From Halalkalicoccus sp. CGA53 (GTDB lineage Archaea > Halobacteriota > Halobacteria > Halobacteriales > Halalkalicoccaceae), in contig NZ_CP144125.1 in NCBI RefSeq assembly GCF_036429475.1, forward strand, positions 3,117,521 to 3,181,520: a stretch of DNA of 64,000 bases, in the 5' to 3' direction. The position numbers were made by a program, and so were the translations under genes. Positions 1-64,000 of the stretch are shown here, in pieces. How positions within the stretch are numbered: position 1 is the first letter of the stretch; every line of letters begins with the position of its first letter. The notes beneath the pieces were generated by a model that saw nothing but the letters and a program-made list of their open reading frames with translations, did not search any database and was not told where the DNA came from.

Positions 1-816
1 CCAGTTTCCCTTGAGCGCGAAGTAGATCAGGACGAAGTTCGTCGCGCCGACGATCATGAACAGAACCGTCACCCACTGAACCGCTGGCGAGAACGCCGCG
101 AGGCTCAGGGGTTCGGGTGAGAAGCCCGCAGTCGCGATCGTCGTAAAGGGGTGGGCCACGGCGTTGTAGAGGCCCATGTTCGGTGCCATCCCCACGAGGT
201 GCAGCGCGTATAGTGCGGCGACGTTTGCGAGCGTGAGTCCGAGGTAGAGCCCTCCGAGGATGCGTGCGGTCTGGGAGATCCGCGGTTTCAGCCGGTTGAC
301 GTCCCGCGTCTGTGTCTCCGACTCCATCAGCTGTGCCCCACCGACGCCCAGCTCCGAGAGGATCATCGTCGCGAGCACGAGGATCCCTAACCCGCCGAGC
401 CACTGGAGCACCTGCCGCCACATGAGGATCGACCGGGAGTGGTCGTCGAAATCCAGCAGGACGGTCGCACCGGTCGTCGTCACGCCGCTCATCGACTCGA
501 ACAACGCGTTCACCGGTCCCGCGATCGATCCCTCGCCGGCGACGAGAAACGGGAGCGAGCCGACCAGAGGTACCGAGAACCAGGTGATTGCAACCATGAG
601 AAACGCCTCCCTCGGACCGAATCCGTCGCGTCTGTCGGTGAGCGACCCGAGGGCGAAGCCGAGCGCGAGACAGACGACGATCGTCACGAGGAACGGAGTT
701 GGGTTCTCGCCGTAGACGAGTGCTACGACGAGTGGGATCAGAAGCGGCACGCTGAGCCACGTGAGTACCGTCCCCAGGAGGGCGACGCTGATTTTCCACT
801 CGACGTTGGTCTTCAT
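1..816 (-). CDS. trkH: TrkH-family potassium uptake membrane protein (partial)
   Basis: Potassium-translocating membrane subunit of a Trk/Ktr system, normally working with a cytosolic TrkA/RCK gating protein. The first 272 residues are visible; the C-terminal half lies beyond the left edge. The start is the ATG at 816. Two hydrophobic helices (about residues 9-33 and 41-58) precede a first pore loop with ESMSGVTTTGATVL near residues 107-120, which matches the TrkH selectivity-filter region. Further membrane segments continue to the window edge. The nearby Lrp-type regulator at 1488-2255 carries a TrkA-C domain, which fits a local potassium theme. The family call is firm; whether it carries K+ alone or Na+ with K+ cannot be read here. 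Confidence 0.93.
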   Translation of the reverse strand, partial: MKTNVEWKISVALLGTVLTWLSVPLLIPLVVALVYGENPTPFLVTIVVCLALGFALGSLTDRRDGFGPREAFLMVAITWFSVPLVGSLPFLVAGEGSIAGPVNALFESMSGVTTTGATVLLDFDDHSRSILMWRQVLQWLGGLGILVLATMILSELGVGGAQLMESETQTRDVNRLKPRISQTARILGGLYLGLTLANVAALYALHLVGMAPNMGLYNAVAHPFTTIATAGFSPEPLSLAAFSPAVQWVTVLFMIVGATNFVLIYFALKGNW

Positions 817-937
817 GTGTTCGGTTCGTTCGTCTCACCGTCGCCGCGAGCGTGTAGGTAGTTTCCGCCTCGGCGGCTGTCGTTTGGGGCCTCGGGAGGG
901 TGAACACGGACTGTACCGACGGCGATCGGAGACATCG

Positions 938-1087
938 CTACTGCTCGAGGTCGTCCGTTCTCATAGTCGTCATGTGGCCCCGTTCGCAGATCAGAACGAT
1001 CTCTTCGGTTTCAGCGCTTCCAATTCGGGCACTGATCAGGGCCGTACAGTCTGGCTCCGGACAGCACGATGAGTCGTCCACAGGCAT
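938..1087 (-). CDS. Small Cys-rich (zinc-ribbon-like) protein, 49 aa
   Basis: Reading from the ATG at 1087 to TAG at 938 gives a 49-residue acidic protein. It has a CCPEPDC cluster near residues 8-14 and a CERGH motif near 34-38, so four to five Cys/His residues could bind one zinc ion. Haloarchaea encode many such single-domain zinc-finger microproteins, mostly of unknown role. A TATA-like stretch lies about 35-45 bp upstream. It stands alone between trkH and a repeat element. The amino-acid pattern looks protein-like rather than random, but no homology search was possible, so the call rests on composition and motif. Confidence 0.55.
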   Translation of the reverse strand: MPVDDSSCCPEPDCTALISARIGSAETEEIVLICERGHMTTMRTDDLEQ

Positions 1088-1360
1088 GTTAAGTACTCGA
1101 GTATCGGTTCTCGATCGTCTTTATGAGTCGATCTTCTCTATCGTCTTCACTCTTGTGTTCTCGCCCCCGTTACGGACGCATGCGAGTGCCCGTTCCTCCC
1201 GATCCGGAACCGGGCAACGAGGTGCTCGTTGGCGCCCTCTTCGGGGGCTGCCTGTTCGGCATCGACCCGTTCGTCGTGGGAGTCGTTCGTCGTGTATTCC
1301 GGCTCAAACGAAATACCCCGTCTAGGTTGCTGCTCCGATATCGCGAGGAGGAGAGTGCTG

Positions 1361-1460
1361 ATAGGGATCATCGTAGCCAACCGGATCTCTCGGGCGCACA
1401 CGTCACCGGTGTCGTTCGATTCGCGATCGAGGAAGGATGAACTCCTCCGATGATCCCTAT
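1361..1460 (+). mobile_element. 100-bp inverted-end repeat, copy A (MITE-like)
   Basis: The element begins ATAGGGATCATCG and ends with its exact reverse complement CGATGATCCCTAT, giving 13-bp perfect terminal inverted repeats around a 74-bp core. The left flank reads GTGCTG and the right flank GAGACG. Four related copies occur at 13928, 18087, 21167 and 45074 (the last inverted). It ends 28 bp past the stop codon of the Lrp-type gene. It encodes no transposase, so a miniature inverted-repeat transposable element is the best reading. Confidence 0.8.
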
Positions 1461-1487
1461 GAGACGTACGCAACAGGGATGGGGCTC

Positions 1488-2255
1488 TCACTCGCTCCCG
1501 AGGAACGCGTCGATCGTCTCCTCGCTCACGCCCCCCCGCGAGAACACCGTCACGATGTCGTCCGGGCGGATCTCCGTCTCGCCGCGCGGGGTCAACACGC
1601 TGCCGTCTCGTTCGATCGCGATGACGAGCGTCTCCTCGTCGAGAAACCCCTCCGAACCCGCGTCCTCCAGCCTGACACCGGCGAGCGGGGCGTCGGTCCG
1701 TACCGTCACCTCGATGACCTCCGATCCGCCGGCGAGGCTGATGAAATCGGCGAGCGTCTTCGCGGTCCCGCCCTCCTCGGGCCCGAACGGCTCGTAGGGG
1801 TAGAACGCCTCGTTCTGGACGAGCACCTCGTCCTCGATCTCGATACCGAGTTCGGAGAGCGAGCGGCCGATCCGACGGAGGTCGGCCGTGTTCTCTCCCA
1901 CCGCGAGGACGTGGAGGTTCATCCGCCCGCCCATCAGTTCGCGCACGTTGACCACGCCGTCGATCGTCCGCACCCGTCCGGCGACCGTCTCGCGGTCGGC
2001 GAACGGGGCGTTACACATGAAGAGGTTCGTGAGCCGTCTGTCCGTCCGCTCGAAGTCGACGTCGGCGTGGTAGCCACGGATCACCCCGGCGGCCTCGAGC
2101 TGGTTGATCCGGTTCCGGATCGTCCCGGCGGAGACGTTCACCTCCTCGGCGACCATCGGGGCGGAGGTGTTGCGCGCGTCAGCCATAAGTGCGTAGATGA
2201 TGCGTCGGTCGATTTCGTCGAGCCGGTAGTCGGCGTCCGCGTCCGTGGTGCTCAT
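1488..2255 (-). CDS. Lrp/AsnC-type regulator with C-terminal TrkA-C (RCK_C) domain
   Basis: A 255-residue transcriptional regulator. Residues about 10-60 form an AsnC-type winged helix (LDEIDRRIIYALMADAR, then a recognition helix around SAGTIRNRINQLEAAGVI). Residues about 65-150 match the Lrp ligand-binding/oligomerisation domain. Residues about 165-255 match a TrkA-C/RCK_C domain (RLEDAGSEGFLDEETLVIA, then IRPDDIVTVFSRG). RCK_C domains bind small ligands in K+ channel and transporter gating. This architecture is known in haloarchaea and is usually thought to tie transcription to ion or nucleotide status. The start ATG at 2255 has a TATA-like GTTAAC about 25-30 bp upstream, suggesting a leaderless transcript. 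Its place beside trkH suggests, but does not prove, control of K+ transport. Confidence 0.88.
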   Translation of the reverse strand: MSTTDADADYRLDEIDRRIIYALMADARNTSAPMVAEEVNVSAGTIRNRINQLEAAGVIRGYHADVDFERTDRRLTNLFMCNAPFADRETVAGRVRTIDGVVNVRELMGGRMNLHVLAVGENTADLRRIGRSLSELGIEIEDEVLVQNEAFYPYEPFGPEEGGTAKTLADFISLAGGSEVIEVTVRTDAPLAGVRLEDAGSEGFLDEETLVIAIERDGSVLTPRGETEIRPDDIVTVFSRGGVSEETIDAFLGSE

Positions 2256-2621
2256 GTCACGGGCGTCGCCGTCGAACCAGTTAACCCCCGGTGGTTACGA
2301 AATCGGTCCGACGATTTCACGTCGCGTTCAGAACCAGCGAGGGTGGCCGCGTCGTCATCAGCGGGTTGGGCAGAGAACACCCCACCACCGTCTTTGGAAC
2401 GTGGAGGAAACCGAACCGGACGAGGGAGGACGAACCCCACACCACGGGCATTCGAATAGGCGCTCGTCGAACCTTCGGGTGCGTGATCGGACGGACGGGG
2501 TGGCCGTCACCCGAAAACGCATAACGGTCGGGGTGAACGGTACCGTAGATGAGGATGGCAGGGGACGCCCGCAGGGCTCGCGGGAGACCCGCTCCGGACG
2601 ACCGGAGGTCGTGAGCCCGGG
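2256..2621. other. Divergent intergenic region (Lrp-type gene / PiT permease)
   Basis: This 366-bp stretch separates two divergent genes and should hold both promoters. A TAACC...GGTTA inverted repeat lies at about 2280-2296, just upstream of the Lrp-type start, and overlaps its probable TATA box. It could be an autoregulatory operator. No convincing gene is seen. Confidence 0.4.
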
Positions 2622-3818
2622 ATGGTCGACGCCCTCACGGTCGGCCTGCTCGTCGTCGCGATCTGTGCGAGCTTCTTCGCCGCGTGGACGATCGGCGCCG
2701 GCTCGACCGGCTCGACGCCCTTCGCGCCCGCGGTGGGGGCGAACGCGATCTCGATCATGCGGGCGACGCTCGTCGTCGGGATCCTCGGGTTCGCCGGCGC
2801 GGTGCTCCAGGGCGCGGCGGTCACCGAGACGATCGGGGCGGGACTGATCCGGGGGGTGTCGCTCTCGCCGCTCGGCGCGACCGTCGCGCTCACGATCGGG
2901 GCGATCTGCATCGCCGCGGGCGTCTTCAAGGGGTATCCGATCGCGACCGCGTTCGCCATCTCGGGCAGCGTCGTCGGGGTCGGGCTCGCGATGGGCGGCG
3001 ACCCCGCGTGGGGGACGTACACGGAGATCATCGCCTACTGGATCGTGACGCCGATCGCGGTCACGCCCGCCGCGTACGCGACGACGAAGCTCCTCCGGAG
3101 CGACCGCGTCCGCGAGAGCGTCTCCGCCGGCGTTCTCGCGGCGGTCGTCGGCGCCGTGATCGCGAACATGGAGTTCCTCGTCCTCGGACCGCCCGGCGAG
3201 GAGGCGTCGATCGCGACCGTCGTCTCGGGCACCCTTCCGGGAACGCCGTTCGTCGGCCAGGCGGCCGTCACGTTGTTCATCGCCGGTGGGTTCGCCGCGG
3301 TGGTCGCGCGGGCGACCGAGAACGACCCCGTCCGGGCCCAGCGACGGTTCCTGCTCTCGCTCGGCGCGATCCTCGCGTTCACCGCCGGCGGGGGGAAGGT
3401 CGGGCTCGCCGTCGGGCCGCTGGTGCCGCTGCTCGGGGAGGTCTCGGCGTCGATCTCGATCGGACCCGTGCTGGTCTTCGGGGGGGTCGGCCTCCTCCTC
3501 GGGACGTGGATGGCCGCCAGCCGGATGGTGAAGGCGCTCTCACAGGACTACTCCGACCTCGGGCCGCGACGGTCGATCGGGATCCTCATCCCCTCGTTCG
3601 TCATCGCCCAGATCGGGATCTTCTACGGGCTCCCGATGGCGTTCAACCAGATCTTCATCAGCGCCATCGCCGGGACCGGCCTGGCGGTCGGGAGCGCCGG
3701 GGTCAGCCGGGAGAAATTCCTCTACACTGCCCTCGCCTGGGTCGCGTCGCTGGTCCTCTCGCTCGGCGTCGGCTACGGGCTCTACCTCGGTGCCAGCACA
3801 CTGCTCGGCGTGCAGTGA
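2622..3818 (+). CDS. PiT-family inorganic phosphate transporter
   Basis: A 398-residue polytopic membrane protein of the PiT/Pho-4 family, which imports inorganic phosphate (often as a metal-phosphate complex) with H+ or Na+. The N-terminal repeat carries the family signature in the form GANAISI near residue 45 (canonical GANDVANA). It is followed by alternating hydrophobic helices and a second inverted repeat in the C-terminal half (EKFLYTALAWVASLVLSLGV near the end). The start used is the ATG opening MVDALTVGLLV; an upstream in-frame start cannot be excluded. It is transcribed away from the Lrp-type gene. Confidence 0.88.
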   Translation: MVDALTVGLLVVAICASFFAAWTIGAGSTGSTPFAPAVGANAISIMRATLVVGILGFAGAVLQGAAVTETIGAGLIRGVSLSPLGATVALTIGAICIAAGVFKGYPIATAFAISGSVVGVGLAMGGDPAWGTYTEIIAYWIVTPIAVTPAAYATTKLLRSDRVRESVSAGVLAAVVGAVIANMEFLVLGPPGEEASIATVVSGTLPGTPFVGQAAVTLFIAGGFAAVVARATENDPVRAQRRFLLSLGAILAFTAGGGKVGLAVGPLVPLLGEVSASISIGPVLVFGGVGLLLGTWMAASRMVKALSQDYSDLGPRRSIGILIPSFVIAQIGIFYGLPMAFNQIFISAIAGTGLAVGSAGVSREKFLYTALAWVASLVLSLGVGYGLYLGASTLLGVQ

Positions 3819-3898
3819 CGCCGACGTCACGATCCCGGTGCTCGTGGCCGCTCCGTCGACGCCCGATCCCGGTATGCGGGCGGATCGGTCCGCGAAAG

Positions 3899-4088
3899 GA
3901 CTATACTGCACGTTACCGTCTCACACGATAGCTATGGCCCTTCCGTCCCCACGAGGGACCGACGACGACCCGGGTACCGGGCTTCGAGCGGTCGCACCCC
4001 ACCGATCTCCCGCGGCAAGAGAGCTCCGTAGGGCCTCCGGTCGGGACGGTCGCACTCGATGCGCGAACCGAACGACGACGGTGGGACG
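3899..4088 (+). promoter_or_regulatory. Likely promoter and leader of the tandem UspA gene
   Basis: A TATA-like CTATACT at 3901-3907 lies 27 bp before an ATG at 3934. That ATG opens a 52-codon frame whose TGA (4090-4092) overlaps the UspA start at 4089 as ATGA. Either this is an approximately 160-nt untranslated leader, or a short leader peptide is coupled to UspA translation. The peptide has shadow-like composition, so the untranslated leader is the simpler reading. Confidence 0.35.
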
Positions 4089-4973
4089 ATGAACGGGGAG
4101 CGACCGGAGGTGCTCGTCGCGGTCGGCAACCCCGACCACGTCGAACAGCTCACCAGGACCGCCGGGGACATCGCACGGGTCAGGGAGGCGGGGATTCGGA
4201 TCGTCACCGTGGTGGTCAAATCCAGCACGTCGCCGGTGAGCATGTTCACCGACGAGACGATCGTCCAGGAGTACTCGGGCGACCGACGAAAGTTCCTCGA
4301 ACGGGCGAAAGCGACCGCCCCGAACGACATCCCGGTCGAGGGGGAGATCGTCGTGGCGCGCTCGGCCGCCCGGGGAATCCTCCAGGCGATCGACGAGGCG
4401 GAGGCGGAGGCGCTCGTGATCGGCTGGCAGGAACGGACCAGCAGGCGGGACGCGATCCTCGGGACGACCGTCGACGCGATCATAGAGCGCTCCCCGTGTG
4501 ACGTCTACGTCGAACACGTGGGCCGGGTCGCCCGAAGCGTCGAGACCGTGCTCCTGCCGGTCGCGGGCGGCCCGCACGTCCGGCCCGCCGCGTCCGTGGC
4601 GAAGGCGATCGCCGCCGCGAACGACGCGACGGTGGTCGTCGTCTCGGTCGCGAGCCCGGACGACGCGGAGGAGGCGAGCGAGTCGATCGCCGCCGCGAGC
4701 GACGCCCTCGTCGAGGCGAGCGGGCCCTCGGTCGATATCGAGACGGAACTCGTCGAGTCGGGGGACGTCGAGGACGCCCTGGTCGACCTCGCGCAGTCAC
4801 ACGACGTGATCGTCTTCGGCACGACCCGCCACGGCGCGCTCCGCCGGCGACTCGTCGGCTCGATCCCACGACGGGTCACCGAACGGACCGACCGGACGGT
4901 GATCCTCGCACGCGCCGCGGAGGGGGCGGTCCGAAGGCGTCTCACGAGCCTCTTCGGTCAAGTACGGAGGTAA
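4089..4973 (+). CDS. Tandem-domain universal stress protein UspA
   Basis: A 294-residue soluble protein with two Usp domains (about residues 1-150 and 155-294). Usp domains adopt an alpha/beta Rossmann-like fold and many bind ATP through a G-2x-G-9x-G-S/T motif. The second domain shows VFGTTRHGALRRRLVGS, which fits. The first is more divergent (VIGWQERTSRRDAILGTT). I chose the ATG at 4089 (MNGERPEVLVAV) because the first beta strand starts right after it; an upstream ATG at 4059 adds ten poorly conserved residues. It opens a run of Usp and transporter genes. The exact stress role is unknown. Confidence 0.88.
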   Translation: MNGERPEVLVAVGNPDHVEQLTRTAGDIARVREAGIRIVTVVVKSSTSPVSMFTDETIVQEYSGDRRKFLERAKATAPNDIPVEGEIVVARSAARGILQAIDEAEAEALVIGWQERTSRRDAILGTTVDAIIERSPCDVYVEHVGRVARSVETVLLPVAGGPHVRPAASVAKAIAAANDATVVVVSVASPDDAEEASESIAAASDALVEASGPSVDIETELVESGDVEDALVDLAQSHDVIVFGTTRHGALRRRLVGSIPRRVTERTDRTVILARAAEGAVRRRLTSLFGQVRR

Positions 4974-5009
4974 CGATCCCCCCACTCGCTGCGGATCGAC
5001 TCCGGAGGG

Positions 5010-5444
5010 TCAGTCGCGGTCGGCGACCGGGAACGAGATCACCGGACAGCGGTCGTTGGTGACGAGACGGTAGGCGACGTCCCCGCCGAGCAGCGCCGCG
5101 ATCCGCGATCCCTCGCGGGGCGTGATCCCGACAGCGCTCGCGTCGATCTCGACCGCCGTATCGACGATCGTCTCGACGACGTCCGTGCCGTACCGGAGTT
5201 CCGACACGACGTCGATGTCCCGCTCGCTCAGTCGGGTGTGCATCGCCTCAAAGGCCTTGTCGGCCTCCTCCTCACGCATCTCAACCGGCGCCTTGTCGGG
5301 CGCGCCCCCGGCCTTCTCGACGACGTGGAGTACGACGACCTCGTCTCCCGTGTGGAGGTAGGGCGAGACGGCGTCGGCCGTCGCTCGCGCGTCCTCCTCG
5401 TTCGCCACGGGGAGGACGACCCGTTCGAGGAGTTCGCGGTTCAT
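5010..5444 (-). CDS. Single-domain universal stress protein UspA
   Basis: A 144-residue one-domain Usp protein. It begins MNRELLERVVLPVAN, typical of the first beta strand, and ends with the phosphate-binding segment VGITPREGSRIAALLGGD, where the usual final GS is GGD, so ATP binding may be weakened. A loop EKAGGAPDKAPVE is shared almost exactly with the UspA at 10527-10970, marking the two as close paralogues. It lies about 400 bp downstream, on the same strand, of the APC-UspA fusion at 5619-7844. It may modulate that transporter; this is inferred from position only. Confidence 0.87.
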   Translation of the reverse strand: MNRELLERVVLPVANEEDARATADAVSPYLHTGDEVVVLHVVEKAGGAPDKAPVEMREEEADKAFEAMHTRLSERDIDVVSELRYGTDVVETIVDTAVEIDASAVGITPREGSRIAALLGGDVAYRLVTNDRCPVISFPVADRD

Positions 5445-5618
5445 CGCCGTCCACCGTCGGCGTCGAGCGATCTCGTGGTCGACAGCGCAGCCTGCGAACC
5501 GGTCGTCCAGACGGACTGGGGGGTCATCGTACGCACGGGTAAGCGAGCGAGGGTAAAGAACTCCCGCCTCCGGTCACCGGATCCAGTCACTGTGATCCCC
5601 CGCTTCCGCCCGGCGGAC

Positions 5619-7844
5619 TCACCGCTCGAAGAGCACGCGATCGATGACCGGCTCGAGGAACGTCGACCGGCGGGTGCGCCGTGAGTGGACGAGCAGGACG
5701 GGCTGGTCGAGTCGCGTCGCGATCCGATCCGAACGCTGGCTGAACAGGAGGTCGGGCAGCCGTCTGTGGGTGACCGTCGTGAGCATCACGAGGTCAGCGC
5801 CGGCCAGTTCGGCCACGAGCTCGTCGACCTCGCCGGACCGGAGGATCGTCCCCTCGACCGGGACCTCACACCGGTCGTCGAGCTCGTCGTGGTACGCCCG
5901 GATCGTCTCCTCGGCCCGGTCGGAGGCGTCCCCGGCGGCGTAGACGAACCTGAGACGGGCGCCGGCTGCGCTCGCGATCGCATCGGCGAGTTCGACCTTC
6001 AGCGGATCGTTGAACGGGCTCCGGTCCGTGACGATCGCGATCTCCTCGATCGACTCGAGCGCGCCCTCCTGGACGAAGACGATGTCACAGGGGGTGTGCT
6101 CCATGATCCAGTCGGTGTCGCGTCCGAAGAGCGTTCTGAGTCGACTGACCGGATCTGCGCGCGTGATGAGGAGGTCGACGCCGGCCCGTTCGGCGTAGTT
6201 GACGACCGCGTGTTTCGTGTCGTGGCTGACGATCTCGCCGACCGCGACGTCCACGTCGAGGTCGGCGACCAGCTCGTCGGTCCGGCGCTCGAACTCGACG
6301 TCCGCGGCCGACTGCTCGGTCGCCCACTCCAGAGGCACCTGGTCGGGAACCTCGTCGAACCGGACGATCCGGATCCTGCTCTCCCGGGTGCGTGCGATCG
6401 GGGCCGCGAGCTGGAGCAGTCGGTTCTCCTCGAGCAGGCTCGCGTCGCGTCTGAGCGCGATCATCACCTCCTCGCCCTCCTCCGAACCGGCGAGCTGGCG
6501 TTCGGTCTCGCGGACGAACTTTCGGCCCGCCTCGCGGCGGACGGCGTCGACGGCGACCCCCTCGCGGTCGACCCGGTCGCTCGCGTACCAGAGGTACCAG
6601 CCCGTCCCGAGCACGGTGATCCCGACCGCGCCGACCAGCGGCAGGGTGTCCATCTGTGAGATGACGTAGACGCCCGAGACGATCCCGAACAGCTGGAGCC
6701 AGGGGTACGCCGGCGATTCGAAACTGGGATCGTACCACTCGACGTTCCGCTCGCGGAACGCGATCAGCGCGGCGCAGACGAGCACGTAGACGAGGATCTG
6801 AAACGCGCCGGCTGTCTTCGCGATCTCCTCGACCGGGAGCGCGACGATGATGAACAGCATCGCCCCGCCGGTGGCGAGGATGGCGATCGTCGGGGTGCTG
6901 AACCTCGGGTGGACGTAGGCGAACCCTTTGGGAAGGAGCTCGTCCCGGCTGAGCGCGAGCGGGTAGCGCGAGGCGGTGAGGATACCCGCGTTCGCCGTCG
7001 AGACCAGCGCCAGCACCGCGGCGACCACGATCGCTGCCACCGCCGGGGCGCCGAGGCCGGGGATCGGCTCGACCGCGTCCGCCATCGGCACGTTCGTCCC
7101 GGCGAGCTGGACAGGGTCGATCGTTCCGACGAGCACGAAGACGATCAGTGCGTACAACAGCGCGGTCGAACAGAGCGAGAGCAACAGCCCGAGCGGGAGG
7201 TTCCGACCCGGGTCCTCGATCTCCTCGGCGACCGCCGCGATCTTCGTGACGCCGGCGTAGGAGACCAGTACCATCGTCGTCGCGCCGACGAGTCCGGAGT
7301 AGCCCGCGGTAAAGAAGGGCTCGTACCGGGGGCTCTGCACGTGGGTGATGCTGAGCGCGACGAACGCGGAGAGGATGATCACCATCACGACGACCATCAG
7401 CGACTGGAGCCGCCCGGTCTGTTTGACGCCGATCAGGTTGACGCCGATCAGCGCGGTACCGAGAACGACGGCGGCGGCGGCGTGACTCGGCAGCCAGAAC
7501 AGCAGGTCGAGGTAGAACATCCCGCCGACGAGCGCGAGTGCGCCCTTGAACATCAGCATCAGCCAGGTTCCAAGACCGGCGATCGTCCCCGCCACGGGGC
7601 CCATTCCGCGTTCGATGAAGACGTAGTCGCCGCCGGCCTCCGGCATTGCGGTCCCGAGTTCCGCGATGCTGATCGCCGCCGGGACGACGAGCAGGCCGGC
7701 GACGAGGAACGCGAGGATCACCGCCGGGCCGGCCTCGGCCATCGCGAGCCCCGGGAGAATGAAGATCCCGCTGCCGATCATCGCCCCCATGCTGATGGCG
7801 ATCACCGGGACGAGACCGAGGTCGCGCTCAAGGTCCTTGGTCAT
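5619..7844 (-). CDS. APC-family amino-acid permease fused to two UspA domains
   Basis: A 741-residue protein. Residues about 1-430 form an APC-superfamily permease of roughly 12 helices, opening with GAMIGSGIFILPG, the helix-1 signature that coordinates substrate in this fold. Residues about 455-741 hold two Usp domains (first with LLITRADPVSRLRTLFGRD, second with VMLTTVTHRRLPDLLFS); neither keeps a clean ATP motif. Such fusions are common in haloarchaea and are usually named amino acid permeases, with substrate unproven. The ATG at 7844 fits best; a GTG at 7850 is two codons upstream. It is one of three paralogous fusions in the first 13.5 kb and the most divergent of them. Confidence 0.88.
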   Translation of the reverse strand: MTKDLERDLGLVPVIAISMGAMIGSGIFILPGLAMAEAGPAVILAFLVAGLLVVPAAISIAELGTAMPEAGGDYVFIERGMGPVAGTIAGLGTWLMLMFKGALALVGGMFYLDLLFWLPSHAAAAVVLGTALIGVNLIGVKQTGRLQSLMVVVMVIILSAFVALSITHVQSPRYEPFFTAGYSGLVGATTMVLVSYAGVTKIAAVAEEIEDPGRNLPLGLLLSLCSTALLYALIVFVLVGTIDPVQLAGTNVPMADAVEPIPGLGAPAVAAIVVAAVLALVSTANAGILTASRYPLALSRDELLPKGFAYVHPRFSTPTIAILATGGAMLFIIVALPVEEIAKTAGAFQILVYVLVCAALIAFRERNVEWYDPSFESPAYPWLQLFGIVSGVYVISQMDTLPLVGAVGITVLGTGWYLWYASDRVDREGVAVDAVRREAGRKFVRETERQLAGSEEGEEVMIALRRDASLLEENRLLQLAAPIARTRESRIRIVRFDEVPDQVPLEWATEQSAADVEFERRTDELVADLDVDVAVGEIVSHDTKHAVVNYAERAGVDLLITRADPVSRLRTLFGRDTDWIMEHTPCDIVFVQEGALESIEEIAIVTDRSPFNDPLKVELADAIASAAGARLRFVYAAGDASDRAEETIRAYHDELDDRCEVPVEGTILRSGEVDELVAELAGADLVMLTTVTHRRLPDLLFSQRSDRIATRLDQPVLLVHSRRTRRSTFLEPVIDRVLFER

Positions 7845-8239
7845 TATCACCCTGACCGAGAGCCCGTGATTTAACCGGTTCGGTCCACTCCGGCTGGCCG
7901 ATACACGTCCCCCTCCGCCCCGGGCGTCGCGCGCCCGGCGATCGCGCTCTCGTTCGTCGTCGACGGGGTCATCGCGCTGTTGACCACGACGACGACGAGA
8001 GTCTCGGCGAGTTCGTCCTCCGGGGTGTGTGACCGCCTGGAGGGAGACGGTCTCGACACGTAATCCATCGACTGGGCACAGGAGCGGTCCGAGGCCCGAC
8101 GACGAGCCAGGTGAGCGAGGAGTTGAGCCACACGGGTCTCGTCGTTCGGGGCGCGTGAGCCGCGCGTCCTGACCCCCGAGGGTTCTCGTCGCCGGTCAGC
8201 GTCGTCTCGTCGAGCCGTCGTTCGGAGAGGAAGACGGGA
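7845..8239. other. Intergenic region between two APC-UspA genes
   Basis: About 395 bp between two same-strand permease genes. I see no convincing gene, hairpin or repeat. Promoter elements for the gene starting at 7844 should lie near 7865-7885, where the sequence TGATTTAACC gives a TATA-like box on the minus strand. Confidence 0.35.
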
Positions 8240-10534
8240 TCAGTCGTCGCTCGCGGTCGCCCCTTCGGAGGTGCCGCTGCCGAACAGCCGCTCGCGAATC
8301 GTACGTCCGGACGGTCGTTCGGCGAGTAGCACCGAACACTCGACCTCGTCGACGACGTCGAAGACGAGCGAGCCGCGGACCAGCCGCGAGAGCAGCCCAC
8401 GCTCGGTCGCGCCGATAATCACCAGCGTCCGACCCGCGGCGGCCCGGGCGATCGCACCCTCGACGTCGCCGGAGTCGTCGATCAGGATCTCCGCGTTCGG
8501 CAGGCCGTGCTCCTCAGCCCATCCGCCGAGGAAGGCGTGGCCCCGGGCTCGTTCGTCCTCGCCGTCGACGACGTGCAACAGCGCGACCTCCGCGCCGACC
8601 TGGTCGCGGAGGACGGCGGCGACCTCCGCAGAGAGTTCTGAGTCCGGCCCGCCCGCCGTCGGGACGAGTACTCTATCGGTGGCGAACCCGCGGTCCTTGA
8701 GGATGAGGAAGTCACACGGCAGGTCGTGGGTGAGCTCGTCGATCGGTCGCTGGGCAGTCCCCACCGCCCACGGCCGGTCCACACCCCAGCCCATGACGAC
8801 CCGATCGGCGTCGAACCGGCGGGCGGCGTCGAAGACCTCCTCGAACGAGCGATGCGAGACGACGGTCGTCGTCTCGACGGGGACGCCGAGCGTCTCGGCC
8901 TCCCGTTCGGCGCGCTCGAGCAGTTTCCCGGACTCGGCGTCGATCCGGTCTATATGTTCCGCGCCCCGGTCGAGCGGGATCTGATCGGGCACCTGGACGA
9001 TGTGGACCGCGTGGACGACCCCGTCGTTGGCCTTCGCGATGGTGGCCGCGAGCGAGAGGAGCACGCCCTCGGTTCGGGGGTTCGAGATCGGCACCATCAC
9101 GCGGTGTTCGCGCGAGACGTCCGGCTGCGCGACCTCGGCGGCGGTCACGGCGGCGTCGGGCAGTTCGTCCGCCCGTGAGAGGACGTACTCGCCGAGTATC
9201 CCCTCGTGGAGCGTGTGTTTCCGGGCGTAGAGGAAGTACCAGGCGAGCGCGGCGACGACGAACAGGACGCTGAGGAGGATCTCCGCCGTCGCCATGAAGC
9301 CGATCAGCCCGATCGAGAGCACCGCGCCGAGGATCGGCGTGAGCGGGTAGAGCGGCACCGTGAAGTCTGGGTCGTACTCCGGGAGGTCGGCCTGTCGGAA
9401 GACGATCAGCGCGACGTTCGTGAGCGCGTAGACGATCAGGTGGAGGACGCTCGCCGCCTGCGCGAGGATCGCGAGGTCGCGGCCGAGCGCGGCGATAAAG
9501 AGGACGATCATCGATCCCGTCACGAGGATCGAGCGATAGGGGGTCGCGAACTTGGGGTGGATCTCGTTGAGCCAGTCGGTGACGATCTTGTCCCGGCCCA
9601 TCGCGAAGTTGATCCGGGCCGACGAGAGGATCGAGGCGTTCGCGGAGGAGGCGGTCGCGAGCAACGCGCCAAGCGTCATCACGGTCGCCGCCGCGGTCGC
9701 GATCGCGGCGGGGAACGCCACCTCGGCGGCCTGTGCGACCGGCGCGTCGAGGTCGAGGTCGGGCCACGGGACGACACCGAGCATCACGGTGACGAGGATC
9801 GCGTACAGCACCGTGACGAACCCGACGCTCCCGAGCACCGCGAGCGGGAGGTTCCGCCCGGGGTTCTTCAGTTCCTCGGCGACGGTCGCGATCTTCGCGT
9901 AGCCCAGAAACGAGACGAAGACGAGCGCCGTTGCGGGGAGGATCGCGCCGTAGCCCTCGGCCGTCGGTGCCCAGCCCCCGTCGCCGACGAGCGTCGCGTA
10001 GTCGAACGCGAGCCAGCCGGCGAGCGCGAACACCGTGAGGATCCCGAGCAAGATCAAGACGATCACCGTCTGGATCCCGCCGGTCTCCTTCGCACCGATG
10101 TAGTTCACGCCGACGAAGATCACCCCGGCGATCAGCGCGCCGACCTGGATGTCGTTGAGAAAGAGGATCGAGGGCAGCGGGGCGAGCGTCGCGAGGTACT
10201 GGCCGAAGCCGATACAGTAGAAGGCGCTCGCGAACGCCAGGCCCATCCAGTCGCCGAGGCCGGCGATCGACCCGAAGGAGGGGCCCAGCGAACGGTTGAT
10301 CCAGTAGTACGCGCCGCCGGCTTTCGGCATCGCGGTGCCGAGTTCGCTCACCGCGAACGCGTTGATGAACGCGATCATGCCGCCGATCACGAACGAGGCG
10401 ACGACGACCGGGCCGGCCTCCTGGGCGGCGATCCCCGGGAGGACGAAGATCCCCGCGCCGACCATCGTCCCGATCCCGATCGTCAGCGCCGAGAGCAGCC
10501 CGAGGTCCTTCGCGAGTTCCGCGTCCTCAGCCAC
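8240..10534 (-). CDS. APC-family amino-acid permease fused to two UspA domains
   Basis: A 764-residue fusion. The APC permease region (about residues 1-430) opens with GTMVGAGIFVLPG and is followed by two Usp domains (about 465-600 and 610-750). The second carries VIIGATERGLLSRLVRGSL, close to the Usp nucleotide-binding pattern. Translation starts at GTG 10534, overlapping the stop of the upstream UspA gene by 8 bp, so the two are translationally coupled. It is a close paralogue of the fusion at 11194-13473; three blocks of 68-140 bp are identical between them, pointing to recent gene conversion. Predicted role: uptake or exchange of amino acids or related cations, modulated by the Usp domains. 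Confidence 0.9.
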   Translation of the reverse strand: MAEDAELAKDLGLLSALTIGIGTMVGAGIFVLPGIAAQEAGPVVVASFVIGGMIAFINAFAVSELGTAMPKAGGAYYWINRSLGPSFGSIAGLGDWMGLAFASAFYCIGFGQYLATLAPLPSILFLNDIQVGALIAGVIFVGVNYIGAKETGGIQTVIVLILLGILTVFALAGWLAFDYATLVGDGGWAPTAEGYGAILPATALVFVSFLGYAKIATVAEELKNPGRNLPLAVLGSVGFVTVLYAILVTVMLGVVPWPDLDLDAPVAQAAEVAFPAAIATAAATVMTLGALLATASSANASILSSARINFAMGRDKIVTDWLNEIHPKFATPYRSILVTGSMIVLFIAALGRDLAILAQAASVLHLIVYALTNVALIVFRQADLPEYDPDFTVPLYPLTPILGAVLSIGLIGFMATAEILLSVLFVVAALAWYFLYARKHTLHEGILGEYVLSRADELPDAAVTAAEVAQPDVSREHRVMVPISNPRTEGVLLSLAATIAKANDGVVHAVHIVQVPDQIPLDRGAEHIDRIDAESGKLLERAEREAETLGVPVETTTVVSHRSFEEVFDAARRFDADRVVMGWGVDRPWAVGTAQRPIDELTHDLPCDFLILKDRGFATDRVLVPTAGGPDSELSAEVAAVLRDQVGAEVALLHVVDGEDERARGHAFLGGWAEEHGLPNAEILIDDSGDVEGAIARAAAGRTLVIIGATERGLLSRLVRGSLVFDVVDEVECSVLLAERPSGRTIRERLFGSGTSEGATASDD
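8292..8431. repeat. 140-bp tract identical to 11249-11388
   Basis: This tract in the second Usp domain of the 8240-10534 gene matches 11249-11388 base for base. Two further identical pairs join the same genes: 8688-8755 with 11645-11712 (68 bp) and 10437-10533 with 13376-13472 (97 bp). The surrounding coding sequence is clearly divergent, so patchy gene conversion or very recent recombination is likely. Confidence 0.85.
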
Positions 10535-10970
10535 CTTCGGCCTCCCGTTCCGGGATCACGATGACCGGGCGGTCGGTGTCGTTTACGAGCGAGGGCATCA
10601 CCTCGCCGGAGAGCATCTTCATCCATCGGCTCGCGCCACGCGGGGTCACGACGATCGAGGTCGCGCTGGCGTCCTCGGCGACCGCTAGGATCGCGCGTGC
10701 GACATCGGTGTCGTAGACGACCCGGGTCTCGACCGGGACGTCGGAGTCGGCGAACGCCGCCTCGACGGTCGCGAATATCTCGTCGGCCCGCATCCGGGCC
10801 TGTTCGACCGGCACCTTGTCGGGAGCGCCGCCTGCCTTCTCGATGACGTGGACCACGAGCACGTGATCGGAGGTCCCGTCGAGGTAGGGACGGACCGCCC
10901 TCCCGGTCGCCTCGGCGTCCCTCGGGCTCGCGAGGGGGAGTACTACCGTCTCGGTGAACGTTCTGACCAT
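10527..10970 (-). CDS. Single-domain universal stress protein UspA
   Basis: A 147-residue Usp protein. I start it at the ATG at 10970 (MVRTFTETVVLPLAS) because the Usp fold begins there; the frame is open further upstream but that sequence has no Usp character. It shares the EKAGGAPDK loop with the UspA at 5010-5444. Its stop overlaps the GTG of the downstream APC-UspA permease by 8 bp, so the pair forms one transcription unit. The terminal motif VVTPRGASRWMKMLSGE lacks the usual final GS pair. It may form heterodimers with the transporter-borne Usp domains. Confidence 0.87.
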   Translation of the reverse strand: MVRTFTETVVLPLASPRDAEATGRAVRPYLDGTSDHVLVVHVIEKAGGAPDKVPVEQARMRADEIFATVEAAFADSDVPVETRVVYDTDVARAILAVAEDASATSIVVTPRGASRWMKMLSGEVMPSLVNDTDRPVIVIPEREAEGG

Positions 10971-11193
10971 GGGGAGAACTCGATTACCGGGACGCACCGC
11001 GTCGATCGTTCGGAGGGCGAGCCGGGTCGTCGGTCCTGCCGGTCGCTGCGTCCATACTGGGGCAATCGTCCATCGGGCCATAAGCGGTTCGGTTCGTCGA
11101 CTTCCCGCACGATCGACGGATATCCATCGTGTTCGATCGTGTGTTTTCTGACGTCCAGCAGGATCTCGTCACCTTGCTGGACGAATGGACGAA

Positions 11194-13473
11194 TCAGTCG
11201 TCGCCGGCGGCCGCTCGCTCCGACGGCGCGGCTCGCCCGAGGATCCGTTCGCGAATCGTACGTCCGGACGGTCGTTCGGCGAGTAGCACCGAACACTCGA
11301 CCTCGTCGACGACGTCGAAGACGAGCGAGCCGCGGACCAGCCGCGAGAGCAGCCCACGCTCGGTCGCGCCGATAATCACCAGCGTCCGGTCCTCCGCCTC
11401 GCGTTCGATCGCGCCCTCGACGTCGCCGGAGTCGTCGATCAGGATCTCTGCGTTCGGCAGGCCGTGCTCCTCGGCCCACCCGCCGAGGAAGGCGTATCCG
11501 CCGGCGCGCGCGTCCTCACCCTCGACGACGTGGAGGAGGCTGATCTCCGCGCCGACCCGGTCGCGGAGGTACCGTGCGACCTCCGCCGAGAGGTCCGAGT
11601 CCGGTCCCCCCGCGGTCGGCACGAGCACCCGTCGGGTGTCGAGACCGCGGTCCTTGAGGATGAGGAAGTCACACGGCAGGTCGTGGGTGAGCTCGTCGAT
11701 CGGTCGCTGGGCGGTGCCCGCCTCCCACGGCCTGTTCGCGCCCCAGCCCATCACCACGGTATCGGCGTCGTGACGCCTGGCCGTGTCGAAGACCTCCTCG
11801 AACGAGCGATGCGAGACGACGGTCGTCGTCTCGACCGGTACCCCGAGGGTGTCGGCCTCCTCCCGCGCGCGCTCAAGTAGTTTGCCTGACTCGGCGTCGA
11901 TCCGCTCGATATGTTCCGCGCCCCGATCCAGTGGGATCTGATCGGGCACCTGGACGATGTGAACCGCGTCGACGATCCCTTCGTTCGCCTTCGCGATCAC
12001 GCTCGCCAGCGAGAGCAGGTCGCCCTCGGTTCGCGGGTTCGAGATTGGCACGAGGACCCGGTATGGTTTCGCGCGGTCGGGTTGGGTGGCCTCGGCAGCG
12101 GTGACGGCGGCGTCGGGCATCCGCTCGGGACGCGAGAGGACGTACTCGCTCAGGACCCCCTCGCGCTCGGTGCGCGAGCGGGCGTAGCCGAGGTACCAGA
12201 GGACGGCGAGGCCGACGAACAGCGCACAGAGCAGGACGACGACCGGGTCGATGAACGCGATCAGTGCGAACGAGAACACCGCGCCGAGGATCGGCGTGAT
12301 CGGGTAGAGCGGGATGGTGAAGTCGGGGTCGTAGCCTGCCGGCTCCGCCTCGCGGAAGACGATCAGCGCGAGGTTCAGTAGGCCGTAGACGACCAGGTGC
12401 AGCACGCTCCCCGCGGTCGCGAGCAGCTCCAGGTTCCCCACCACGATGAACACCAGGATCAGCGCGCCGGTGACCCCGATCGATCGGTAGGGCGTCCCGA
12501 ACCGCTCGTGGATCTCGTTCAGTGCCGGCGAGACGATCCCGTCTCTGCCCATCGCGAAGTTGATCCGCGACGACGAGAGAATCGACGCGTTCGCCGACGA
12601 CGCCGTCGCGAGCAACCCGCCTATGAGCATCGCGACCGCACCGATCGGCCCGATGAGCACGCTCGCCACCTGGACGACGGCCGTGTCGTTGCCGGCGACG
12701 AGCTCGTTCGGGACCGCCCCGAGGACCGCGAGCAGCACCAGCGCGTAGATAGCGGTGACGATGACGACGCTCCCAACGACCGCGATAGGGAGGTTCCGTC
12801 CCGGGTCCTTGATCTCCTCAGCGACGGACGTGATCTGGACGAAGCCGAGATACGAGACGAACACCAGCCCGGTGACCGGCAAGAGCGCGCCGAAGCCCTC
12901 CGGTGCGATCGGCCGGAGCGTCTGGAGGTCGGCGTTCAACATGCCGAAGAGCGTGAACACGACGAGGATTCCGAGTAGTGTGAACACGATGACGTTCTGG
13001 AGCCGGCCGGTCTCCTTCGCGCCGATATAGTTGACCGCGATGAAGAAGGCGGCGCCCAGCAGCGCGATTACCTTCGGACCGGTAAGCACGAACGGTCCGA
13101 CCGCGAGCCCCGGCACGGCGAGGAACTCAGCGACGTACTGGCCGAAGCCGAACATGTAGAACGCCGAGGCGAACGTGAGCCCGATCCAGTTGCCCCAGCC
13201 GGCGATCGACCCGAACAACGGGCCGAGCCCCCGGTTGACGTAGAAGTACGCGCCGCCGGCTTTCGGCATCGCGGTGCCGAGTTCGCTCGCCGACAGCGCG
13301 GTGAACAGCGCGATGAACCCGCCGAGGACGAACGCGCCGGCCGCGAGCGGCCCTGCCTCCGCGACTGCCGCGCCAGGGAGGACGAAGATCCCCGCGCCGA
13401 CCATCGTCCCGATCCCGATCGTCAGCGCCGAGAGCAGCCCGAGGTCCTTCGCGAGTTCCGCGTCCTCAGCCAT
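11194..13473 (-). CDS. APC-family amino-acid permease fused to two UspA domains
   Basis: A 759-residue paralogue of the gene at 8240-10534, with the same architecture: APC permease of about 12 helices (N-terminal GTMVGAGIFVLPG) followed by two Usp domains. The start is placed at ATG 13473; a GTG one codon upstream is possible. The first 97 bp of the gene and two C-terminal blocks (68 and 140 bp) are identical to the paralogue, while the membrane core differs widely, so the transported substrates probably differ while the regulatory domains are kept alike. It is transcribed in the same direction as its neighbour, with the single UspA gene between them. Confidence 0.9.
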   Translation of the reverse strand: MAEDAELAKDLGLLSALTIGIGTMVGAGIFVLPGAAVAEAGPLAAGAFVLGGFIALFTALSASELGTAMPKAGGAYFYVNRGLGPLFGSIAGWGNWIGLTFASAFYMFGFGQYVAEFLAVPGLAVGPFVLTGPKVIALLGAAFFIAVNYIGAKETGRLQNVIVFTLLGILVVFTLFGMLNADLQTLRPIAPEGFGALLPVTGLVFVSYLGFVQITSVAEEIKDPGRNLPIAVVGSVVIVTAIYALVLLAVLGAVPNELVAGNDTAVVQVASVLIGPIGAVAMLIGGLLATASSANASILSSSRINFAMGRDGIVSPALNEIHERFGTPYRSIGVTGALILVFIVVGNLELLATAGSVLHLVVYGLLNLALIVFREAEPAGYDPDFTIPLYPITPILGAVFSFALIAFIDPVVVLLCALFVGLAVLWYLGYARSRTEREGVLSEYVLSRPERMPDAAVTAAEATQPDRAKPYRVLVPISNPRTEGDLLSLASVIAKANEGIVDAVHIVQVPDQIPLDRGAEHIERIDAESGKLLERAREEADTLGVPVETTTVVSHRSFEEVFDTARRHDADTVVMGWGANRPWEAGTAQRPIDELTHDLPCDFLILKDRGLDTRRVLVPTAGGPDSDLSAEVARYLRDRVGAEISLLHVVEGEDARAGGYAFLGGWAEEHGLPNAEILIDDSGDVEGAIEREAEDRTLVIIGATERGLLSRLVRGSLVFDVVDEVECSVLLAERPSGRTIRERILGRAAPSERAAAGDD
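11249..11388. repeat. 140-bp tract identical to 8292-8431
   Basis: Partner of the tract at 8292-8431, in the last part of the second Usp domain of the 11194-13473 gene. Identity stops abruptly at both ends. Confidence 0.85.
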
Positions 13474-14325
13474 CACTCGATCCTCCGATCGCGGTCGAAC
13501 GTCTCGGGGACGATCGGATAGTCACAGTTCGTCTACGTTCTGCGGTCCCCTTAGTTCGACCGAAACGGTTCCCGTACACGACGGCCGGATAGCGGGGAGT
13601 ACTGCCGTTACTAAACGACCAAGACCGGCACGCAAACTTCGCAAATCACCCCCTCGCTGACACCCTTAACAAGCATTCGGTTCGATCACGATCCAGTCGA
13701 CGCCGTTTTTTTGCCCCCGCGTACGCGAGGATCACGCACGCCGACGCCGGACCTTCCGCTATCAACACCCTCAATCTCGGTGCCGCGCTGCCGTGATTGC
13801 TCGCGCGCTTGTTCGAGCATGCGCCCGCACCTCGTCTACTCGAACTCCTCGTCGGCATCTGGGGGACCCGACGGTCATCACCCTGTAGCTTTCGATATTC
13901 GTCGTCTCCGCGACGTGGGAGGCGGTGATAGGGATCATCGTAACCAACAGGATCTCTCAGGCGCACGTATCACCACGCCGTTCGATCCGTGATGGTGGAA
14001 TTATATGCTTCTACGATGACCCCTATTAGTAACGTCTTGGTGGAATAACTACTGGTAGTAGTATCGATGGGAATTTGAGTAATGATTCTCGAGCTATCGA
14101 CGGCCTCGCTCGATCCGGCTTCCGAAGACACATGGTGTCGGTGGTGAGTGGTTCGCTTGGTGCCCGTTCCTTGCCGACGACCGCCGATCGAGAAGTCTAC
14201 TCAACGATAACAAAACCACCCACAGCGCCAGATTCCGACCGAATGGGTGCCGATCACATCGGGTGAAGGATGAGAGCCCGTGATACCGAGAACCCCTGAC
14301 ACCACCCACCGCCGACACCGTCTGT
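13474..14325. other. Long intergenic region holding repeat copy B
   Basis: About 850 bp with no convincing gene. It contains the promoter side of the APC-UspA gene, a T7 run at 13706-13712 that follows no same-strand gene, and repeat copy B (13928-14026). From about 14030 base composition becomes more AT-rich, marking entry into the accessory island. Confidence 0.5.
13928..14026 (+). mobile_element. 100-bp inverted-end repeat, copy B (MITE-like)
   Basis: A 99-bp copy in the same orientation as copy A. It begins ATAGGGATCATCGTA and ends CTACGATGACCCCTAT, with one mismatch in the right end relative to a perfect terminal inverted repeat. The core shares AGGATCTCTC and GGCGCACGTATCACC with the other copies. 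It marks the left edge of the 14.0-18.1 kb accessory island. Confidence 0.78.
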
Positions 14326-15156
14326 CTACGGAGAGCTCACCTCCGACCCGTCTCGAGTAGGTTCACCAGGGATCTCAGCGTCCGCCGGGAGATAGAGCCG
14401 GCGTTCTTTGTACTGGAGTCCGTCTTTCCGACGCGACTCGAGCCGATCGAAGAGACGACCCTCAGTGAACGATTTTAACTCCTCAATCGTCCTGCCCGCG
14501 AGCTTCTGTGAGTACGATCGATCGACACCTAATTCACGGAGCCGTATCCACCGTGCGAGTTCGCCCGCGTCGAGATACGACCCCACCCCGTTTCGACCGG
14601 GTTTCCAGAGACCGGTTTCGCGCTCTCGCTCGCGCCAGACCTCCGCCGCCAATCGAACCGGCTTCGAACTCGCCGTCGACCGAAGCGTCTCCTCGTCCAT
14701 ACGTGCAAGTCGTTGAATTGGTAGGAGATCCCCCTCGCGAAGAATGTGGGAGCCGCTATTGGAGAGAGGGTCAATGCCGCCTGGAAGCCGACAGTACGAC
14801 TCGTCCGCGTCAGGACGAACCTGTTCAAGGGAATCGCCATCGACGTCGAGTAGCCCGAGGTTCGGTTCGACGGTCTCCCACCGAAGATAGGCGTGTTTCT
14901 CGAATTCTCGGGATTGGAGTTCGGCGATCATCTCGCGCGTGAGCGTCGTCCTGTTCCGAAGGGCCTTAAGAAGCGCTTCATGTTCAGAGAGGCGTTCTTC
15001 GAGGTCCACAATCCGTTCGTCTCGACACTGGATGCTCCGAGCGAGGTCCCGCGTCTTGGATTCAAGCCGATCGAGGCGGTCTGTGAGTCGATCCAGTTCC
15101 AGGTCGGGGGCCCCGTCGTGACACCCCCGTTCGACGGCTTCACCGTCAGGCCTCAT
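14326..15156 (-). CDS. Coiled-coil protein of unknown function (accessory island)
   Basis: A 276-residue protein I do not recognise. The start chosen is ATG 15156, which overlaps the upstream stop as ATGA; an upstream start at 15198 is possible. Residues about 15-85 are heptad-rich (LDRLTDRLDRLESK, then IVDLEERLSEHEALLKAL) and predict a coiled coil. The C-terminal two thirds are soluble and rich in Arg and Glu. It is the last gene of a three-gene coupled operon with a Cys-rich protein and a 68-residue protein. The setting beside a phage-repressor-like gene and an orphan Orc1/Cdc6 suggests a plasmid or provirus origin. Confidence 0.7.
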   Translation of the reverse strand: MRPDGEAVERGCHDGAPDLELDRLTDRLDRLESKTRDLARSIQCRDERIVDLEERLSEHEALLKALRNRTTLTREMIAELQSREFEKHAYLRWETVEPNLGLLDVDGDSLEQVRPDADESYCRLPGGIDPLSNSGSHILREGDLLPIQRLARMDEETLRSTASSKPVRLAAEVWRERERETGLWKPGRNGVGSYLDAGELARWIRLRELGVDRSYSQKLAGRTIEELKSFTEGRLFDRLESRRKDGLQYKERRLYLPADAEIPGEPTRDGSEVSSP

Positions 15157-15707
15157 CTCGTAGAGGTCTCCTTCGTGCTCGAGAGTTCTCCAACACACCG
15201 TCGAATTGTCGGATGAAGTTCCGACCGTTCGGATGGCACCGTCCCCAGCGTTAGATGGTCGTGGACCGTCGGAGCGGAGAACACAAGCGCATTGGTCTGT
15301 GTCGTTGCGTCAGATCTGCTCGTGATCCGCCCCGCTGTTATGAGATACTCCCCCGGGTGGGTCATCGATCGGATCGAATCGGAGCCACAGGACCGGCATC
15401 GAACGGTCTTGATTGCCCAGATCTCGGTCCAATGTGGTCTGTACGCGAGAACGACGATATTTTTTCCCTCGCTTAGGACATACCGACAGCCGGGACAGGA
15501 GATGGTCTCTGCGATCGACAGCGGATAGCCATCGAGTACCTGCTTGGGGTCGGCTACAACGCAGCTTCGAGAACTAACCAGTGCTGAGTCCGCTTCTGCC
15601 CGTTCGTTCCGCTTGAGAAACGTCGGACAGTCGTGCTCATCGATTCTCTCTTCGAGTCCGATCGCGCCACACAGCGGACACTCCCGGAGACGTTCGTTCT
15701 CAACCAT
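15153..15707 (-). CDS. Zinc-ribbon protein of unknown function (accessory island)
   Basis: A 184-residue protein with three Cys pairs: CPLCG near residue 9, CPGC near 70 and CRSCG near 103, plus an isolated CP near 27. The pattern fits one or two zinc ribbons. No catalytic motif is seen. It overlaps the upstream 68-residue gene by 8 bp and the downstream coiled-coil gene by 4 bp, so the three are almost certainly co-translated. Nucleic-acid or protein binding is plausible for a zinc-ribbon protein, but the function is unknown. Confidence 0.72.
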   Translation of the reverse strand: MVENERLRECPLCGAIGLEERIDEHDCPTFLKRNERAEADSALVSSRSCVVADPKQVLDGYPLSIAETISCPGCRYVLSEGKNIVVLAYRPHWTEIWAIKTVRCRSCGSDSIRSMTHPGEYLITAGRITSRSDATTQTNALVFSAPTVHDHLTLGTVPSERSELHPTIRRCVGELSSTKETSTR

Positions 15708-15906
15708 TCGTTCGCTCCAGGTTGGTCACTGAAGCCGGGATCGAGACGTCACAGAGTGCTCGATAGACGTCAAAGTCCAATAACTTATCCTCGAGCAGTG
15801 ACTTTCGGATCACTCTGCGCGCGGCATCAAGCGGCCGGGTACGATCCTCGTAGTTCGTAGGCGATACAGCGACAGCCTCATTTGTCGGTAGCGTCGATTG
15901 ACTCAT
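15700..15906 (-). CDS. Small protein of unknown function, 68 aa (accessory island)
   Basis: A 68-residue protein starting at ATG 15906 and overlapping the next gene by 8 bp. Residues 27-60 look helical (ARRVIRKSLLEDKLLDFDVYRALCDV). No known motif is recognised. It is the first gene of the island operon. A perfect 7-bp inverted repeat, GCTTCTG-CATCC-CAGAAGC, begins at the base just before its start codon, so its expression is probably controlled at that site. Confidence 0.6.
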   Translation of the reverse strand: MSQSTLPTNEAVAVSPTNYEDRTRPLDAARRVIRKSLLEDKLLDFDVYRALCDVSIPASVTNLERTNG

Positions 15907-16087
15907 GCTTCTGCATCCCAGAAGCCCGAGGTCGGGTGTTAGAGCACCCGGCCAGAAACCGATTCTAGCGTTCTCGGGTTCCAGTCTATAGCAAGGCGGC
16001 CAATGTACTTGTATATTACTATTCGTAAACCACGTTTAGGTGTTACTAACAATAGATTACACTTCACAGCGTAATGAATAGGGGCTT
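15907..16087. promoter_or_regulatory. Divergent control region of the accessory island
   Basis: This AT-rich spacer separates the minus-strand operon from the plus-strand winged-helix gene. It holds two perfect inverted repeats: GCTTCTG/CAGAAGC at 15907-15925 and CGGGTG/CACCCG near 15930-15950. TATA-like stretches occur on both strands (for example TATATTACTATT near 16010-16025). The layout resembles a phage-type repressor/operator switch, with the winged-helix product as the likely binder. Confidence 0.5.
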
Positions 16088-16564
16088 GTGAGCGTAACCA
16101 GAAAATCAGTGCTCAAGCCTGAGGATTTAAACAACACCGACGAATCGCTACTTAATATCCTTCAAGAGGGGCGTGTGACGCCGACCTACGCAGCTGAAGA
16201 AATGGGTGTATCCCGTGAGTATGCCAGCGATCGATTGAAACGGCTTACCGAGCATGGTCATGTCGAGAAAATAGCGCCGGGACTATACGAACTCACAAGT
16301 GATCCACGCAACGTAGGCGACGAGTTCAACAATGCGAGAGACAGCGAGGTTAACGAGTTCACAGAGACCGTCGAAATTAAGAAGCAGGAGATCCGGCGTC
16401 TTCGGGAACAGAGTGCCGAGCACGAATGCCTCTCCGATATAAAAGTGGTTCTATCCCACATTAAAGACGAACTGCATAGCGAGACGAGCAGTCATGACCG
16501 AATTATGACGCTTGTAGAGGAGGCACAAACAGCGGTCGATGATGCGCTCTCCAGTGAACTATGA
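16088..16564 (+). CDS. PhiH1-repressor-like winged-helix protein
   Basis: A 158-residue protein from a GTG start. Residues about 15-65 form a winged helix: TDESLLNILQEGRVTP, then the recognition region SREYASDRLKRLTEHGHVEK and the wing IAPGLYEL. This pattern resembles the haloarchaeal phage phiH repressor-like family. The C-terminal half is charged and helical, probably a dimerising coiled coil. The AT-rich codon use differs from flanking chromosomal genes and suggests transfer. It is divergent from the three-gene operon and convergent with orc1/cdc6. The likely role is repression of the element's own promoters. Confidence 0.75.
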   Translation: MSVTRKSVLKPEDLNNTDESLLNILQEGRVTPTYAAEEMGVSREYASDRLKRLTEHGHVEKIAPGLYELTSDPRNVGDEFNNARDSEVNEFTETVEIKKQEIRRLREQSAEHECLSDIKVVLSHIKDELHSETSSHDRIMTLVEEAQTAVDDALSSEL

Positions 16565-16695
16565 GTGCAGAGGGATCAGAGACCGATGCTATCGAGGGTC
16601 TTTATTTCGCTGTATAGCATTCTTTCGAAACCGCATCCTTAATTAGCAAACCGGCGAAAATTTCTTGAATTCGTCACGAAGGAATGGCAAACAAA

Positions 16696-17916
16696 CTATC
16701 GATTGTTTTGAGTGATGAATTCTGAATCATCGATATATCTATCTTTGATCTCCAACATCCACTCTGGATTGAACGTCGTTTCGATTTGTTTAGCACGTCC
16801 TTCAGACCCCCTTGATTGGATCCACGTTTCTACTAACCCCATCGTCTCTAAATCAGTTACAATCTGACGGACAGCTCTTTCGCTGACTCGAGAGTTTTTA
16901 TCCACGATAATTCGATACGACTCGTAGAGTTTCCCTCCACTGACCGGCTGTACGATATCGCCGGAGACCGTCTCCGTCCACAAGGTCGCAGCAAGCAACA
17001 CCATAAAATGTTGAATGGGAAGCGAAAGTATATTTTCGAGTATATTTTCCTTTTCCGTCGACTCGAAATTCTCTTCGATACATTCTACAGTAATCTGATC
17101 GAGGTCACGCTCGTTCGCAGTCTCGCCAGCGTGACGGAATAGTGTAAGCGTCTTACGTACGTCACCCCATCGTGATGCTGCATTAATAAGTCCGTGAGCA
17201 CGAGCTTCTCTGGTGATCGCATCTTCGTGGAATGCTTGGTTGAGACGTGGCCCAACTATCATGGCCAACTCCTCGTGATCGTAGGGCGGGAAGAATACCG
17301 CTTCGTCGCTCATAGGGCTCTGGACACGACTGTCCAAACGGAGGTCGACCTCCAGAAGCTGGTTGCTGAGGAGCCAGCACGATATCTGGATGTCCCGTTC
17401 GAGTTTTCCCTCCCCACGGAGCAGCCGGTAGAAGAACTGGTTGGGGTCGTAGTTTGAGTCCTGCGTGACCTGATCGATCTCATCGAGCAGTAGGATCGTC
17501 CACTCGGGATACTCCTCAAGCGCCTCCCAGATCGCCGCAAATGCCCCATCTAGTCCTTTGTATGCCTCGACCTTCTCACCAACTATCTCGAAGAGAATTT
17601 CGTTAGCGGCGCTAAACAGCGTCTGACACTCCTTGAGGTTCACATACTCGGCGGCTACGGTATGGTTCCGCGCCGCGAACTCCCGACAGAGCCGTCGTGT
17701 GATCGCCGTCTTCCCCGTCCCCGGAGGACCGTGAATCGAAACCGTCGTCGGGAGATAGCCCTCGTGAACACCGCCGAGGATCCTCGCCAGCTGCCGTTCT
17801 TGCTCGTCGCGTGCTACGATCTCCTCGGGTTCCCGGAACGGATCAAGCGCACCCTTATCGGCGAAGACGCTGTCCGCGGGGGTTGTCTCGTCGAAGAGCT
17901 CGTCGTATTTTCCCAT
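16696..17916 (-). CDS. Orc1/Cdc6 family replication initiator
   Basis: A 406-residue AAA+ ATPase of the archaeal Orc1/Cdc6 family, which binds origin recognition boxes and loads the MCM helicase. The Walker A motif is GPPGTGKTA near residue 64 and the Walker B motif ILLLDEID near 142. The lid domain follows, and the C-terminal third holds a winged helix (SERAVRQIVTDLETMGLVET). Codon use is more AT-rich than the surrounding chromosome. It lies in a small accessory island rather than beside oriC1-type genes, so it is probably an orphan initiator of an integrated plasmid or provirus. Inverted repeats directly upstream could be its origin. Confidence 0.92.
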   Translation of the reverse strand: MGKYDELFDETTPADSVFADKGALDPFREPEEIVARDEQERQLARILGGVHEGYLPTTVSIHGPPGTGKTAITRRLCREFAARNHTVAAEYVNLKECQTLFSAANEILFEIVGEKVEAYKGLDGAFAAIWEALEEYPEWTILLLDEIDQVTQDSNYDPNQFFYRLLRGEGKLERDIQISCWLLSNQLLEVDLRLDSRVQSPMSDEAVFFPPYDHEELAMIVGPRLNQAFHEDAITREARAHGLINAASRWGDVRKTLTLFRHAGETANERDLDQITVECIEENFESTEKENILENILSLPIQHFMVLLAATLWTETVSGDIVQPVSGGKLYESYRIIVDKNSRVSERAVRQIVTDLETMGLVETWIQSRGSEGRAKQIETTFNPEWMLEIKDRYIDDSEFITQNNR

Positions 17917-18060
17917 GGGTTTGTTTTTCTCCGCTGTCCAGCGGAACTACGAGTGTATTATTTCTGGACCACAAAAACACATCGGTGGATTCGACGCCGA
18001 ATCATACGTATCAACCTCCAGCACAAGCCGTGATCTGGAGTAGTAATACTGATCGCCTTT
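17917..18060. promoter_or_regulatory. Candidate origin / promoter next to orc1/cdc6
   Basis: This AT-rich spacer abuts the orc1/cdc6 start. It contains TCCGCTG-TC-CAGCGGA (7-bp arms), GATTCG-ACGC-CGAATC (6-bp arms) and CTCCAG...CTGGAG (6-bp arms), plus the inverted pair GTCCAG/CTGGAC. Archaeal origins commonly lie beside an orc1/cdc6 gene and carry inverted recognition boxes. No copy of the classic G-rich haloarchaeal ORB is evident, so origin activity is only a suggestion. Confidence 0.4.
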
Positions 18061-18086
18061 CATAGAGCATGGATGAGGCGCCTCTC

Positions 18087-18185
18087 ACAGGAATCGTCGT
18101 AATCAACCGGATCTCTCGGGCGCACCTATCACCACGTCGTTCGATTCGCGATCGAGGAACTACGAGCTACTACGACGATCCCTAC
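18087..18185 (+). mobile_element. 100-bp inverted-end repeat, copy C (MITE-like)
   Basis: A more diverged 99-bp copy, in the same orientation as A and B. It begins ACAGGAATCGTCGTA and ends TACGACGATCCCTAC. The core keeps CAACCGGATCTCTCGGGCGC and the TTCGATTCGCGATCGAGGAA block of copy A. It marks the right edge of the accessory island. Confidence 0.75.
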
Positions 18186-18321
18186 GAGTTCGTCATCCGG
18201 GTGTTCGGAGCGCACGAACGAGAGTGCCGCGTCGGCCAGCTTCGAGTCGTCTGCCGGGACGAGGACGGAGTGTACCGAACTGCAGCGACGACGGGTCGGA
18301 TACGGTAGCCACGGTCCGGGC

Positions 18322-20382
18322 TCAGTCGAACCGGAGGAACTGTCGGTCGTACTCGGGGTCGCCCTCGCGCGGGTAGAGCATCACGAACGACTCGGGCGGG
18401 AGTTCGCGGAGCCTCCCCGGCAGGTTCCGGAGCTCGTTGTGCCAGCCGACCTCGCCCGGCCGCGAGGAGAGCACGGCGATCAGGTCGTCGGGCTCGGCCG
18501 CCTCGGAGAGCGTCGGGAGCAGCTCGCCCCAGCCGGCGAGCTGGCTGAACGTGGCGCTCGCCTCCGGCTCGACCAGCTCGAACAACTCGTCGTAGTTCTC
18601 CGGGTCGCCCTCAACGGTGAGGACGGTGAGCGAGACGCCGAGGCGGTCGGCGAGCTTTTTCACGAGGTGGACGGTCTCGAAGAAGCCCTCGTGGTGGTCG
18701 ATGCCGCTGGGAACGACGACGAACAGCCGTTTCGTCGTGTTGATCGGGTGGCCCAGCCGGGCGACCAGCACGGGGAGCCTGGTGGTGGCGAGCACCTGAT
18801 CGATGACGCCGCCGAACATCCGCTGGCTCATCGACCGGCCCGCGTCCCAGCCCATCAGGATCAGGTTCGCCTGCACCTCGAGCGCGCTCTGGACGATCCC
18901 CGAGGCGGGGTTGTGGTTGATCCGCGTCTGGGCGTCGACCGGCACCTCTGCCTCGCTGCCGACTGCCGTGATCCCCTCCAGTTTCTCCTGGGTCTCCGCG
19001 AGCACCGACTCGGTGGGCCCGCCCGCGTTCGGCCGGACGACCGTGAGCAGGTGGACCGGTTCGTCGCGCTCCTCGCCCTTGAGGACGAACGCGAACTCGA
19101 GCAGCCGCCGCTGGAGGTCGGCGTGCTGGGAGAGCGGCAGGAGGATCCGCGGGTCCATCGCCGCGCCGCCGCCGAACTCGACCTCCTGGCCGAGCGCGAG
19201 GCGCTGGCCGGCGCGTTCGGTCAGCCACGGGCTCACGACCGCCGTGACGAGCAGCATCAGCACCACGGCGTTCAACACCGCCTCGGTGAACAGCCCCTCC
19301 TCGAAGCCGATGAGCGTGATCGCGAGCGCGGCGGCGGCCTGGCCCGTTGAGAGCCCGAAGATCACGCCGCGTTCGTTCTTGTCGTAGCCCTGGATCCGAC
19401 TGACCGTCCAGGCGGCGACGTACTTCATCGCGATCATCACGGCGATGATCGTCGCGGCGACCTGGAGCGTCGCCAGCCCGTCGAGGATCACCCCGAAGTC
19501 GACGAGCATCCCGACGTGAACGAGGAAGAAGGGGATGAACAGCGCGTTCCCGACGAACTCGATCCTCGTTCTGAGGGTCCCACCGCCGGGGATCAGCCGG
19601 TTGAGCGCGAGGCCGGCGACGAACGCCCCGAGGATCGGTGCGATGTCGAGCAGTTCGGCGAGGCTCGCCGCGGCGAAGAAGAGCGCGACCACGAGCAGGA
19701 ACTCGAAGTAGCTCTCCTCGCTCGTGTTCTGGAAGAACCACCGGGCGAGCGGCGGCGCGAGGAACCAGGTGGCCGCGAAGAGGATCGCGATCGAGAGGAA
19801 GATCTCGGCGAAGAGGATGGGAGTGAGCCCGCCGTCGATCGCGCCGACGACGATCGCGAGCACGACCAGCGCGAGCGTGTCGGTGAAGAGGATCCCGCCG
19901 AACACCGCGGTGACCGCCGGGTTCTGTGTGATCCCGTACTGGTTGACGATCGGGTAGGCGAGCAGCGTGTGCGAGGCGAAGACCGCCGCGAGCAACAGCG
20001 CCGCCCAGAGGTCGAGGCCGAGGACGACCACGCCAGCCGCCGTCCCGACCGAGAGCGGGAGGAAGAAGCTCGTCAGGCCGAAGATCGCCGCGCCCTCCGG
20101 GTCCTCGGAGAACCCGCGGAGGTCGAGTTCGAGGCCCACCGTAAAGAGCAGGTAGATCAGCCCGACTTCGCCGAGGAGGACGATCGCGGAGCCGTGTTCG
20201 ACCAGACCGGTCCCGCCGGGGCCGAGCGCCGCGCCGAGGAGGACGACGCCGACGATGCCAGGCTGGCCGAGTCGCTTCACGACCAGCGGGCCGATCAGGA
20301 AGGCGGCGATCGCGAGCGTGAAGACGAAGACCGGCTCGTCGATCGGAATCTCGGGGACGGCGAGGAGAGCGGGGCGGGACAT
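18322..20382 (-). CDS. CPA2-family cation/proton antiporter with C-terminal UspA-like domains
   Basis: A 686-residue protein. Residues about 15-400 form a KefB/NapA-type antiporter of 12-13 helices that exchanges Na+ or K+ for H+. Family-typical segments include LGQPGIVGVVLLGAALGP near the start and ILGAFVAGLALNR in the middle. Residues about 410-686 hold two Usp-like domains (LILMGWDAGRSMSQRMFGG lies in the first). The start ATG at 20382 is followed by a short hydrophilic leader. The Usp fusion repeats the theme seen in the APC permeases and suggests nucleotide- or stress-dependent gating. Ion specificity cannot be read from sequence alone. Confidence 0.9.
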   Translation of the reverse strand: MSRPALLAVPEIPIDEPVFVFTLAIAAFLIGPLVVKRLGQPGIVGVVLLGAALGPGGTGLVEHGSAIVLLGEVGLIYLLFTVGLELDLRGFSEDPEGAAIFGLTSFFLPLSVGTAAGVVVLGLDLWAALLLAAVFASHTLLAYPIVNQYGITQNPAVTAVFGGILFTDTLALVVLAIVVGAIDGGLTPILFAEIFLSIAILFAATWFLAPPLARWFFQNTSEESYFEFLLVVALFFAAASLAELLDIAPILGAFVAGLALNRLIPGGGTLRTRIEFVGNALFIPFFLVHVGMLVDFGVILDGLATLQVAATIIAVMIAMKYVAAWTVSRIQGYDKNERGVIFGLSTGQAAAALAITLIGFEEGLFTEAVLNAVVLMLLVTAVVSPWLTERAGQRLALGQEVEFGGGAAMDPRILLPLSQHADLQRRLLEFAFVLKGEERDEPVHLLTVVRPNAGGPTESVLAETQEKLEGITAVGSEAEVPVDAQTRINHNPASGIVQSALEVQANLILMGWDAGRSMSQRMFGGVIDQVLATTRLPVLVARLGHPINTTKRLFVVVPSGIDHHEGFFETVHLVKKLADRLGVSLTVLTVEGDPENYDELFELVEPEASATFSQLAGWGELLPTLSEAAEPDDLIAVLSSRPGEVGWHNELRNLPGRLRELPPESFVMLYPREGDPEYDRQFLRFD

Positions 20383-20690
20383 GCGCTCTCAGTGGGGGGC
20401 GGATCGGGCCGATCGGGGTGTAATCGAAAGATCGTTACGTATCATGGTCGGTTTTCGGACGATCGTGTGGCTATCGGGCGTGGAGGAACGATTCGATTCG
20501 TGATCGTCCAGCGAGGTCCATAAGCCTATGGAAATCGTCGTCCCGGACCGTCACGCAGGTCCCCGTTCGCGGCGCTCGCGGCCGGCCGTCTCACACCGAA
20601 ACGCCCCCGGTCTCGGATGACCCTCGTTCGGGTCCCGAACCGTCCGAGTCGTAGCCGGGTCCGCTCGGCGTGCGGACCCCCTGGCCCGGG
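20383..20690. other. Intergenic region downstream of zinc-finger pair
   Basis: This 308-bp stretch holds the antiporter promoter side. Nothing else is evident. A 30-codon frame on the plus strand from 20528 looks incidental. Confidence 0.3.
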
Positions 20691-20897
20691 TCAGTGAGCC
20701 GCGGATCGGTCGGACGTTCCCCCGGGGCCCCCGGCACCGCCGAGGAGTTCGACCTCGTGGCCGGACCGTTCGGCACAGCTCTTCGTCCCGCCGACGGGTC
20801 GGATCTCGCCGTTGTCGGAGACGTAGACCGGGGCGATCCGTCCGCAGGTCCGACAGCGACCGACGTCCTTCGTCCGGCCCTCGTGGACCGACGTCAC
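20691..20897 (-). CDS. Small CxxC zinc-finger protein, 68 aa
   Basis: A 68-residue protein from a GTG at 20897, located 2 bp after the stop of the upstream zinc-finger gene. It contains CRTCG near residue 15 and a later single Cys (KSCAE near 40) followed by His. The last 15 residues are Gly/Ser-rich. It probably binds zinc. The tight spacing suggests translational coupling to the 54-residue gene. Function is unknown. Confidence 0.55.
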   Translation of the reverse strand: MTSVHEGRTKDVGRCRTCGRIAPVYVSDNGEIRPVGGTKSCAERSGHEVELLGGAGGPGGTSDRSAAH

Positions 20898-20899
20898 GG

Positions 20900-21064
20900 C
20901 TAGAGGCCCTCCCTCGTCGCGTGACCGTCCCCGACCGCGCCGCCTCGCTGGAGGGCTCGAGCGGTCTCACAGTGGAGACAGCCGTCGATCCGGTCGTCGT
21001 TGTCGCCGAACACCCGGGCGAACTCGGGGGTGACGAAGCGCTCGCAGGAGTTACAGAGGGGCAT
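20900..21064 (-). CDS. Haloarchaeal zinc-finger microprotein, 54 aa
   Basis: Reading from ATG 21064 to TAG 20900 gives a 54-residue protein with two CxxC pairs: CNSC at residues 4-7 and CLHC at 29-32. Between them lies VTPEFARVFGDNDD. This layout (CxxC, FARVFGD, then CxxC) matches a widespread haloarchaeal zinc-finger microprotein family. It is the first gene of a two-gene unit with the 68-residue zinc-finger protein. A regulatory or adaptor role is likely but undefined. Confidence 0.75.
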   Translation of the reverse strand: MPLCNSCERFVTPEFARVFGDNDDRIDGCLHCETARALQRGGAVGDGHATREGL

Positions 21065-21166
21065 CGTATCAGTAAACCGTACTTCCCGGTGAACCGGGGT
21101 AATCCCTTTGCCTGCAGATTCGGCTTCCGGGACCGGTGACTCGTCCCTCCCGAGTCGGGACGTCTC

Positions 21167-21252
21167 ACAGGGATCGTCGTAGCCAACCGTATCTCTCGGG
21201 CGTACAGGTCACCGATCTCTTCCGGTTCCCGGTCGATGTACGACGAGCCTCA
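21167..21252 (+). mobile_element. Inverted-end repeat, copy D (degenerate)
   Basis: A shortened, diverged copy of about 86 bp. The left end ACAGGGATCGTCGTAGCCAACCG is well kept and the core retains ATCTCTCGGGCG and GGTCACCG. The right end (GTACGACGAGCC) is degenerate. It lies just past the stop codon of the GYD-domain gene. Confidence 0.65.
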
Positions 21253-21265
21253 CCGACGGCCCCTC

Positions 21266-21550
21266 TCAGAAGTCGCCGACGAGGCCGGCGAACTCCTCGA
21301 CCGGGATGAGCTCGTTCGTCTCGGTCGTGAAACCGTAGCTGCCGATCGTGATGGCGGCCTGTGCCGCAGCGTCGCGGTCGGGCGCGTCGATGATGAGCAC
21401 GAAGTCCACGTCGCCGAGGACGGCGTAAGAGCGGACCACCTCCACCTCAAACTCCTCTAGCTTCTCGCGGAGGTCGCCCCAGAGCCCCGCGAGTTCCTGG
21501 GCGTTCTGGACGTGCTGATCGAGGTTCACCTGCACGAGGTACTCTGCCAT
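21266..21550 (-). CDS. GYD-domain protein
   Basis: A 94-residue soluble protein of the GYD family, a small ferredoxin-like-fold domain of unknown function common in bacteria and archaea. I start it at ATG 21550 (MAEYLVQVNLDQHVQ), where family homology begins; an upstream start at 21610 would add a low-complexity Ser/Gly stretch. The C-terminal part (FVLIIDAPDRDAAAQAAITI) has the typical strand-helix pattern. It is divergent from the TrkA-C-like pair. Confidence 0.8.
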   Translation of the reverse strand: MAEYLVQVNLDQHVQNAQELAGLWGDLREKLEEFEVEVVRSYAVLGDVDFVLIIDAPDRDAAAQAAITIGSYGFTTETNELIPVEEFAGLVGDF

Positions 21551-21671
21551 GGACGACGTAGACGACCCAGAGGTGAAGCCGCTTTCGGAGCCGGCGGGTC
21601 CCTCGGCCACCGGAGGCTTTCTATGGGGGTGAGAGCGATAGAACTAACCCGATCCGAGGGACACCGCGACC

Positions 21672-22781
21672 ATGCCCGACTCGCTTGCCGTCCAGATCCT
21701 CGTCGGGGTCTACGTCGGCGTGCTCACGGGGGTGTTGCCGGCGCTGGTCTCCTGGGCGCTCGGCTTCTCGTTCAGGTACGTCACGGGGGTGACGATACCG
21801 GGTCTCGCGGTCGTCGCGGTCGGTGCGGCGCTTGCGGGCGTCTCCGGCGGCCTCCTGGGACTGCTCGACCCCGAGATCGCGGAGACGCCCGTCGCGGTGA
21901 CCGCGGTGTTGATCGTGCTGATGGCGTCGCTCTGGGCGCACGATCAGGGCGACAAGACCGCCCAACAAGTCCCGAGACGGCTCACCCTCGCCACGATCAG
22001 GGATCGGACCCTACCGACGGAACTCGTCGAGCGCGTCGGCGGCTTCGGCGAGGTGAGCATCGAGGTGGAGACGATCGGGGAACACACCGAGGGAGCGCTC
22101 TCCGAGGAGCGCCGAGAGGCGATCGTCGGCGAACGGTTCCGGTTCCCGGCGGACCTGACCGTGGGCGAGATCGAGGGACGGCTGGCCGATCGCCTCGCGG
22201 CACTCCACGACCTCGCCGACGTCTCGGTCACGATCGACGGGCACGGACGGGCGAGCGTCCTCGCCGCACCCGCCGGCGCACGGCTCTCGCGCCGACTCGG
22301 GGAGGGCCAGCGCGCGGTCTCCGTGCGAACGCTCGTCCCGCCTGGGCTCGCCCGGGGCGACGAGGTCCGCGTCGGATCGGAGGGGCCCACCGCGACGGTC
22401 GTGAGCGATCCGGGACCCGAGGAGGACGGAGAGGAAGGGGTCGGCAGGGTCGCTCTGGGGGCCGATCGGTCGACGGCGCGGACGCTCCTCGACCGGGAGC
22501 GGGCCGACCTGCTGGTGCTCCCCCGTGGCGAACGGCCGGTCGAGAGGCTCGCGGCCGCGCTCGGACGGAACGGCGGCGCGATCGAGCGGGTCCGGGTGTC
22601 GGACGACGGACGCGGGGCCCGGATCGAGCGTGGCGTCGATGCCGGCGACCTCGCGGTGCTCGCGGTCCGACAGTCGGACGGCACCCTCCATCGGGAGATC
22701 GAACGGGTGGAGGCGGGCGAGGAGGCCTTCCTCGCCGGGAGGCGGGAGGCGCTGCGTTCGGTCCGGGGGGACGCCGAATGA
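21672..22781 (+). CDS. Membrane-anchored protein with TrkA-C-like domains
   Basis: A 369-residue protein. Residues 1-95 hold three hydrophobic segments. The cytosolic remainder contains TrkA-C/RCK_C-like folds; the clearest is at about 290-345 (ALGRNGGAIERVRVSDDGRGA, then VLAVRQSDG). A block FRFPADLTVGEIEGRLADRL near residue 160 reappears in altered form in the next gene. Haloarchaea encode such pairs near K+ transport genes, often simply named TrkA. Its stop overlaps the next start as ATGA, so the two are co-translated. A sensing or gating role for cation transport is inferred. Confidence 0.75.
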   Translation: MPDSLAVQILVGVYVGVLTGVLPALVSWALGFSFRYVTGVTIPGLAVVAVGAALAGVSGGLLGLLDPEIAETPVAVTAVLIVLMASLWAHDQGDKTAQQVPRRLTLATIRDRTLPTELVERVGGFGEVSIEVETIGEHTEGALSEERREAIVGERFRFPADLTVGEIEGRLADRLAALHDLADVSVTIDGHGRASVLAAPAGARLSRRLGEGQRAVSVRTLVPPGLARGDEVRVGSEGPTATVVSDPGPEEDGEEGVGRVALGADRSTARTLLDRERADLLVLPRGERPVERLAAALGRNGGAIERVRVSDDGRGARIERGVDAGDLAVLAVRQSDGTLHREIERVEAGEEAFLAGRREALRSVRGDAE

Positions 22782-23884
22782 GCGCGACCGTCGAGGCGAT
22801 CAGGCTGGTCGGCCTCGCGGCGCTCTCGGGCGTCGTCGCGGGCGGGGTCGCCGTCGGCTGGCGGTGGTACACGCGAGAGCGGCTCCCCGGACGGCTGGCG
22901 GTGCTCGTCGGGCTCTCGGCGGTCGCGCTCGTCCTCAACTCGGTCGTCGCGCTCTCGCAGTTCATCGACGTGGGGCCGGACCCGCTCTCTGTCACGCGCG
23001 CGCTGCTCACCGTGGCGACGTTCGTCGCCGCCGGGGGGACCGCGCTCGCCGGTCGGGGCCTCGGGGACCGGTTCGCGGAGAACTCGACGGCGCTCGTCGG
23101 CGCGCGCGCCGTCGACGGCGAGGTGAGCCCGCTGGTCACGACGGTCGGCCGGCTGATCACCGTCGACCTCCCCACGCCGGTCGAGGACGCCGAGGGGTAC
23201 GAACCGATCTCGGAGGACCGAAAGGCGGCGCTGGCGGGGAAGACCCTGCTCTTCCCGCGCGGTCTCACCGTCTCGGAGCTGGAGGGGCGCTTCGAGACAC
23301 GCCTGCGAGAGGACTACGGCGTCGGCTACACGGACGTCTCGATCGAGCCCGACGGTACGATCACGCATCTCGCGGTCGGGCGCCGCGCGTCGGGGCTGGG
23401 TGCCGGACTCCCGGGTGGGACGGTCGCGGTGGCGGTCCGCGCCGACCCCGCACCCGAGGCGGGGCCGGGCGACCGGGTCGCGCTCTGGACGGGGGACGGG
23501 GACCCGACGCGGCTCTGTACGGGAGAGGTGCGCAGCGTCTCCGGTGATGTGGTGAGCGTCGCAGTCAGGAGCGAGCGGGCCTCGGCGCTCGATCGGGAGA
23601 CGCACTACCGGCTGGTGACGCTGCCGAGACGCGAGCGGCCCGAACGGGAGCTCGCGACGCTGTTCGAGCGGGCGGGCTGGGGGGTCGACGTGGTGGAGGT
23701 CGGGGAGGGCCGCGAGGGGTGGTCGGTCGGAGCAATCGGGGGGAGCGTCGTCGCCGTCGAGTTCGACACCGGGGTCGAGCTGTCGCCGGGGCCCGACCGA
23801 CCGCTGGAAGCGGGCGAACGGCTGTACGTGATCGAGCGAACGGAGAGAAAGGAAGGGCGGTTGGGCGCGTTCAGGCCGCGATGA
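22778..23884 (+). CDS. Membrane-anchored protein with TrkA-C-like domains (paired paralogue)
   Basis: A 368-residue partner of the preceding gene, beginning at ATG 22778 in a 4-bp overlap. Residues about 5-105 carry three membrane segments. The soluble part repeats the paralogous block LLFPRGLTVSELEGRFETRL near residue 155 and ends in a TrkA-C-like module (LATLFERAGWGVDVVEVGEG, then AGERLYVIERTE). The two proteins look like an ancient duplication kept as an obligate pair, perhaps a heteromeric ligand-binding assembly. The last 14 bp overlap the convergent winged-helix gene. Confidence 0.75.
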   Translation: MSATVEAIRLVGLAALSGVVAGGVAVGWRWYTRERLPGRLAVLVGLSAVALVLNSVVALSQFIDVGPDPLSVTRALLTVATFVAAGGTALAGRGLGDRFAENSTALVGARAVDGEVSPLVTTVGRLITVDLPTPVEDAEGYEPISEDRKAALAGKTLLFPRGLTVSELEGRFETRLREDYGVGYTDVSIEPDGTITHLAVGRRASGLGAGLPGGTVAVAVRADPAPEAGPGDRVALWTGDGDPTRLCTGEVRSVSGDVVSVAVRSERASALDRETHYRLVTLPRRERPERELATLFERAGWGVDVVEVGEGREGWSVGAIGGSVVAVEFDTGVELSPGPDRPLEAGERLYVIERTERKEGRLGAFRPR

Positions 23885-24107
23885 ACGTCTCGCCCTCGCG
23901 CTCGACGAGGCCCTCCGCCGAGAGCGTGTCGAGGACCGGGTAGAGCGCGAGCTTCTTCATCCCGAGCGAGCGCTGGAGGTCGTCGATCGTCGCGTCGCCG
24001 GTGACGTCGAGGTAGAGGTAGACCAGCTTCGAGCCGGCGGAGTCGAGTTCGGCCGGGAGGTCGTCGATCGTCGGTTCGGTGTGGTGGTAGGACGCTGTGG
24101 CGCTCAT
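23871..24107 (-). CDS. Small winged-helix transcriptional regulator, 78 aa
   Basis: A 78-residue single winged-helix protein started at ATG 24107. Helices precede DATIDDLQRSLGMKKLALYPVLDTL (two helices of the DNA-binding motif) and a wing LVEREGETFIAA. The resemblance is to MarR/TrmB-type domains. A TATA-like GATAAAC (about 24136-24142) lies some 30 bp upstream. It is divergent from samp1 and may regulate it. The 3' end overlaps the convergent TrkA-C-like gene by 14 bp. Confidence 0.75.
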   Translation of the reverse strand: MSATASYHHTEPTIDDLPAELDSAGSKLVYLYLDVTGDATIDDLQRSLGMKKLALYPVLDTLSAEGLVEREGETFIAA

Positions 24108-24238
24108 GTCTACCCGAGAGGTGTCTGTCGTCCTTGATAAACCTGTCCCATATATCGGCGGTATAGATTCCATGTGTATAAGGGGCATATGGTGATGGTA
24201 AACACAACGCTCATTCGAGACGCTCGCCGAAGCCGACT

Positions 24239-24517
24239 ATGAACTGGAAGCTCTTCGCGGACCTCGCGGAGGCAGCGGGAGAGAAGGAGCTGCCGGTAGC
24301 AGCCGATCCCGGCGACACCGTGAGCGAAGCGCTCGACGCGCTCTTGGCGGACTACCCCGCGCTCGCCGAGCGCGTGCTCACCGAGGAGGGAGAGCTCGAA
24401 GAGCACATCAACCTGCTTCGCAACGGGCGGAACGTCCACACGGCGGAGGCTGGCCTCGAGACCGAACTGGAGGCGGGCGACGAACTCGCGCTCTTCCCTC
24501 CGGTCAGCGGCGGGTGA
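24239..24517 (+). CDS. samp1: Ubiquitin-like small archaeal modifier protein SAMP1 (MoaD-like)
   Basis: A 92-residue beta-grasp protein ending in the diglycine required for adenylation by the E1-like UbaA. It begins MNWKLFADLAEAAG and ends ELALFPPVSGG, matching the SAMP1 family of Haloferax. SAMP1 is conjugated to protein lysines and also supplies sulfur for molybdopterin synthesis. That second role fits the Mo/W enzymes elsewhere in the window. The gene is divergent from a winged-helix regulator and its 3' end overlaps the convergent GNAT gene by 14 bp. Confidence 0.93.
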   Translation: MNWKLFADLAEAAGEKELPVAADPGDTVSEALDALLADYPALAERVLTEEGELEEHINLLRNGRNVHTAEAGLETELEAGDELALFPPVSGG

Positions 24518-25400
24518 GGTCCGCCCCGAGGACGAAATCCGGCTCGTCGGAGATGCCCGAACGCGCGTAGGCGGCGTCCGAGACGTACCGGGGGGTCTCC
24601 GGGAGCAACGCTCTCGTCGAGTCGGCGCCGACCTCGGCGGCGTCCCGCGCGATCGCGGCGACCAGCGCCCTCGACGCCTCGACCGACTCCCAGACTGCCG
24701 TCCCGTAGATCGCGACCCGCTCCGCGTCCTCCCCGTGCTGGGAGACGCGAACCCGGTGGGCCATCCCCCCGACCCCGTCGTCGAGGACGGCGAAGACGGC
24801 CGCCTCCTCCGAAGCGCGCTCCAGATCCGCGGGCGTGAGCCGCGAGAGCGCCCACGACTCGTCGGTGTCGAGCGCGAGCCCCCGAAGGTGGGCCGCGGCG
24901 TCGCTCTCGACCCAGGCGTGCCAGGCGAGTTTCGGGTCCTCACGGACCCGGAGGTCCGCTTCGGCGTCGGGATCCGGCTCGGGCGTCGCCCACCGGAACT
25001 CGGTGACCGGCTCGAAGCCGACCGATCTCGACTGGCCGAGCCCCGCGACGTTCCACGAGAAGACCATGTTCCGCGCGACGGTCGCGCCCTGCTCGCACGC
25101 CCAGTCGAACAGCGCCTCGCTCAGCCGCTTCGAGATGCCCCGGCCCCTGTACTCGGGGTTCATCCGCATCCCCTGACACCACGCCTCGTACTCGCTGAGT
25201 GACACGCACTGGGCGATGCCGGCGAGCTCTGTCCCTGCGTCGAGGACGAACGTCTCCCGCTCCTCGCCCTCGATCCACTCCGGGTAGACCCGCGCGAGGT
25301 AGTCCTCGCCCTCCCGGTCCGGCCAGGTGTCCTCGGTGATAGCCGCGACCGCCTCGTGGTCCTCCGGGCGTGCCTCGCGTAGCTCCAGGTCTACGTCCAT
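24504..25400 (-). CDS. GNAT-family N-acetyltransferase (double-domain)
   Basis: A 298-residue protein with a clear N-terminal GNAT acetyl-CoA-binding domain (residues about 1-150; motif A region MRMNPEYRGRGISKRLSEAL). The C-terminal half (about 160-298) looks like a second, degenerate GNAT domain. I use ATG 25400 (MDVDLELREARPEDHEAV), the typical family start; the frame is open upstream without family character. The start overlaps the end of gatD by 10 bp, so the two may be co-transcribed. The acceptor is unknown. Confidence 0.85.
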   Translation of the reverse strand: MDVDLELREARPEDHEAVAAITEDTWPDREGEDYLARVYPEWIEGEERETFVLDAGTELAGIAQCVSLSEYEAWCQGMRMNPEYRGRGISKRLSEALFDWACEQGATVARNMVFSWNVAGLGQSRSVGFEPVTEFRWATPEPDPDAEADLRVREDPKLAWHAWVESDAAAHLRGLALDTDESWALSRLTPADLERASEEAAVFAVLDDGVGGMAHRVRVSQHGEDAERVAIYGTAVWESVEASRALVAAIARDAAEVGADSTRALLPETPRYVSDAAYARSGISDEPDFVLGADLTRR

Positions 25401-26635
25401 GGCACGGACCGATCGGTGAGCTCGCCCGCGGTCGAGGTCGAGAACAGCTCCGCCGTGCTGCCGTCCCGTGCGAGCGCCCACATCAGCTTCACCTTCGCCG
25501 TCCCGGGGAGGGTGTCCCCGGCCTCGATCACGCCGGCGTCGAGCAGGTCCCGGCCGGTGTCGTAGACCCGGTCACAGACCCGCCCCTCGATGCACTGACT
25601 CGTCATCACGACGGTCGTTCCGTCCTCGACGAGGTCGGCGATCCGCGGGATCCAGTCGGTGTGGACGTGACCCAGCCCCGTCCCCTCGAGGACGAGCCCC
25701 GCCGATCCCTCGACGTGACCGAGTATGGAGGGATCGGTCCCAGGCGTGAACTTCAGCAGGAGGACGTCGGTCTCCAGCCCGGCGTCGAGCGCCAACTCAC
25801 GTTCGCCGCGCTCGGTGTACTCGCCTCGAACCTCGATCTCCTCGGTCGCGTAGTCGACCGTCGCGAGCGGCTCTCCACCCACGGTCTCGAAGGCGTCGCG
25901 CCGCGACGTGTGGTTCTTTCTGACCCTGGTCCCCCGGTGGAGCGCACAGACGTCGTCGGACTCGCTCGCGTGCATACAGACGAGCACCTCGGCGATATCG
26001 CTCTTCGCCGCCTCGACCGCACAGACCGCGTTCATCACGTTGTCCGAGGAGGGCCGATCCGCCGAGCGCTGGCTTCCGGTGAAGACGATCGGCACGGGAG
26101 TGTCGAGGGCGAACGCGAGCGCACTCGCCGTGAACTGCATCGTGTCGGTGCCGTGCATGACGACGACGCCGTCGGCACCCGCCTCGATCTCCTCGTACAC
26201 CGCGTGGGCGAGGTCCGACCAGACCTCCGGCGTCATATTCTCCGAGAGGATGTTCGCGACGACCCTCCCTCGAAAGTTCGCCCGACCTGCGAGGTCGGGC
26301 ACCGCCCGCAGGACGTCCTCGGCGTCGAACTGTGCGGTCACCGCTCCGGTTCGGTAGTCGACCGTCGAGGCGATCGTCCCACCGGTACTGATCAGCGATA
26401 TCGTCGGCAGCGAGTCGTCGAACTCGACGACGGAGTCGCCCGAACTCTCGCCGTCGACGTCGTAGACACCTTCCTCAAGGACGTCGACGCTCGCCGACGC
26501 GCGCTCGACGCCGACGTTGTAGCCGCCGTCGAGTTTCACGACGAGGTGGTCGTGGGAACTCGAGGGCATGAGGACGCCTTTTATATCCCGCTCCCCGCCG
26601 CGGACGCGAACCCGGTCGCCTTCGGCTGCGTTCAT
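25391..26635 (-). CDS. gatD: Glutamyl-tRNA(Gln) amidotransferase subunit D
   Basis: A 414-residue archaeal GatD, the asparaginase-like subunit that releases ammonia from glutamine for GatE to convert Glu-tRNA(Gln) to Gln-tRNA(Gln). The N-terminal beta-barrel (residues 1-75) begins GDRVRVRGGERDIKGVL. The asparaginase core follows, with the nucleophile motif STGGTIAS near residue 83 and the second catalytic motif MHGTDTM near 159. Length and domain order are typical. Subunit GatE is not in this window, as usual for archaea. It overlaps the GNAT gene by 10 bp. Confidence 0.95.
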   Translation of the reverse strand: MNAAEGDRVRVRGGERDIKGVLMPSSSHDHLVVKLDGGYNVGVERASASVDVLEEGVYDVDGESSGDSVVEFDDSLPTISLISTGGTIASTVDYRTGAVTAQFDAEDVLRAVPDLAGRANFRGRVVANILSENMTPEVWSDLAHAVYEEIEAGADGVVVMHGTDTMQFTASALAFALDTPVPIVFTGSQRSADRPSSDNVMNAVCAVEAAKSDIAEVLVCMHASESDDVCALHRGTRVRKNHTSRRDAFETVGGEPLATVDYATEEIEVRGEYTERGERELALDAGLETDVLLLKFTPGTDPSILGHVEGSAGLVLEGTGLGHVHTDWIPRIADLVEDGTTVVMTSQCIEGRVCDRVYDTGRDLLDAGVIEAGDTLPGTAKVKLMWALARDGSTAELFSTSTAGELTDRSVPWT

Positions 26636-26767
26636 AGCCGGGGTTCCGTCGCCGTGGACGTAAATTCACTCGTTCCCCGACGGCGACCTCTCCGACCCTC
26701 GGAGCCCGGTCGCCTCCGGTCAGGACCGTCGAAACGGGTATGCAGTCCGAGAGCGTCCGTTCACCCG

Positions 26768-27178
26768 ATGTCAATCGAGTCGAGAATCGAGGCGTGGGGG
26801 CGGCGGGTTCTCCGCTCGCCGCTCTGGGTGGGGCTCGCGATCACGGCGATCCTGGTCGTTCCGACGTTCCTCGTCCCGGGAGTTGCCCTCTGGATCGGGA
26901 TCGTCTCCCTGCTCACGCTCACGCCGCTGGTCCTGTTCGGTACCTACCTCGCGTACTACCTGCTCGGGCGGTTCACCGGCCTGCTCGACGGGGACGAGGG
27001 GAGTCACGACGAGAGCCGCGAGGCCGACTCCCCGATCGCGGTGCTCAAACACCGGTACGCGGTCGGCGAGATCGACGAGGAGACGTTCGAGCGAAAGCTC
27101 GATCGACTCCTCGACGCCGGTTCTCCCCCGGGTCGGGAGGGCGGTCCGCGTCGAGAGGCCGACCTCCTGCGGGAGTGA
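26768..27178 (+). CDS. Membrane protein with C-terminal SHOCT domain
   Basis: A 136-residue protein. Two membrane helices (about residues 18-36 and 38-64) are followed by an acidic linker and a SHOCT motif (IAVLKHRYAVGEIDEETFERKLDRLLD spans about residues 92-118). SHOCT domains are short C-terminal helical hairpins linked to oligomerisation. The ATG at 26768 opens MSIESRIEAWGRRVL. Related two-helix SHOCT proteins are frequent in haloarchaea and have no fixed function. Confidence 0.85.
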   Translation: MSIESRIEAWGRRVLRSPLWVGLAITAILVVPTFLVPGVALWIGIVSLLTLTPLVLFGTYLAYYLLGRFTGLLDGDEGSHDESREADSPIAVLKHRYAVGEIDEETFERKLDRLLDAGSPPGREGGPRREADLLRE

Positions 27179-27346
27179 GCGACGGATAGCGCCGCTCGGT
27201 GGACGCGCTGTGAGGGATCGAGGCGAGAGCTCGGGGTGGGTGGGCGGGACGGCGGGGTTCTCGGCACCAGCGTACCTCGAGAATCCCCCGCTACCTATCC
27301 GACACGCTACGAACGAGGTCGTGTTCGGGGACCGCGAGGGAGTGAC

Positions 27347-27862
27347 TTATCGGCCTTCGGTTCGGGATCCGGTGGCGAACGGGCTCCGGTACCGCACGTA
27401 CCAGATACCGGCCGCGAGCGCACCCGATACGGCGGCGGGCCAGCGATCGGAGCTGAGATAGAGGTTCGGCGTCGGTGGGTTGTAGCCCGTGATCGGCCAG
27501 AAGGCGGCGTAGGAGTGACCCGAGGGGTTGATCAGGAGGAGGTCGAGCGCGTGGTGTGAGGCCATCCCGAGGAAGAGCAGCGCGGCGACGCGCACCCGGA
27601 TCCCCGGACGGACGAGCAGTGCGCCGACCGCGACGGCGAGGAGCGAGCCACCCATCGTGTGGAACGCTCCCCACGAGAACGGAACCCCGAGGGCGGCTTC
27701 GACGGCCCGTCCGCTCACGAACAGCTCCGCACGGTTCATGTCCGGGATCAGTGAACCGGCCATCGCGACGGTGACGTAGCGTGGCGAGAGCCACTCGTAC
27801 CGGAACGAGAGCAACGTCGCGAGCGAGTAGCCGACGAGGACGTGTGTCAGCAGGTCAGCCAT
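27347..27862 (-). CDS. Membrane-bound metal-dependent hydrolase (DUF457/YdjM family)
   Basis: A 171-residue polytopic membrane protein. It starts MADLLTHVLVGYSLATLL and carries the family's scattered metal-binding residues: His at 7, GSLIPDMNR near 40, FHTMGG near 70 and ASHHALDLLL near 100. The family is annotated as inner-membrane metal-dependent hydrolase with no confirmed substrate. The start at ATG 27862 overlaps the upstream gene by 8 bp, so the two are translated together. Confidence 0.85.
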   Translation of the reverse strand: MADLLTHVLVGYSLATLLSFRYEWLSPRYVTVAMAGSLIPDMNRAELFVSGRAVEAALGVPFSWGAFHTMGGSLLAVAVGALLVRPGIRVRVAALLFLGMASHHALDLLLINPSGHSYAAFWPITGYNPPTPNLYLSSDRWPAAVSGALAAGIWYVRYRSPFATGSRTEGR

Positions 27863-28370
27863 CGCGCTCACCTCGGGGGAGCGTTCGGACGGGGCGGGGT
27901 TCGTCCCGCGGTTCGAGACCGAGGACCGCCCGGTCGATCCGCCACCCGCGGAGCAGACGCGAGAGCACCCAGAGCCCGGCGAGCAGCGAGACGACGTACA
28001 TGTAGGTGATCTCCCACGGGTCTCGAACGAGCGTCTCCTCCGCGTCGAACGCGCCGCCGGGTTCGACGACCCCGAACGCGCGGAGCCGCTGTCCCTCCTC
28101 GACCGGTTCCTCGACACCCTCGACTTCGAGCGTGATCGTCTCGCCGGGCGGACCTGTTTCGATCGTCACCGGATCGGTCGAGACGACGGGGCCGGAGACG
28201 TCCGCCCGGTCGCCGACGTACGCGTCGTAGTCCGCCGCGAGATCGTCGCCGTCGGGATAGGCGTGGTTCTCCGGGTCGGGGTCCGCGGTCCCGGAGAGGA
28301 CGAACAGGCCGACGAGGAGGGCGAAGACGCAGACGAGCGCGAGGGCGCGCGAACGGGGGCTCTGGAGCAT
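27855..28370 (-). CDS. Membrane-anchored protein with OB-like extracellular domain
   Basis: A 171-residue protein with an N-terminal membrane helix (about 9-27), an acidic extracytoplasmic beta-rich domain (about 30-115) and a C-terminal membrane helix (about 122-142). The central part (YVGDRADVSGPVVSTDPVTIE, then GQRLRAFGVVEPGG) has the strand pattern of a small OB-fold. No enzyme motif is visible. It overlaps the DUF457 gene by 8 bp and probably works with it at the membrane. Confidence 0.75.
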   Translation of the reverse strand: MLQSPRSRALALVCVFALLVGLFVLSGTADPDPENHAYPDGDDLAADYDAYVGDRADVSGPVVSTDPVTIETGPPGETITLEVEGVEEPVEEGQRLRAFGVVEPGGAFDAEETLVRDPWEITYMYVVSLLAGLWVLSRLLRGWRIDRAVLGLEPRDEPRPVRTLPRGERDG

Positions 28371-28445
28371 ACCCCCACCTGTCGGCCGAAACCCTTCGTC
28401 GTTCCGTTCGGGAACGCGGCCGAGAAAGAGGGGTTCAGCGGAGCC

Positions 28446-29096
28446 TCAGAACCAGTCTCGACACCACTTTCGCATCGTCTCGATCTCCGCCTCCTGGACC
28501 TCGATGACCTCCTCTGCGAGCTGTCTCACGTCCCCGTCCTCACCTTCGGCGAGGACGTCCTCGGCCATCACGATCGCCCCCTCGTGGTGGTGGATCATCC
28601 CCGAGAGGAACAGCCGGTCGAACTCGTCGCCCTCGGCCGCAGCGAGCTCGTCCATCGCCTCGTCGGTGAGCATTCCGTCCATCTCGTCGTGGTCCATCTC
28701 GTGGTCGTGGGGGTCGTGACCGTGGGTTTCGAGCCACTCCTCCATCGTCCCCATCTCCGCCTCCTGGGCCTCGATAACCTCCTCCGCGAGCGCACAGAGT
28801 TCGCTCCGATTCGTACGACCGAGGACCAGTTCGGCCATCTCCGTCGCCTGCTCGTGGTGCGGGATCATCATCTGCAGGAAGCGAACGTCCGCTTCGTTCA
28901 GCTCCCCGTCGTGGCGATCGTCGCGATCTTCGTCCTCGTCCTCGTCATCGTCGCGATCCTCTCCGTGGTCACCCTGGTCATCGCTCCGGTCGGAGCCGTC
29001 GTCATCGTCGTGACTGCCCGCGGCGGCGACGGATCCGGTCGCCCCGGTGGCTCCGATCAGGTACAGCACGCGTCGTCTGCTCGTATCGAGTGTCAT
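28446..29096 (-). CDS. Exported DUF305 protein (ferritin-like, metal-related)
   Basis: A 216-residue protein with an N-terminal twin-arginine-like signal (TSRRRVLYLIGATGATGS) and a very acidic Asp-rich linker of about 35 residues. Two DUF305 repeats follow, marked by FLQMMIPHHEQATEMAE and FLSGMIHHHEGAIVMAE. DUF305 proteins are ferritin-like helical bundles rich in His and Met and are often linked to copper or other metals. I use ATG 29096; an upstream in-frame start at 29117 would run through an inverted repeat. It is divergent from the membrane winged-helix gene. Confidence 0.87.
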   Translation of the reverse strand: MTLDTSRRRVLYLIGATGATGSVAAAGSHDDDDGSDRSDDQGDHGEDRDDDEDEDEDRDDRHDGELNEADVRFLQMMIPHHEQATEMAELVLGRTNRSELCALAEEVIEAQEAEMGTMEEWLETHGHDPHDHEMDHDEMDGMLTDEAMDELAAAEGDEFDRLFLSGMIHHHEGAIVMAEDVLAEGEDGDVRQLAEEVIEVQEAEIETMRKWCRDWF

Positions 29097-29113
29097 AGCT
29101 GGTGAGTCGGGGC

Positions 29114-29131
29114 TCACGAGCGGCCTCGTGA
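29114..29131. promoter_or_regulatory. Inverted repeat upstream of the DUF305 gene
   Basis: A perfect palindrome TCACGAG-CGGC-CTCGTGA with 7-bp arms lies 18 bp upstream of the DUF305 start. It is a candidate operator. The adjacent AT-rich tract GGTTATTATTATAGTACG (about 29160-29178) probably serves as promoter for one or both divergent genes. Confidence 0.45.
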
Positions 29132-29310
29132 CTGCCCTGTCAGTTCGGTACGGATTCGACGGTTATTATTATAGTACGATGAACCGTTGTGATCAACTAG
29201 TGAGGCGCGGTCCGACGGCCACGGACGATCGGTGAGGTGGATTTAACGCTGGGTTAGCATCCGGCGACCCGGGGACGTACCGTTATGCGAGCGCGCCACG
29301 AACCGGAGGT

Positions 29311-30102
29311 ATGATCGGTGAGACCCTGTCCGGTCTCGGGGTGCTGTTCGCGCTCGGGACGGGGCTCTCCGCCGGCGTCCTCGCGGCGCTGTCGTGGCGG
29401 GTGTTTCGCGGGTCCCCGGTGGGATCGAGCCTCGCGACGCTCGCGGCGGTGATGTCGCTCGCGACGATCTATCACACGTCGGTGCTGGTCACCGGAGCCG
29501 AGGCTCACGAGCCTGGACTCCTCGGCACCGCGATGTATCTCGCTGCACTCGGCGCGTGCTACGTCATCGTCCGCACACATCGGCGGATCGCCGTTCCGAT
29601 CCGGGGCTACCGCCGGTTCGCGCTCCTCGCGGTCGTAGGTGGAGTGGGCTTTGCCGTCGGCGGATTCACGACGAAGCTCCTCCTCTCCGAAGCGGTCCAC
29701 TGGGTACACGGCGGCTCCGCGCTCTTCCTTTGTGTCGGACTCTACGGCACGCTGGAGACTCACCTCGGGAACGACCGGTGGCTCGACCGGCTCGTCCGGG
29801 AGCCACACAGGGCGCGCTCGGCGGAGTGGATGCGTCCGCTCGACGACGCGATCCTTGAGGTGCTCTCCCGGTCGGGGCTGGTGCTCACTCCCGCAGTGAT
29901 CGCGTTCAACCTCGGCTACAGCCGCGAGGAGGTGAACCGACGGATCCGCAAACTCGAAGAGCGCGGGTTCGTCGAGCGGATCGAGCGTGGGAAGTACAGG
30001 CTCGCGACGAGGGGCGAACGATCGCCTCGCTATCCCACCCGAACCGACGGGCACGGCACCGCGACCGGCCGGTCCTCGGACGATCGAACCCCGGATTCCT
30101 GA
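29311..30102 (+). CDS. Membrane-bound winged-helix regulator
   Basis: A 263-residue protein. Five predicted membrane helices fill residues about 4-155, followed by a cytosolic winged helix at about 180-235 (LDDAILEVLSRSGLVLTP, recognition region YSREEVNRRIRKLEERGFV, wing IERGKYRL). The last 30 residues are disordered. The start ATG at 29311 directly follows GGAGGT, a good ribosome-binding site. Membrane-tethered regulators of this type occur in haloarchaea but few are characterised. The divergent DUF305 gene is its most likely target. Confidence 0.82.
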   Translation: MIGETLSGLGVLFALGTGLSAGVLAALSWRVFRGSPVGSSLATLAAVMSLATIYHTSVLVTGAEAHEPGLLGTAMYLAALGACYVIVRTHRRIAVPIRGYRRFALLAVVGGVGFAVGGFTTKLLLSEAVHWVHGGSALFLCVGLYGTLETHLGNDRWLDRLVREPHRARSAEWMRPLDDAILEVLSRSGLVLTPAVIAFNLGYSREEVNRRIRKLEERGFVERIERGKYRLATRGERSPRYPTRTDGHGTATGRSSDDRTPDS

Positions 30103-30161
30103 TACCGGAGAAACGGTCCGGACACCAGTAGACCGAAGCGTCGTGGGGAGAGACCCACTCC

Positions 30162-31115
30162 ATGCACGTCGCCGTCATCGGCGGAGGAGGAACGATCGGG
30201 TCGACCGTCGCCTACGACCTCGTCACCGGACAGCACGCGGTCGACGTCACCCTGATCGACACGGACGAGGACGCCGCCTACGGCCACGCGACCGACATCC
30301 GCCACGCGACCCGGCACGTCTCGCACCCGACCGGCAGAGCGTCGAGGGGTCGCTACGGAACGATCGAACACGAACCGCCGGGTCCCGACGCGCTCTCCGG
30401 AGCGGACTGCATCGTCGTGACCGCGAGCGCACCGCGCGTGAGCGGCGGGGCCGAGCGCGGTGGCCGGATGACGTTCCTCGATCGGAACCTCGGGATGGCC
30501 GAGGAGGTAGGCGGCTGGCTCCGGGAGGTCGAACCGAGAGCGCTGCTCTGCGTGACGAACCCGGTCGATCGGATCACACACCGCCTCTGGGCGGAGAGCG
30601 GGTGGCCCCGCGAGCACGTCCTCGGCTACTCGCTCTCGGAGACCGCGCGGATGGCCGACTGGATCGCCGATCACGAGGGTGCCTCGCCGTCGGACGTCTC
30701 CTGTCCGATGCTCGGCGAGCACGGCGAACACCTCGTCCCCGCGTTCTCCCGCGCGACCGTCGAGGGTCGGCCGCTCGCGCTGACCGAAGACGAGTGCCGG
30801 GCGGCCCTCGACTTCGTCAGGGACGCGCCGTACGACGTGATCGCACACCGCGGTCCCGGGGACTCCTCGCGATGGGTGACCGGTCGCGGGGTCGCCGGCA
30901 TCGTTGAGGCGCTCTCCTCGAACGACGTCGACGACCCAGTATGTCTCTCGGTCCCGCTCGACGGTGAGTACGGGGCGGAGGACGTCTGCCTCTCCGTCCC
31001 ACTCACCCTCTCTCCGGAGGGGTGGAGCGAGATCCACGAGTGGGAACTCTCCGACTGGGAGCGCGAGCGGATGACTGCGGCCGCGAAAGCGGTGCGATCC
31101 TCGCTGGAGCGATAA
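30162..31115 (+). CDS. Malate/lactate dehydrogenase family protein
   Basis: A 317-residue NAD-dependent 2-hydroxyacid dehydrogenase. The Rossmann motif is GGGGTIGS near residue 7, and the acidic LIDTD at the end of strand 2 indicates NAD preference. The active-site loop carries APRVSGGAERGGR near 87, and NPVDRITH (near 127) with GEHGEHLVPAFS (near 184) supply the catalytic Asp/Asn/His set seen in MDH/LDH. The Arg in the loop fits a malate-like dicarboxylate. It could be a second MDH or a related oxidoreductase rather than the TCA enzyme. Confidence 0.85.
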   Translation: MHVAVIGGGGTIGSTVAYDLVTGQHAVDVTLIDTDEDAAYGHATDIRHATRHVSHPTGRASRGRYGTIEHEPPGPDALSGADCIVVTASAPRVSGGAERGGRMTFLDRNLGMAEEVGGWLREVEPRALLCVTNPVDRITHRLWAESGWPREHVLGYSLSETARMADWIADHEGASPSDVSCPMLGEHGEHLVPAFSRATVEGRPLALTEDECRAALDFVRDAPYDVIAHRGPGDSSRWVTGRGVAGIVEALSSNDVDDPVCLSVPLDGEYGAEDVCLSVPLTLSPEGWSEIHEWELSDWERERMTAAAKAVRSSLER

Positions 31116-31127
31116 CGTGCGTCCCGC

Positions 31128-32972
31128 TCAGGCCGTCGGCAGATCGAGTCGCGAGAGCGTCTCCTGGGTCGGTCTCCCCTCCTCGTCCCACCCGCGAAAC
31201 GCGTAGTACTCCTCGCGCATCGCCGCCAGTTCCTCCGGTGGGCAGTACATCCCCTCGCTCGGGCCGTCCGGGATCGGTTCGTGGGTGACACGCTGGGGGA
31301 GCGTGTCGGTCTCGCGACCGGCGACCCCGCGTTCGACGTTGATCAGCCGTTCGAGCGTGTAGACCCGCTCGCCGATCTCCTCTAGTTCGTCGACCGAGAG
31401 CTCCCACCCGAGCGCGAGGTTCACCGCGTCGCGATAGTTCTCGTTGACGTGGACGCCCCACCCACCCTCGCTGACGAACCGACACTGCGTGAGCGAGTCA
31501 CCGAGCGCCGTGAAGTGCTGCGACCGGGCGGCGAACTCCGCGGTACCTTCTGTACCTTCGTCGTACTCGCCGCGGTACTGTCTGGTGGGGCGCGTGTCGT
31601 GGTGCGAGCCGCCGCGGTTCGAGGTGGCGTAGCCGATGCTCATCCCCTTGAGACCTCTAGGAGAGTGAGCGGCGAACTCGAGGCCCATCCGGCCGTGGAC
31701 GAACGCCTCGCTCTCCTCTCCCAGTTCCTCGGAGAGTCGGGACGAGCCCTCCGCGAGCGCGTCGCCGATCCCCTCTCGGTGGGCCGTCTCCCTCGCTAAC
31801 TCGACGAGCCCGTCGGCGTCCCCGAACTCCAGGTGCGGCGAGTCGTCGGTGAGCAGCCCCTTCTCGTGACACTCGCGGGCGAAGGCGACCGTGACCCCCC
31901 AACTGATCGTGTCCATCCCGAGCCGATCGCAGAGGTCGTTCGCCTTCATCACCCGTTCGATGTCGTAGACCTCCTGCATCGTCGTCGTCGCGAAGAGGCT
32001 CTCGAACTCCGGGATCTTCGCCCGCGTGATCCCTTCCGCCTCGACGCTCACGTGCTTGCCACACCGGACCGCACACGCCGCACAGGTGGTGTCCTCGGTG
32101 ACGTACTCCTCTTTGAGCGTCTCGCCGGAGACCGCCTCGGCGTCGGCCTCGTCGGCCTGTTCGGACTGGTTGTTTCTCGTACCGAGCTTCCCCATCTCGT
32201 TGATCGGGTTCACCAGCCCGGCGGTCCCGTGGGTCTGGAGCATCTGCGTCTCGTCCATCAGCCGCCCCATCTGTCCGGTCGTGAGCTCTCGGAACTCGCT
32301 CTCCGAGGCGACCTCCGGCTCGAACGAGCCCTCTCGAACCGCGAGCGCCTTCACGTTCTTCGATCCCATCACCGCACCCGCACCGCCGCGGCCCGCCACG
32401 CCCTCCCTGTCCCGACCCTGGTGTAACAGACAGGCGTACCGGACGAGGTTTTCACCTGCTGGCCCGGCGGCGATCACGTGCGTCGAGTGGCCGACGCCCT
32501 CCGCCTCGCGAACCCCCTCGCAGGTCGCGTACGTCTCCTCGCCCGCGAATCCCTCGGCCTCCTCGATCCGGGCGCCCTCCTCGTCGACGACGACGTACGA
32601 GAGCTCCTCGGTACGTCCGTGGAGCGCGACGACGTCGAAGCCGGTCGTCTTCTGCGCCTGGGGGAAGCTCCCGCCGAAGGTGCTGTCGAAGAAGCCGTTC
32701 GTCATCGGGCTCACGAAGCCGACGACGCCGCGGCTGGTCGACTGGAACGGCGTGGCGGTCATCGGCCCGACGGCGAACGCGAGGATGTTCTCGACGTCGA
32801 ACGGCCCCGCGTCGGAGGGGACGTGGTCGTGGACAAGCTTCGCCGCGAAGCCGTTTCCCCCGAGGAGGCGTCGCGCGTCGTCCGGTTCGATCGGTTCGCG
32901 CTCCGTCTTTCCGGTGTCCAGGTGGACGTGCAGGATCTCGCCGCCGTACGCCGGTGGGAGGTCGTCCGTCAT
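31128..32972 (-). CDS. Aldehyde:ferredoxin oxidoreductase family (tungsten pterin) protein
   Basis: A 614-residue AOR-family enzyme, which oxidises aldehydes to acids with a tungsten bis-pterin cofactor and passes electrons to ferredoxin. The N-terminal domain (YGGEILHVHLDTGK, then GGNGFAAKLV) matches AOR_N. The 4Fe-4S ligands are in CAACAVRC near residue 295 and the Cys of DLCDRLGMDTISWG near 350. The ATG at 32972 is preferred over one nine codons upstream. Substrate is unknown. WtpABC at 53.7-56.6 kb could supply the metal. Confidence 0.93.
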   Translation of the reverse strand: MTDDLPPAYGGEILHVHLDTGKTEREPIEPDDARRLLGGNGFAAKLVHDHVPSDAGPFDVENILAFAVGPMTATPFQSTSRGVVGFVSPMTNGFFDSTFGGSFPQAQKTTGFDVVALHGRTEELSYVVVDEEGARIEEAEGFAGEETYATCEGVREAEGVGHSTHVIAAGPAGENLVRYACLLHQGRDREGVAGRGGAGAVMGSKNVKALAVREGSFEPEVASESEFRELTTGQMGRLMDETQMLQTHGTAGLVNPINEMGKLGTRNNQSEQADEADAEAVSGETLKEEYVTEDTTCAACAVRCGKHVSVEAEGITRAKIPEFESLFATTTMQEVYDIERVMKANDLCDRLGMDTISWGVTVAFARECHEKGLLTDDSPHLEFGDADGLVELARETAHREGIGDALAEGSSRLSEELGEESEAFVHGRMGLEFAAHSPRGLKGMSIGYATSNRGGSHHDTRPTRQYRGEYDEGTEGTAEFAARSQHFTALGDSLTQCRFVSEGGWGVHVNENYRDAVNLALGWELSVDELEEIGERVYTLERLINVERGVAGRETDTLPQRVTHEPIPDGPSEGMYCPPEELAAMREEYYAFRGWDEEGRPTQETLSRLDLPTA

Positions 32973-33078
32973 ACCCACACACTCGACGGTCGGGACCAAG
33001 GAAGTTCCGTTCGCAGGACCTTGACGAGCGACAGGGTCGTTCGACCACGAGCCGACGTGGCCCTCCAGCCACGAAACG

Positions 33079-33085
33079 TTTATTC
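33079..33085 (+). promoter_or_regulatory. TATA box of the Gfo/Idh/MocA gene
   Basis: TTTATTC, preceded by a purine-rich CGAAAC (BRE-like), sits 23-29 bp upstream of the ATG at 33108. This spacing predicts a leaderless transcript starting at or within a few bases of the start codon. Confidence 0.6.
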
Positions 33086-33107
33086 ACGCGTTCGAACGTG
33101 GTTGTCC

Positions 33108-34070
33108 ATGCGAATCGGGATAGCCGGAGCCGGGTTCATGGCCGAGACACATCTCGCGGGGTACGCCGAGATGGACGTGGAGGTAGTCGGCGTCGCCGCG
33201 CCGAGCGATCCGAGACGGTTCGTCGAAGGACACGGCCTCGACGCGAACCCCTACACGGACGTCGCGAGTATGTGTGCGACCGAGGAGATCGACGCGCTCG
33301 ACGTTTGTACGCCGACGCACACACACGTCGACGCCGTCCGGTGTGCTGGTGATGCTAACGCCGCGGTGTTCGTCGAGAAGCCGATCGCAAACACCCTCGA
33401 CGGGGCGCGTGAGATCGCTGACGTGGTCGAACGAGCAGACCTAGCGTTCATGGCCGGGCACGTGCTCCGGTTTTTCCCGGAGTACGCGACGGCGGCCGAA
33501 CTCGACATCGGCACCCCCGGAGTCGCGCGGGCTCGGCGGCTCTCTCCGTTTCCCGAGTGGGGTTCGGAGGACTGGTTCGCGGACCGGAAGAAAAGCGGCG
33601 GGATCTTCGTCGACCTCGCCATTCATGACCTGGACTACCTCCGGTGGTGTTGGGGGGAGGTCGAACGGGTCTTCGCTCGCCGCCACCGCGAACCACGCGC
33701 GGAGCACGGCTTCGTCACGCTCCGCTTCGAGGAGGGGGCCGTCGGGTACGTGGAAGCCTCCTGGGCACAGCCTGAGTCTCGCGCGTTCACGAGCGAACTC
33801 GAACTCGCGGGTGATGCGGGGCTGGTCGAGTTCTCGACCGACGGCGACTCCCCCTATCGACAGTGGACCGAAGCAGGCGAGCTGGTCGAGAGCCCGCACG
33901 CGAAGGGGGGCTACCGACGCGAACTGGAACACTTCGTCTCGTGTGTCGAATCGGGAACCGACCCCGCGGTCGGGGTACAAGACGCGACCGAAGCGCTCCG
34001 ACTGGCGCTCGCCGCCGAGCGATCGGCCGATCGAAACCGACCAGTCACCGTATCGGAGGTGGTCGCGTGA
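33108..34070 (+). CDS. Gfo/Idh/MocA-family oxidoreductase
   Basis: A 320-residue NAD(P)-dependent sugar or polyol dehydrogenase. The Rossmann motif is intact (IGIAGAGFMAETHL) and the EKPIANT motif near residue 89 carries the family's conserved Lys. The C-terminal alpha/beta domain holds the His-containing segment FVDLAIHDLDYLRW near 175. It is the first of three same-strand sugar-type genes. Substrate could be an inositol, amino sugar or uronate; nothing in the sequence decides this. Confidence 0.9.
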   Translation: MRIGIAGAGFMAETHLAGYAEMDVEVVGVAAPSDPRRFVEGHGLDANPYTDVASMCATEEIDALDVCTPTHTHVDAVRCAGDANAAVFVEKPIANTLDGAREIADVVERADLAFMAGHVLRFFPEYATAAELDIGTPGVARARRLSPFPEWGSEDWFADRKKSGGIFVDLAIHDLDYLRWCWGEVERVFARRHREPRAEHGFVTLRFEEGAVGYVEASWAQPESRAFTSELELAGDAGLVEFSTDGDSPYRQWTEAGELVESPHAKGGYRRELEHFVSCVESGTDPAVGVQDATEALRLALAAERSADRNRPVTVSEVVA

Positions 34071-34125
34071 GCGAGCGACGTAATCAGACGCGGGCACGCC
34101 GGGACGTGGCCCCGGAGGTGCTCTC

Positions 34126-35115
34126 GTGAGTCTCGAGGTCGGAATCCTCTCGGCGGCCCACGTCCACACCGACGCGTACGCGGCGGAGCTCTCCGGGCGA
34201 GGCGACCTCTCGTTCGTCGGCGTCACCGACGAGGACGAAAAGCGAGGGAGCGCCTGTGCCGATCGACACGGAATCGAGTACGTGGCCGATCCGGACGAGT
34301 TGCTCGATCGAATCGACGCGGGCGTGATCTGTGCGCCGAACGCGGACCACCGGGCGTGGATCGATCGTGCCTGCGCGGCGGGTGTCCACGTCCTCTGCGA
34401 GAAGCCGCTCGCACCGACGCTCGAGGAGGCGAGTTCGATCGTCGACGTCTGGCGCGAGTCGGGGGTCCACGTGGGCGTGGCGATGCCGTTGCGCTTCAGC
34501 GAGGCCGCAAAGCGTGCGAAACGCGCGCTCGAGGACGGAGAGATCGGCCCGATCGGAGCGATCTCTGGGACGAACCGCGGGAAGATGCCCGGCGGCTGGT
34601 TCGTCGACCCGGAGCAGTCGGGCGGCGGCGCGGTGATGGACCACACCGTTCACATCGTCGACCTAGTCGAGCACCTCACCGACCGGTCGGTCGCGGAGGT
34701 GTACGCCGAGATCGACACGCGATTCCACGAGATCCCCGTGGAAGACGTGAACGTACTCTCGATGAGTCTCTCGGACGGCACACCCTTCCTGCTGGACGGT
34801 TCCTGGAGCAAGCCCGAGAGCTGGCACACCTGGGGCGATGCGACCGTCGAGTTCGTCGGCTCGGAGGGGGCGCTCGCGGTCGATACGACCGATCAGTCGG
34901 TCGTCCACACCGTTGCTTCGGGCTCTCAGGCTGGCGTCCACACCGTCTCGCACGCGACGGATACGTCGGCAGACCTGATTGCGGATTTCGTCGCGAGCGT
35001 TCGAGAGGACCGCGATCCGATGACCACACCGGAAGACGGACTACGGGCGGTCGCGGTCGTCGAGGCGGCTTACGAATCGGCAGAGAGGGATGAGCCCGTT
35101 GCCGTCGAGCTCTAA
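34126..35115 (+). CDS. Gfo/Idh/MocA-family protein with altered nucleotide motif
   Basis: A 329-residue Gfo/Idh/MocA-like protein from a GTG start preceded by GGAGGTG. The EKPLAPT motif near residue 92 and the C-terminal domain (GGGAVMDHTVHIVDLV near 166) are typical. The N-terminal strand-loop reads VGILSAAHVHTDAY, where the canonical glycine-rich GxGxxG is replaced by a Ser/Ala/His-rich loop. A subfamily with this loop exists. NAD binding may differ, or the protein may act on a bound cofactor. It probably works with the preceding paralogue. Confidence 0.87.
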   Translation: MSLEVGILSAAHVHTDAYAAELSGRGDLSFVGVTDEDEKRGSACADRHGIEYVADPDELLDRIDAGVICAPNADHRAWIDRACAAGVHVLCEKPLAPTLEEASSIVDVWRESGVHVGVAMPLRFSEAAKRAKRALEDGEIGPIGAISGTNRGKMPGGWFVDPEQSGGGAVMDHTVHIVDLVEHLTDRSVAEVYAEIDTRFHEIPVEDVNVLSMSLSDGTPFLLDGSWSKPESWHTWGDATVEFVGSEGALAVDTTDQSVVHTVASGSQAGVHTVSHATDTSADLIADFVASVREDRDPMTTPEDGLRAVAVVEAAYESAERDEPVAVEL

Positions 35116-35262
35116 ACCACCTTCGAGACCCACTGACCTATCTACCGGTCGAGACTCCGAGCCCGACAGAGCGAGCTTCGATCGGAACAGTTCTCGGCGA
35201 TCGGTCGTGGCATCAGGTCGGTGACCAGAACGTTTTCACTCACCGAGCGCGCGCGGGTAGCC

Positions 35263-36084
35263 ATGTCGCTCAGTTTGCTCGTCATCGGTGCTCACCCGGA
35301 CGATCCCGATATCAAGGCCGGGGGACTCGCGTGTGCGGGTGCGGCCGCCGGCCACGACGTCCTGTTCGTCTCGATGACCGACGGGCGGGGTGGCCACCAC
35401 GAGGACCACGGCGAAGGGCTCGTGAGGAGGCGGCGCGAAGAGGCGGCTGCCGCGGCAGCGACTGCCGGGATATCCTACCGAGTGCTCGACACGCCGGACG
35501 GACGGCTCCGACCAACCCTCGACCGACGCGAGGAGCTCGTCCGGCTGATCCGCGAGACCGACCCGGACGTGGTCTTCACCCATCGAACGAACGACTACCA
35601 CCCGGATCACCGCTACACCTCCCAGCTGGTTCGCGATGCGGCCTACACCGTGACCGTCCCGAACGTCTGCCCCGAGACCCCGATACTGGAGACCAACCCC
35701 GTTTTCGCGTACCTCCTCGACACGTTCGCCCGTCCGAACCCGTTCGAGCCGGAGCTCTTCGTCCCGATCGACGAGGAGGCCCTCGAACGGAAGTACGACA
35801 TGCTCGACTGTCACGAATCACAGATGTATGAGTGGCTTCCCTACAACAAGGGTAACCTGGACGCGGTGCCGGAAGGCGGTGAGGCGAGACGTACCTGGCT
35901 GGAGTCGGATCCACACCCCGGACTGCGGAAGATGCGGGAGGCAGCCGACCGGTTCCGCGACGGACTGATCGAACGGTTCGGAGCGGAGCGTGGCCGTGCC
36001 ATCGAGTACGTCGAGGCGTTCGAGATCTCGGAGTACGGGAGTCCCCTCTCCCTGGAAGTCGAAGAGGAACTCTCCTCACTGTAG
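35263..36084 (+). CDS. PIG-L/LmbE-family N-acyl deacetylase
   Basis: A 273-residue zinc-dependent deacetylase. The metal motif is GAHPDDPDIKAGG near residue 8, and a second His set HPDHRYTS lies near 120. The family removes N-acetyl groups from GlcNAc-type sugars and related conjugates. ATG 35263 (MSLSLLVIGAHPDD) is the natural start, with a TATA-like CGTTTTCAC about 25-30 bp upstream. Following two Gfo/Idh/MocA genes on the same strand, it suggests amino-sugar catabolism or processing. Confidence 0.9.
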   Translation: MSLSLLVIGAHPDDPDIKAGGLACAGAAAGHDVLFVSMTDGRGGHHEDHGEGLVRRRREEAAAAAATAGISYRVLDTPDGRLRPTLDRREELVRLIRETDPDVVFTHRTNDYHPDHRYTSQLVRDAAYTVTVPNVCPETPILETNPVFAYLLDTFARPNPFEPELFVPIDEEALERKYDMLDCHESQMYEWLPYNKGNLDAVPEGGEARRTWLESDPHPGLRKMREAADRFRDGLIERFGAERGRAIEYVEAFEISEYGSPLSLEVEEELSSL

Positions 36085-36296
36085 CCGGACAGAGCCCGCG
36101 GCCTGATCGGGAGAGAGGACTGCTCGTCTGCGGTCACTCACCGACTCGAATCACGTCGCATCCGACCCGGTCCAGCGTCTCCTTCCCGGAATCTATCCGT
36201 ATCCCTTCCGACCGTCCGTCACGGTCGATACGGGCGAGCTAGTCGGGCGAGGCTCCGCGTAGTGCTACGTATCCCGACAGTCCCAAGAACCGAACA

Positions 36297-36305
36297 CCTA
36301 TAGAT
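36297..36305 (+). promoter_or_regulatory. TATA box of the epimerase gene
   Basis: CCTATAGAT lies 21-29 bp upstream of the ATG at 36326, giving a likely leaderless transcript. Confidence 0.55.
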
Positions 36306-36325
36306 CCGGATGGAATGTAGATCGC

Positions 36326-37309
36326 ATGAATAATCTCGGAGATCACGTCCTCGTGACGGGCGGTGCGGGGTTCATCGGTTCGCACCTCGTCGACCGACTC
36401 GCCGACGCCGGGCACAGGGTGACCGTCGTGGACGACCTCTCGGGCGGCACCCACGAGTGGCTTCCCGAGGGCACGACGCTCGTGGAGGGAGACCTCACGG
36501 AGCGGGCGGTCGTCGAACGGGCGCTCACGGAGGACGTCGACTTCGTCTTCCACCTCGCCGCCTCGAAGCGGGTCGACACCGACCGGCCGCGCGAGCAGTT
36601 CGAGCGGAACAGCGAGATGACGTACAACGTCCTCGAACGGATGGACGAGGTCGGGGTCGAGCGACTGGGGTACACCTCCTCGTCGACCGTCTACGGTGAC
36701 GCTCCCCGGCCGACGCCGGAGGACTACGCCCCGCTGCACCCGATCAGCGTCTACGGGGCGAGCAAACTCGCCGACGAGGGGCTGATCTCGACGTACGCTC
36801 ACTCTCACGGGCTCCGGGCGTGGACGTTCAGGTTCGCGAACATCGTCGGACCAAGGCTCAGGGGGGCGGTGATCCCCGACTTCATCGAGAAGCTCCGGGC
36901 GGACCCCGAAACCCTCGAGATCCTCGGAAACGGCCGCCAGGAGAAGTCGTTCATGCACGTCTCCGACTGCATCGACGCGATGGCCTACGCGATCGGTCAC
37001 GCCGACCGGCCGATGAACGTCCACAACCTGGGCACCCGAACGACGACGTCGGTCACGTCCATCGCGGATATCGTCGCGGACGCGATGGGTCTCGATCCGA
37101 CCTACGAGTACACCGGCGGCGACCGGGGCTGGACAGGCGACGTCCCGAAGATGTGTCTCTCGATCCAGAAACTCGCCGTGCTGGGCTACGAGCCCGAACT
37201 CTCGAGCGACGAGGCGGTCCGCCGGGCGGCAGAGGAGCTCCTGGAGGGGATCGCAAACGATCGGGACGTCCCACAGGCGGTGTCGGAGCCCCCGCGGTCG
37301 GACGGCTGA
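36326..37309 (+). CDS. NAD-dependent epimerase/dehydratase (extended SDR, GalE-like)
   Basis: A 327-residue nucleotide-sugar enzyme. The NAD-binding motif is TGGAGFIGSHL near residue 10. The catalytic triad is seen as SSSTVYGD near 121 and YGASK near 147 (Tyr-x-x-x-Lys). The length and the C-terminal substrate domain (VGPRLRGAVIPDFIEKL) fit UDP-glucose 4-epimerase-like enzymes. It probably serves nucleotide-sugar supply for protein glycosylation or polysaccharides. The sugar substrate cannot be fixed. Confidence 0.92.
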   Translation: MNNLGDHVLVTGGAGFIGSHLVDRLADAGHRVTVVDDLSGGTHEWLPEGTTLVEGDLTERAVVERALTEDVDFVFHLAASKRVDTDRPREQFERNSEMTYNVLERMDEVGVERLGYTSSSTVYGDAPRPTPEDYAPLHPISVYGASKLADEGLISTYAHSHGLRAWTFRFANIVGPRLRGAVIPDFIEKLRADPETLEILGNGRQEKSFMHVSDCIDAMAYAIGHADRPMNVHNLGTRTTTSVTSIADIVADAMGLDPTYEYTGGDRGWTGDVPKMCLSIQKLAVLGYEPELSSDEAVRRAAEELLEGIANDRDVPQAVSEPPRSDG

Positions 37310-37545
37310 TCCGACCGGAGGGGCTCGAACCCGCATCGATCGACACCCGGGTCCAGCCGTGTCACGCCCGGTAGACGACGGCCCTGGCTCAGGCGGCTCG
37401 GCGAGGAGCGGAACCGATTCCTCGGTACCGGGTCCCGGACCGACCAGGGCGTCGGAGAGCCCCTCTCGACGGTCAGGGGGGAGTAGCAACGCCGGGGCTT
37501 CCCCTTCGATCGACTCGGAATGGGCTCGACGAACTTTCCGGCGGA

Positions 37546-38001
37546 TCAGGTCTCGACCCGGACGAACGTCACCGGACAGGGTGCGGTCAGCAACACTTCC
37601 TGGGCGGTGGAGCCGAAGACCGCCTTCCCGCTGGGTCGTCGCTGGCGTCCGCCGATGATCACCCGATCCGCCCCGAGCGTCGACGCGAGCTCCGTGATGC
37701 GCTCGGCGCGATCGCCGACCACGCCACGGATCTCGTGGTCGATCTCCATCGCGTTCATCGCGCCGACGAGTTCGCGGATCGTCGCGTGGCGGTCTGCGAC
37801 CTCGTCCGGGGTCGCCTCCTCGCTGTCCCGGTCGATGTGGAGTTCGCCGAGCAGCTCGTCGTACTCCTCCTCGGTGAAAACGTGGGCCAGCACGACCGTC
37901 GCGCCGGCCGGCGCTGCCACTTCGATCGCCGCCTCTGCGAGCTGCTCGACGCGTCCGGAGTCCTTCGGCCCGACCGCCAGCAGGATCGTTTCGAGCGTCA
38001 T
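37546..38001 (-). CDS. Single-domain universal stress protein UspA
   Basis: A 151-residue Usp protein starting MTLETILLAVGPKDSG at ATG 38001. The nucleotide-binding segment is IIGGRQRRPSGKAVFGST, which fits G-2x-G-9x-G-S/T with a small spacing change, so ATP binding is likely. A TATA-like GTTTTATGG sits 23-31 bp upstream. It is transcribed alone. Confidence 0.9.
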   Translation of the reverse strand: MTLETILLAVGPKDSGRVEQLAEAAIEVAAPAGATVVLAHVFTEEEYDELLGELHIDRDSEEATPDEVADRHATIRELVGAMNAMEIDHEIRGVVGDRAERITELASTLGADRVIIGGRQRRPSGKAVFGSTAQEVLLTAPCPVTFVRVET

Positions 38002-38023
38002 GCTATCTATGCACAGTGAGACA

Positions 38024-38032
38024 CCATAAAAC
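38024..38032 (-). promoter_or_regulatory. TATA box of the UspA gene
   Basis: On the minus strand the sequence GTTTTATGG lies 23-31 bp before the start at 38001, consistent with a leaderless transcript. The remaining intergenic stretch to 38369 shows no convincing gene. Confidence 0.6.
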
Positions 38033-38402
38033 TCCAGTTCGGACGGCGCGCGACGGCTTCCGGAGCGACCCCCGAGGACGACCCGTCGCGTGGCTCGATT
38101 GAGTCCCCCGGATGCGCGCTCGGGGGTGGCGAACGCGAAGGTACCGGCCGCGGCCGACGCTCCGGTCACCGACTCGTGTCCCCGGGCCGTCAGCCGTCCG
38201 GTCGGATTCGAGAACCGTCTCCCCGTGAGAGAGAGTCGCTGGCAGCAGCCTGATGGGAACCCCATACTGTCGGCCTACCGGGAGTGACGGTGCTCGACAG
38301 CTCGAGAGGGCGGACGCCCGACGACGACACACGGCCGAGAACGCGAACAGGTCCCGGAACCGTAGAAAAATTTAATGATTAATCGTGTTGTATAGATCCG
38401 CC

Positions 38403-38624
38403 ATGGAGTACGATCCATCGCGAACGACCGGACGTGGAAAGACGCTGGGACACTCGTCGACCCCGGGAGGAAGCGTGCTCCCGACGAGGGAGGTGGCGCC
38501 GTTTGTCGGGAGACCGTCACTAACGAGGTACGCGAACTGGGAGGACCGCCGTGACGTGATGCGTCACAGCGCCGCCGAGGCGCGGGCGCTCAGGGCGGGC
38601 CGGAGAGGGAGGAGACCGTCGTAG
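38403..38624 (+). CDS. Possible small basic protein, 73 aa
   Basis: A 73-codon frame from ATG 38403 (MEYDPSRTTGRGK) with an AT-rich TTTAATGA TATA-like box at 38370-38377 placed 26-33 bp upstream. The peptide is Arg-rich and unlike typical acidic haloarchaeal proteins, and no motif is visible. The promoter supports transcription more strongly than the composition supports translation. Confidence 0.3.
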   Translation: MEYDPSRTTGRGKTLGHSSTPGGSVLPTREVAPFVGRPSLTRYANWEDRRDVMRHSAAEARALRAGRRGRRPS

Positions 38625-38837
38625 GGTGCTCCGGTGTACGGGCACGGTCCCGATGAGAGCGTGAGGGGCAGTTCGATTCGAGGTTTCCGGTTCGTTCCGC
38701 GCCGACGGTGTGCGTCGGAACCCGATCCTCGGTGAGAGCGATCGCCACTCGATCCGGGGAGTTCCAGGCAATTCCGTGGGGCTCACGAACACTCAAGCCT
38801 GCCTCGGCTGAAGGGGCGAGTCGTTCGGGAACCCGCC

Positions 38838-40040
38838 GTGCGCTCAGCCACACACCACCTCCGCGAAGCGAACCGACACTGGCGGGACGGCCGCGGGAAG
38901 ATACTGGCCGCCATCGCGGCCGGGTGGGCGCTCTCGATCGGCGTTCGGCTGGCCTATCCGGTCATGCTCCCCTACCTGCAGACCGCCTACGGGCTCACGC
39001 TCACGACCGCCGGCTTGCTGTTGAGCGTCCTCTGGATCGCCTACGCGCTCGGCCAGCTCCCGGGGGGTCTGCTCGCCGACCGGATCGGCGAGGGGACGAC
39101 GATGGTCCTGAGCATGGCGCTCGCGGCGGGGACGCTCACGCTCGTGATCGTCGGGGCGAGCGCCCCGGTGCTCTTTCTCGCGACGGCGCTGTTCGGTTTC
39201 GCGACGGCGCTGTTCGGCGTCGTCCGGATCACCGCGATCTCCGCCGTCTACCCTGAGCGGATCGGGACCGCCTTCGGGCTGATCTCTGCGGCAGGTGACG
39301 TCGGGAACACGCTCTTTCCGCCCGCCGCCGGCCTCGTCGCCGCGGCGGTCGCCTGGCAGCTCGGCTTCGGGCTCGCGGTCCCGATGTTCGCGCTCGTCGC
39401 GCTCGCCGTCTGGGTCGTCGTCCCCGCCCGGACCTCCGAGGAGACGCCCGGGGAGGGGCTCTCGCTCGACGCCGCTCGCTACCTCCTCGGAGAGCTGCAC
39501 GAGCGCCCGATCCTGCTCGCGCTGGCGTTCCAGATCGTCGGCGTCTCCGTCTGGAACGCCTTCACGGGCTTCTTCCCGACCTACCTGATCGACGTGAAGG
39601 GGCTCTCCGCGACCGTCGCCGGTGGGGTCTTCGCGCTCTACTTCGCGCTCGGGATCGTGATCAAGCCGTTTTCGGGCACCGCCTACGACCGGATCGGTGC
39701 GCGCGTCTCGCTGGTCGTCATCTGTCTCGTCTCGGGCACCGGTCTGGTGGCGCTCACGCTCGTAGAGGGGTTCTGGCCGGTCGTCGCCGTCACCGCGCTC
39801 CTGAGCGCGATGCTCGGACGGGGGACGATCACCCTCTCGTACCTGACGGTCGCGCTCGCCGACGACGTGCTCAACACCGGTCTCGGCACCCTACGAACGA
39901 TCTACATGACCGTCGGCGCGGCGAGCCCGCTGCTGTTCGGGGCGATCGCCGACCTCGGCTTCTTCGACGAGGCGTTTCTCGTACTCGCCGTCCTGACCGG
40001 GCTGTCGATCCCGCTCGTTCTGGCTCTCCCCGAGGTCTGA
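38838..40040 (+). CDS. Major facilitator superfamily (MFS) transporter
   Basis: A 400-residue, 12-helix MFS permease from a GTG start. The loop between helices 2 and 3 carries the MFS motif A as GGLLADRIGEG near residue 75, and a related block follows in the second half (KPFSGTAYDRIGARVS). Helices are spread evenly over both halves. No substrate-specific signature is evident. It does not appear to share an operon with its neighbours. Confidence 0.87.
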   Translation: MRSATHHLREANRHWRDGRGKILAAIAAGWALSIGVRLAYPVMLPYLQTAYGLTLTTAGLLLSVLWIAYALGQLPGGLLADRIGEGTTMVLSMALAAGTLTLVIVGASAPVLFLATALFGFATALFGVVRITAISAVYPERIGTAFGLISAAGDVGNTLFPPAAGLVAAAVAWQLGFGLAVPMFALVALAVWVVVPARTSEETPGEGLSLDAARYLLGELHERPILLALAFQIVGVSVWNAFTGFFPTYLIDVKGLSATVAGGVFALYFALGIVIKPFSGTAYDRIGARVSLVVICLVSGTGLVALTLVEGFWPVVAVTALLSAMLGRGTITLSYLTVALADDVLNTGLGTLRTIYMTVGAASPLLFGAIADLGFFDEAFLVLAVLTGLSIPLVLALPEV

Positions 40041-40101
40041 TCCCGAGCAGGTCCGATCGGTGGGAGTTATTATCGGTCGTTCGTGATACTCCGAGTGAGC
40101 T

Positions 40102-40449
40102 ATGGCGACGACGAAGGAGATACTGGACCACCACTGGGCGGCGTTCACCGAACAGGACCTCGAGGCGATCATGGAGGACTACGTCGACGGATCGGTCGTT
40201 ATCACGAACATGGGGACGTACACCGGACTCTCGGAGATCGAGGGACTGTTCGAGAGCCTCTTCGGGGATCTCGGCCAGACGGGCTCGACCCTGAAGCTAG
40301 AACAGGAGGAGATCGACGGCGAACTCGCCTACGTCGTCTGGAACGGCGAGACGCCCGACAACAACTACGAGTTCTGCACCGATACGTTCCTCATCAGGGA
40401 CGATGCCATCGTCTCACAGACGTTCGCCGGGCTGGTCGAGCCGAAGTGA
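40102..40449 (+). CDS. SnoaL-like/NTF2-fold protein
   Basis: A 115-residue protein of the SnoaL/NTF2-like fold, beginning MATTKEILDHHWAAFTEQDLEAIMEDY, where the early His and the Asp/Tyr near the end of helix 2 are typical. The cone-shaped pocket of this fold binds small ligands or acts as an isomerase, hydrolase or storage domain. No specific reaction can be assigned. A TATA-like TTATTAT at 40067-40073 is placed about 30 bp before ATG 40102. Confidence 0.82.
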   Translation: MATTKEILDHHWAAFTEQDLEAIMEDYVDGSVVITNMGTYTGLSEIEGLFESLFGDLGQTGSTLKLEQEEIDGELAYVVWNGETPDNNYEFCTDTFLIRDDAIVSQTFAGLVEPK

Positions 40450-40577
40450 GACCTACCGGCGAGGCGAACTCGGATCGACACCCGAAGCGACGTCGCGCCC
40501 ACCTGCTCTCACGCTCACACGAACTCCGAGGTTCCGGAACGCGAACGACTTAGACCGGGGGGTCGGTCCACGGGCAC

Positions 40578-41813
40578 ATGGCTTCCGACACCGATCTCGC
40601 CGAGGTATCCAGAGCCGTCGACGAACTCGAACGGGAGGCGGTCGAGTTCCTGCAGGCGATGGTTCGGACCCCGAGCGTCAACCCACCGGGTGAGTACACG
40701 GCGATCCTCGACCGCCTCCGCGAGCGGTACGAGGGTTACGGCTGGGAGGTCGACGTCGTCTGGGCTCCCGAGGAGCTGTGTTCGGAGCTCGGACTCGAGC
40801 ACCCGCGTCCGAACGTCCTCGCGTCCGTCTCCCGGGGCGAGGGGCCGACGATCGCGCTCAACGCCCACATCGACACGGTACCGGTCGACGAGTCGAAATG
40901 GAGCTACGACCCGTTCGGAGCGGAGATCGACGACGGGCGGCTCTACGGCCGGGGCGCTCGCGACTCGAAGGGACGGATCGCGGCGTACACGCTCGCCGCC
41001 CGCGCGCTCGAGGAGAGCGGTCTCCTTCCAGGAGACGCGACACTCGTGCTCGCGCTGACCGCCGACGAGGAGACTGGCGGCGAGGCGGGTGCCGGCTACG
41101 TCGTCGAGAGCGGTGCGCTCGAACCCGACTACGCCATCGTGGAGGGGAGTACCTACGCGGTCGAGTACGCCTCGTCCGGCGTGCTCACGTTCCGCGTCCA
41201 CGTCGACGGCGTCTCCGCACACGCCGGCCTCGAACCGGAGACGGGAGCGAACGCGGTCGTCGGTGCCTCGCGGATCGTCGCCGAACTCGACCGCTACGGG
41301 AGGGAACTCGCCGGAGCGGAGAGCACGGTGCCCGGCGTCGGGAGTGCGACCTGCACCCCCTCGGTGATCGACGGCGGCGTGAAGAGCAACGTGGTACCGT
41401 CGTCGTGTTCGGTCGTCGTCGATCGCCGGGTGCCGCCGGATCACGACGTCGAGAGCGCGGAACGGGAGTTCCGGGCCGTGGTAGAGGCGGTCGATCTTCC
41501 ACCGGGGACGACAGCAGCCGTGGAGACGCTTGGCGGGACGAAGCCGTTTCTCTCCGCCCCCGATGACCCCCACGTCCGAGCGGTCAAACGCAACGCGGAC
41601 GCGGTCTTCGGGGAGGTCCCGGTTCGCGGGACACGTGGCGGATCGGATGCCGGTCACTTCCACGCGGGCGGGGCCGCGACGCTCAAGTTCGGCCCCGGCG
41701 GGACGGACTCGAACGTCCACGGCCCGGACGAGAACCTCTCGCTCTCACAGCTCCGGGACGCGGCCGTCGTGGTGGCCGCGAGCGTTCGGGAGATCGCTCG
41801 CGGCGTGGACTGA
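40578..41813 (+). CDS. M20-family metallopeptidase/deacylase (ArgE/DapE-like)
   Basis: A 411-residue di-zinc hydrolase. Metal-binding motifs appear in order: NAHIDTVPVD near residue 95, GRGARDSKG near 129 (bridging Asp), TADEETGG near 158 (catalytic Glu) and GGSDAGHFH near 354. The dimerisation domain lies between (about 190-300). The family includes acetylornithine deacetylase, succinyl-diaminopimelate desuccinylase and carboxypeptidases; the exact substrate is open. It is convergent with a UspA gene across an unusual inverted repeat. Confidence 0.9.
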   Translation: MASDTDLAEVSRAVDELEREAVEFLQAMVRTPSVNPPGEYTAILDRLRERYEGYGWEVDVVWAPEELCSELGLEHPRPNVLASVSRGEGPTIALNAHIDTVPVDESKWSYDPFGAEIDDGRLYGRGARDSKGRIAAYTLAARALEESGLLPGDATLVLALTADEETGGEAGAGYVVESGALEPDYAIVEGSTYAVEYASSGVLTFRVHVDGVSAHAGLEPETGANAVVGASRIVAELDRYGRELAGAESTVPGVGSATCTPSVIDGGVKSNVVPSSCSVVVDRRVPPDHDVESAEREFRAVVEAVDLPPGTTAAVETLGGTKPFLSAPDDPHVRAVKRNADAVFGEVPVRGTRGGSDAGHFHAGGAATLKFGPGGTDSNVHGPDENLSLSQLRDAAVVVAASVREIARGVD

Positions 41814-41892
41814 TACGGACTGCTGTACCTGGGTACCGCTCGGACCGAGCGGTGGGTACCGGTCTGGCCGGTACGGACTACAGCAGTCCGTA
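41814..41892. terminator. Three-stem inverted repeat between convergent genes
   Basis: An outer pair of perfect 14-bp arms (41814-41827 and 41879-41892) encloses two further hairpins: ACCGCTCG-GAC-CGAGCGGT (41835-41853) and GTACCGG-TCTGG-CCGGTAC (41856-41874). The 79-bp element starts at the base after the M20 stop and ends just before the UspA stop. It should fold as a three-way junction in RNA from either strand. A bidirectional terminator or RNA-stability element is the likely role. There is no U-tract. Confidence 0.6.
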
Positions 41893-41900
41893 CGAGCCCG

Positions 41901-42320
41901 TCACCGGACGACCGTGACCGGCACCGGCGAGCGCCGGGTCACCGCCTCCGCGACGCTTCCGAGCAGGAGCCGGGAGATGCCGGAGCGACCGCGGCTACCG
42001 AGGATGATCTGGTCGACCCCCTCGTCCTCGGCGTACGCGATGATCGTCCGAGGGGTCTGTCCGGTCCGGGTCTCGGCCGTGATCTCGACGCCGTGTGAGT
42101 CGGCGACCTCTCTCACTCGCTCGAAGAGCTCCTCGGCGTTCTTCTCCTCGGCCTCGATGATGTGGCCGTAGTCGAAGTAGCCTTCCGTACCGTAGTGGTA
42201 GCTCGGGTTGATCACGTGGATCACCCGTATCTCGGCCTCGGGAAACCGGCTGACGGCGAACTCGACGGCCTTCTCGGACTCCTCGGAGTAGGTGACCGGG
42301 ACGAGGATGCGTTCTGCCAT
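41901..42320 (-). CDS. Single-domain universal stress protein UspA
   Basis: A 139-residue Usp protein starting MAERILVPVTYSEESE at ATG 42320. The ATP-binding segment ILGSRGRSGISRLLLGSVAE is the best-preserved G-2x-G-9x-G-S motif in the window, so this member is a confident nucleotide binder. It is convergent with the M20 gene, separated by the three-stem repeat, and divergent from the acidic protein at 42452. Confidence 0.93.
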   Translation of the reverse strand: MAERILVPVTYSEESEKAVEFAVSRFPEAEIRVIHVINPSYHYGTEGYFDYGHIIEAEEKNAEELFERVREVADSHGVEITAETRTGQTPRTIIAYAEDEGVDQIILGSRGRSGISRLLLGSVAEAVTRRSPVPVTVVR

Positions 42321-42411
42321 GGTCAATCATGCACCATCGGGAGATACGTTCCACTCCCTGTTAAACTACACGTGGTTTCCCGCGGGCGACTCCTGCGGGG
42401 TGGGACCTTTA

Positions 42412-42438
42412 CCGTTCGGGGGCGAACTCCCCGAACGG
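42412..42438. promoter_or_regulatory. Perfect 10-bp inverted repeat upstream of 42452 gene
   Basis: CCGTTCGGGG-GCGAACT-CCCCGAACGG, with 10-bp arms and a 7-nt loop, ends 13 bp before the ATG at 42452. It may be an operator or a leader hairpin controlling the downstream gene. Confidence 0.5.
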
Positions 42439-42451
42439 CACCATCCCCGCT

Positions 42452-43258
42452 ATGACCGAGAGACACGAATCCGACGGGACGGCGGACGGTCCGGAAGGGC
42501 GATCGCTCTCGCGGGGTGATCCCGTGATCGACCGCGAGGACGAGGATCCGAGCGACGGGATCGTGATTCTCACCCCCGAGGCGACGATCGCGGACTGGGA
42601 GATCCGGGTGGGCGACGAGCAACGCACCATCGCCGAGACGAACCCGGAGTACGATCCCCGGGAACCGGTCGTGCTGGTGACCTACGAACACTGGCTCGGC
42701 GAGGCCTGGCCCGGCTGGGAGGCCGCAGCACCACACGACCTGTTCGACGGCGTCTGCGACCGCGGCGTGAAGTTCTACTCCTTTCCCGCCTCCAGGCTGG
42801 CGGTCGATCCGACCCGAACGCCCCACGGGGAGCGAGGGTCCGGGGAAGAACCGGGCCGGATCGGCCCTGACGGAACCGGTGACGAGCGATCGAGCGATCC
42901 CGAGAGGGAGGGAGAGGCGATTCCCCGGAGGGGAGACGACGAGAACGACCGCTCCGGAGAGCCGGCCGAGGCGGGACCGGTCAACGACGAGGACGCAGTC
43001 GTCGACGGGGACCAAGCACCTGCAGAGGAGGAACCGACGCCCGGGGGACACACCTGGGACCCGCCGGAGTGGATCCTCGACCTGGAGGCGCGACTGGCCG
43101 AGAGCGCCTCGGTTTCGATCGACGCCGAGGACGAGGTCCTTCTGATCGAGACGCTCGGGGAGCGCTACGCGGTCGATGCGGCGGGCGATATCGACGGCGA
43201 CGGGGCGCTCAGGACGCGGCTCGAGCCGGTCGTCGAAGAACTCTCCGAGGGCGAATAG
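42452..43258 (+). CDS. Acidic haloarchaeal protein of unknown function
   Basis: A 268-residue soluble protein. Two more ordered blocks (residues about 40-115: IVILTPEATIADWEIRVGDE, then ALW-type strand-helix sequence; and about 205-260: WDPPEWILDLEARLAESA) are separated by a disordered acidic linker of about 90 residues. No motif is recognised. It follows a strong 10-bp palindrome and lies 37 bp before a same-strand UspA gene, with which it may be co-transcribed. Confidence 0.7.
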   Translation: MTERHESDGTADGPEGRSLSRGDPVIDREDEDPSDGIVILTPEATIADWEIRVGDEQRTIAETNPEYDPREPVVLVTYEHWLGEAWPGWEAAAPHDLFDGVCDRGVKFYSFPASRLAVDPTRTPHGERGSGEEPGRIGPDGTGDERSSDPEREGEAIPRRGDDENDRSGEPAEAGPVNDEDAVVDGDQAPAEEEPTPGGHTWDPPEWILDLEARLAESASVSIDAEDEVLLIETLGERYAVDAAGDIDGDGALRTRLEPVVEELSEGE

Positions 43259-43295
43259 AAACGTTGAGTTGGGTTCGCGTCGTTAGTGTACCGTT

Positions 43296-43697
43296 GTGAA
43301 CCGTGTCGTGGTCCCGGTTCGGTATCCCCTCTCCGCGGGATCGAAACGGGCGTTGAGGGAGGCGTGTTCGGTCGCGGCGGAACGGGACGCCGACATCGTC
43401 GTCCTGCACGTCGATCTGTATCAGAACGGGCGAAAAGTACGACGAAGCACCCTTCGGGCGGCGGTCGAGACGGAGGTCGGCCCGCTGCCTGGCGCGGAGT
43501 ACGTGATCCGATCGGGCTACCTCTTCAGCGAGACGATCCGCGAGGAGATCGACGCTCAGGACGCCGAGGTGGTCGTCATCGGTCGCGGGCGCGACGCGCT
43601 CTGGCGGCGGGTCCTGAGCAGAGCGACCGGCCGTCGGTCGCTCGCGGCGACGCTCTCCGAAAGCGTCGACTGCTCGATCATCGAGGTGAGCGCGTAA
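43296..43697 (+). CDS. UspA-like protein
   Basis: A 133-residue Usp-family protein from a GTG start (NRVVVPVRYPLSAGSKRAL). The binding segment is VVIGRGRDALWRRVLSRAT, where the final Gly-Ser is missing, so nucleotide binding is uncertain. It follows the acidic protein at 42452-43258 by 37 bp. Confidence 0.82.
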   Translation: MNRVVVPVRYPLSAGSKRALREACSVAAERDADIVVLHVDLYQNGRKVRRSTLRAAVETEVGPLPGAEYVIRSGYLFSETIREEIDAQDAEVVVIGRGRDALWRRVLSRATGRRSLAATLSESVDCSIIEVSA

Positions 43698-43745
43698 CCG
43701 AGTCCCGCCGCCTCCGGTGTCCGGCCAATCGAACCGGAGAGGGCG

Positions 43746-44756
43746 TCACGCTCCGCTCGAATCGTCCGAATATCGGTCTCGGCGGGGATCGGTGGAAGTG
43801 GCGTCGGATCGCTCCGAGTGGTGCGGGTCCCCGTATCGGACCATCTCGAGCATCATCCGCTCGAACCGGTCCCCATCGACCGATTCGACGACGCGGGTGC
43901 GGGCCACCCCGTCGGTCACCCCGAGCTCGTCGACGGCGCTGTAGCCCCGCGTTATCCCGTCTCGGTCGTCGACGTCGACGGAGTAGGTCCCGGCTCGCTC
44001 GACGATATCGGGTTCGAGCAGCGTCGCGAGCGTCATCGAGTCCGGCTGGGCGTCACGTCGGCTTCGAGCGAGTCGTGGGCCGACTGGCTGTTGAACTCCC
44101 TCACGGCACCCGTGATCGTGACGAAGAACTCCGAGAGTGGCGTGTCGATCGCCTCGATCTCGGCGAACGTGTCGGCGCCGAACAGCGAGTCCCGTACCGT
44201 CACCCCCCAGTCGACCAGCGTCACCTCGAACGCCTCCAGGACGATGCGGGCGGCGTCCGGATCGACCCAGAAGTTGTACTCGGCTGCGGGCGTGACGTTG
44301 CCGAGCGTGTTCACCGCCCATGACCCAGACGTCGTCGAGCAACTCTGGGAGGGCGGGTTCTAACTGGAGCGCGAGCGCGACGTTCGTCACCGGTGCGATG
44401 CACGTGAGCGTGATCTCGCCGGGGTTCTCACGGGCGGTCCGAACGATCGCGTCCACCGCCTGCTCCTCCGCCGACGGGGTGCCGGTGTCCGGAAAGAGGT
44501 CGCCACCGAGCCCACCCTCCCCGTGGACGTACTCGGCGTACTCGTACTCCTTGCACAGCGGCGAGCGCGCGCCCTCGTAGACGGGGACATCGTCGGCTCC
44601 CACGAGGCCGAGCGTGTACTTCGCGTTCTCGACCTGGTGTTCGAAGGGGACGTTCCCGGCACAGATCGTCACGCCCTCGAGGTCGACGCGATCGGAGAGC
44701 GCCGCGAGGAGGATCGCCTGTGTGTCGTCGCCCGCGGTGTCGGTGTCGAGTAGCAT
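43746..44756 (-). pseudogene. Nucleoside hydrolase with two compensating frameshifts
   Basis: An inosine/uridine-preferring nucleoside hydrolase, which splits ribonucleosides into base and ribose. The N-terminal metal site LLDTDTAGDDTQA is intact and the first part reads normally to VWVMGG (near 44315). The middle (about 44036-44314) makes sense only in another frame, where it gives NTLGNVTPAAEYNFWVDPDAA and the conserved AHD site. The last part (DSMTLATLLEPDIVERAG onward) returns to the first frame. The single continuous open frame thus has a scrambled centre and lacks the active-site His. ATG 44756 fits the family start; a GTG at 44780 is possible. Sequence error remains an alternative. Confidence 0.8.
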
Positions 44757-44858
44757 TCGACGAAGGGTCTCGGAGCTCACGGTCCGTCGATCGCACGCAG
44801 GGACGAAAAGGTTCGTCTCCGGGAGGGACGACGCCGGCTGCCGTCTCGTACGATCCCT

Positions 44859-45008
44859 TCAGTCGGGTTCGAGTTCCGACCAGAGCATGCAGTGATCCGA
44901 CGCACGGTGGGCCAGGTCGGTCAGCTCCGACTCGTCAACGGGGTGCGGCCAGAAGACGGCCGAGTCGACGATGTCGAAGTGTTCCGACGGGAGCACGTAG
45001 TCGGCCGC
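44859..45008 (-). pseudogene. C-terminal remnant of an endonuclease/exonuclease/phosphatase (EEP) family gene
   Basis: About 50 codons ending at TGA 44859 encode DYVLPSEHFDIVDSAVFWP and, further on, ASDHCMLWSEL. These match the C-terminal strand and the catalytic SDH motif of EEP-family nucleases/phosphatases. No upstream part of the domain is present; the frame soon loses similarity and meets a stop at repeat copy E. The gene is therefore a 3' remnant. Confidence 0.65.
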
Positions 45009-45073
45009 CGGCACCGCTCGCCGCCGCTCTTCACGCAACGCCGGTCGAGACGAACGCCGCTCCGCCGAGTCTC

Positions 45074-45173
45074 ACAGGGATCATCGTAGGAGTTCATAGT
45101 TCCTCGATTTCGAATCTAACGAGACCGATGAGACGTGTGCTTGAGAGATCCGGCCGGCTACGATGATCCCTAT
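45074..45173 (-). mobile_element. 100-bp inverted-end repeat, copy E (MITE-like)
   Basis: A full-length inverted copy. Read on the minus strand it starts ATAGGGATCATCGTAGCC and ends CTACGATGATCCCTGT, nearly perfect terminal inverted repeats of 15-16 bp. The internal blocks CGGATCTCTC, TTCGAAATCGAGGAA and TGAACTCCT match copy A. It lies between the truncated EEP gene and the interrupted DUF7282-like gene. Confidence 0.8.
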
Positions 45174-45301
45174 CAGTACCTGCCGTCGACCGGGTCCCCT
45201 CGAAGTGACGCGGTTCGAGTTCATCGGCCTCCTCCGTCCGCGAGGAACTCCTGTCGACCCACGGTGGCGTTGTCGAGGACGACGATGTCGTTCACCGTCA
45301 C

Positions 45302-45607
45302 TCAGTCGCCGTGACCGCCGTCCTCGTCGTGATGGAGGACGACGGTCACGGTCTGTGTCTCCGTGAGCGGTCGGTCGAGCGAGAGTGCTCCATCGAACGT
45401 CTCGTCCGCGGCGATCGGCTCGCTCGTCCCGACCACGTTCATGCCCGCCTCGTACGCGACGACCAGGAAGTCCTCGTCGGTGTACGTCGCCTCTTCGATA
45501 TCGAGGCTCCGGATCGCACCTCGATCGCCCTGTCGCTGGACGTGCACTGCGGCAGCTCCGTCGAACCCGTCGGCAGCTACGACCTGCGCCAGGGGTTCGC
45601 TCGTCAT
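45302..45607 (-). pseudogene. DUF7282-like secreted-domain protein, probably truncated
   Basis: A 101-residue frame from ATG 45607. The segment TYTDEDFLVVAYEAG, followed by GTSEPIAADETFDGALSLDRPL and TETQTVTVVLHHDEDG, matches the strand pattern of a haloarchaeal secreted domain usually numbered DUF7282. The usual signal peptide is missing. The same frame stays open past the TGA at 45302 for 22 more codons (VNDIVVLDNATVGRQEFL), which look like a domain continuation, so the stop may be a nonsense mutation. It sits in a decay zone beside a repeat copy. Confidence 0.5.
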
Positions 45608-45635
45608 GGTACGACCCAGCGTGTGGTACCGGGCG

Positions 45636-45659
45636 TACTAGTTTCGACAACTACTAGTA
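45636..45659. terminator. Inverted repeat after the nucleoside ABC operon
   Basis: TACTAGT-TTCGACAACT-ACTAGTA has 7-bp perfect arms and lies about 46 bp past the last permease stop. It could terminate the nucleoside-importer transcript or act as an operator for the downstream DUF7282-like gene. Confidence 0.4.
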
Positions 45660-45704
45660 TTTCGAATATGTACGACATGACTGGATCGAAAAGCGTCCGA
45701 GCGG

Positions 45705-46760
45705 CTACTCGTCGGAGTCGTAGTGTTCACCGGCGGCCGAGGGCATGCGGGTCCGACCGACGAACGTGAGGACGACGAGCACCGCCACGTAGGGGATGAT
45801 ACCGACCAGCGTCGCCGAGACGTCGAAGCCGGCGACCTGCTGTAGCTGCAGCTGTAACGCGTCGAGTCCGGCGAAGAGGAATGACGCGAGGAACGCGCCG
45901 ACGGGGTTGTAGTTGCCGATGAGGTAGGCAGTGAGCCCGATCCAGCCACGACCGTCGACCATCGTGTCGCCGCTGCCGACGAACTGCCCGGTGTTGAGTG
46001 CGAGCCCGGCGCCGCCGATCCCGCAGTAGACCCCCGAGAGAAGGACGCCCGCGTAGCGGACCTTGCGGACGTCGACCCCGGCCGTGTCGAGGCTCTTCGG
46101 GTCCTCGCCGCTTGCCTCGATCCACATGCCGAACGGTGTTCGATTGAGGAGATACCACGAGAAGGGCACCGCCAGGACGAGTAGAACTACCGGCGGGGTG
46201 GCCGAGAAGAGCGGCCCCACGCTCGGGAGCTCCGCGAGCACCGGGACCTCCCAGACCGGGAAGGTGCCGACGCTCGGGCTGTTGGTCCGGTCCCAGATGA
46301 TGATGCTCGCGAACGGCGCGAAGCCGAGCGCGATCAGCCAGACCGCGAGCCCGGCGATGATCTGGTCGGCTTTGAACTCGATGCAGACGACCGCGAACAG
46401 CAGGGCGACGGCCGTGCTCGCGAGCACCGCGAGTCCGAACGCGAGCCAGACGTTCGCGCCGATCGGCGTCGCCGCGAGTCCCCACGCGCTCGCGACCGCG
46501 GCGAACGCGCCGATGATCAGCAGTCCCTCGAGGCCGATGTTGATGACGCCGGATTTCTCGGCGAAGATACCACCCATCGCCGCGAACGCGATCGGGACGG
46601 TAAAGCGGAACGCGGCGGCCAGGTACGACGCGCTGATCACGCCCGTGACGTCCGCGAGTAGCGATCGCCCGCCGTCGACGACCAGCCCCAGCACCAGGAG
46701 CCCGAAGAGGATCGCTCCGATCGCGAGTCCCTGTCGTCGGGTGACCAGCGGCGTGCTCAC
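45705..46760 (-). CDS. Nucleoside ABC transporter permease (second)
   Basis: A 351-residue permease of the BPD_transp_2 family with about 9-10 helices. The motif GGIFAEKSGVINIGLEGLLI near residue 63 is the family's cytosolic coupling segment. It pairs with the preceding permease, as in NupQ/NupP-type nucleoside importers. It begins with GTG 46760, overlapping the previous stop by 4 bp. The C-terminal tail is short and acidic. It is the last gene of the operon. Confidence 0.92.
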   Translation of the reverse strand: MSTPLVTRRQGLAIGAILFGLLVLGLVVDGGRSLLADVTGVISASYLAAAFRFTVPIAFAAMGGIFAEKSGVINIGLEGLLIIGAFAAVASAWGLAATPIGANVWLAFGLAVLASTAVALLFAVVCIEFKADQIIAGLAVWLIALGFAPFASIIIWDRTNSPSVGTFPVWEVPVLAELPSVGPLFSATPPVVLLVLAVPFSWYLLNRTPFGMWIEASGEDPKSLDTAGVDVRKVRYAGVLLSGVYCGIGGAGLALNTGQFVGSGDTMVDGRGWIGLTAYLIGNYNPVGAFLASFLFAGLDALQLQLQQVAGFDVSATLVGIIPYVAVLVVLTFVGRTRMPSAAGEHYDSDE

Positions 46761-48046
46761 GACCCCTCACCACCGTTCGAGTTCCGGTCCGACGTGGATC
46801 GCTCAGCGTCGACCCCCTCACCGCCGTCCGTCGGCTCCGACGTGGATCCGCTCTCCCCCCTCGACTCGCCACCGTCGGTCGCGACGGGCTCGCCGCCGTA
46901 GCCCGCTCGTTTCCCGATCATGCGGAAGAACTCCGGCATCGCGATGAAGAGGATGATCAGTCCCCTGAGTACCTCGACGAGTTCGTTCGGGACGCCGAGC
47001 GAGAGGTCGATCGCGACGCTCCCGCTTTTCATCCCCCCGAACAACAGCGCCGCGGGGATCACGCCGATCGGGTTGTTCCCCGCGAGGATCGAGACCGCGA
47101 TGCCGTCGAAGCCGAGCGGGGGGATGCCGTCCTGCCAGCGGTACTGGACCATCGTGACGTAGATCGCGCCGGCGACGCCGCCGAGCGCGCCCGAGAGCGT
47201 CATGCTGGTGACGACGTTGCGCCTGGCGTTCACCCCGCCGTACTCCGCGGCGGCCTCCTGGATGCCGCTGGTGCGCAGCTCGTAGCCCAGGACGGTGCGG
47301 GTGTAGAGATAGTAGATCCCGACGGCGACCAGCAGGGCGCCGACCAGCGCGTAGATCGAAAAGCGCGAGCCGTCGATCGTCGCCGGTAGCCGGGCGACCT
47401 CCGGTATCGAGTGGGTCTGGACCGAGTCCGTCTCGAGGTTCCCGACGTGGTTTTGGACGAGCCAGAAGGCGATTCCCATCGCGATGAAGTTGAGCATGAT
47501 CGTCGTGATCACCTCGTGGGCGTTCGCGTACGCCTTCATCAGCCCCGGGATCATCCCCCAGACGCCGCCGACGAACGCACCGACGACGACCCCCGCGGGG
47601 ATCGCGAGCAGCGTCCCGAGCGCGTTCTCCGGGACGACTTCGCCGAGGAACAGAACGGTCAGCGCGGCCGCCAGTGCCCCCAGCACCATCTGGCCCTGCG
47701 TACCGATGTTGAACAGCCCCGCGCGGAAGGCGACCGCGACCGAGAGGCCGGTCAACAGCAACAGCGTCGTCTCCTGGAGCGTTCGACCGAGGGCCGTGAA
47801 CGAGCCGAACGCCCCAGCGACCATCGTCGAGTAGACCTCGATCGGGTTGTAACAGCCGTAGCCGAGGCCCGGGAGCAGGATGAACGGATCGGGACAGTCG
47901 GCGACGAAGCCCGAGAGAAAGACGAGAACGGCGCCGACGACGACGGCGAAGACCAGCGCCGTGAGGCTGATCGCGATCCGCTGGACGGCCGTGGCCTCGA
48001 CGAGCCGGTCGAGTGAGGCGTCCGCCCGGTCGCGCCAGTCGCTCAA
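46757..48046 (-). CDS. Nucleoside ABC transporter permease (first)
   Basis: A 429-residue permease with about 9 helices between residues 20 and 375 and an acidic disordered tail of 50 residues. The segment FRAGLFNIGTQGQMVLGAL is the coupling motif. No ATG lies at a sensible place: the ATG overlapping the upstream stop opens a different frame. I use TTG 48046 (SDWRDRADASLDRLVE); GTG/ATG alternatives further upstream would overlap the ATPase gene heavily. It works with the second permease as the membrane core. Confidence 0.88.
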   Translation of the reverse strand: MSDWRDRADASLDRLVEATAVQRIAISLTALVFAVVVGAVLVFLSGFVADCPDPFILLPGLGYGCYNPIEVYSTMVAGAFGSFTALGRTLQETTLLLLTGLSVAVAFRAGLFNIGTQGQMVLGALAAALTVLFLGEVVPENALGTLLAIPAGVVVGAFVGGVWGMIPGLMKAYANAHEVITTIMLNFIAMGIAFWLVQNHVGNLETDSVQTHSIPEVARLPATIDGSRFSIYALVGALLVAVGIYYLYTRTVLGYELRTSGIQEAAAEYGGVNARRNVVTSMTLSGALGGVAGAIYVTMVQYRWQDGIPPLGFDGIAVSILAGNNPIGVIPAALLFGGMKSGSVAIDLSLGVPNELVEVLRGLIILFIAMPEFFRMIGKRAGYGGEPVATDGGESRGESGSTSEPTDGGEGVDAERSTSDRNSNGGEGS

Positions 48047-48089
48047 CGTCTCACCCCCCGGTCGATCTGACGACGTCTTCCCCCGAGCG

Positions 48090-49748
48090 TCATCGTCTCC
48101 CTCCGCCCGGCTCCCCGACCACCTCACCCCGTTCGATCCGCGCCCCGTCCGGGTCGAGCCCGGTCGGGCGTTCGCCCGCCATGAGCAAGCCGAGTTCCTC
48201 CTCCGTGACGCTCTCCGGATCGACGACGGCGACCACCTCACCGTCGTGCATCACAGCGAGTCGATCGGAGAGGCGTCTCACCTCGTCGAGTTTCGAGGAG
48301 ACGAGCAACACGGCCTTTCCGTCGGACCTGAGCCCGAGCAGGCGGTCGTGGATGAACTCGATCGAGCCGATGTCGACGCCGCGGGTCGGCTGGGCGGCGA
48401 CGACGAGCGAGGGGTCGCGTTCGAACTCGCGACCGACGATGAACTTCTGCTGGTTGCCGCCCGACAGCGAGCGGGCGGTCGCGGCCGCGTCGGGCGGCCG
48501 GACGTCGTACTCCTCGATAACCTCCCCCACGTACGCGTCGGTTTGCCCCCAGTCGATCCGCCAGCCGTCGGAGAACGTCGGGAGCCGCTGACAGCCCAGC
48601 AGCCCGTTGCGCCGGAGGTCGTACTCCATCACGAGGCTCCGTTTCTGTCTGTCCTCGGCGATGTAGGCCATACCGGCTTCGATCCGCCGCCGTCGGGGCG
48701 CGTCCGTCAGATCGCGACCCTCGAACGTGATCGTCCCCGACTCGACGGGTCGGAGCCCGGTGATCGCCTCGACGAGTTCGGTCTGCCCGTTGCCGTCGAC
48801 GCCGGCGATTCCGAAGATCTCCCCGGTGTGGACCGCGAACCCGACGCCGCCGATGGCCGTCACCCCGCGGTCGTCATCGACGACGAGGTCGTCGATCTCG
48901 AGGAGCGAGGAGCCGCGCTCGGACGGCGGCTTCTCGATCTCGAGGATGACGTCGCGACCGACCATCATGCTCGCGAGCTGCTCCTGGGTCGCCTCCGCTG
49001 CGGGGACCGTCCCGACGAGCGTCCCGTCCCGAAGGACGCTGATCTCGTCGGCAGCGCGCAGCGCCTCGCCGAGCTTGTGAGTGATGAACACGATCGTCTT
49101 CCCCTCGGCGATCAGCTCGGAGAGGACGGAGAACAGCGCCTCGACCTCCTGCGGGGTGAGCACCGCCGTCGGCTCGTCGAGGATCAGGACGTCCGCACCG
49201 CGGTAGAGCGTCTTCAGGATCTCGACGCGCTGTTGCTCGCCGACGCTGATCTCCTCGATGCGCTCGGTCGGGTCGACGTCGAAGCCGTACCGTTCCGCGA
49301 GCGCCCGCGTCTCCTCGACCGCACGCTCGGTGTCGGTGGCGAGCCCGCCCCACTTCTTCGGCTCGTCCCCGAGAACGACGTTCTCGGCGACGGTCATCGT
49401 ATCGACCAGCATGAAGTGCTGGTGGATCATGCCGATCCCGGCGTCCATCGCGTCGCCGGGATCGTCGAACGCCCGCCGTTCGCCGTCGATCCAGATCGCC
49501 CCCTCGGTCGGCTCGTAGAGGCCGTAGAGGACGTTCATCAGGGTGGTCTTCCCGGCGCCGTTCTCGCCGACGAGGGCGTGGATCGTGCCGCGGTCGACGG
49601 TGAAGTCGACGTCGTCGTTGGCCACGACGCCCGGGAACCGCTTCGTGATGCCATCGAGGTGGACCGCCGGCACCTCATCGCCCACCCACGGGGTCGCCTC
49701 CGCTCGCTCTCCTCGTCCCGGCCCCTCTGCATCGGCGTTCGTTCCCAT
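48090..49748 (-). CDS. Nucleoside ABC transporter ATPase (two NBDs)
   Basis: A 552-residue double ATP-binding protein. NBD1 has Walker A GENGAGKTTLM near residue 60 and Walker B VLILDEPTAVL near 187. NBD2 has the divergent P-loop GVDGNGQTEL near 317 and the signature LSGGNQQKFI near 433, a pattern typical of sugar and nucleoside importers (RbsA/NupO-like), where the second site lacks a full Walker A. It lies 7 bp after the BMP lipoprotein gene. Confidence 0.95.
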   Translation of the reverse strand: MGTNADAEGPGRGERAEATPWVGDEVPAVHLDGITKRFPGVVANDDVDFTVDRGTIHALVGENGAGKTTLMNVLYGLYEPTEGAIWIDGERRAFDDPGDAMDAGIGMIHQHFMLVDTMTVAENVVLGDEPKKWGGLATDTERAVEETRALAERYGFDVDPTERIEEISVGEQQRVEILKTLYRGADVLILDEPTAVLTPQEVEALFSVLSELIAEGKTIVFITHKLGEALRAADEISVLRDGTLVGTVPAAEATQEQLASMMVGRDVILEIEKPPSERGSSLLEIDDLVVDDDRGVTAIGGVGFAVHTGEIFGIAGVDGNGQTELVEAITGLRPVESGTITFEGRDLTDAPRRRRIEAGMAYIAEDRQKRSLVMEYDLRRNGLLGCQRLPTFSDGWRIDWGQTDAYVGEVIEEYDVRPPDAAATARSLSGGNQQKFIVGREFERDPSLVVAAQPTRGVDIGSIEFIHDRLLGLRSDGKAVLLVSSKLDEVRRLSDRLAVMHDGEVVAVVDPESVTEEELGLLMAGERPTGLDPDGARIERGEVVGEPGGGRR

Positions 49749-49755
49749 CGCCGTC

Positions 49756-50907
49756 TCAGAGGTCGTCGAGGGTGTTCGGGACCTCGATCTCGCCGTCGAT
49801 GATCGCCTGCCGGGACTCCTCCAGGGCGTCGACGATCTCCTCGGGAAGCTCGCCCTCGAAGTCCTGGCCGACGATCGCTCCGACGCCCTCCTCCTCGAGG
49901 CCGAGGTCGTTTACCTGCCCGCCCTCGAACGTGTCCTCGACGATCGCTTCGATCGACTCGTAGACCGCGCTGTCGACGCGCTTGATCATGCTGGCGACGA
50001 TCACGTCGCTGAACTCCTCGGCGCTCACGGACTGGTCGTCGTCGACGCCGATGGCGAACCGTCCGGCCGACTGGGCGGCCTCGAAGACGCCGCCGCCGGT
50101 GCCGCCGGCGGCGTGGTAGACGACGTCCGCGCCGTCGTCGTACATGCTGCTCGCGATCTCCTGGCCCGTCGTCGGGTCGTTCCAGCTGCCGGCGTACGCA
50201 GAGGGCGTCTCGATCCCGTCGTCGGCGTGTCGCGCGCCGGCGACGTAGCCGGCCTCGAAGCGCTCGATCAACGAGGTCTCCTCGCCGCCGACGAAGCCGA
50301 CGGTCGCCTCCTCGGGGTCGGTCTCCCCGCCGCCGTGGGCGTACTCCGTCCCCGTGAGCAGCCCCGCGAGGTGGCCGACCTGGAACGAACCCTCGTGTTC
50401 GCGGAAGACGTAGCTCGCGACGTTCTCTGCCTCGACGACCGCGTCGACGAGGACGAAACGCGTGTCGGCGAACTCCTCGGCGTTGTCGACGAGGTCCGCC
50501 TCGTGGTCGAAGCCGATACAGACGACGACGTCGATCTCGTCGTCGCTGGCGAACTGGCGCTGCATGTCGTTCATGTCCGCCGGGGCGTCGGGTTCGGCGT
50601 TCTGGTACTCGATCCCGAACTCCTCCTGGGCCTGCTGGATACCGGCGTACGCCATGTCGTTGAACGACTCGTCGCCGAGGCCACCGGTGGAGTAGATTAT
50701 CCCCACGGTGACGTCGGACGCCGGTTCGTCCTCGGCGTCGTCGGTCGTCCCCTCGTCGGTCGCCTCGTCGTCGGTATCGTCGACGTCCGCGGCATCGTCG
50801 TCGGTGTCGTCCGCGGGATCGACGTCGTCGTCATCGTCGACCAGACAGCCCGCGGTCGCGATAGTCGTCCCCGCGCCCACCGTCGTGAGAAACGCTCTGC
50901 GGCGCAT
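49756..50907 (-). CDS. BMP/PnrA-family nucleoside-binding lipoprotein
   Basis: A 383-residue substrate-binding protein for purine or pyrimidine nucleosides. The N-terminus MRRRAFLTTVGAGTTIATAGC is a twin-arginine lipoprotein signal with lipobox Cys near residue 21. An acidic linker of about 40 residues follows. The BMP domain shows GIIYSTGGLGDESFNDMAY near residue 69, the motif that contacts the nucleoside. It starts the four-gene importer operon and has a TATA-like TATAG at 50932-50939. Confidence 0.93.
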   Translation of the reverse strand: MRRRAFLTTVGAGTTIATAGCLVDDDDDVDPADDTDDDAADVDDTDDEATDEGTTDDAEDEPASDVTVGIIYSTGGLGDESFNDMAYAGIQQAQEEFGIEYQNAEPDAPADMNDMQRQFASDDEIDVVVCIGFDHEADLVDNAEEFADTRFVLVDAVVEAENVASYVFREHEGSFQVGHLAGLLTGTEYAHGGGETDPEEATVGFVGGEETSLIERFEAGYVAGARHADDGIETPSAYAGSWNDPTTGQEIASSMYDDGADVVYHAAGGTGGGVFEAAQSAGRFAIGVDDDQSVSAEEFSDVIVASMIKRVDSAVYESIEAIVEDTFEGGQVNDLGLEEEGVGAIVGQDFEGELPEEIVDALEESRQAIIDGEIEVPNTLDDL

Positions 50908-50931
50908 AGTGGATCACACTCGTGCTCTCCC

Positions 50932-50939
50932 ATATAGTT
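50932..50939 (-). promoter_or_regulatory. TATA box of the nucleoside importer operon
   Basis: On the minus strand the sequence AACTATAT lies 25-32 bp upstream of the ATG at 50907, predicting a leaderless operon transcript. Confidence 0.6.
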
Positions 50940-50956
50940 ACACCACTCGGCCCCGA

Positions 50957-51336
50957 TCATGTCATCACAGAATTAACTCCGTTTAGTGGACGTATCTCCC
51001 TGCGTCTACACCCCTCGTCCCGCAAGCGGTCGGTGGAAACGAGAACGATCGACCGACGGGCGTGTCCGACAGTAGGTCGAGCGGCCTGCACCCGGAGGGA
51101 TAGTCTTCGTCTACCGGGGGGTGCCGTTTCGATACACTCGGGTACGAGGATCACGTCGTCATCGGCGCGCCAGTTCTGCACGTCGGCGTACTCCAGATGG
51201 ACGGTGCCTCCGGTGTCCTCGCCGGCGGCTATAACGATCCGGACGCTCACCCCGGTCGTGGACGGACCTGCCCGACAACGGTATCGGGGCCGGGCCCCGG
51301 TCGTCGGCGAAGCTAGAACGACGCGGTCGCGTACGT
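50957..51336 (-). pseudogene. Detached 3' part of the lamin-tail-like gene
   Basis: Immediately after the stop of the 51337-52083 gene, the next frame reads NVRDRVVLA and later VSVRIVIAAGEDTG, HLEYADVQNWRADDDVILVP. These strands match the second half of a lamin-tail (LTD) domain whose first half ends the upstream gene. Restoring one G (TG to TGG, giving Trp) would fuse the two. Similarity ends near 51110; the frame runs on to 50957 without recognisable sequence. Confidence 0.5.
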
Positions 51337-52083
51337 TCAGGTGGACGTATCAAGGTCGACGTCCCCGAAGTTCGTGAGCACGACGTAATCATCGTCCGGG
51401 TCGTCCGAGTCGGCGAGAGGCTCCGTCATCTCGAGCGCACCCGCCGCGTCGTCGGCCGGGTCGGCGTCGTCCGCTTCCTCGTCGTCCGATCCGATGTCTA
51501 TCGGTTCTCGATCGTCGTCTGCCCCCCCGGTGTCGATTCCTCCCGGACCGTCGGCGTCGTACGCTTCGAGATCGTCCGCGCCGTCACTCACGGGCGTCCC
51601 CTCGTCCGCGGGCGCCTCCTCCGACGATCCCGGGAGGCCGCCGTTCGCGAGGATCAGGCCTCCGGCGACGACCCCGCCGAGGACCAGGACTGCAACGAGC
51701 AGGACGACGAGCGTCGGGAGGCCGTCCTCACCGCCGTCGTCCGGCGGCCTCCCGAGGGGCATCACCACCCTCTCCTCGTCCGAAGCGAAACCGTCCTCGA
51801 TCCCGTCGCGTCCCGCCCCTGGAGCGGCCTCGTCGCCTCCGTCGTCGCTCCCGACGGAGTCTACCCCCCGGAGGAACTCCTCGACCGGCGGTTCGGGACC
51901 GTCCTGATCGGCTGCGGCGGGGCCGAACCGGTCCCGGTTGACGTGATCGACGACCGCACTCACCGTCTCCGGTGGCAGTCCCGCCCGTCCTCCTACCCGA
52001 GTGAGGTACTCGCCGACCGTCTCGTTCGGGCGTTTTTCGACGCCAGACCGTCGCTCGACGTCCGGGACGGAGAGCTCACTCAT
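51337..52083 (-). CDS. Single-span membrane protein ending in a truncated lamin-tail-like domain
   Basis: A 248-residue protein. The cytosolic N-terminus (residues 1-75) is helical (VEKRPNETVGEYLTRVGGRAG). An acidic linker, one membrane helix (about 123-147) and a long acidic extracellular linker follow. The last residues DYVVLTNFGDVDLDTST are the start of an LTD-type beta domain, cut short by TGA. The remainder is found in a shifted frame downstream. The gene is probably frameshifted, by mutation or sequence error. The function of the intact form is likely surface-associated. Confidence 0.7.
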   Translation of the reverse strand: MSELSVPDVERRSGVEKRPNETVGEYLTRVGGRAGLPPETVSAVVDHVNRDRFGPAAADQDGPEPPVEEFLRGVDSVGSDDGGDEAAPGAGRDGIEDGFASDEERVVMPLGRPPDDGGEDGLPTLVVLLVAVLVLGGVVAGGLILANGGLPGSSEEAPADEGTPVSDGADDLEAYDADGPGGIDTGGADDDREPIDIGSDDEEADDADPADDAAGALEMTEPLADSDDPDDDYVVLTNFGDVDLDTST

Positions 52084-52349
52084 CCGTCGGAGGTGGGTCC
52101 TCTCTCGTCCGGACCGGCTCGATCGAAGTTCCCGACATCGTTACTTCGGGTAGAGGACCAGTCGACGAATAACCCTTCGTTGGCGCCCGTCGGGCGTGGA
52201 GTCGTCGAGCCCTGGGCGAGGGGAAGCCCGAACGACTCTCCCGGAGGGATCACAGATCCTCGACGGTGAGCCCACGCAACGTGGCTCAGGAGTGTTCCGT
52301 GTGGCGCGTGATCCACCGCCCGGTACGAACCCGATTCCCGGCCCGAGGT

Positions 52350-53522
52350 TCAGTCGCCGTGATGCGCGCCGGCCAGCGCCATCACGTCCTCGAACTCGCC
52401 GGTCTCGAGCACTTCCTCGTAGACGATCGCGGTGAGCATCCCGCCGGGGTAGGTCTCGCCGTTCATCACGTGGTTGACCTTGTGACAGTGAGCGGGGTAG
52501 AGCCCGGGGTCGCTGTCGGCCTCGAACTCGATCGTGTAGCGCTCGGCCGGCGCGACGTTCACCACGTCCTCCTCGTACTGCGCCTCCTCGGGGATCGGCG
52601 AGCCGTCCTTCTCGATGACGCGGAAGCGGTGGCCGTGCGTGTGGAACGGGTGTGCCTCGTAGCCGGCGTTCACGAGGTGGACTCTGACCCGTTCGCCCGA
52701 CTCGACGAGCAGGGGCGAGCCCTCCTCGGGGTGGAGCGTGTACGGCGCACAGCGTCCGTTGATCGTGTACCGGTTCGAGTTCCGCTCGCGCTGGGAGAAC
52801 TCGACGTCCTCGCCGGCGACGCGTCGGTGGAGCCGATCGTCCCAGTCCCGGAGCGTGAGGAAGTACTCCCTGTCTGGGGGTTCGTAGCCCTCGGGATCGA
52901 CCCGGAAGATCCCGTACATTCCCATGTCGAGGTGGGTGCTCGTATCGAAGTGACAGTGATAGAAGTGCGTTCCCGGCACGTCGGCCGCGAGCCGGTAGGT
53001 GTGTTCCTCGCCGCCGCCGACCTGGTAGCCGGTCGTCGTCGGCGCGCCGTCGTCCATCCACTCCTTCCCGACCGCGTGGACGTGGACGGTGTGTGGCGTG
53101 CGGTGTTCGGTGTTCGAGAAGGTCAGCTCGACCTCGCTTCCCTCCCCGACCCGGTAGATCGGTCCCGGGACGCTCGGCTCGCCGTCGTCGGCCTGCCATG
53201 CCCAGACCTCGGGGAGTTCGATCGGTCCGGTGCTCGCCTCCTCTCCCACCAGCGTATGTCTGGCCGGCACCGCCCGGAGCACGGTCTCCCCACCCTGCGC
53301 GTTCAGGTCGACGATCTCGGGCGGGGCGGTGTACGACAGGTCCGGGTTCAGCTCCCGTTCCTCGTCCTCCTCGTCGTCCCGAGTCGCATCGTCGTCCTCG
53401 CCTTCCGGCTCCGGTTCGGTCTCCTCTCCGGCACCGAGACAGCCGGCGAGCAGCGTCGCGCCCGCCGCCCCGGTCAGTTTCAGCACGGTCCGTCGTCGGT
53501 CGTCGATGGATCGGACGGTCAT
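52350..53522 (-). CDS. Two-domain multicopper oxidase, Tat lipoprotein
   Basis: A 390-residue copper enzyme with a twin-arginine-like lipoprotein signal (RRRTVLKLTGAAGATLLAGC) and an acidic linker. Copper motifs appear in order: HTVHVHAVG near 144, HFYHCHFDTSTHLDMGM near 186, HPFHTHGHRF near 293 and YPAHCHKVNHVMNG near 346. HCH-type motifs with following Met in both halves suggest a type-1 site in each domain, as in two-domain laccase/nitrite-reductase-like oxidases. The likely role is extracellular oxidation of metals, phenols or nitrite. Confidence 0.9.
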   Translation of the reverse strand: MTVRSIDDRRRTVLKLTGAAGATLLAGCLGAGEETEPEPEGEDDDATRDDEEDEERELNPDLSYTAPPEIVDLNAQGGETVLRAVPARHTLVGEEASTGPIELPEVWAWQADDGEPSVPGPIYRVGEGSEVELTFSNTEHRTPHTVHVHAVGKEWMDDGAPTTTGYQVGGGEEHTYRLAADVPGTHFYHCHFDTSTHLDMGMYGIFRVDPEGYEPPDREYFLTLRDWDDRLHRRVAGEDVEFSQRERNSNRYTINGRCAPYTLHPEEGSPLLVESGERVRVHLVNAGYEAHPFHTHGHRFRVIEKDGSPIPEEAQYEEDVVNVAPAERYTIEFEADSDPGLYPAHCHKVNHVMNGETYPGGMLTAIVYEEVLETGEFEDVMALAGAHHGD

Positions 53523-53740
53523 CGGTCTCGTTCGGAGCTACCGTCGGTACCGATATACACGGTCTGGCGATTCTCATCGACTGAGAACGCCGATCCCACG
53601 GCGTGTCGGCACTCTCGAAGCCGGGCATTCGCCTGTCCGCGCCGCCCGTCGGTGGAGCCCACGCGCGGCCGGGTCGCGGGCGGTTCGAGTGGAACGGTGA
53701 GCGTCGAGATCGGACGGACGTGGTGATCGGGTCGGGGTTC

Positions 53741-54865
53741 CTATCCGATCCGGTTCGGTGGTGGATCGTCGTCCGTCCGGGACGAGAGCGGCTGGCCCGA
53801 TCCCCTCTCGTCCTCGCCTTCTTGCAGCAGGACGACGTCCTCGCGGTCCACCCCGACCGCGACGCGGTCGTCCACCGCGGGCGGGGTCCCGTCGTGTTCG
53901 ACGACGATCTCCTCGGCGGTCTCGAGTGCGACGACGACGTCGTAGCGTCGCCCCACGTCGGAGATACCTCTCACCGTCCCGGAGAACGTGACGTCGACCT
54001 CGGACCAGGGGACGCCGAGCCAGAGGTGCTCCGGACGGACGTGAACCGCGAGGCAGCCGGTTTCGGTGGGGTCAGCTCCCGGCTCGAGGACGACCTCCGT
54101 CCCGCCGAATGCGACGGTCGGTGGCTCCCGTTCGAGGAGGGTCGCCGACAGCTGGTTTGACCGACCGAGAAACGACGCGACGAACGGGTTCGGCGGCGTC
54201 TCGTAGAGCTCTCTGGGGGTGCCGATGCCGGCGACCCTCCCGTCGTCCATCACCACGAGCCGGTCGGCGAGCGCCATCGCCTCCTCCTGGTCGTGAGTGA
54301 CGAACAGCGTCGTGACACCCGTCTCGCGCTGGATCCGGGCGATCTCTCCCCGCAACCGCTCTCTGAGGGCGCGGTCGAGCGCCGAGAGCGGCTCGTCGAG
54401 CACCAGGAGATCCGGTTCTGGCGCCAGCGCGCGGGCGAGTTCGACCCGGCGTGCCTGCCCGCCGCTCAGTTCGGCGGGATACGCCTCGTGCCGATCGGCG
54501 AGGCCGATCAGATCGAGGTGTCGGGAGACCACCACCTCGCGCTCGTCAACGTCCATTCCGCGTGCGGCCAGTCCGTAGGCGACGTTCTCCGCGACGGTCA
54601 TGTGCGGATAGAGCGTCGGGCGCTGGAAGACGATCCCCACCCGACGCGACTCCGGCGGTCGGTCGGTGACGTCCTCGCCGCGGAGGCGGATCCGGCCTCC
54701 CGTCGGGCGGACGTGCCCGGCGACCGCCTGGACGATCGTCGTCTTCCCGCAGCCGGAGGGGCCGAGCAGCGCGACCAGCTCCCCCGAACCGATCGCGAAC
54801 GAGACGTCCTCGACCGCGGGCTCGTTCCCGTACCGGTGGGTCAGCCCACGGAGCGAGAGCGTCAT
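53741..54865 (-). CDS. wtpC: Tungstate/molybdate ABC transporter ATPase
   Basis: A 374-residue ABC ATPase. Walker A is GPSGCGKTT near residue 35, the signature LSGGQARRVELARAL near 131 and Walker B LLVLDEP near 151. The C-terminal part (about 240-350) is a TOBE-like regulatory domain. The start ATG at 54865 overlaps the permease stop as ATGA. With the adjacent permease and oxyanion-binding protein it forms a WtpABC/ModABC-type importer. Confidence 0.9.
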   Translation of the reverse strand: MTLSLRGLTHRYGNEPAVEDVSFAIGSGELVALLGPSGCGKTTIVQAVAGHVRPTGGRIRLRGEDVTDRPPESRRVGIVFQRPTLYPHMTVAENVAYGLAARGMDVDEREVVVSRHLDLIGLADRHEAYPAELSGGQARRVELARALAPEPDLLVLDEPLSALDRALRERLRGEIARIQRETGVTTLFVTHDQEEAMALADRLVVMDDGRVAGIGTPRELYETPPNPFVASFLGRSNQLSATLLEREPPTVAFGGTEVVLEPGADPTETGCLAVHVRPEHLWLGVPWSEVDVTFSGTVRGISDVGRRYDVVVALETAEEIVVEHDGTPPAVDDRVAVGVDREDVVLLQEGEDERGSGQPLSSRTDDDPPPNRIG

Positions 54866-55680
54866 CGCTCGATCACCGTCGGCATCCGGGCGACACGCTG
54901 GACGGCGGCGAGCACGGCCATCGTGATCGCGAGCAGCGCGAGCGCGAGCGGGATGATTGCGTCGATCCCGCCGGCGATGAACTCGACCCAGATCCGCGTC
55001 GGCATCGTCCGCGGGTTGTACGCGACCATCATCGTCGCGCCGAACTCGCCGATCGCCCGTGCGAACGTGAGGACGATCCCCGCGACGATCGCCCCCCGAG
55101 CGAGCGGGATCGAGACGTTCCAGAACGTGGCGAGCGGGCCGTAACCGAGCGAGCGCGAGGCCTGTTCGAGCCGCTCGTCGACCGCGCCGAAGCCCGCTCG
55201 CGCGGTGATGACGACGAACGGGGCGGCGACGAACGTCTGGGCGAGGATCACCCCGAGGAGGCTGTCGGTAAGCGGGATTCCGAGCGAGGCGGTTACGGCA
55301 CCGATCGGCGTGAACCGCCCGACCGCCGTGAGAATCATCGCCCCGCCGACGACCGGCGGCAGCACCAGCGGGAGGATCACGAGCGCCTCGACGAGGCGCT
55401 TTCCGGGGAACGACCGGCGAGCGAGGACGTACGCAAGCGGGACGCCGAGGACGGTCGCGATCGCCGTCGAGACCGGGGCGGTGAGCAGCGAGTTCCGTAT
55501 CGCGACCTGCGCCCCCGGCGTCGAGAGCCCCGCGAGGACGTTCGCCGTTCCGGTCCGAGAGAGGAACGCGACGAACGGAACGGCGAAGTAGGCGAGGAGC
55601 AGACAGCCGAGAACCGCGGGAACGAGTAACTCCGGCCATCGGCGGGTACGTCCGGAGCGGGTCGATCGAGAGAGGCTCAT
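54862..55680 (-). CDS. wtpB: Tungstate/molybdate ABC transporter permease
   Basis: A 272-residue permease with about six helices. The coupling motif is EQASRSLGYGPLATFWNVSIPLA near residue 182 (the EAA loop), followed by RAIGEFGATMMVAYNP, a conserved segment of ModB/WtpB permeases. It overlaps both the upstream binding-protein gene and the downstream ATPase gene by 4 bp. Confidence 0.92.
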   Translation of the reverse strand: MSLSRSTRSGRTRRWPELLVPAVLGCLLLAYFAVPFVAFLSRTGTANVLAGLSTPGAQVAIRNSLLTAPVSTAIATVLGVPLAYVLARRSFPGKRLVEALVILPLVLPPVVGGAMILTAVGRFTPIGAVTASLGIPLTDSLLGVILAQTFVAAPFVVITARAGFGAVDERLEQASRSLGYGPLATFWNVSIPLARGAIVAGIVLTFARAIGEFGATMMVAYNPRTMPTRIWVEFIAGGIDAIIPLALALLAITMAVLAAVQRVARMPTVIER

Positions 55681-56615
55681 ACCTCGATCGCCTCCGGTAG
55701 ATCACCCTCCGCTCGCGGGATCGTCTCCCCGACGGTCAGCCCCGCGTCGACGAGCAGGTCGGGTTCGTCGACGAGGAACCGGACGAGGTCGAGACCCGCC
55801 TCCGGGTCGTCGGCCCGGTCGTTGACGGTGGCGTTGTAGATCACTGGCCGGCCCTCAGCGGTGTAGCCCTCCTCGTCGGTCGTGAACGAGACGGTCGCGT
55901 AGTGCTCCGCCATGTCGGGGTTCGCGAAGTTGTACGCGTCGGGGAACTCGGAGAAGGGCACGTCGTGGTCGACGGCCATGTTCCGGTAGACGACCGCGGC
56001 GACGCGCGAGCCGCTCTCGACGCCGGCCATCATCTGTGGCTCCTCTGGCTCCTCGTAAACGAGCTCCAGCAGCTCCTCGCGCAGCCCGTCGATTCCGTAC
56101 TCCGCCCCGGCGAGGTCGAACGCCTGGACCGCGCGGTAGCCGAGCGGGTCGAGGTTCGGGTCGCCGATCGAGAGGTCGCCCTCCTCGGCGGCGAGCGCGA
56201 GTTCGTACCACGACTCGCCGTCCTCGAGACCCTCCCCGAACGCGGTCGCCTCGTCGTAGCCGATGCCGACGCTGTTGGTCGCGAACTCGACGTCCCAGTC
56301 GGTGACCTCGCCGTAGAGGCGGTCGCGCAACAGCGTCGCGTCCGCGCTGACGATCACGTCTGGGTGTTTCGTTCGGTCCTCGACCATCCGCATCACCGCG
56401 TTCGCGCCGTAGTACTCCCCGCGGACCTCGATCCCCGTCTCCTCCTCGAACGTCGGTCCGACGTGCGACTCGAACGTCCGTGCGAGACTTCCCGCGGAGA
56501 GGAGACTCACCGAGCGGGCGCGGCCCCCGAGACAGCCGGCGACCGTGCCGAGAGCGATCCCTCCGGCTGCCACGAGCAGCTCTCGACGGCGCGGTGTCGG
56601 TCGCGATCCGTTCAT
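55677..56615 (-). CDS. wtpA: Tungstate/molybdate-binding lipoprotein
   Basis: A 312-residue extracytoplasmic binding protein. The N-terminus has RRRELLVAAGGIALGTVAGC, a twin-arginine lipoprotein signal. The mature part begins SLLSAGSLARTFESHVGPTFEEETG, the hallmark of archaeal ModA/WtpA proteins that bind molybdate or tungstate, with SADATLLRD near residue 91. ATG 56615 is the natural start. It is the first gene of the operon and would supply metal for AOR and DMSO-reductase-type enzymes. Confidence 0.92.
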   Translation of the reverse strand: MNGSRPTPRRRELLVAAGGIALGTVAGCLGGRARSVSLLSAGSLARTFESHVGPTFEEETGIEVRGEYYGANAVMRMVEDRTKHPDVIVSADATLLRDRLYGEVTDWDVEFATNSVGIGYDEATAFGEGLEDGESWYELALAAEEGDLSIGDPNLDPLGYRAVQAFDLAGAEYGIDGLREELLELVYEEPEEPQMMAGVESGSRVAAVVYRNMAVDHDVPFSEFPDAYNFANPDMAEHYATVSFTTDEEGYTAEGRPVIYNATVNDRADDPEAGLDLVRFLVDEPDLLVDAGLTVGETIPRAEGDLPEAIEV

Positions 56616-56720
56616 GTCGTCCCGTCGTCTCGCGGCAGTCGTATAACCGTTCCCGATTCCCAATCCTCGGGAACGAAACCTCCAGTGGTTTCTCCCTGTG
56701 CGTCCGGACCGGGCCGAACG

Positions 56721-57872
56721 CTACCGGGTACCGGCTGCCTTGGCCGTCTCTCCCGCGTTCTCCCCGTTGGAGTCGGACGATCCGCGGTTCGCGGCGACGG
56801 TCTTCCGGTTCACCTCGCTGATCCGGTCGGCGACCGTCCCCACCAGCTCGTCCGTCACGTCGTGGACGGGACTTTCGGGCTCGCGAACGACCGGACGCTC
56901 GGTCCCGTCGGCACCGAAGTCCGGATGGAGGGGAAGTCGGCTGACGAGCGGAACGTCGTGGTCCTCTCGGAGCGTCTTCGTGCCCTCGCCTCCGAACACC
57001 TCGTGGTCGTCGTCACAACCGGGGCAGCGGAACGTCGCCATGTTCTCGACGACCCCCAGGATCGGGACGTGGTGCCCCTCGAACATCCGGATCCCCTTCC
57101 GGGCGTCGTCGAGCGACATCCGCTGGGGGGTGCTCAAGATCAGCGCGCCTGTGACGGGCATCGTCTGGAGCAGGTCGAGCGAGGCGTCGCCGGTTCCCGG
57201 CGGCAGATCGACGATCAGGTAGTCGAGTCGGCCCCACTCGACGCCTTCGAGGAACTTCATCATCACGTTGTTCACCATCGGGCCGCGGAGGATCGCCGGG
57301 TCGTCCGGCCGCTCGGTGAGAAAACGCATGCTCATCACCATCACCCCCTCCGAGCGTGGCGGGACGAGTTCGCCGTTGGGTGTCACGCCGGGGTCGCCCT
57401 CGACAGGTAACACTCTCGGAACGTTCGGGCCGTGAACGTCCGCGTCGAGGATCCCGACGCGCGCGCCGCGGTCGTGGAGGCCGGCGGCGAGGTTCCCCGC
57501 GACGGTCGTCTTCCCGACGCCGCCCTTCCCGGAGGAGACGGCGATCACGTTCCGGACGTTCGGCAGCACCTCCTCGTCGAAGCCCTGTTCGGCCCCGACG
57601 CGTGCCGTGAGATCGGGTTCGAGTCCCATTTCGAGGATCGCCTCGCGGATCCGGTCGCCGAGGTCCATCTCGACGGGTGCGTACGGCGCGTTGAACGCGA
57701 GCGAGACCTCGGCGGTCCCGTCCGCGACCCGCACGTGGTTCACCAGCCCCAGCGATACGACGTCCTCGCCGAGGTGGGGGTCCTCAATCGATTCGAGGCG
57801 CTCTTCGATCGATCGCTCCGTCGCTCCGACGTTCGTGTCTGTCGTCATGGTGTCGTAGAGTGGGTCGGTCAT
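56721..57872 (-). CDS. Mrp/NBP35-family Fe-S cluster carrier ATPase
   Basis: A 383-residue P-loop NTPase (ApbC/Mrp). The N-terminal MIP18/DUF59 domain (about 15-90) begins SIEERLESIEDPHLG. The deviant Walker A is SSGKGGVGKTT near 109, and the CPGC pair near 268 would bind a bridging 4Fe-4S cluster. It lies 7 bp after the small membrane protein of the NrfD operon, so it may mature the Fe-S subunit of that complex. Either ATG 57872 or ATG 57848 can be the start. Confidence 0.92.
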   Translation of the reverse strand: MTDPLYDTMTTDTNVGATERSIEERLESIEDPHLGEDVVSLGLVNHVRVADGTAEVSLAFNAPYAPVEMDLGDRIREAILEMGLEPDLTARVGAEQGFDEEVLPNVRNVIAVSSGKGGVGKTTVAGNLAAGLHDRGARVGILDADVHGPNVPRVLPVEGDPGVTPNGELVPPRSEGVMVMSMRFLTERPDDPAILRGPMVNNVMMKFLEGVEWGRLDYLIVDLPPGTGDASLDLLQTMPVTGALILSTPQRMSLDDARKGIRMFEGHHVPILGVVENMATFRCPGCDDDHEVFGGEGTKTLREDHDVPLVSRLPLHPDFGADGTERPVVREPESPVHDVTDELVGTVADRISEVNRKTVAANRGSSDSNGENAGETAKAAGTR

Positions 57873-57879
57873 CGCTCGG

Positions 57880-58092
57880 TTAGAAGAACAGCAGGTCGAT
57901 CAGCATCGTCTTCAGGAACATCCCCGTCCAGAGGAGGACGGTCAGGCCGACGAGGTAGCCCACGCCGAGCACGGCGGTCCTCGTGTTCCGGGGCTCGCCG
58001 AGGAACCACGCTGCGAGCACGACGTAGACCGGCACGAAGATCACCCCGAAGATGAGCCAGGTGCCCGGTCCCTGGATCAGGCTCGCGATCAT
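57880..58092 (-). CDS. Small two-helix membrane protein of the NrfD operon
   Basis: A 70-residue protein with two predicted membrane helices (about 12-29 and 40-62) separated by a short Arg-containing loop. It overlaps the NrfD-like gene as ATGA. It is probably an accessory subunit of the membrane complex, comparable to small subunits of other quinone-linked oxidoreductases. No family is recognised. Confidence 0.75.
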   Translation of the reverse strand: MIASLIQGPGTWLIFGVIFVPVYVVLAAWFLGEPRNTRTAVLGVGYLVGLTVLLWTGMFLKTMLIDLLFF

Positions 58093-59438
58093 GCTTCCAC
58101 CTCCCGGTGCGCGTCACGCGCGCCGTCGTCGCCGTGGTCTTCGATCGCGTGGAGTTCGACGACCGGGACGACCTTCGCGACCAGCATGAAGAACAACACG
58201 ACGATCGCGACCGTCCCGAGGATCGAGGCGAGTTCGACCGGGCTCGGGACGTACGTTCCCGGCACGGCCTCGTAGAGGCCGAAGGTGGGATAGAGCAGCC
58301 CCTCGACGACGAAGAACACCTTCTCGACGAGCGTCGCGGTGAGGACCGCGACGCCGGCGACGACCGAGCGCTCGAGGCTGAACAGCGACGGCCGGATCGC
58401 CTGCGCGAAGACGTACGCCAGCACGATCCCCACGAGTCCGATCGCGAACCAGTAGACGGGCGCCGAGAGCTTCGCGCCGGTGGCGGCGGTCTGGTCGATC
58501 GGCGCGGCGAAGACGCCACTGATGATCTGCTGGAGCTGCAGCCAGAGAAAGAGCAGGGAGAAGAAGCCGAGCCAGAGCGTCAGCCCGTGGAAGATGTCGT
58601 CGGTGATGATGTGCTCCCAGTCGTAGGCGCGACGGAAGGCGTAAGAGGCGATGATGACGCCGCTGATCGCCGAGGTGAGCGCGATCGTGAGGAACTGCGG
58701 GCCCTGGACCGCGCCGAACCAGCCCGGCATCGAGGGGATCAGCGCGAACAGCCACGGGATCACCCCGCCGTGGAGCAACAGCGGCGCGAGGATGATGATT
58801 CCCAGCGCGAGCCACCAGACCATCCGCTCGACGACCGCGTCCTCCTTCTCGGTGTAGCCGAGCGTCATCAGTTTATAGAGGGGCTCGAACCGGTTGGGGA
58901 GTTCCTCCCGCAGCCGGGTCACGTCGTAGCGAAGCGTCAGTCCGAGGTAGGTCGCCGTCATCACGAAGTAGAGCGTGATGACGGTGACGTCCCAGACCAG
59001 CGGCGAGGTGTGGACCGTCTGGGGGTAGTTGAGCAGGATGCTCGTGACGATCCTATCCGGGCGACCGGTGTGGACGATGATGTAGAGCCCGGCCACGGAG
59101 AGCCCGGCGATCGTGAGTAGTTCGGCGAGTCTGGCGACCGGTTTGTACCGCTCCATCCCAAGGAGCCGCACCGCGGCCGAGAGGATGATCCCACCGTGGG
59201 CGATGCCGACCCACCAGATGAACGCGCCGATGTACAGTCCCCAGGTGACGCCGCCGCCGGAGCCCCAGTCCGCGAGCCCGGTGACGACCAGCCCGTGATA
59301 GAGCTGGTACGTCCAGGCGGCGACGAAGACGCCGATCGCTCCCAGCACGATCGCCAGCAGCAGGTAGTAGCCCTTCGAGGTCCCGTGGATCGGGCGGAGG
59401 ATGTCCGCCCGACTCGGCTCACCGTACCTGGAACTCAC
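58089..59438 (-). CDS. NrfD/PsrC-family membrane subunit
   Basis: A 449-residue, roughly ten-helix quinone-interacting protein of the NrfD/PsrC family. The block YIGAFIWWVGIAHGGIILSA near residue 69 and the paired helices after it are typical. It exchanges electrons between a quinone pool and the partner 4Fe-4S protein. It starts with GTG 59438, overlapping the upstream stop by 4 bp. The length is close to that of ActC/PsrC-like members. Confidence 0.92.
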   Translation of the reverse strand: MSSRYGEPSRADILRPIHGTSKGYYLLLAIVLGAIGVFVAAWTYQLYHGLVVTGLADWGSGGGVTWGLYIGAFIWWVGIAHGGIILSAAVRLLGMERYKPVARLAELLTIAGLSVAGLYIIVHTGRPDRIVTSILLNYPQTVHTSPLVWDVTVITLYFVMTATYLGLTLRYDVTRLREELPNRFEPLYKLMTLGYTEKEDAVVERMVWWLALGIIILAPLLLHGGVIPWLFALIPSMPGWFGAVQGPQFLTIALTSAISGVIIASYAFRRAYDWEHIITDDIFHGLTLWLGFFSLLFLWLQLQQIISGVFAAPIDQTAATGAKLSAPVYWFAIGLVGIVLAYVFAQAIRPSLFSLERSVVAGVAVLTATLVEKVFFVVEGLLYPTFGLYEAVPGTYVPSPVELASILGTVAIVVLFFMLVAKVVPVVELHAIEDHGDDGARDAHREVEA

Positions 59439-60691
59439 GACGAGACACCTCCCGCGACCGTACCGTCGTTGAGCACCTCCTTGCGCTCGTCAACGGCGCC
59501 GATGTCCTCGTAGGCGACCGGCCCCTCGACCTGTCTCGCGTTCGGACCCGGCTCGTTCCCGACGAAGACGACGTTCGGCTCGGTGCCGAGTTCCTCAAGC
59601 AGGCGGAACGTCGAGACGGTGTCGTCCGAGCGATCCGGGAACTGATCGAGGTCGTTCAGGTTCTCCTCGCGCACGCGTTCGAGGTACCGGTTCGGATCGC
59701 TGTCGGGGTCGTTCATGTCGCCGAAGTGGATCGCGTCCATCGTACAGGCGTCCTCGCAGGCAGTCGTCCCGATCATCTCCTCGCCCTGCTTCCCGTCCTG
59801 TCGGGAGGGACACATCGTACACTTGCCCATGACGCCCTTCGGCGGCCGGCTGTCGACCCAGCGGTCCCGGGCATCGTAGACGTGGTCGGGGTCGAGTTCT
59901 CCCTGTGGGGTCTCCGGCTCGCCCCACTGGAAGTAGTTCACCCCGTAGGGGCAGGCGACCTGGCAGTACCGGCAGCCGATACAGACGTCGTAGTCGGTGA
60001 GCACCAGCCCGTCCTCGGTGCGGGTGTGTCTGGCCGTCGTCGGACAGACCTTCTCGCAGGGGGCGTTCGAGCACATCTGACACGTGCGCACGAGGAAGTT
60101 CTCGTCGTCCTGGCCCTCGTCCTCGTACGTGAAGACGTACATCCAGTTCTCGCCCGGACCGGTGTCGTTCTCCTGGCTACAGCCGACGACGCAGGAGAGA
60201 CAGCCGTCGCACTTGTCGAGGTCGATCACCATCCCCCACTGGGTCTCCGACTCCTCGTCGGCCTCCTCGGCGACGCTCCCGGCACTGCCGTCGTCGGCGG
60301 CACCCCCGGTGCTCGCCCAGACGCCGAGCGACGCCGCGCCCGCGACGGCCCCGGACTTCTTCAGCATCTCCCGCCGGTCGAGTTCGTCGCCGTCGGCGAG
60401 TCGTTCGATCGAGGAGACGAACGAGTCGAAGAGTCCCTCGGTTTCGTCGTCGAGCGCCTCGGCCGTCGGGCGCTCGTCATCGCCGAACTCCTCGACGACG
60501 GCGTCGTGGTGTCGCTCGTGGAACGCCGTCTCGCTTATCTCGCCGGCGACGAGCCGCTGTGCGTCGCGTGCGAGGTCGAGGCCCAGTTCGGTGTCGTACT
60601 CCGTCCCCTCCAGAAGGGCTCGCATCCGGGGCTCCCACTCGGGGTCGCCCGGAAGCGGAAGCGGGTTTCCACCGGGGTCGTCGTGGTTCAT
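59435..60691 (-). CDS. Four-cluster 4Fe-4S ferredoxin-type electron-transfer subunit
   Basis: A 418-residue protein. A haloarchaeal N-terminal domain (about 1-100) precedes a twin-arginine-like segment DRREMLKKSGAVAGAASLG near residue 104, unusually far from the N-terminus. The ferredoxin part has four Cys groups: CDGCLSCVVGC, CQMCSNAPCEKVC, CIGCRYCQVAC and CTMC...CEDAC, enough for four 4Fe-4S clusters, as in DmsB/PsrB/HmcB-type subunits. With NrfD it would link a periplasmic-side oxidoreductase to quinones. Confidence 0.92.
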   Translation of the reverse strand: MNHDDPGGNPLPLPGDPEWEPRMRALLEGTEYDTELGLDLARDAQRLVAGEISETAFHERHHDAVVEEFGDDERPTAEALDDETEGLFDSFVSSIERLADGDELDRREMLKKSGAVAGAASLGVWASTGGAADDGSAGSVAEEADEESETQWGMVIDLDKCDGCLSCVVGCSQENDTGPGENWMYVFTYEDEGQDDENFLVRTCQMCSNAPCEKVCPTTARHTRTEDGLVLTDYDVCIGCRYCQVACPYGVNYFQWGEPETPQGELDPDHVYDARDRWVDSRPPKGVMGKCTMCPSRQDGKQGEEMIGTTACEDACTMDAIHFGDMNDPDSDPNRYLERVREENLNDLDQFPDRSDDTVSTFRLLEELGTEPNVVFVGNEPGPNARQVEGPVAYEDIGAVDERKEVLNDGTVAGGVSS

Positions 60692-60854
60692 TGGTCGCTG
60701 AAGTACACCTCTAGAGCCGACTCGGAGCTACTCGGGAATGAACCGCCGAGCCGGTTATCACCGCGTGGGAACGAATGCGAACATGTTCGAGGGAGTTCCC
60801 AGGCGGTGGGAACCGAGAGAGGGTGCTTCAATACGGGGACCCGACGTTCGGGTG

Positions 60855-61370
60855 ATGACAGGGAGACAGACCCGACGATTCGGACGACGCTCGTTCACGA
60901 TCACGCTCGGAAGCGCGCTCGCGGTCGGCCTCGCCGGTTGCGCCGACAACAGCGACGGCCCGGACGCCGACGGAGACGACGGAAACGAGCCCGAGGACGA
61001 CGACGCCGGGAACGACGACGCTGGTGACGCCGACGGCTACGAGATTGCGGGCGGGACCGACATCGTCCTCGACGGCTACTCGACCCACTGGGAAGGCGTC
61101 GAGCCGGGCGAGATCGAGGGCGAGGAGAACCCGACGCTGGTCCTCGAAGCGGGCGAGGAGTACACGATCGAGTGGATCAACGCCGACGACGTCCTCCACG
61201 ACCTCCAGATCTGGGACGACGGCGGCGACGTCGTCGACGACCTCGTCAGCGACGAGGTCGACACCGAGGGCGAGAGCGCGACGCTCGAGTTCGAGGCCAG
61301 CGAGGGGATGGCGAACTACGTGTGCAACTACCACCAGGCCCAGCAGATCGGCGACCTCGTCGTCGAGTGA
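60855..61370 (+). CDS. Cupredoxin-like lipoprotein without the axial Met
   Basis: A 171-residue halocyanin-like protein started at ATG 60855 (MTGRQTRRFGRRSF). It has a twin-arginine lipoprotein signal ending in LAGC, an acidic linker and a beta-rich cupredoxin domain. The first ligand is the His of VLHDLQIW. The C-terminal copper loop reads YVCNYHQAQQIGD, with Cys and His in place but Gln/Ile where halocyanins have a Met eight residues after the Cys. It could be a tuned electron carrier or a non-blue copper site. It is divergent from the 4Fe-4S/NrfD operon. Confidence 0.85.
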   Translation: MTGRQTRRFGRRSFTITLGSALAVGLAGCADNSDGPDADGDDGNEPEDDDAGNDDAGDADGYEIAGGTDIVLDGYSTHWEGVEPGEIEGEENPTLVLEAGEEYTIEWINADDVLHDLQIWDDGGDVVDDLVSDEVDTEGESATLEFEASEGMANYVCNYHQAQQIGDLVVE

Positions 61371-61449
61371 GGACGTCGGGTTCGACCTCATCCGAAAGAC
61401 GAACACGTTCGGAGCGCGTTCCTCGGTCTACCGGGACGAACACACACCT

Positions 61450-62112
61450 ATGAGTCACGCAACTCTGGCCGTCACGCTGCCCGAAGGCCTCTGGATCAGC
61501 GACGTCTCCCGCACGTTCTCCGAGGCGCGCTTTCGCGTCCTGGCGGCGATACCGGGCGAGGAGACGGGCTACGGGATCGTCCAGATAACCCACGACGACC
61601 CCCGTGCGGTCGTCGAGGCGATGCTGGACCACCCCGGGCTCGTCGAGGTGACGCCGTTGCACGGCTCGGAGAACCGGGGGACGGTACAGTTCGAGACGAC
61701 GGCCCCACTCCTGTTGCTCTCCGCGCAGGCTTCGGGTCTGCCGATCGAGCTCCCGGTCGACATCCGCGACGGCGAGGCGACGATCGAGGTGACCGGGTCG
61801 AACGCGCACCTCTCGGAGTTGTGTACACGACTCGAGCAGTTCGGACTCGAGTTCCGGGTCGAGCAGGTCAGCTCGGTCGTCGACTCGACACAGCTCCTCT
61901 CGGAACGGCAACGGGAGCTCGTGATAGCGGCAGTCGAACGCGGCTACTACGACACGCCCCGTGAGTGTACGCTCACCGAACTCGCAGAGGCGACGGGGAT
62001 CGCGAAGTCGACTGCCAGCGAGACGCTTCACAGGGCCGAGGAGACGATCGTCAAGGAGTTCGTCTCCGACCTGCCCGAGGGGATCGACCTGAAGCGACCG
62101 CTGCCCGGGTAG
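61450..62112 (+). CDS. Bat/DmsR-type helix-turn-helix regulator
   Basis: A 220-residue regulator. The N-terminal 140 residues form a mixed sensor domain (EARFRVLAAIPGEETGYGIVQ). The C-terminus holds an HTH_10 bacterio-opsin-activator-type domain: LLSERQRELVIAAVERGYYDTPR near 156, then LAEATGIAKSTASETLHRAEE, and the typical ending EFV. DmsR of Halobacterium, which controls DMSO/TMAO respiration, is of this type. Its placement between the NrfD module and TorD strongly suggests control of that respiratory system. Confidence 0.9.
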   Translation: MSHATLAVTLPEGLWISDVSRTFSEARFRVLAAIPGEETGYGIVQITHDDPRAVVEAMLDHPGLVEVTPLHGSENRGTVQFETTAPLLLLSAQASGLPIELPVDIRDGEATIEVTGSNAHLSELCTRLEQFGLEFRVEQVSSVVDSTQLLSERQRELVIAAVERGYYDTPRECTLTELAEATGIAKSTASETLHRAEETIVKEFVSDLPEGIDLKRPLPG

Positions 62113-62189
62113 TCCGACCGCCGACCGGGGTTCGATTCGCGATTCGATCGAACACGCTAAGCCACGGGGCTGCGATTCCAGCGATCAGG

Positions 62190-62792
62190 ATGACGTTCGC
62201 CGACCGATCCGTCGGGGGGTTCCTCGACGAAGTCGCCTCGCCCGCCGTGACGCCGAGTGCGGGTGCGGTCGCCGCCGTGACGGCCGCATCGGGGATAGCA
62301 CTCTGTGAGATGGTCTGTATCCACACGATCCGGAAAGGAGGTGACACCGACGTCGAGGACGAACTGCGCGAGATCCGTGACGACCTCCGGATCGCTCGGA
62401 GGCGGTTGCTAGTACTCGCTGATGCCGACGCCGAAGCGGTCGACGGGCTGCGTACCGCCCTCGACGACCGGAACGGCGAGGGAGACGTCGACGCGGTCGA
62501 GGCGGCCTCGCGACGCGTCGTCGAGGTGCCACTGGAGACGGCCGAGGTCTGCGGTGAAGTCCTTCGGCTCGCTGCCGTTGCGATCGGAGAGGGTACCGAC
62601 AGCACGGTCGAAGACGGTGCGACGGGTGTGTTTCTGACACACGCTGCGCTCCGGAGTTCCGCACGCCTCGTCCGGGCGAACGTCGAGGAGGGAGAGGATC
62701 CCGAGTTCGTCGACGAGGTCGAAACCCGGCTACGACGGGTCGAAGAGGGCGCCACCGAAGCGCTCGATCGGGCGCTCTCGAACGTGGAATAA
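62190..62792 (+). CDS. Cyclodeaminase/cyclohydrolase (FTCD_C) family protein
   Basis: A 200-residue helical protein of the formimino-THF cyclodeaminase family, which acts on one-carbon folates. It begins MTFADRSVGGFLDEVASPAVTPSAGAVAA, where SPxxxPSAGAVAA is a family signature. The rest is a set of amphipathic helices. In archaea it probably serves as methenyl-THF cyclohydrolase or cyclodeaminase. It is downstream of the Bat/DmsR-like gene on the same strand. Confidence 0.88.
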   Translation: MTFADRSVGGFLDEVASPAVTPSAGAVAAVTAASGIALCEMVCIHTIRKGGDTDVEDELREIRDDLRIARRRLLVLADADAEAVDGLRTALDDRNGEGDVDAVEAASRRVVEVPLETAEVCGEVLRLAAVAIGEGTDSTVEDGATGVFLTHAALRSSARLVRANVEEGEDPEFVDEVETRLRRVEEGATEALDRALSNVE

Positions 62793-62862
62793 CGCCGGAC
62801 GAATCGATCCGTTCGGAGCGGATCTCGAACTATCGTTCGATCCCCGGAGCCGATCGACCGGG

Positions 62863-63765
62863 TCAGTCCCGCGTCGGCTGCGATGGTGGCCCGTCCTCCG
62901 GCGCGTACGGGAGGTCCATCTCCGCCTCCTGGTCGAACCCGCCGCCGACGCCACAGCCCCCGCAGTCCCGTCCGTAGTCGCCGAAGACGTCCTCGTTCCA
63001 CTCGGTGACCTCCGGGTGGTCCGGGACCCAGTTCGGTTCGAGATCCAGTGTCTCGACGTCCCGCTCGACAGTGGCGGCCAGCAGGTCCGTGAGCGCGGCG
63101 TAGAAGCCGTCGTCGTGCGCGCTCACCTCGCCGGTGAACCGCCAGTACCACCGGCCGATGTGGTCCTCGACGAACGTCCGCTGTGCGCCGACGACGACGG
63201 CGACGCCCCGGTCGTCGCCGGCCTCCCGGAGCGCAGCCTCCCGTTCGCAGAGGATCGAGAGGAACTCGAGCAGTAGACAGAGGTGGTCCTTGCGGTCGTT
63301 CTTCCCCGAGGAAATCGAGAGGCCGAACGCCTCGTAGAAGCCGCCGATGTCGGCGAGCTTCCGGACGTTCGTCATCAGCGGGCCGGGGAGGTACGTCAGC
63401 TCGTACGGTGAGACGGTGATCCCCTCCTCGACGCCGAACAGCGACGCCCACTGCTTATGGAGCGTCTCGCGGTCCGCGAGGTACTCGCCGACCGCCTCGG
63501 CGCGCTCGGCTACCGCCGGATCGAGCGCGAGAGCCGACTCGACGAGCGCGTCGGAGAACGCCCCCTCCGCGAGCGCCGCCTCGAAGTCCTCGCCCGGCCG
63601 TTCGAAACCGACCGCGAGCAGTCCGTAGACGGTCGCCCGGTGGATCGCGGTCTCCGTGTCGCCGGCCTCGATCGCCCGCTCGGTCACCTCGTCGATCGCT
63701 CGCCCCGGTTCGGTCGTCTTCTCGGTGGAATTCGACGGCCCGCCGAGGATGGTGTTCCTGCTCAT
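62863..63765 (-). CDS. TorD/DmsD-family molybdoenzyme chaperone
   Basis: A 300-residue protein whose residues about 35-230 are the all-helical TorD/DmsD/NarJ fold. This fold protects and delivers Mo-cofactor enzymes to the Tat machinery. The sequence EEGITVSPYELTYLPGPLMTNVRKLADIGGFYEAFG spans the conserved surface (residues about 115-150). The tail carries CGGCG. It is the second visible gene on the minus strand from the right edge, so the catalytic subunit it serves probably lies just beyond 64000. Confidence 0.9.
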   Translation of the reverse strand: MSRNTILGGPSNSTEKTTEPGRAIDEVTERAIEAGDTETAIHRATVYGLLAVGFERPGEDFEAALAEGAFSDALVESALALDPAVAERAEAVGEYLADRETLHKQWASLFGVEEGITVSPYELTYLPGPLMTNVRKLADIGGFYEAFGLSISSGKNDRKDHLCLLLEFLSILCEREAALREAGDDRGVAVVVGAQRTFVEDHIGRWYWRFTGEVSAHDDGFYAALTDLLAATVERDVETLDLEPNWVPDHPEVTEWNEDVFGDYGRDCGGCGVGGGFDQEAEMDLPYAPEDGPPSQPTRD

Positions 63766-63767
63766 GC

Positions 63768-64000
63768 TCAGGTCACGTCCAGTCGGTAGACGTCCTGTCC
63801 GTCGATCTCGTCGATGCGCTCGCGCTCGACGGTGGGCTCGGTCACGGGGACGCGGCCGACTTCGTCGCCCTCGTAGTAGCCGATACACTCCTCGCCGTCG
63901 ACCTCGAACTCGGTGATCGACCACTCGGTCGAGCCCATCAGGTTGAGGATCCCCTCCAGTCCCGGGTGCTCGCCGTCACCGATCGAGCGGTAGGTCTCGA
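63768..64000 (-). CDS. C-terminal part of a gene upstream of TorD (partial)
   Basis: The last 77 codons are visible, ending at TGA 63768, 2 bp before the TorD start. The sequence is acidic and soluble (for example LNLMGSTEWSITEFEVDG, then ECIGYYEGDEVGRVPV). I do not recognise the domain. Its tight linkage to TorD suggests a subunit or accessory protein of the molybdo-oxidoreductase. It could be the tail of the catalytic or heme subunit. Confidence 0.65.
   Translation of the reverse strand, partial: ETYRSIGDGEHPGLEGILNLMGSTEWSITEFEVDGEECIGYYEGDEVGRVPVTEPTVERERIDEIDGQDVYRLDVT

Follow-up and report, generated by a model that had tools for sequence, protein, structure and literature searches.

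Organization of the nucleoside hydrolase locus

The DNA analysed here (hereafter the window) is a 64-kb stretch of a 4.04-Mb genome assembled in two contigs (G000:C2:3117521-3181520), and the relatives used for comparison are haloarchaea. On its minus strand, positions 43746-44780 form one uninterrupted open reading frame (ORF) of 344 amino acids, related to the inosine-uridine-preferring nucleoside hydrolases (NH, PF01156), for which the nearest solved structures by sequence are IunH-2 (3t8i), IunH-1 (3t8j) and RihA (3g5i). The same strand carries an importer operon, consisting of a PnrA/Bmp-type substrate-binding protein (49756-50907, PF02608), an ATPase with two ABC domains (48090-49748, PF00005), permease 1 (46757-48241, PF02653, intact with an uncertain start) and permease 2 (45705-46760, PF02653, intact, with 351/351 residues aligned at 95% in the relative G001). 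That this operon is intact, as the initial annotation had proposed, agrees both with single-frame segments in a codon-usage hidden Markov model (HMM), trained on the window plus 400 kb of the same genome without homologues, and with Pfam matches that are nearly full-profile for both permeases and the binding protein and fall into two ABC stretches in the ATPase.

In three relatives (G003, G005 and G008), the NH start lies 62-143 nt behind the stop codon of the second permease, as computed with the start codon nearest the DTDTA motif. The corresponding gap in the window is 924 nt and holds a DUF7282 gene (45302-45607, minus strand, PF23951), one copy of a dispersed inverted-repeat element of about 110 bp (45069-45178, minus strand), separate from the NH lesion, and the tail of another gene, so that, unlike in these three relatives, the window NH appears uncoupled from the importer. 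The tail (44862-44999, minus strand) encodes 46 residues of EEP type (endonuclease/exonuclease/phosphatase) without start and body; of 20 relatives searched, G009 gives the best match, a PF03372 protein of 402 aa.

Two deletions that cancel in frame

The NH was split into three separately translated pieces (N, M and C, all on the minus strand), which were compared by tblastn with 119 loci. The N piece (44316-44780, starting from GTG at 44780 or ATG at 44756) has its own frame, ends in DDVWVMG and matches PF01156 profile positions 2-147; the M piece (44053-44314) runs in the ancestral frame from VNTLGNVTPAAEYNFWVDPDAA to DVT without any stop and matches positions 152-238; and the C piece (43746-44045), where the frame is restored, begins with PDSMTLATLLEPD and matches positions 237-296, with 28.8 bits against a cut-off of 34.2 when taken alone. 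The profile is thus covered end to end by pieces in separate frames, and DTDTAGDD, APxTN, MGG and PDSMT are all found in the window DNA, as in other hydrolases of this family. Unlike in these hydrolases, the frame is broken twice, and the read-through ORF replaces the central motif by unrelated residues: two stretches of the continuous 344-aa ORF pass against PF01156, the best of which covers residues 10-159 only.

At the first junction (lesion 1, 44314-44316), the end of the N piece (VMG, 44316) and the start of the M piece (VNT, 44314) are 1 nt apart, whereas every homologue that yielded the complete set of pieces has 6 nt; the window therefore lacks 5 nt after VMG. At the second (lesion 2, 44046-44053), the window has an M-to-C distance of 5 nt, against 6 nt in 11/11 close orthologues, so 1 nt is missing before QPDSM; this distance differs again in more distant NH homologues. 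Both gaps are visible in a DNA alignment of the window NH with the 11 close orthologues (6 nt net), the frame is disrupted relative to each of them, and the HMM, which uses no homologues, switches frame at 44315/44316 and 44052/44053. Tblastn spacing, DNA alignment and HMM therefore agree with the frame changes that the initial annotation had placed near 44314 and 44040, and the comparison with orthologues that it had suggested returns both length differences in all 11. Its view that a net shift of zero is hidden in a long ORF is equally confirmed, the two losses (5 and 1 nt) having a sum divisible by 3, and its second indel of "1 or 2 bp" can be narrowed to a 1-nt deletion, the 2-bp option being at odds with the spacing in all 11 orthologues.

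Lesion 1 had been ascribed to the loss of one GGGCG unit from a tandem pair. A slippage-type loss of 5 bp fits the data, but the tandem GGGCG GGGCG itself is present at this site in only two of the 11 orthologues (G008 and G005), while a repeat of at least 4 nt recurring 5 nt apart occurs in 7/11. Slippage is likely at this lesion, if an ancestral tandem of the window's own lineage is extrapolated from its orthologues.

Could the ribosome repair what the DNA has lost? The ancestral frame is open in the middle and on both sides of it, as two programmed ribosomal frameshifts jointly restoring the ancestral NH protein would require. This would nevertheless demand two recoding events of opposite effect in a gene whose frame is continuous in 11/11 close orthologues, which makes it extremely improbable.

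The shifted middle and the predicted product

The consequences for the product can be read from the family motifs. The DTDxxxDD signature, which we take to be the N-terminal metal-binding aspartate motif, is present as DTDTAGDD in the correct frame, and the C-terminal HD/PD aspartate, presumably metal-binding in this family, is found as QPDSMTLATLLEPD in the restored frame. The stretch orthologous to QPDSMTLATLLEPD aligns with hDpctiawll of RihA, and PDSMTLATLLEPD, at the start of the C piece, corresponds to the metal-site aspartate of the family in alignment to RihA and IunH. When an intact orthologue was aligned by phmmer with PDB sequences (the four best of 27), its QPDSM matched PD in both IunH chains and HD in the two RihA/YbeK entries. 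By contrast, TPAAEYNFWVDPDAA, whose E and N are assumed to bind ribose in the known enzymes, lies in the shifted part and is absent from the 344-aa product, in the translation of which no central E/N..W..DP motif is found. The shifted middle had been described as holding both the conserved asparagine/aspartate motif and an AHD site. This holds for the former (TPAAEYNFWVDPDAA), but AHD is not supported as a catalytic or metal site, since the HD/PD of the family falls on QPDSM in the restored frame, and since the H of AHD is conserved in only 6/11 orthologues (the D in 11/11).

Read in the shifted phase, the middle encodes 89 residues with a pI of 12.0 (30 K/R/H vs 8 D/E), as compared with 88 residues and a pI of 4.05 (4 K/R/H vs 16 D/E) in the ancestral phase, which contains no stop in the window DNA. 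Counted from the MLLD position, the product has 336 residues vs 317-323 in the 11 orthologues, and the C piece extends beyond the ends of all of them; loss of the native stop may represent a third change, or the C-terminal end may merely be variable. In AlphaFold predictions from a shallow alignment (13 rows), the 344-aa product reached a mean pLDDT of 43.6, with about 22 for residues 161-240, and the intact orthologue, itself poor with the same 13 rows, a mean of 52.1 and about 47 for these residues. The direction of the difference fits a damaged middle, and carries little weight with both models poor.

Compensatory frameshift pairs have been sought in animal protein-coding genes, and part of that study describes such pairs in vertebrates and insects (PMC8935012). 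The window pair resembles these, as far as they are described there, in that neither indel is divisible by 3 while their sum is, and in that the shifted segment is unlike the ancestral one. A second deletion favoured by selection, for the rescue of a protein whose middle is new, would also agree with a net frame of zero and with a frame restored just ahead of the conserved QPDSM site. However, the shift places a strongly basic segment within an acidic protein, the central conserved motif is removed, and the low pLDDT of residues 161-240 points the same way, weakly given the equally poor intact control. Moreover, the shifted phase of the middle is stop-free in 9/11 intact orthologues, an open phase is thus to be expected, and the apparent compensation needs no selection. 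As judged from these sequences, the long ORF reflects composition rather than selection, and a selected pair is very unlikely. In contrast to the animal pairs of PMC8935012, as known from part of that study, the two cancelling deletions are most simply explained, if the assembly is correct, as chance in a dying gene and hence as ordinary gene decay. It is likewise highly improbable that the deletions created a 344-aa chimera that is kept and expressed, with a basic middle of 89 residues and an extended C-terminus on an acidic scaffold for nucleoside binding, and with a non-hydrolytic role, for example in binding or regulation beside the importer.

Age of the damage and probable redundancy of the gene

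Several comparisons bear on the time at which the frame was lost. Identity to the 11 close orthologues is 77-86% (amino acids) for the N piece and 76-84% for the M piece, and because the middle keeps in its ancestral frame the same identity as its flanks, the lesions appear to be recent. The differences from G008 fall on codon position 3 in 49/77 cases for N, 31/46 for M and 25/40 for C, a pattern alike inside and outside the shifted part, so that the ancestral-frame middle was under purifying selection during most of the time since the two diverged. Columns without variation among the 11 other sequences show 15 departures in the window (9 in N, 2 in M, 4 in C), and 13 of these are at codon positions 1-2. 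Departures of the same type number 18 both in G052 (12 at positions 1-2) and in HsA56 (11 at positions 1-2), and as the window shows no excess over these two rows, these columns do not demonstrate relaxed selection after the lesions. A second sequence with the deletion pair was not found among the loci compared, which included the best 80 of 184 from one of the underlying searches.

An intact NH paralogue lies elsewhere in the same genome (G000:C2:2953474-2954352), directly behind an MFS transporter gene; it matches PF01156 positions 2-296 without stops, and shares 68% identity with the window's N piece and 55% with its M piece. The two other genomes of the genus, one 61% and one 70% complete, gave NH matches of this paralogue's type only, at 84% identity to it in G001 and 81% in G002. 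Across the order, PF01156 is patchy, occurring in 23/59 genomes (own included) and in 16/41 nearly complete ones. The window NH would thus be dispensable through its intact paralogue. In the literature, the term "nucleoside hydrolase" did not occur together with haloarchaea among the top-ranked papers; a phosphorylase route is described for halophilic archaea in part of PMC9700705, the main text of which does not contain the term.

Gene decay or consensus error?

The main rival is that the two indels arose as consensus errors during assembly, the NH being intact in the organism. This would account for an ancestral frame that is kept and conserved on either side of each lesion, and GC-rich direct repeats are difficult for some sequencing platforms. 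How frequent, then, are frameshifts in this assembly? A sample of 400 kb (20 stretches of the same contig) was passed through an HMM filter and then read by eye, with 6 places flagged and 3 judged genuine frameshifts, a number that can be counted in favour of consensus error. However, the density is low and similar to that of three relatives (G052, G008 and G003), where 2 places were flagged in 380 kb and both found genuine by eye (19/20 stretches, L159 of G005 being left out, with models from each relative's own 100-140 kb), all these counts being lower bounds as the filter mainly catches shifts that stay open. In the 64-kb window, the NH is the only place flagged, and an uncorrected long-read assembly would carry far more frameshifts. 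Errors do not pervade the assembly. At such a density, a single gene is unlikely to have received two of them within 265 nt, and a 5-nt loss matching one repeat step is unlike the usual single-base error. Consensus error is thus unlikely, though it deserves to be taken seriously.

The three other frameshifted genes, named by eye from their translations, encode an M48-type peptidase (L122:19126), a pRiA4b-like protein (L127:2504) and a protein of sodium/solute symporter type (L137:9180). The other flagged places (L128:16130, L132:7253 and L132:11158) were rejected as natural adjacent genes or gene ends.

Overall, the window NH, which lies behind a nucleoside-importer operon of PnrA/Bmp type, is probably a recently formed pseudogene of a redundant PF01156 hydrolase. 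The presence of a pair of lesions in a single gene fits relaxed selection, as only 3 genuine frameshifts were seen in the 400 kb sampled elsewhere. Under this preferred reading, direct repeats of the GGGCG type within the MGGAV codons would have allowed strand slippage, with a loss of 5 bp that broke the frame, and a 1-bp deletion about 265 nt downstream would then have happened to restore it, this order of events being itself inferred. The long ORF would persist because the shifted phase of this GC-rich gene usually lacks stops. Of the conserved elements, the metal-binding loop at the N-terminus and the PD site at the C-terminus would remain in the product, but not the central strand NFWVDPDAA; because of this loss, the 344-aa product should be inactive as a nucleoside hydrolase.

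A dispersed element associated with stop codons

The repeat between the importer and the NH (45069-45178, minus strand) belongs to a dispersed family, with further window copies at 1356-1465, 13923-14031, 18082-18190 and 21162-21271 (all on the plus strand). It is delimited by TAGGGATCATCGTAG and CTACGATGATCCCTA; its inverted ends measure 15 bp and are flanked by what looks like a 3-bp target duplication, T(G/C)A. With a covariance model based on 28 copies (three genomes of the genus), the element was found in 7/31 genomes, all of the same haloarchaeal family: at least 92 copies in the own genome, at least 120 in G001, 38 in G002, 37 in G004, 50 in G009, 3 in G007 and 2 in G005, where up to 124 candidates were scored per genome and the high counts are lower bounds. 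None of the scored candidates from G003, G006, G008 and 21 genomes of other families was a copy, and the 64-kb window has no Rfam match at the gathering score.

Among 54 own copies, the best-scoring of the 92 or more, the flanking triplets are identical in 32 (TGA/TGA or TCA/TCA in 30) and reverse complements in 1, and such identity is what a 3-bp target duplication leaves behind. In 32/54 copies, one of the two flanking triplets coincides exactly with the TGA stop that the HMM assigns to the neighbouring gene (16 per side, with no copy in both sets), compared with 288 such stops among 1858 intergenic T(G/C)A triplets (15.5%) in 464 kb (binomial p 2.7e-13; the null is crude and takes no account of a preference for gene ends). 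For unequal pairs of the type TGA/CGA or TCG/TCA, TGA is retained on the stop side in 10/11. In G001, 20 of 120 copies, chosen by hand among the top-ranking ones because flanks were available, include 17 with identical triplets and 10 on a stop codon. Overlap with coding sequence does not exceed 7 nt in the 22 copies tested for context. The copy next to the NH is flanked by TGA at either end, yet does not sit on a stop codon.

On these grounds, the family looks like a non-autonomous element with inverted repeats, whose insertion at TGA restores that triplet, in which case the gene end would be left undamaged. A clean empty site was not found: in five comparisons of G001 with the own genome, four were not clean and the fifth (L277/L253) is filled in both, while one site in G002 holds about 80 nt of a different spacer sequence. 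A scan for single ends (at most 1 mismatch) yielded 46 ends and, by eye, no facing pair 0.2-3 kb apart that could bound an insertion sequence, nor any transposase partner. The nearest described kind is that of the short mobile repeats of Haloquadratum, with about 110 bp, inverted ends and no target duplication according to part of PMC3119063, from which the present element differs by its apparent duplication. Among the top-listed papers on inverted-repeat elements with haloarchaea or stop codons, titles and opening lines of abstracts gave nothing fitting beyond that work.

Two copies bracket a TauE/SafE-type gene (G000:C2:386918-387957 and G000:C1:24357-25396; L298 and L297). This unit of 1040 bp is 98.4% identical on both contigs, in opposite orientation, its left boundary lying exactly at the element end and its right boundary on C1 inside the second element, which makes composite mobilisation of a cargo gene possible. 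Another dispersed repeat of about 60-100 bp, apparently unrelated, was seen at L187:2003-2097 (query positions about 1004-1101), with at least 6 further places in G000, at least 2 in G001 and at least 3 in G002 (up to 40 candidates scored per genome). An element family sitting preferentially on stop codons has more potential than the NH finding itself.

A long open frame is not an enzyme

An ordinary frameshift pseudogene beside an intact paralogue is a known kind in prokaryotes, and the window NH resembles it by its short slippage-type deletions, its intact paralogue elsewhere and its intact operon neighbour. Unlike in the ordinary case, the second lesion restores the frame and gives one 344-aa ORF. 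The window NH may therefore serve as a cautionary example that two small deletions can cancel in a GC-rich genome and leave one long ORF, the presence of which must not be taken as nucleoside hydrolase activity.
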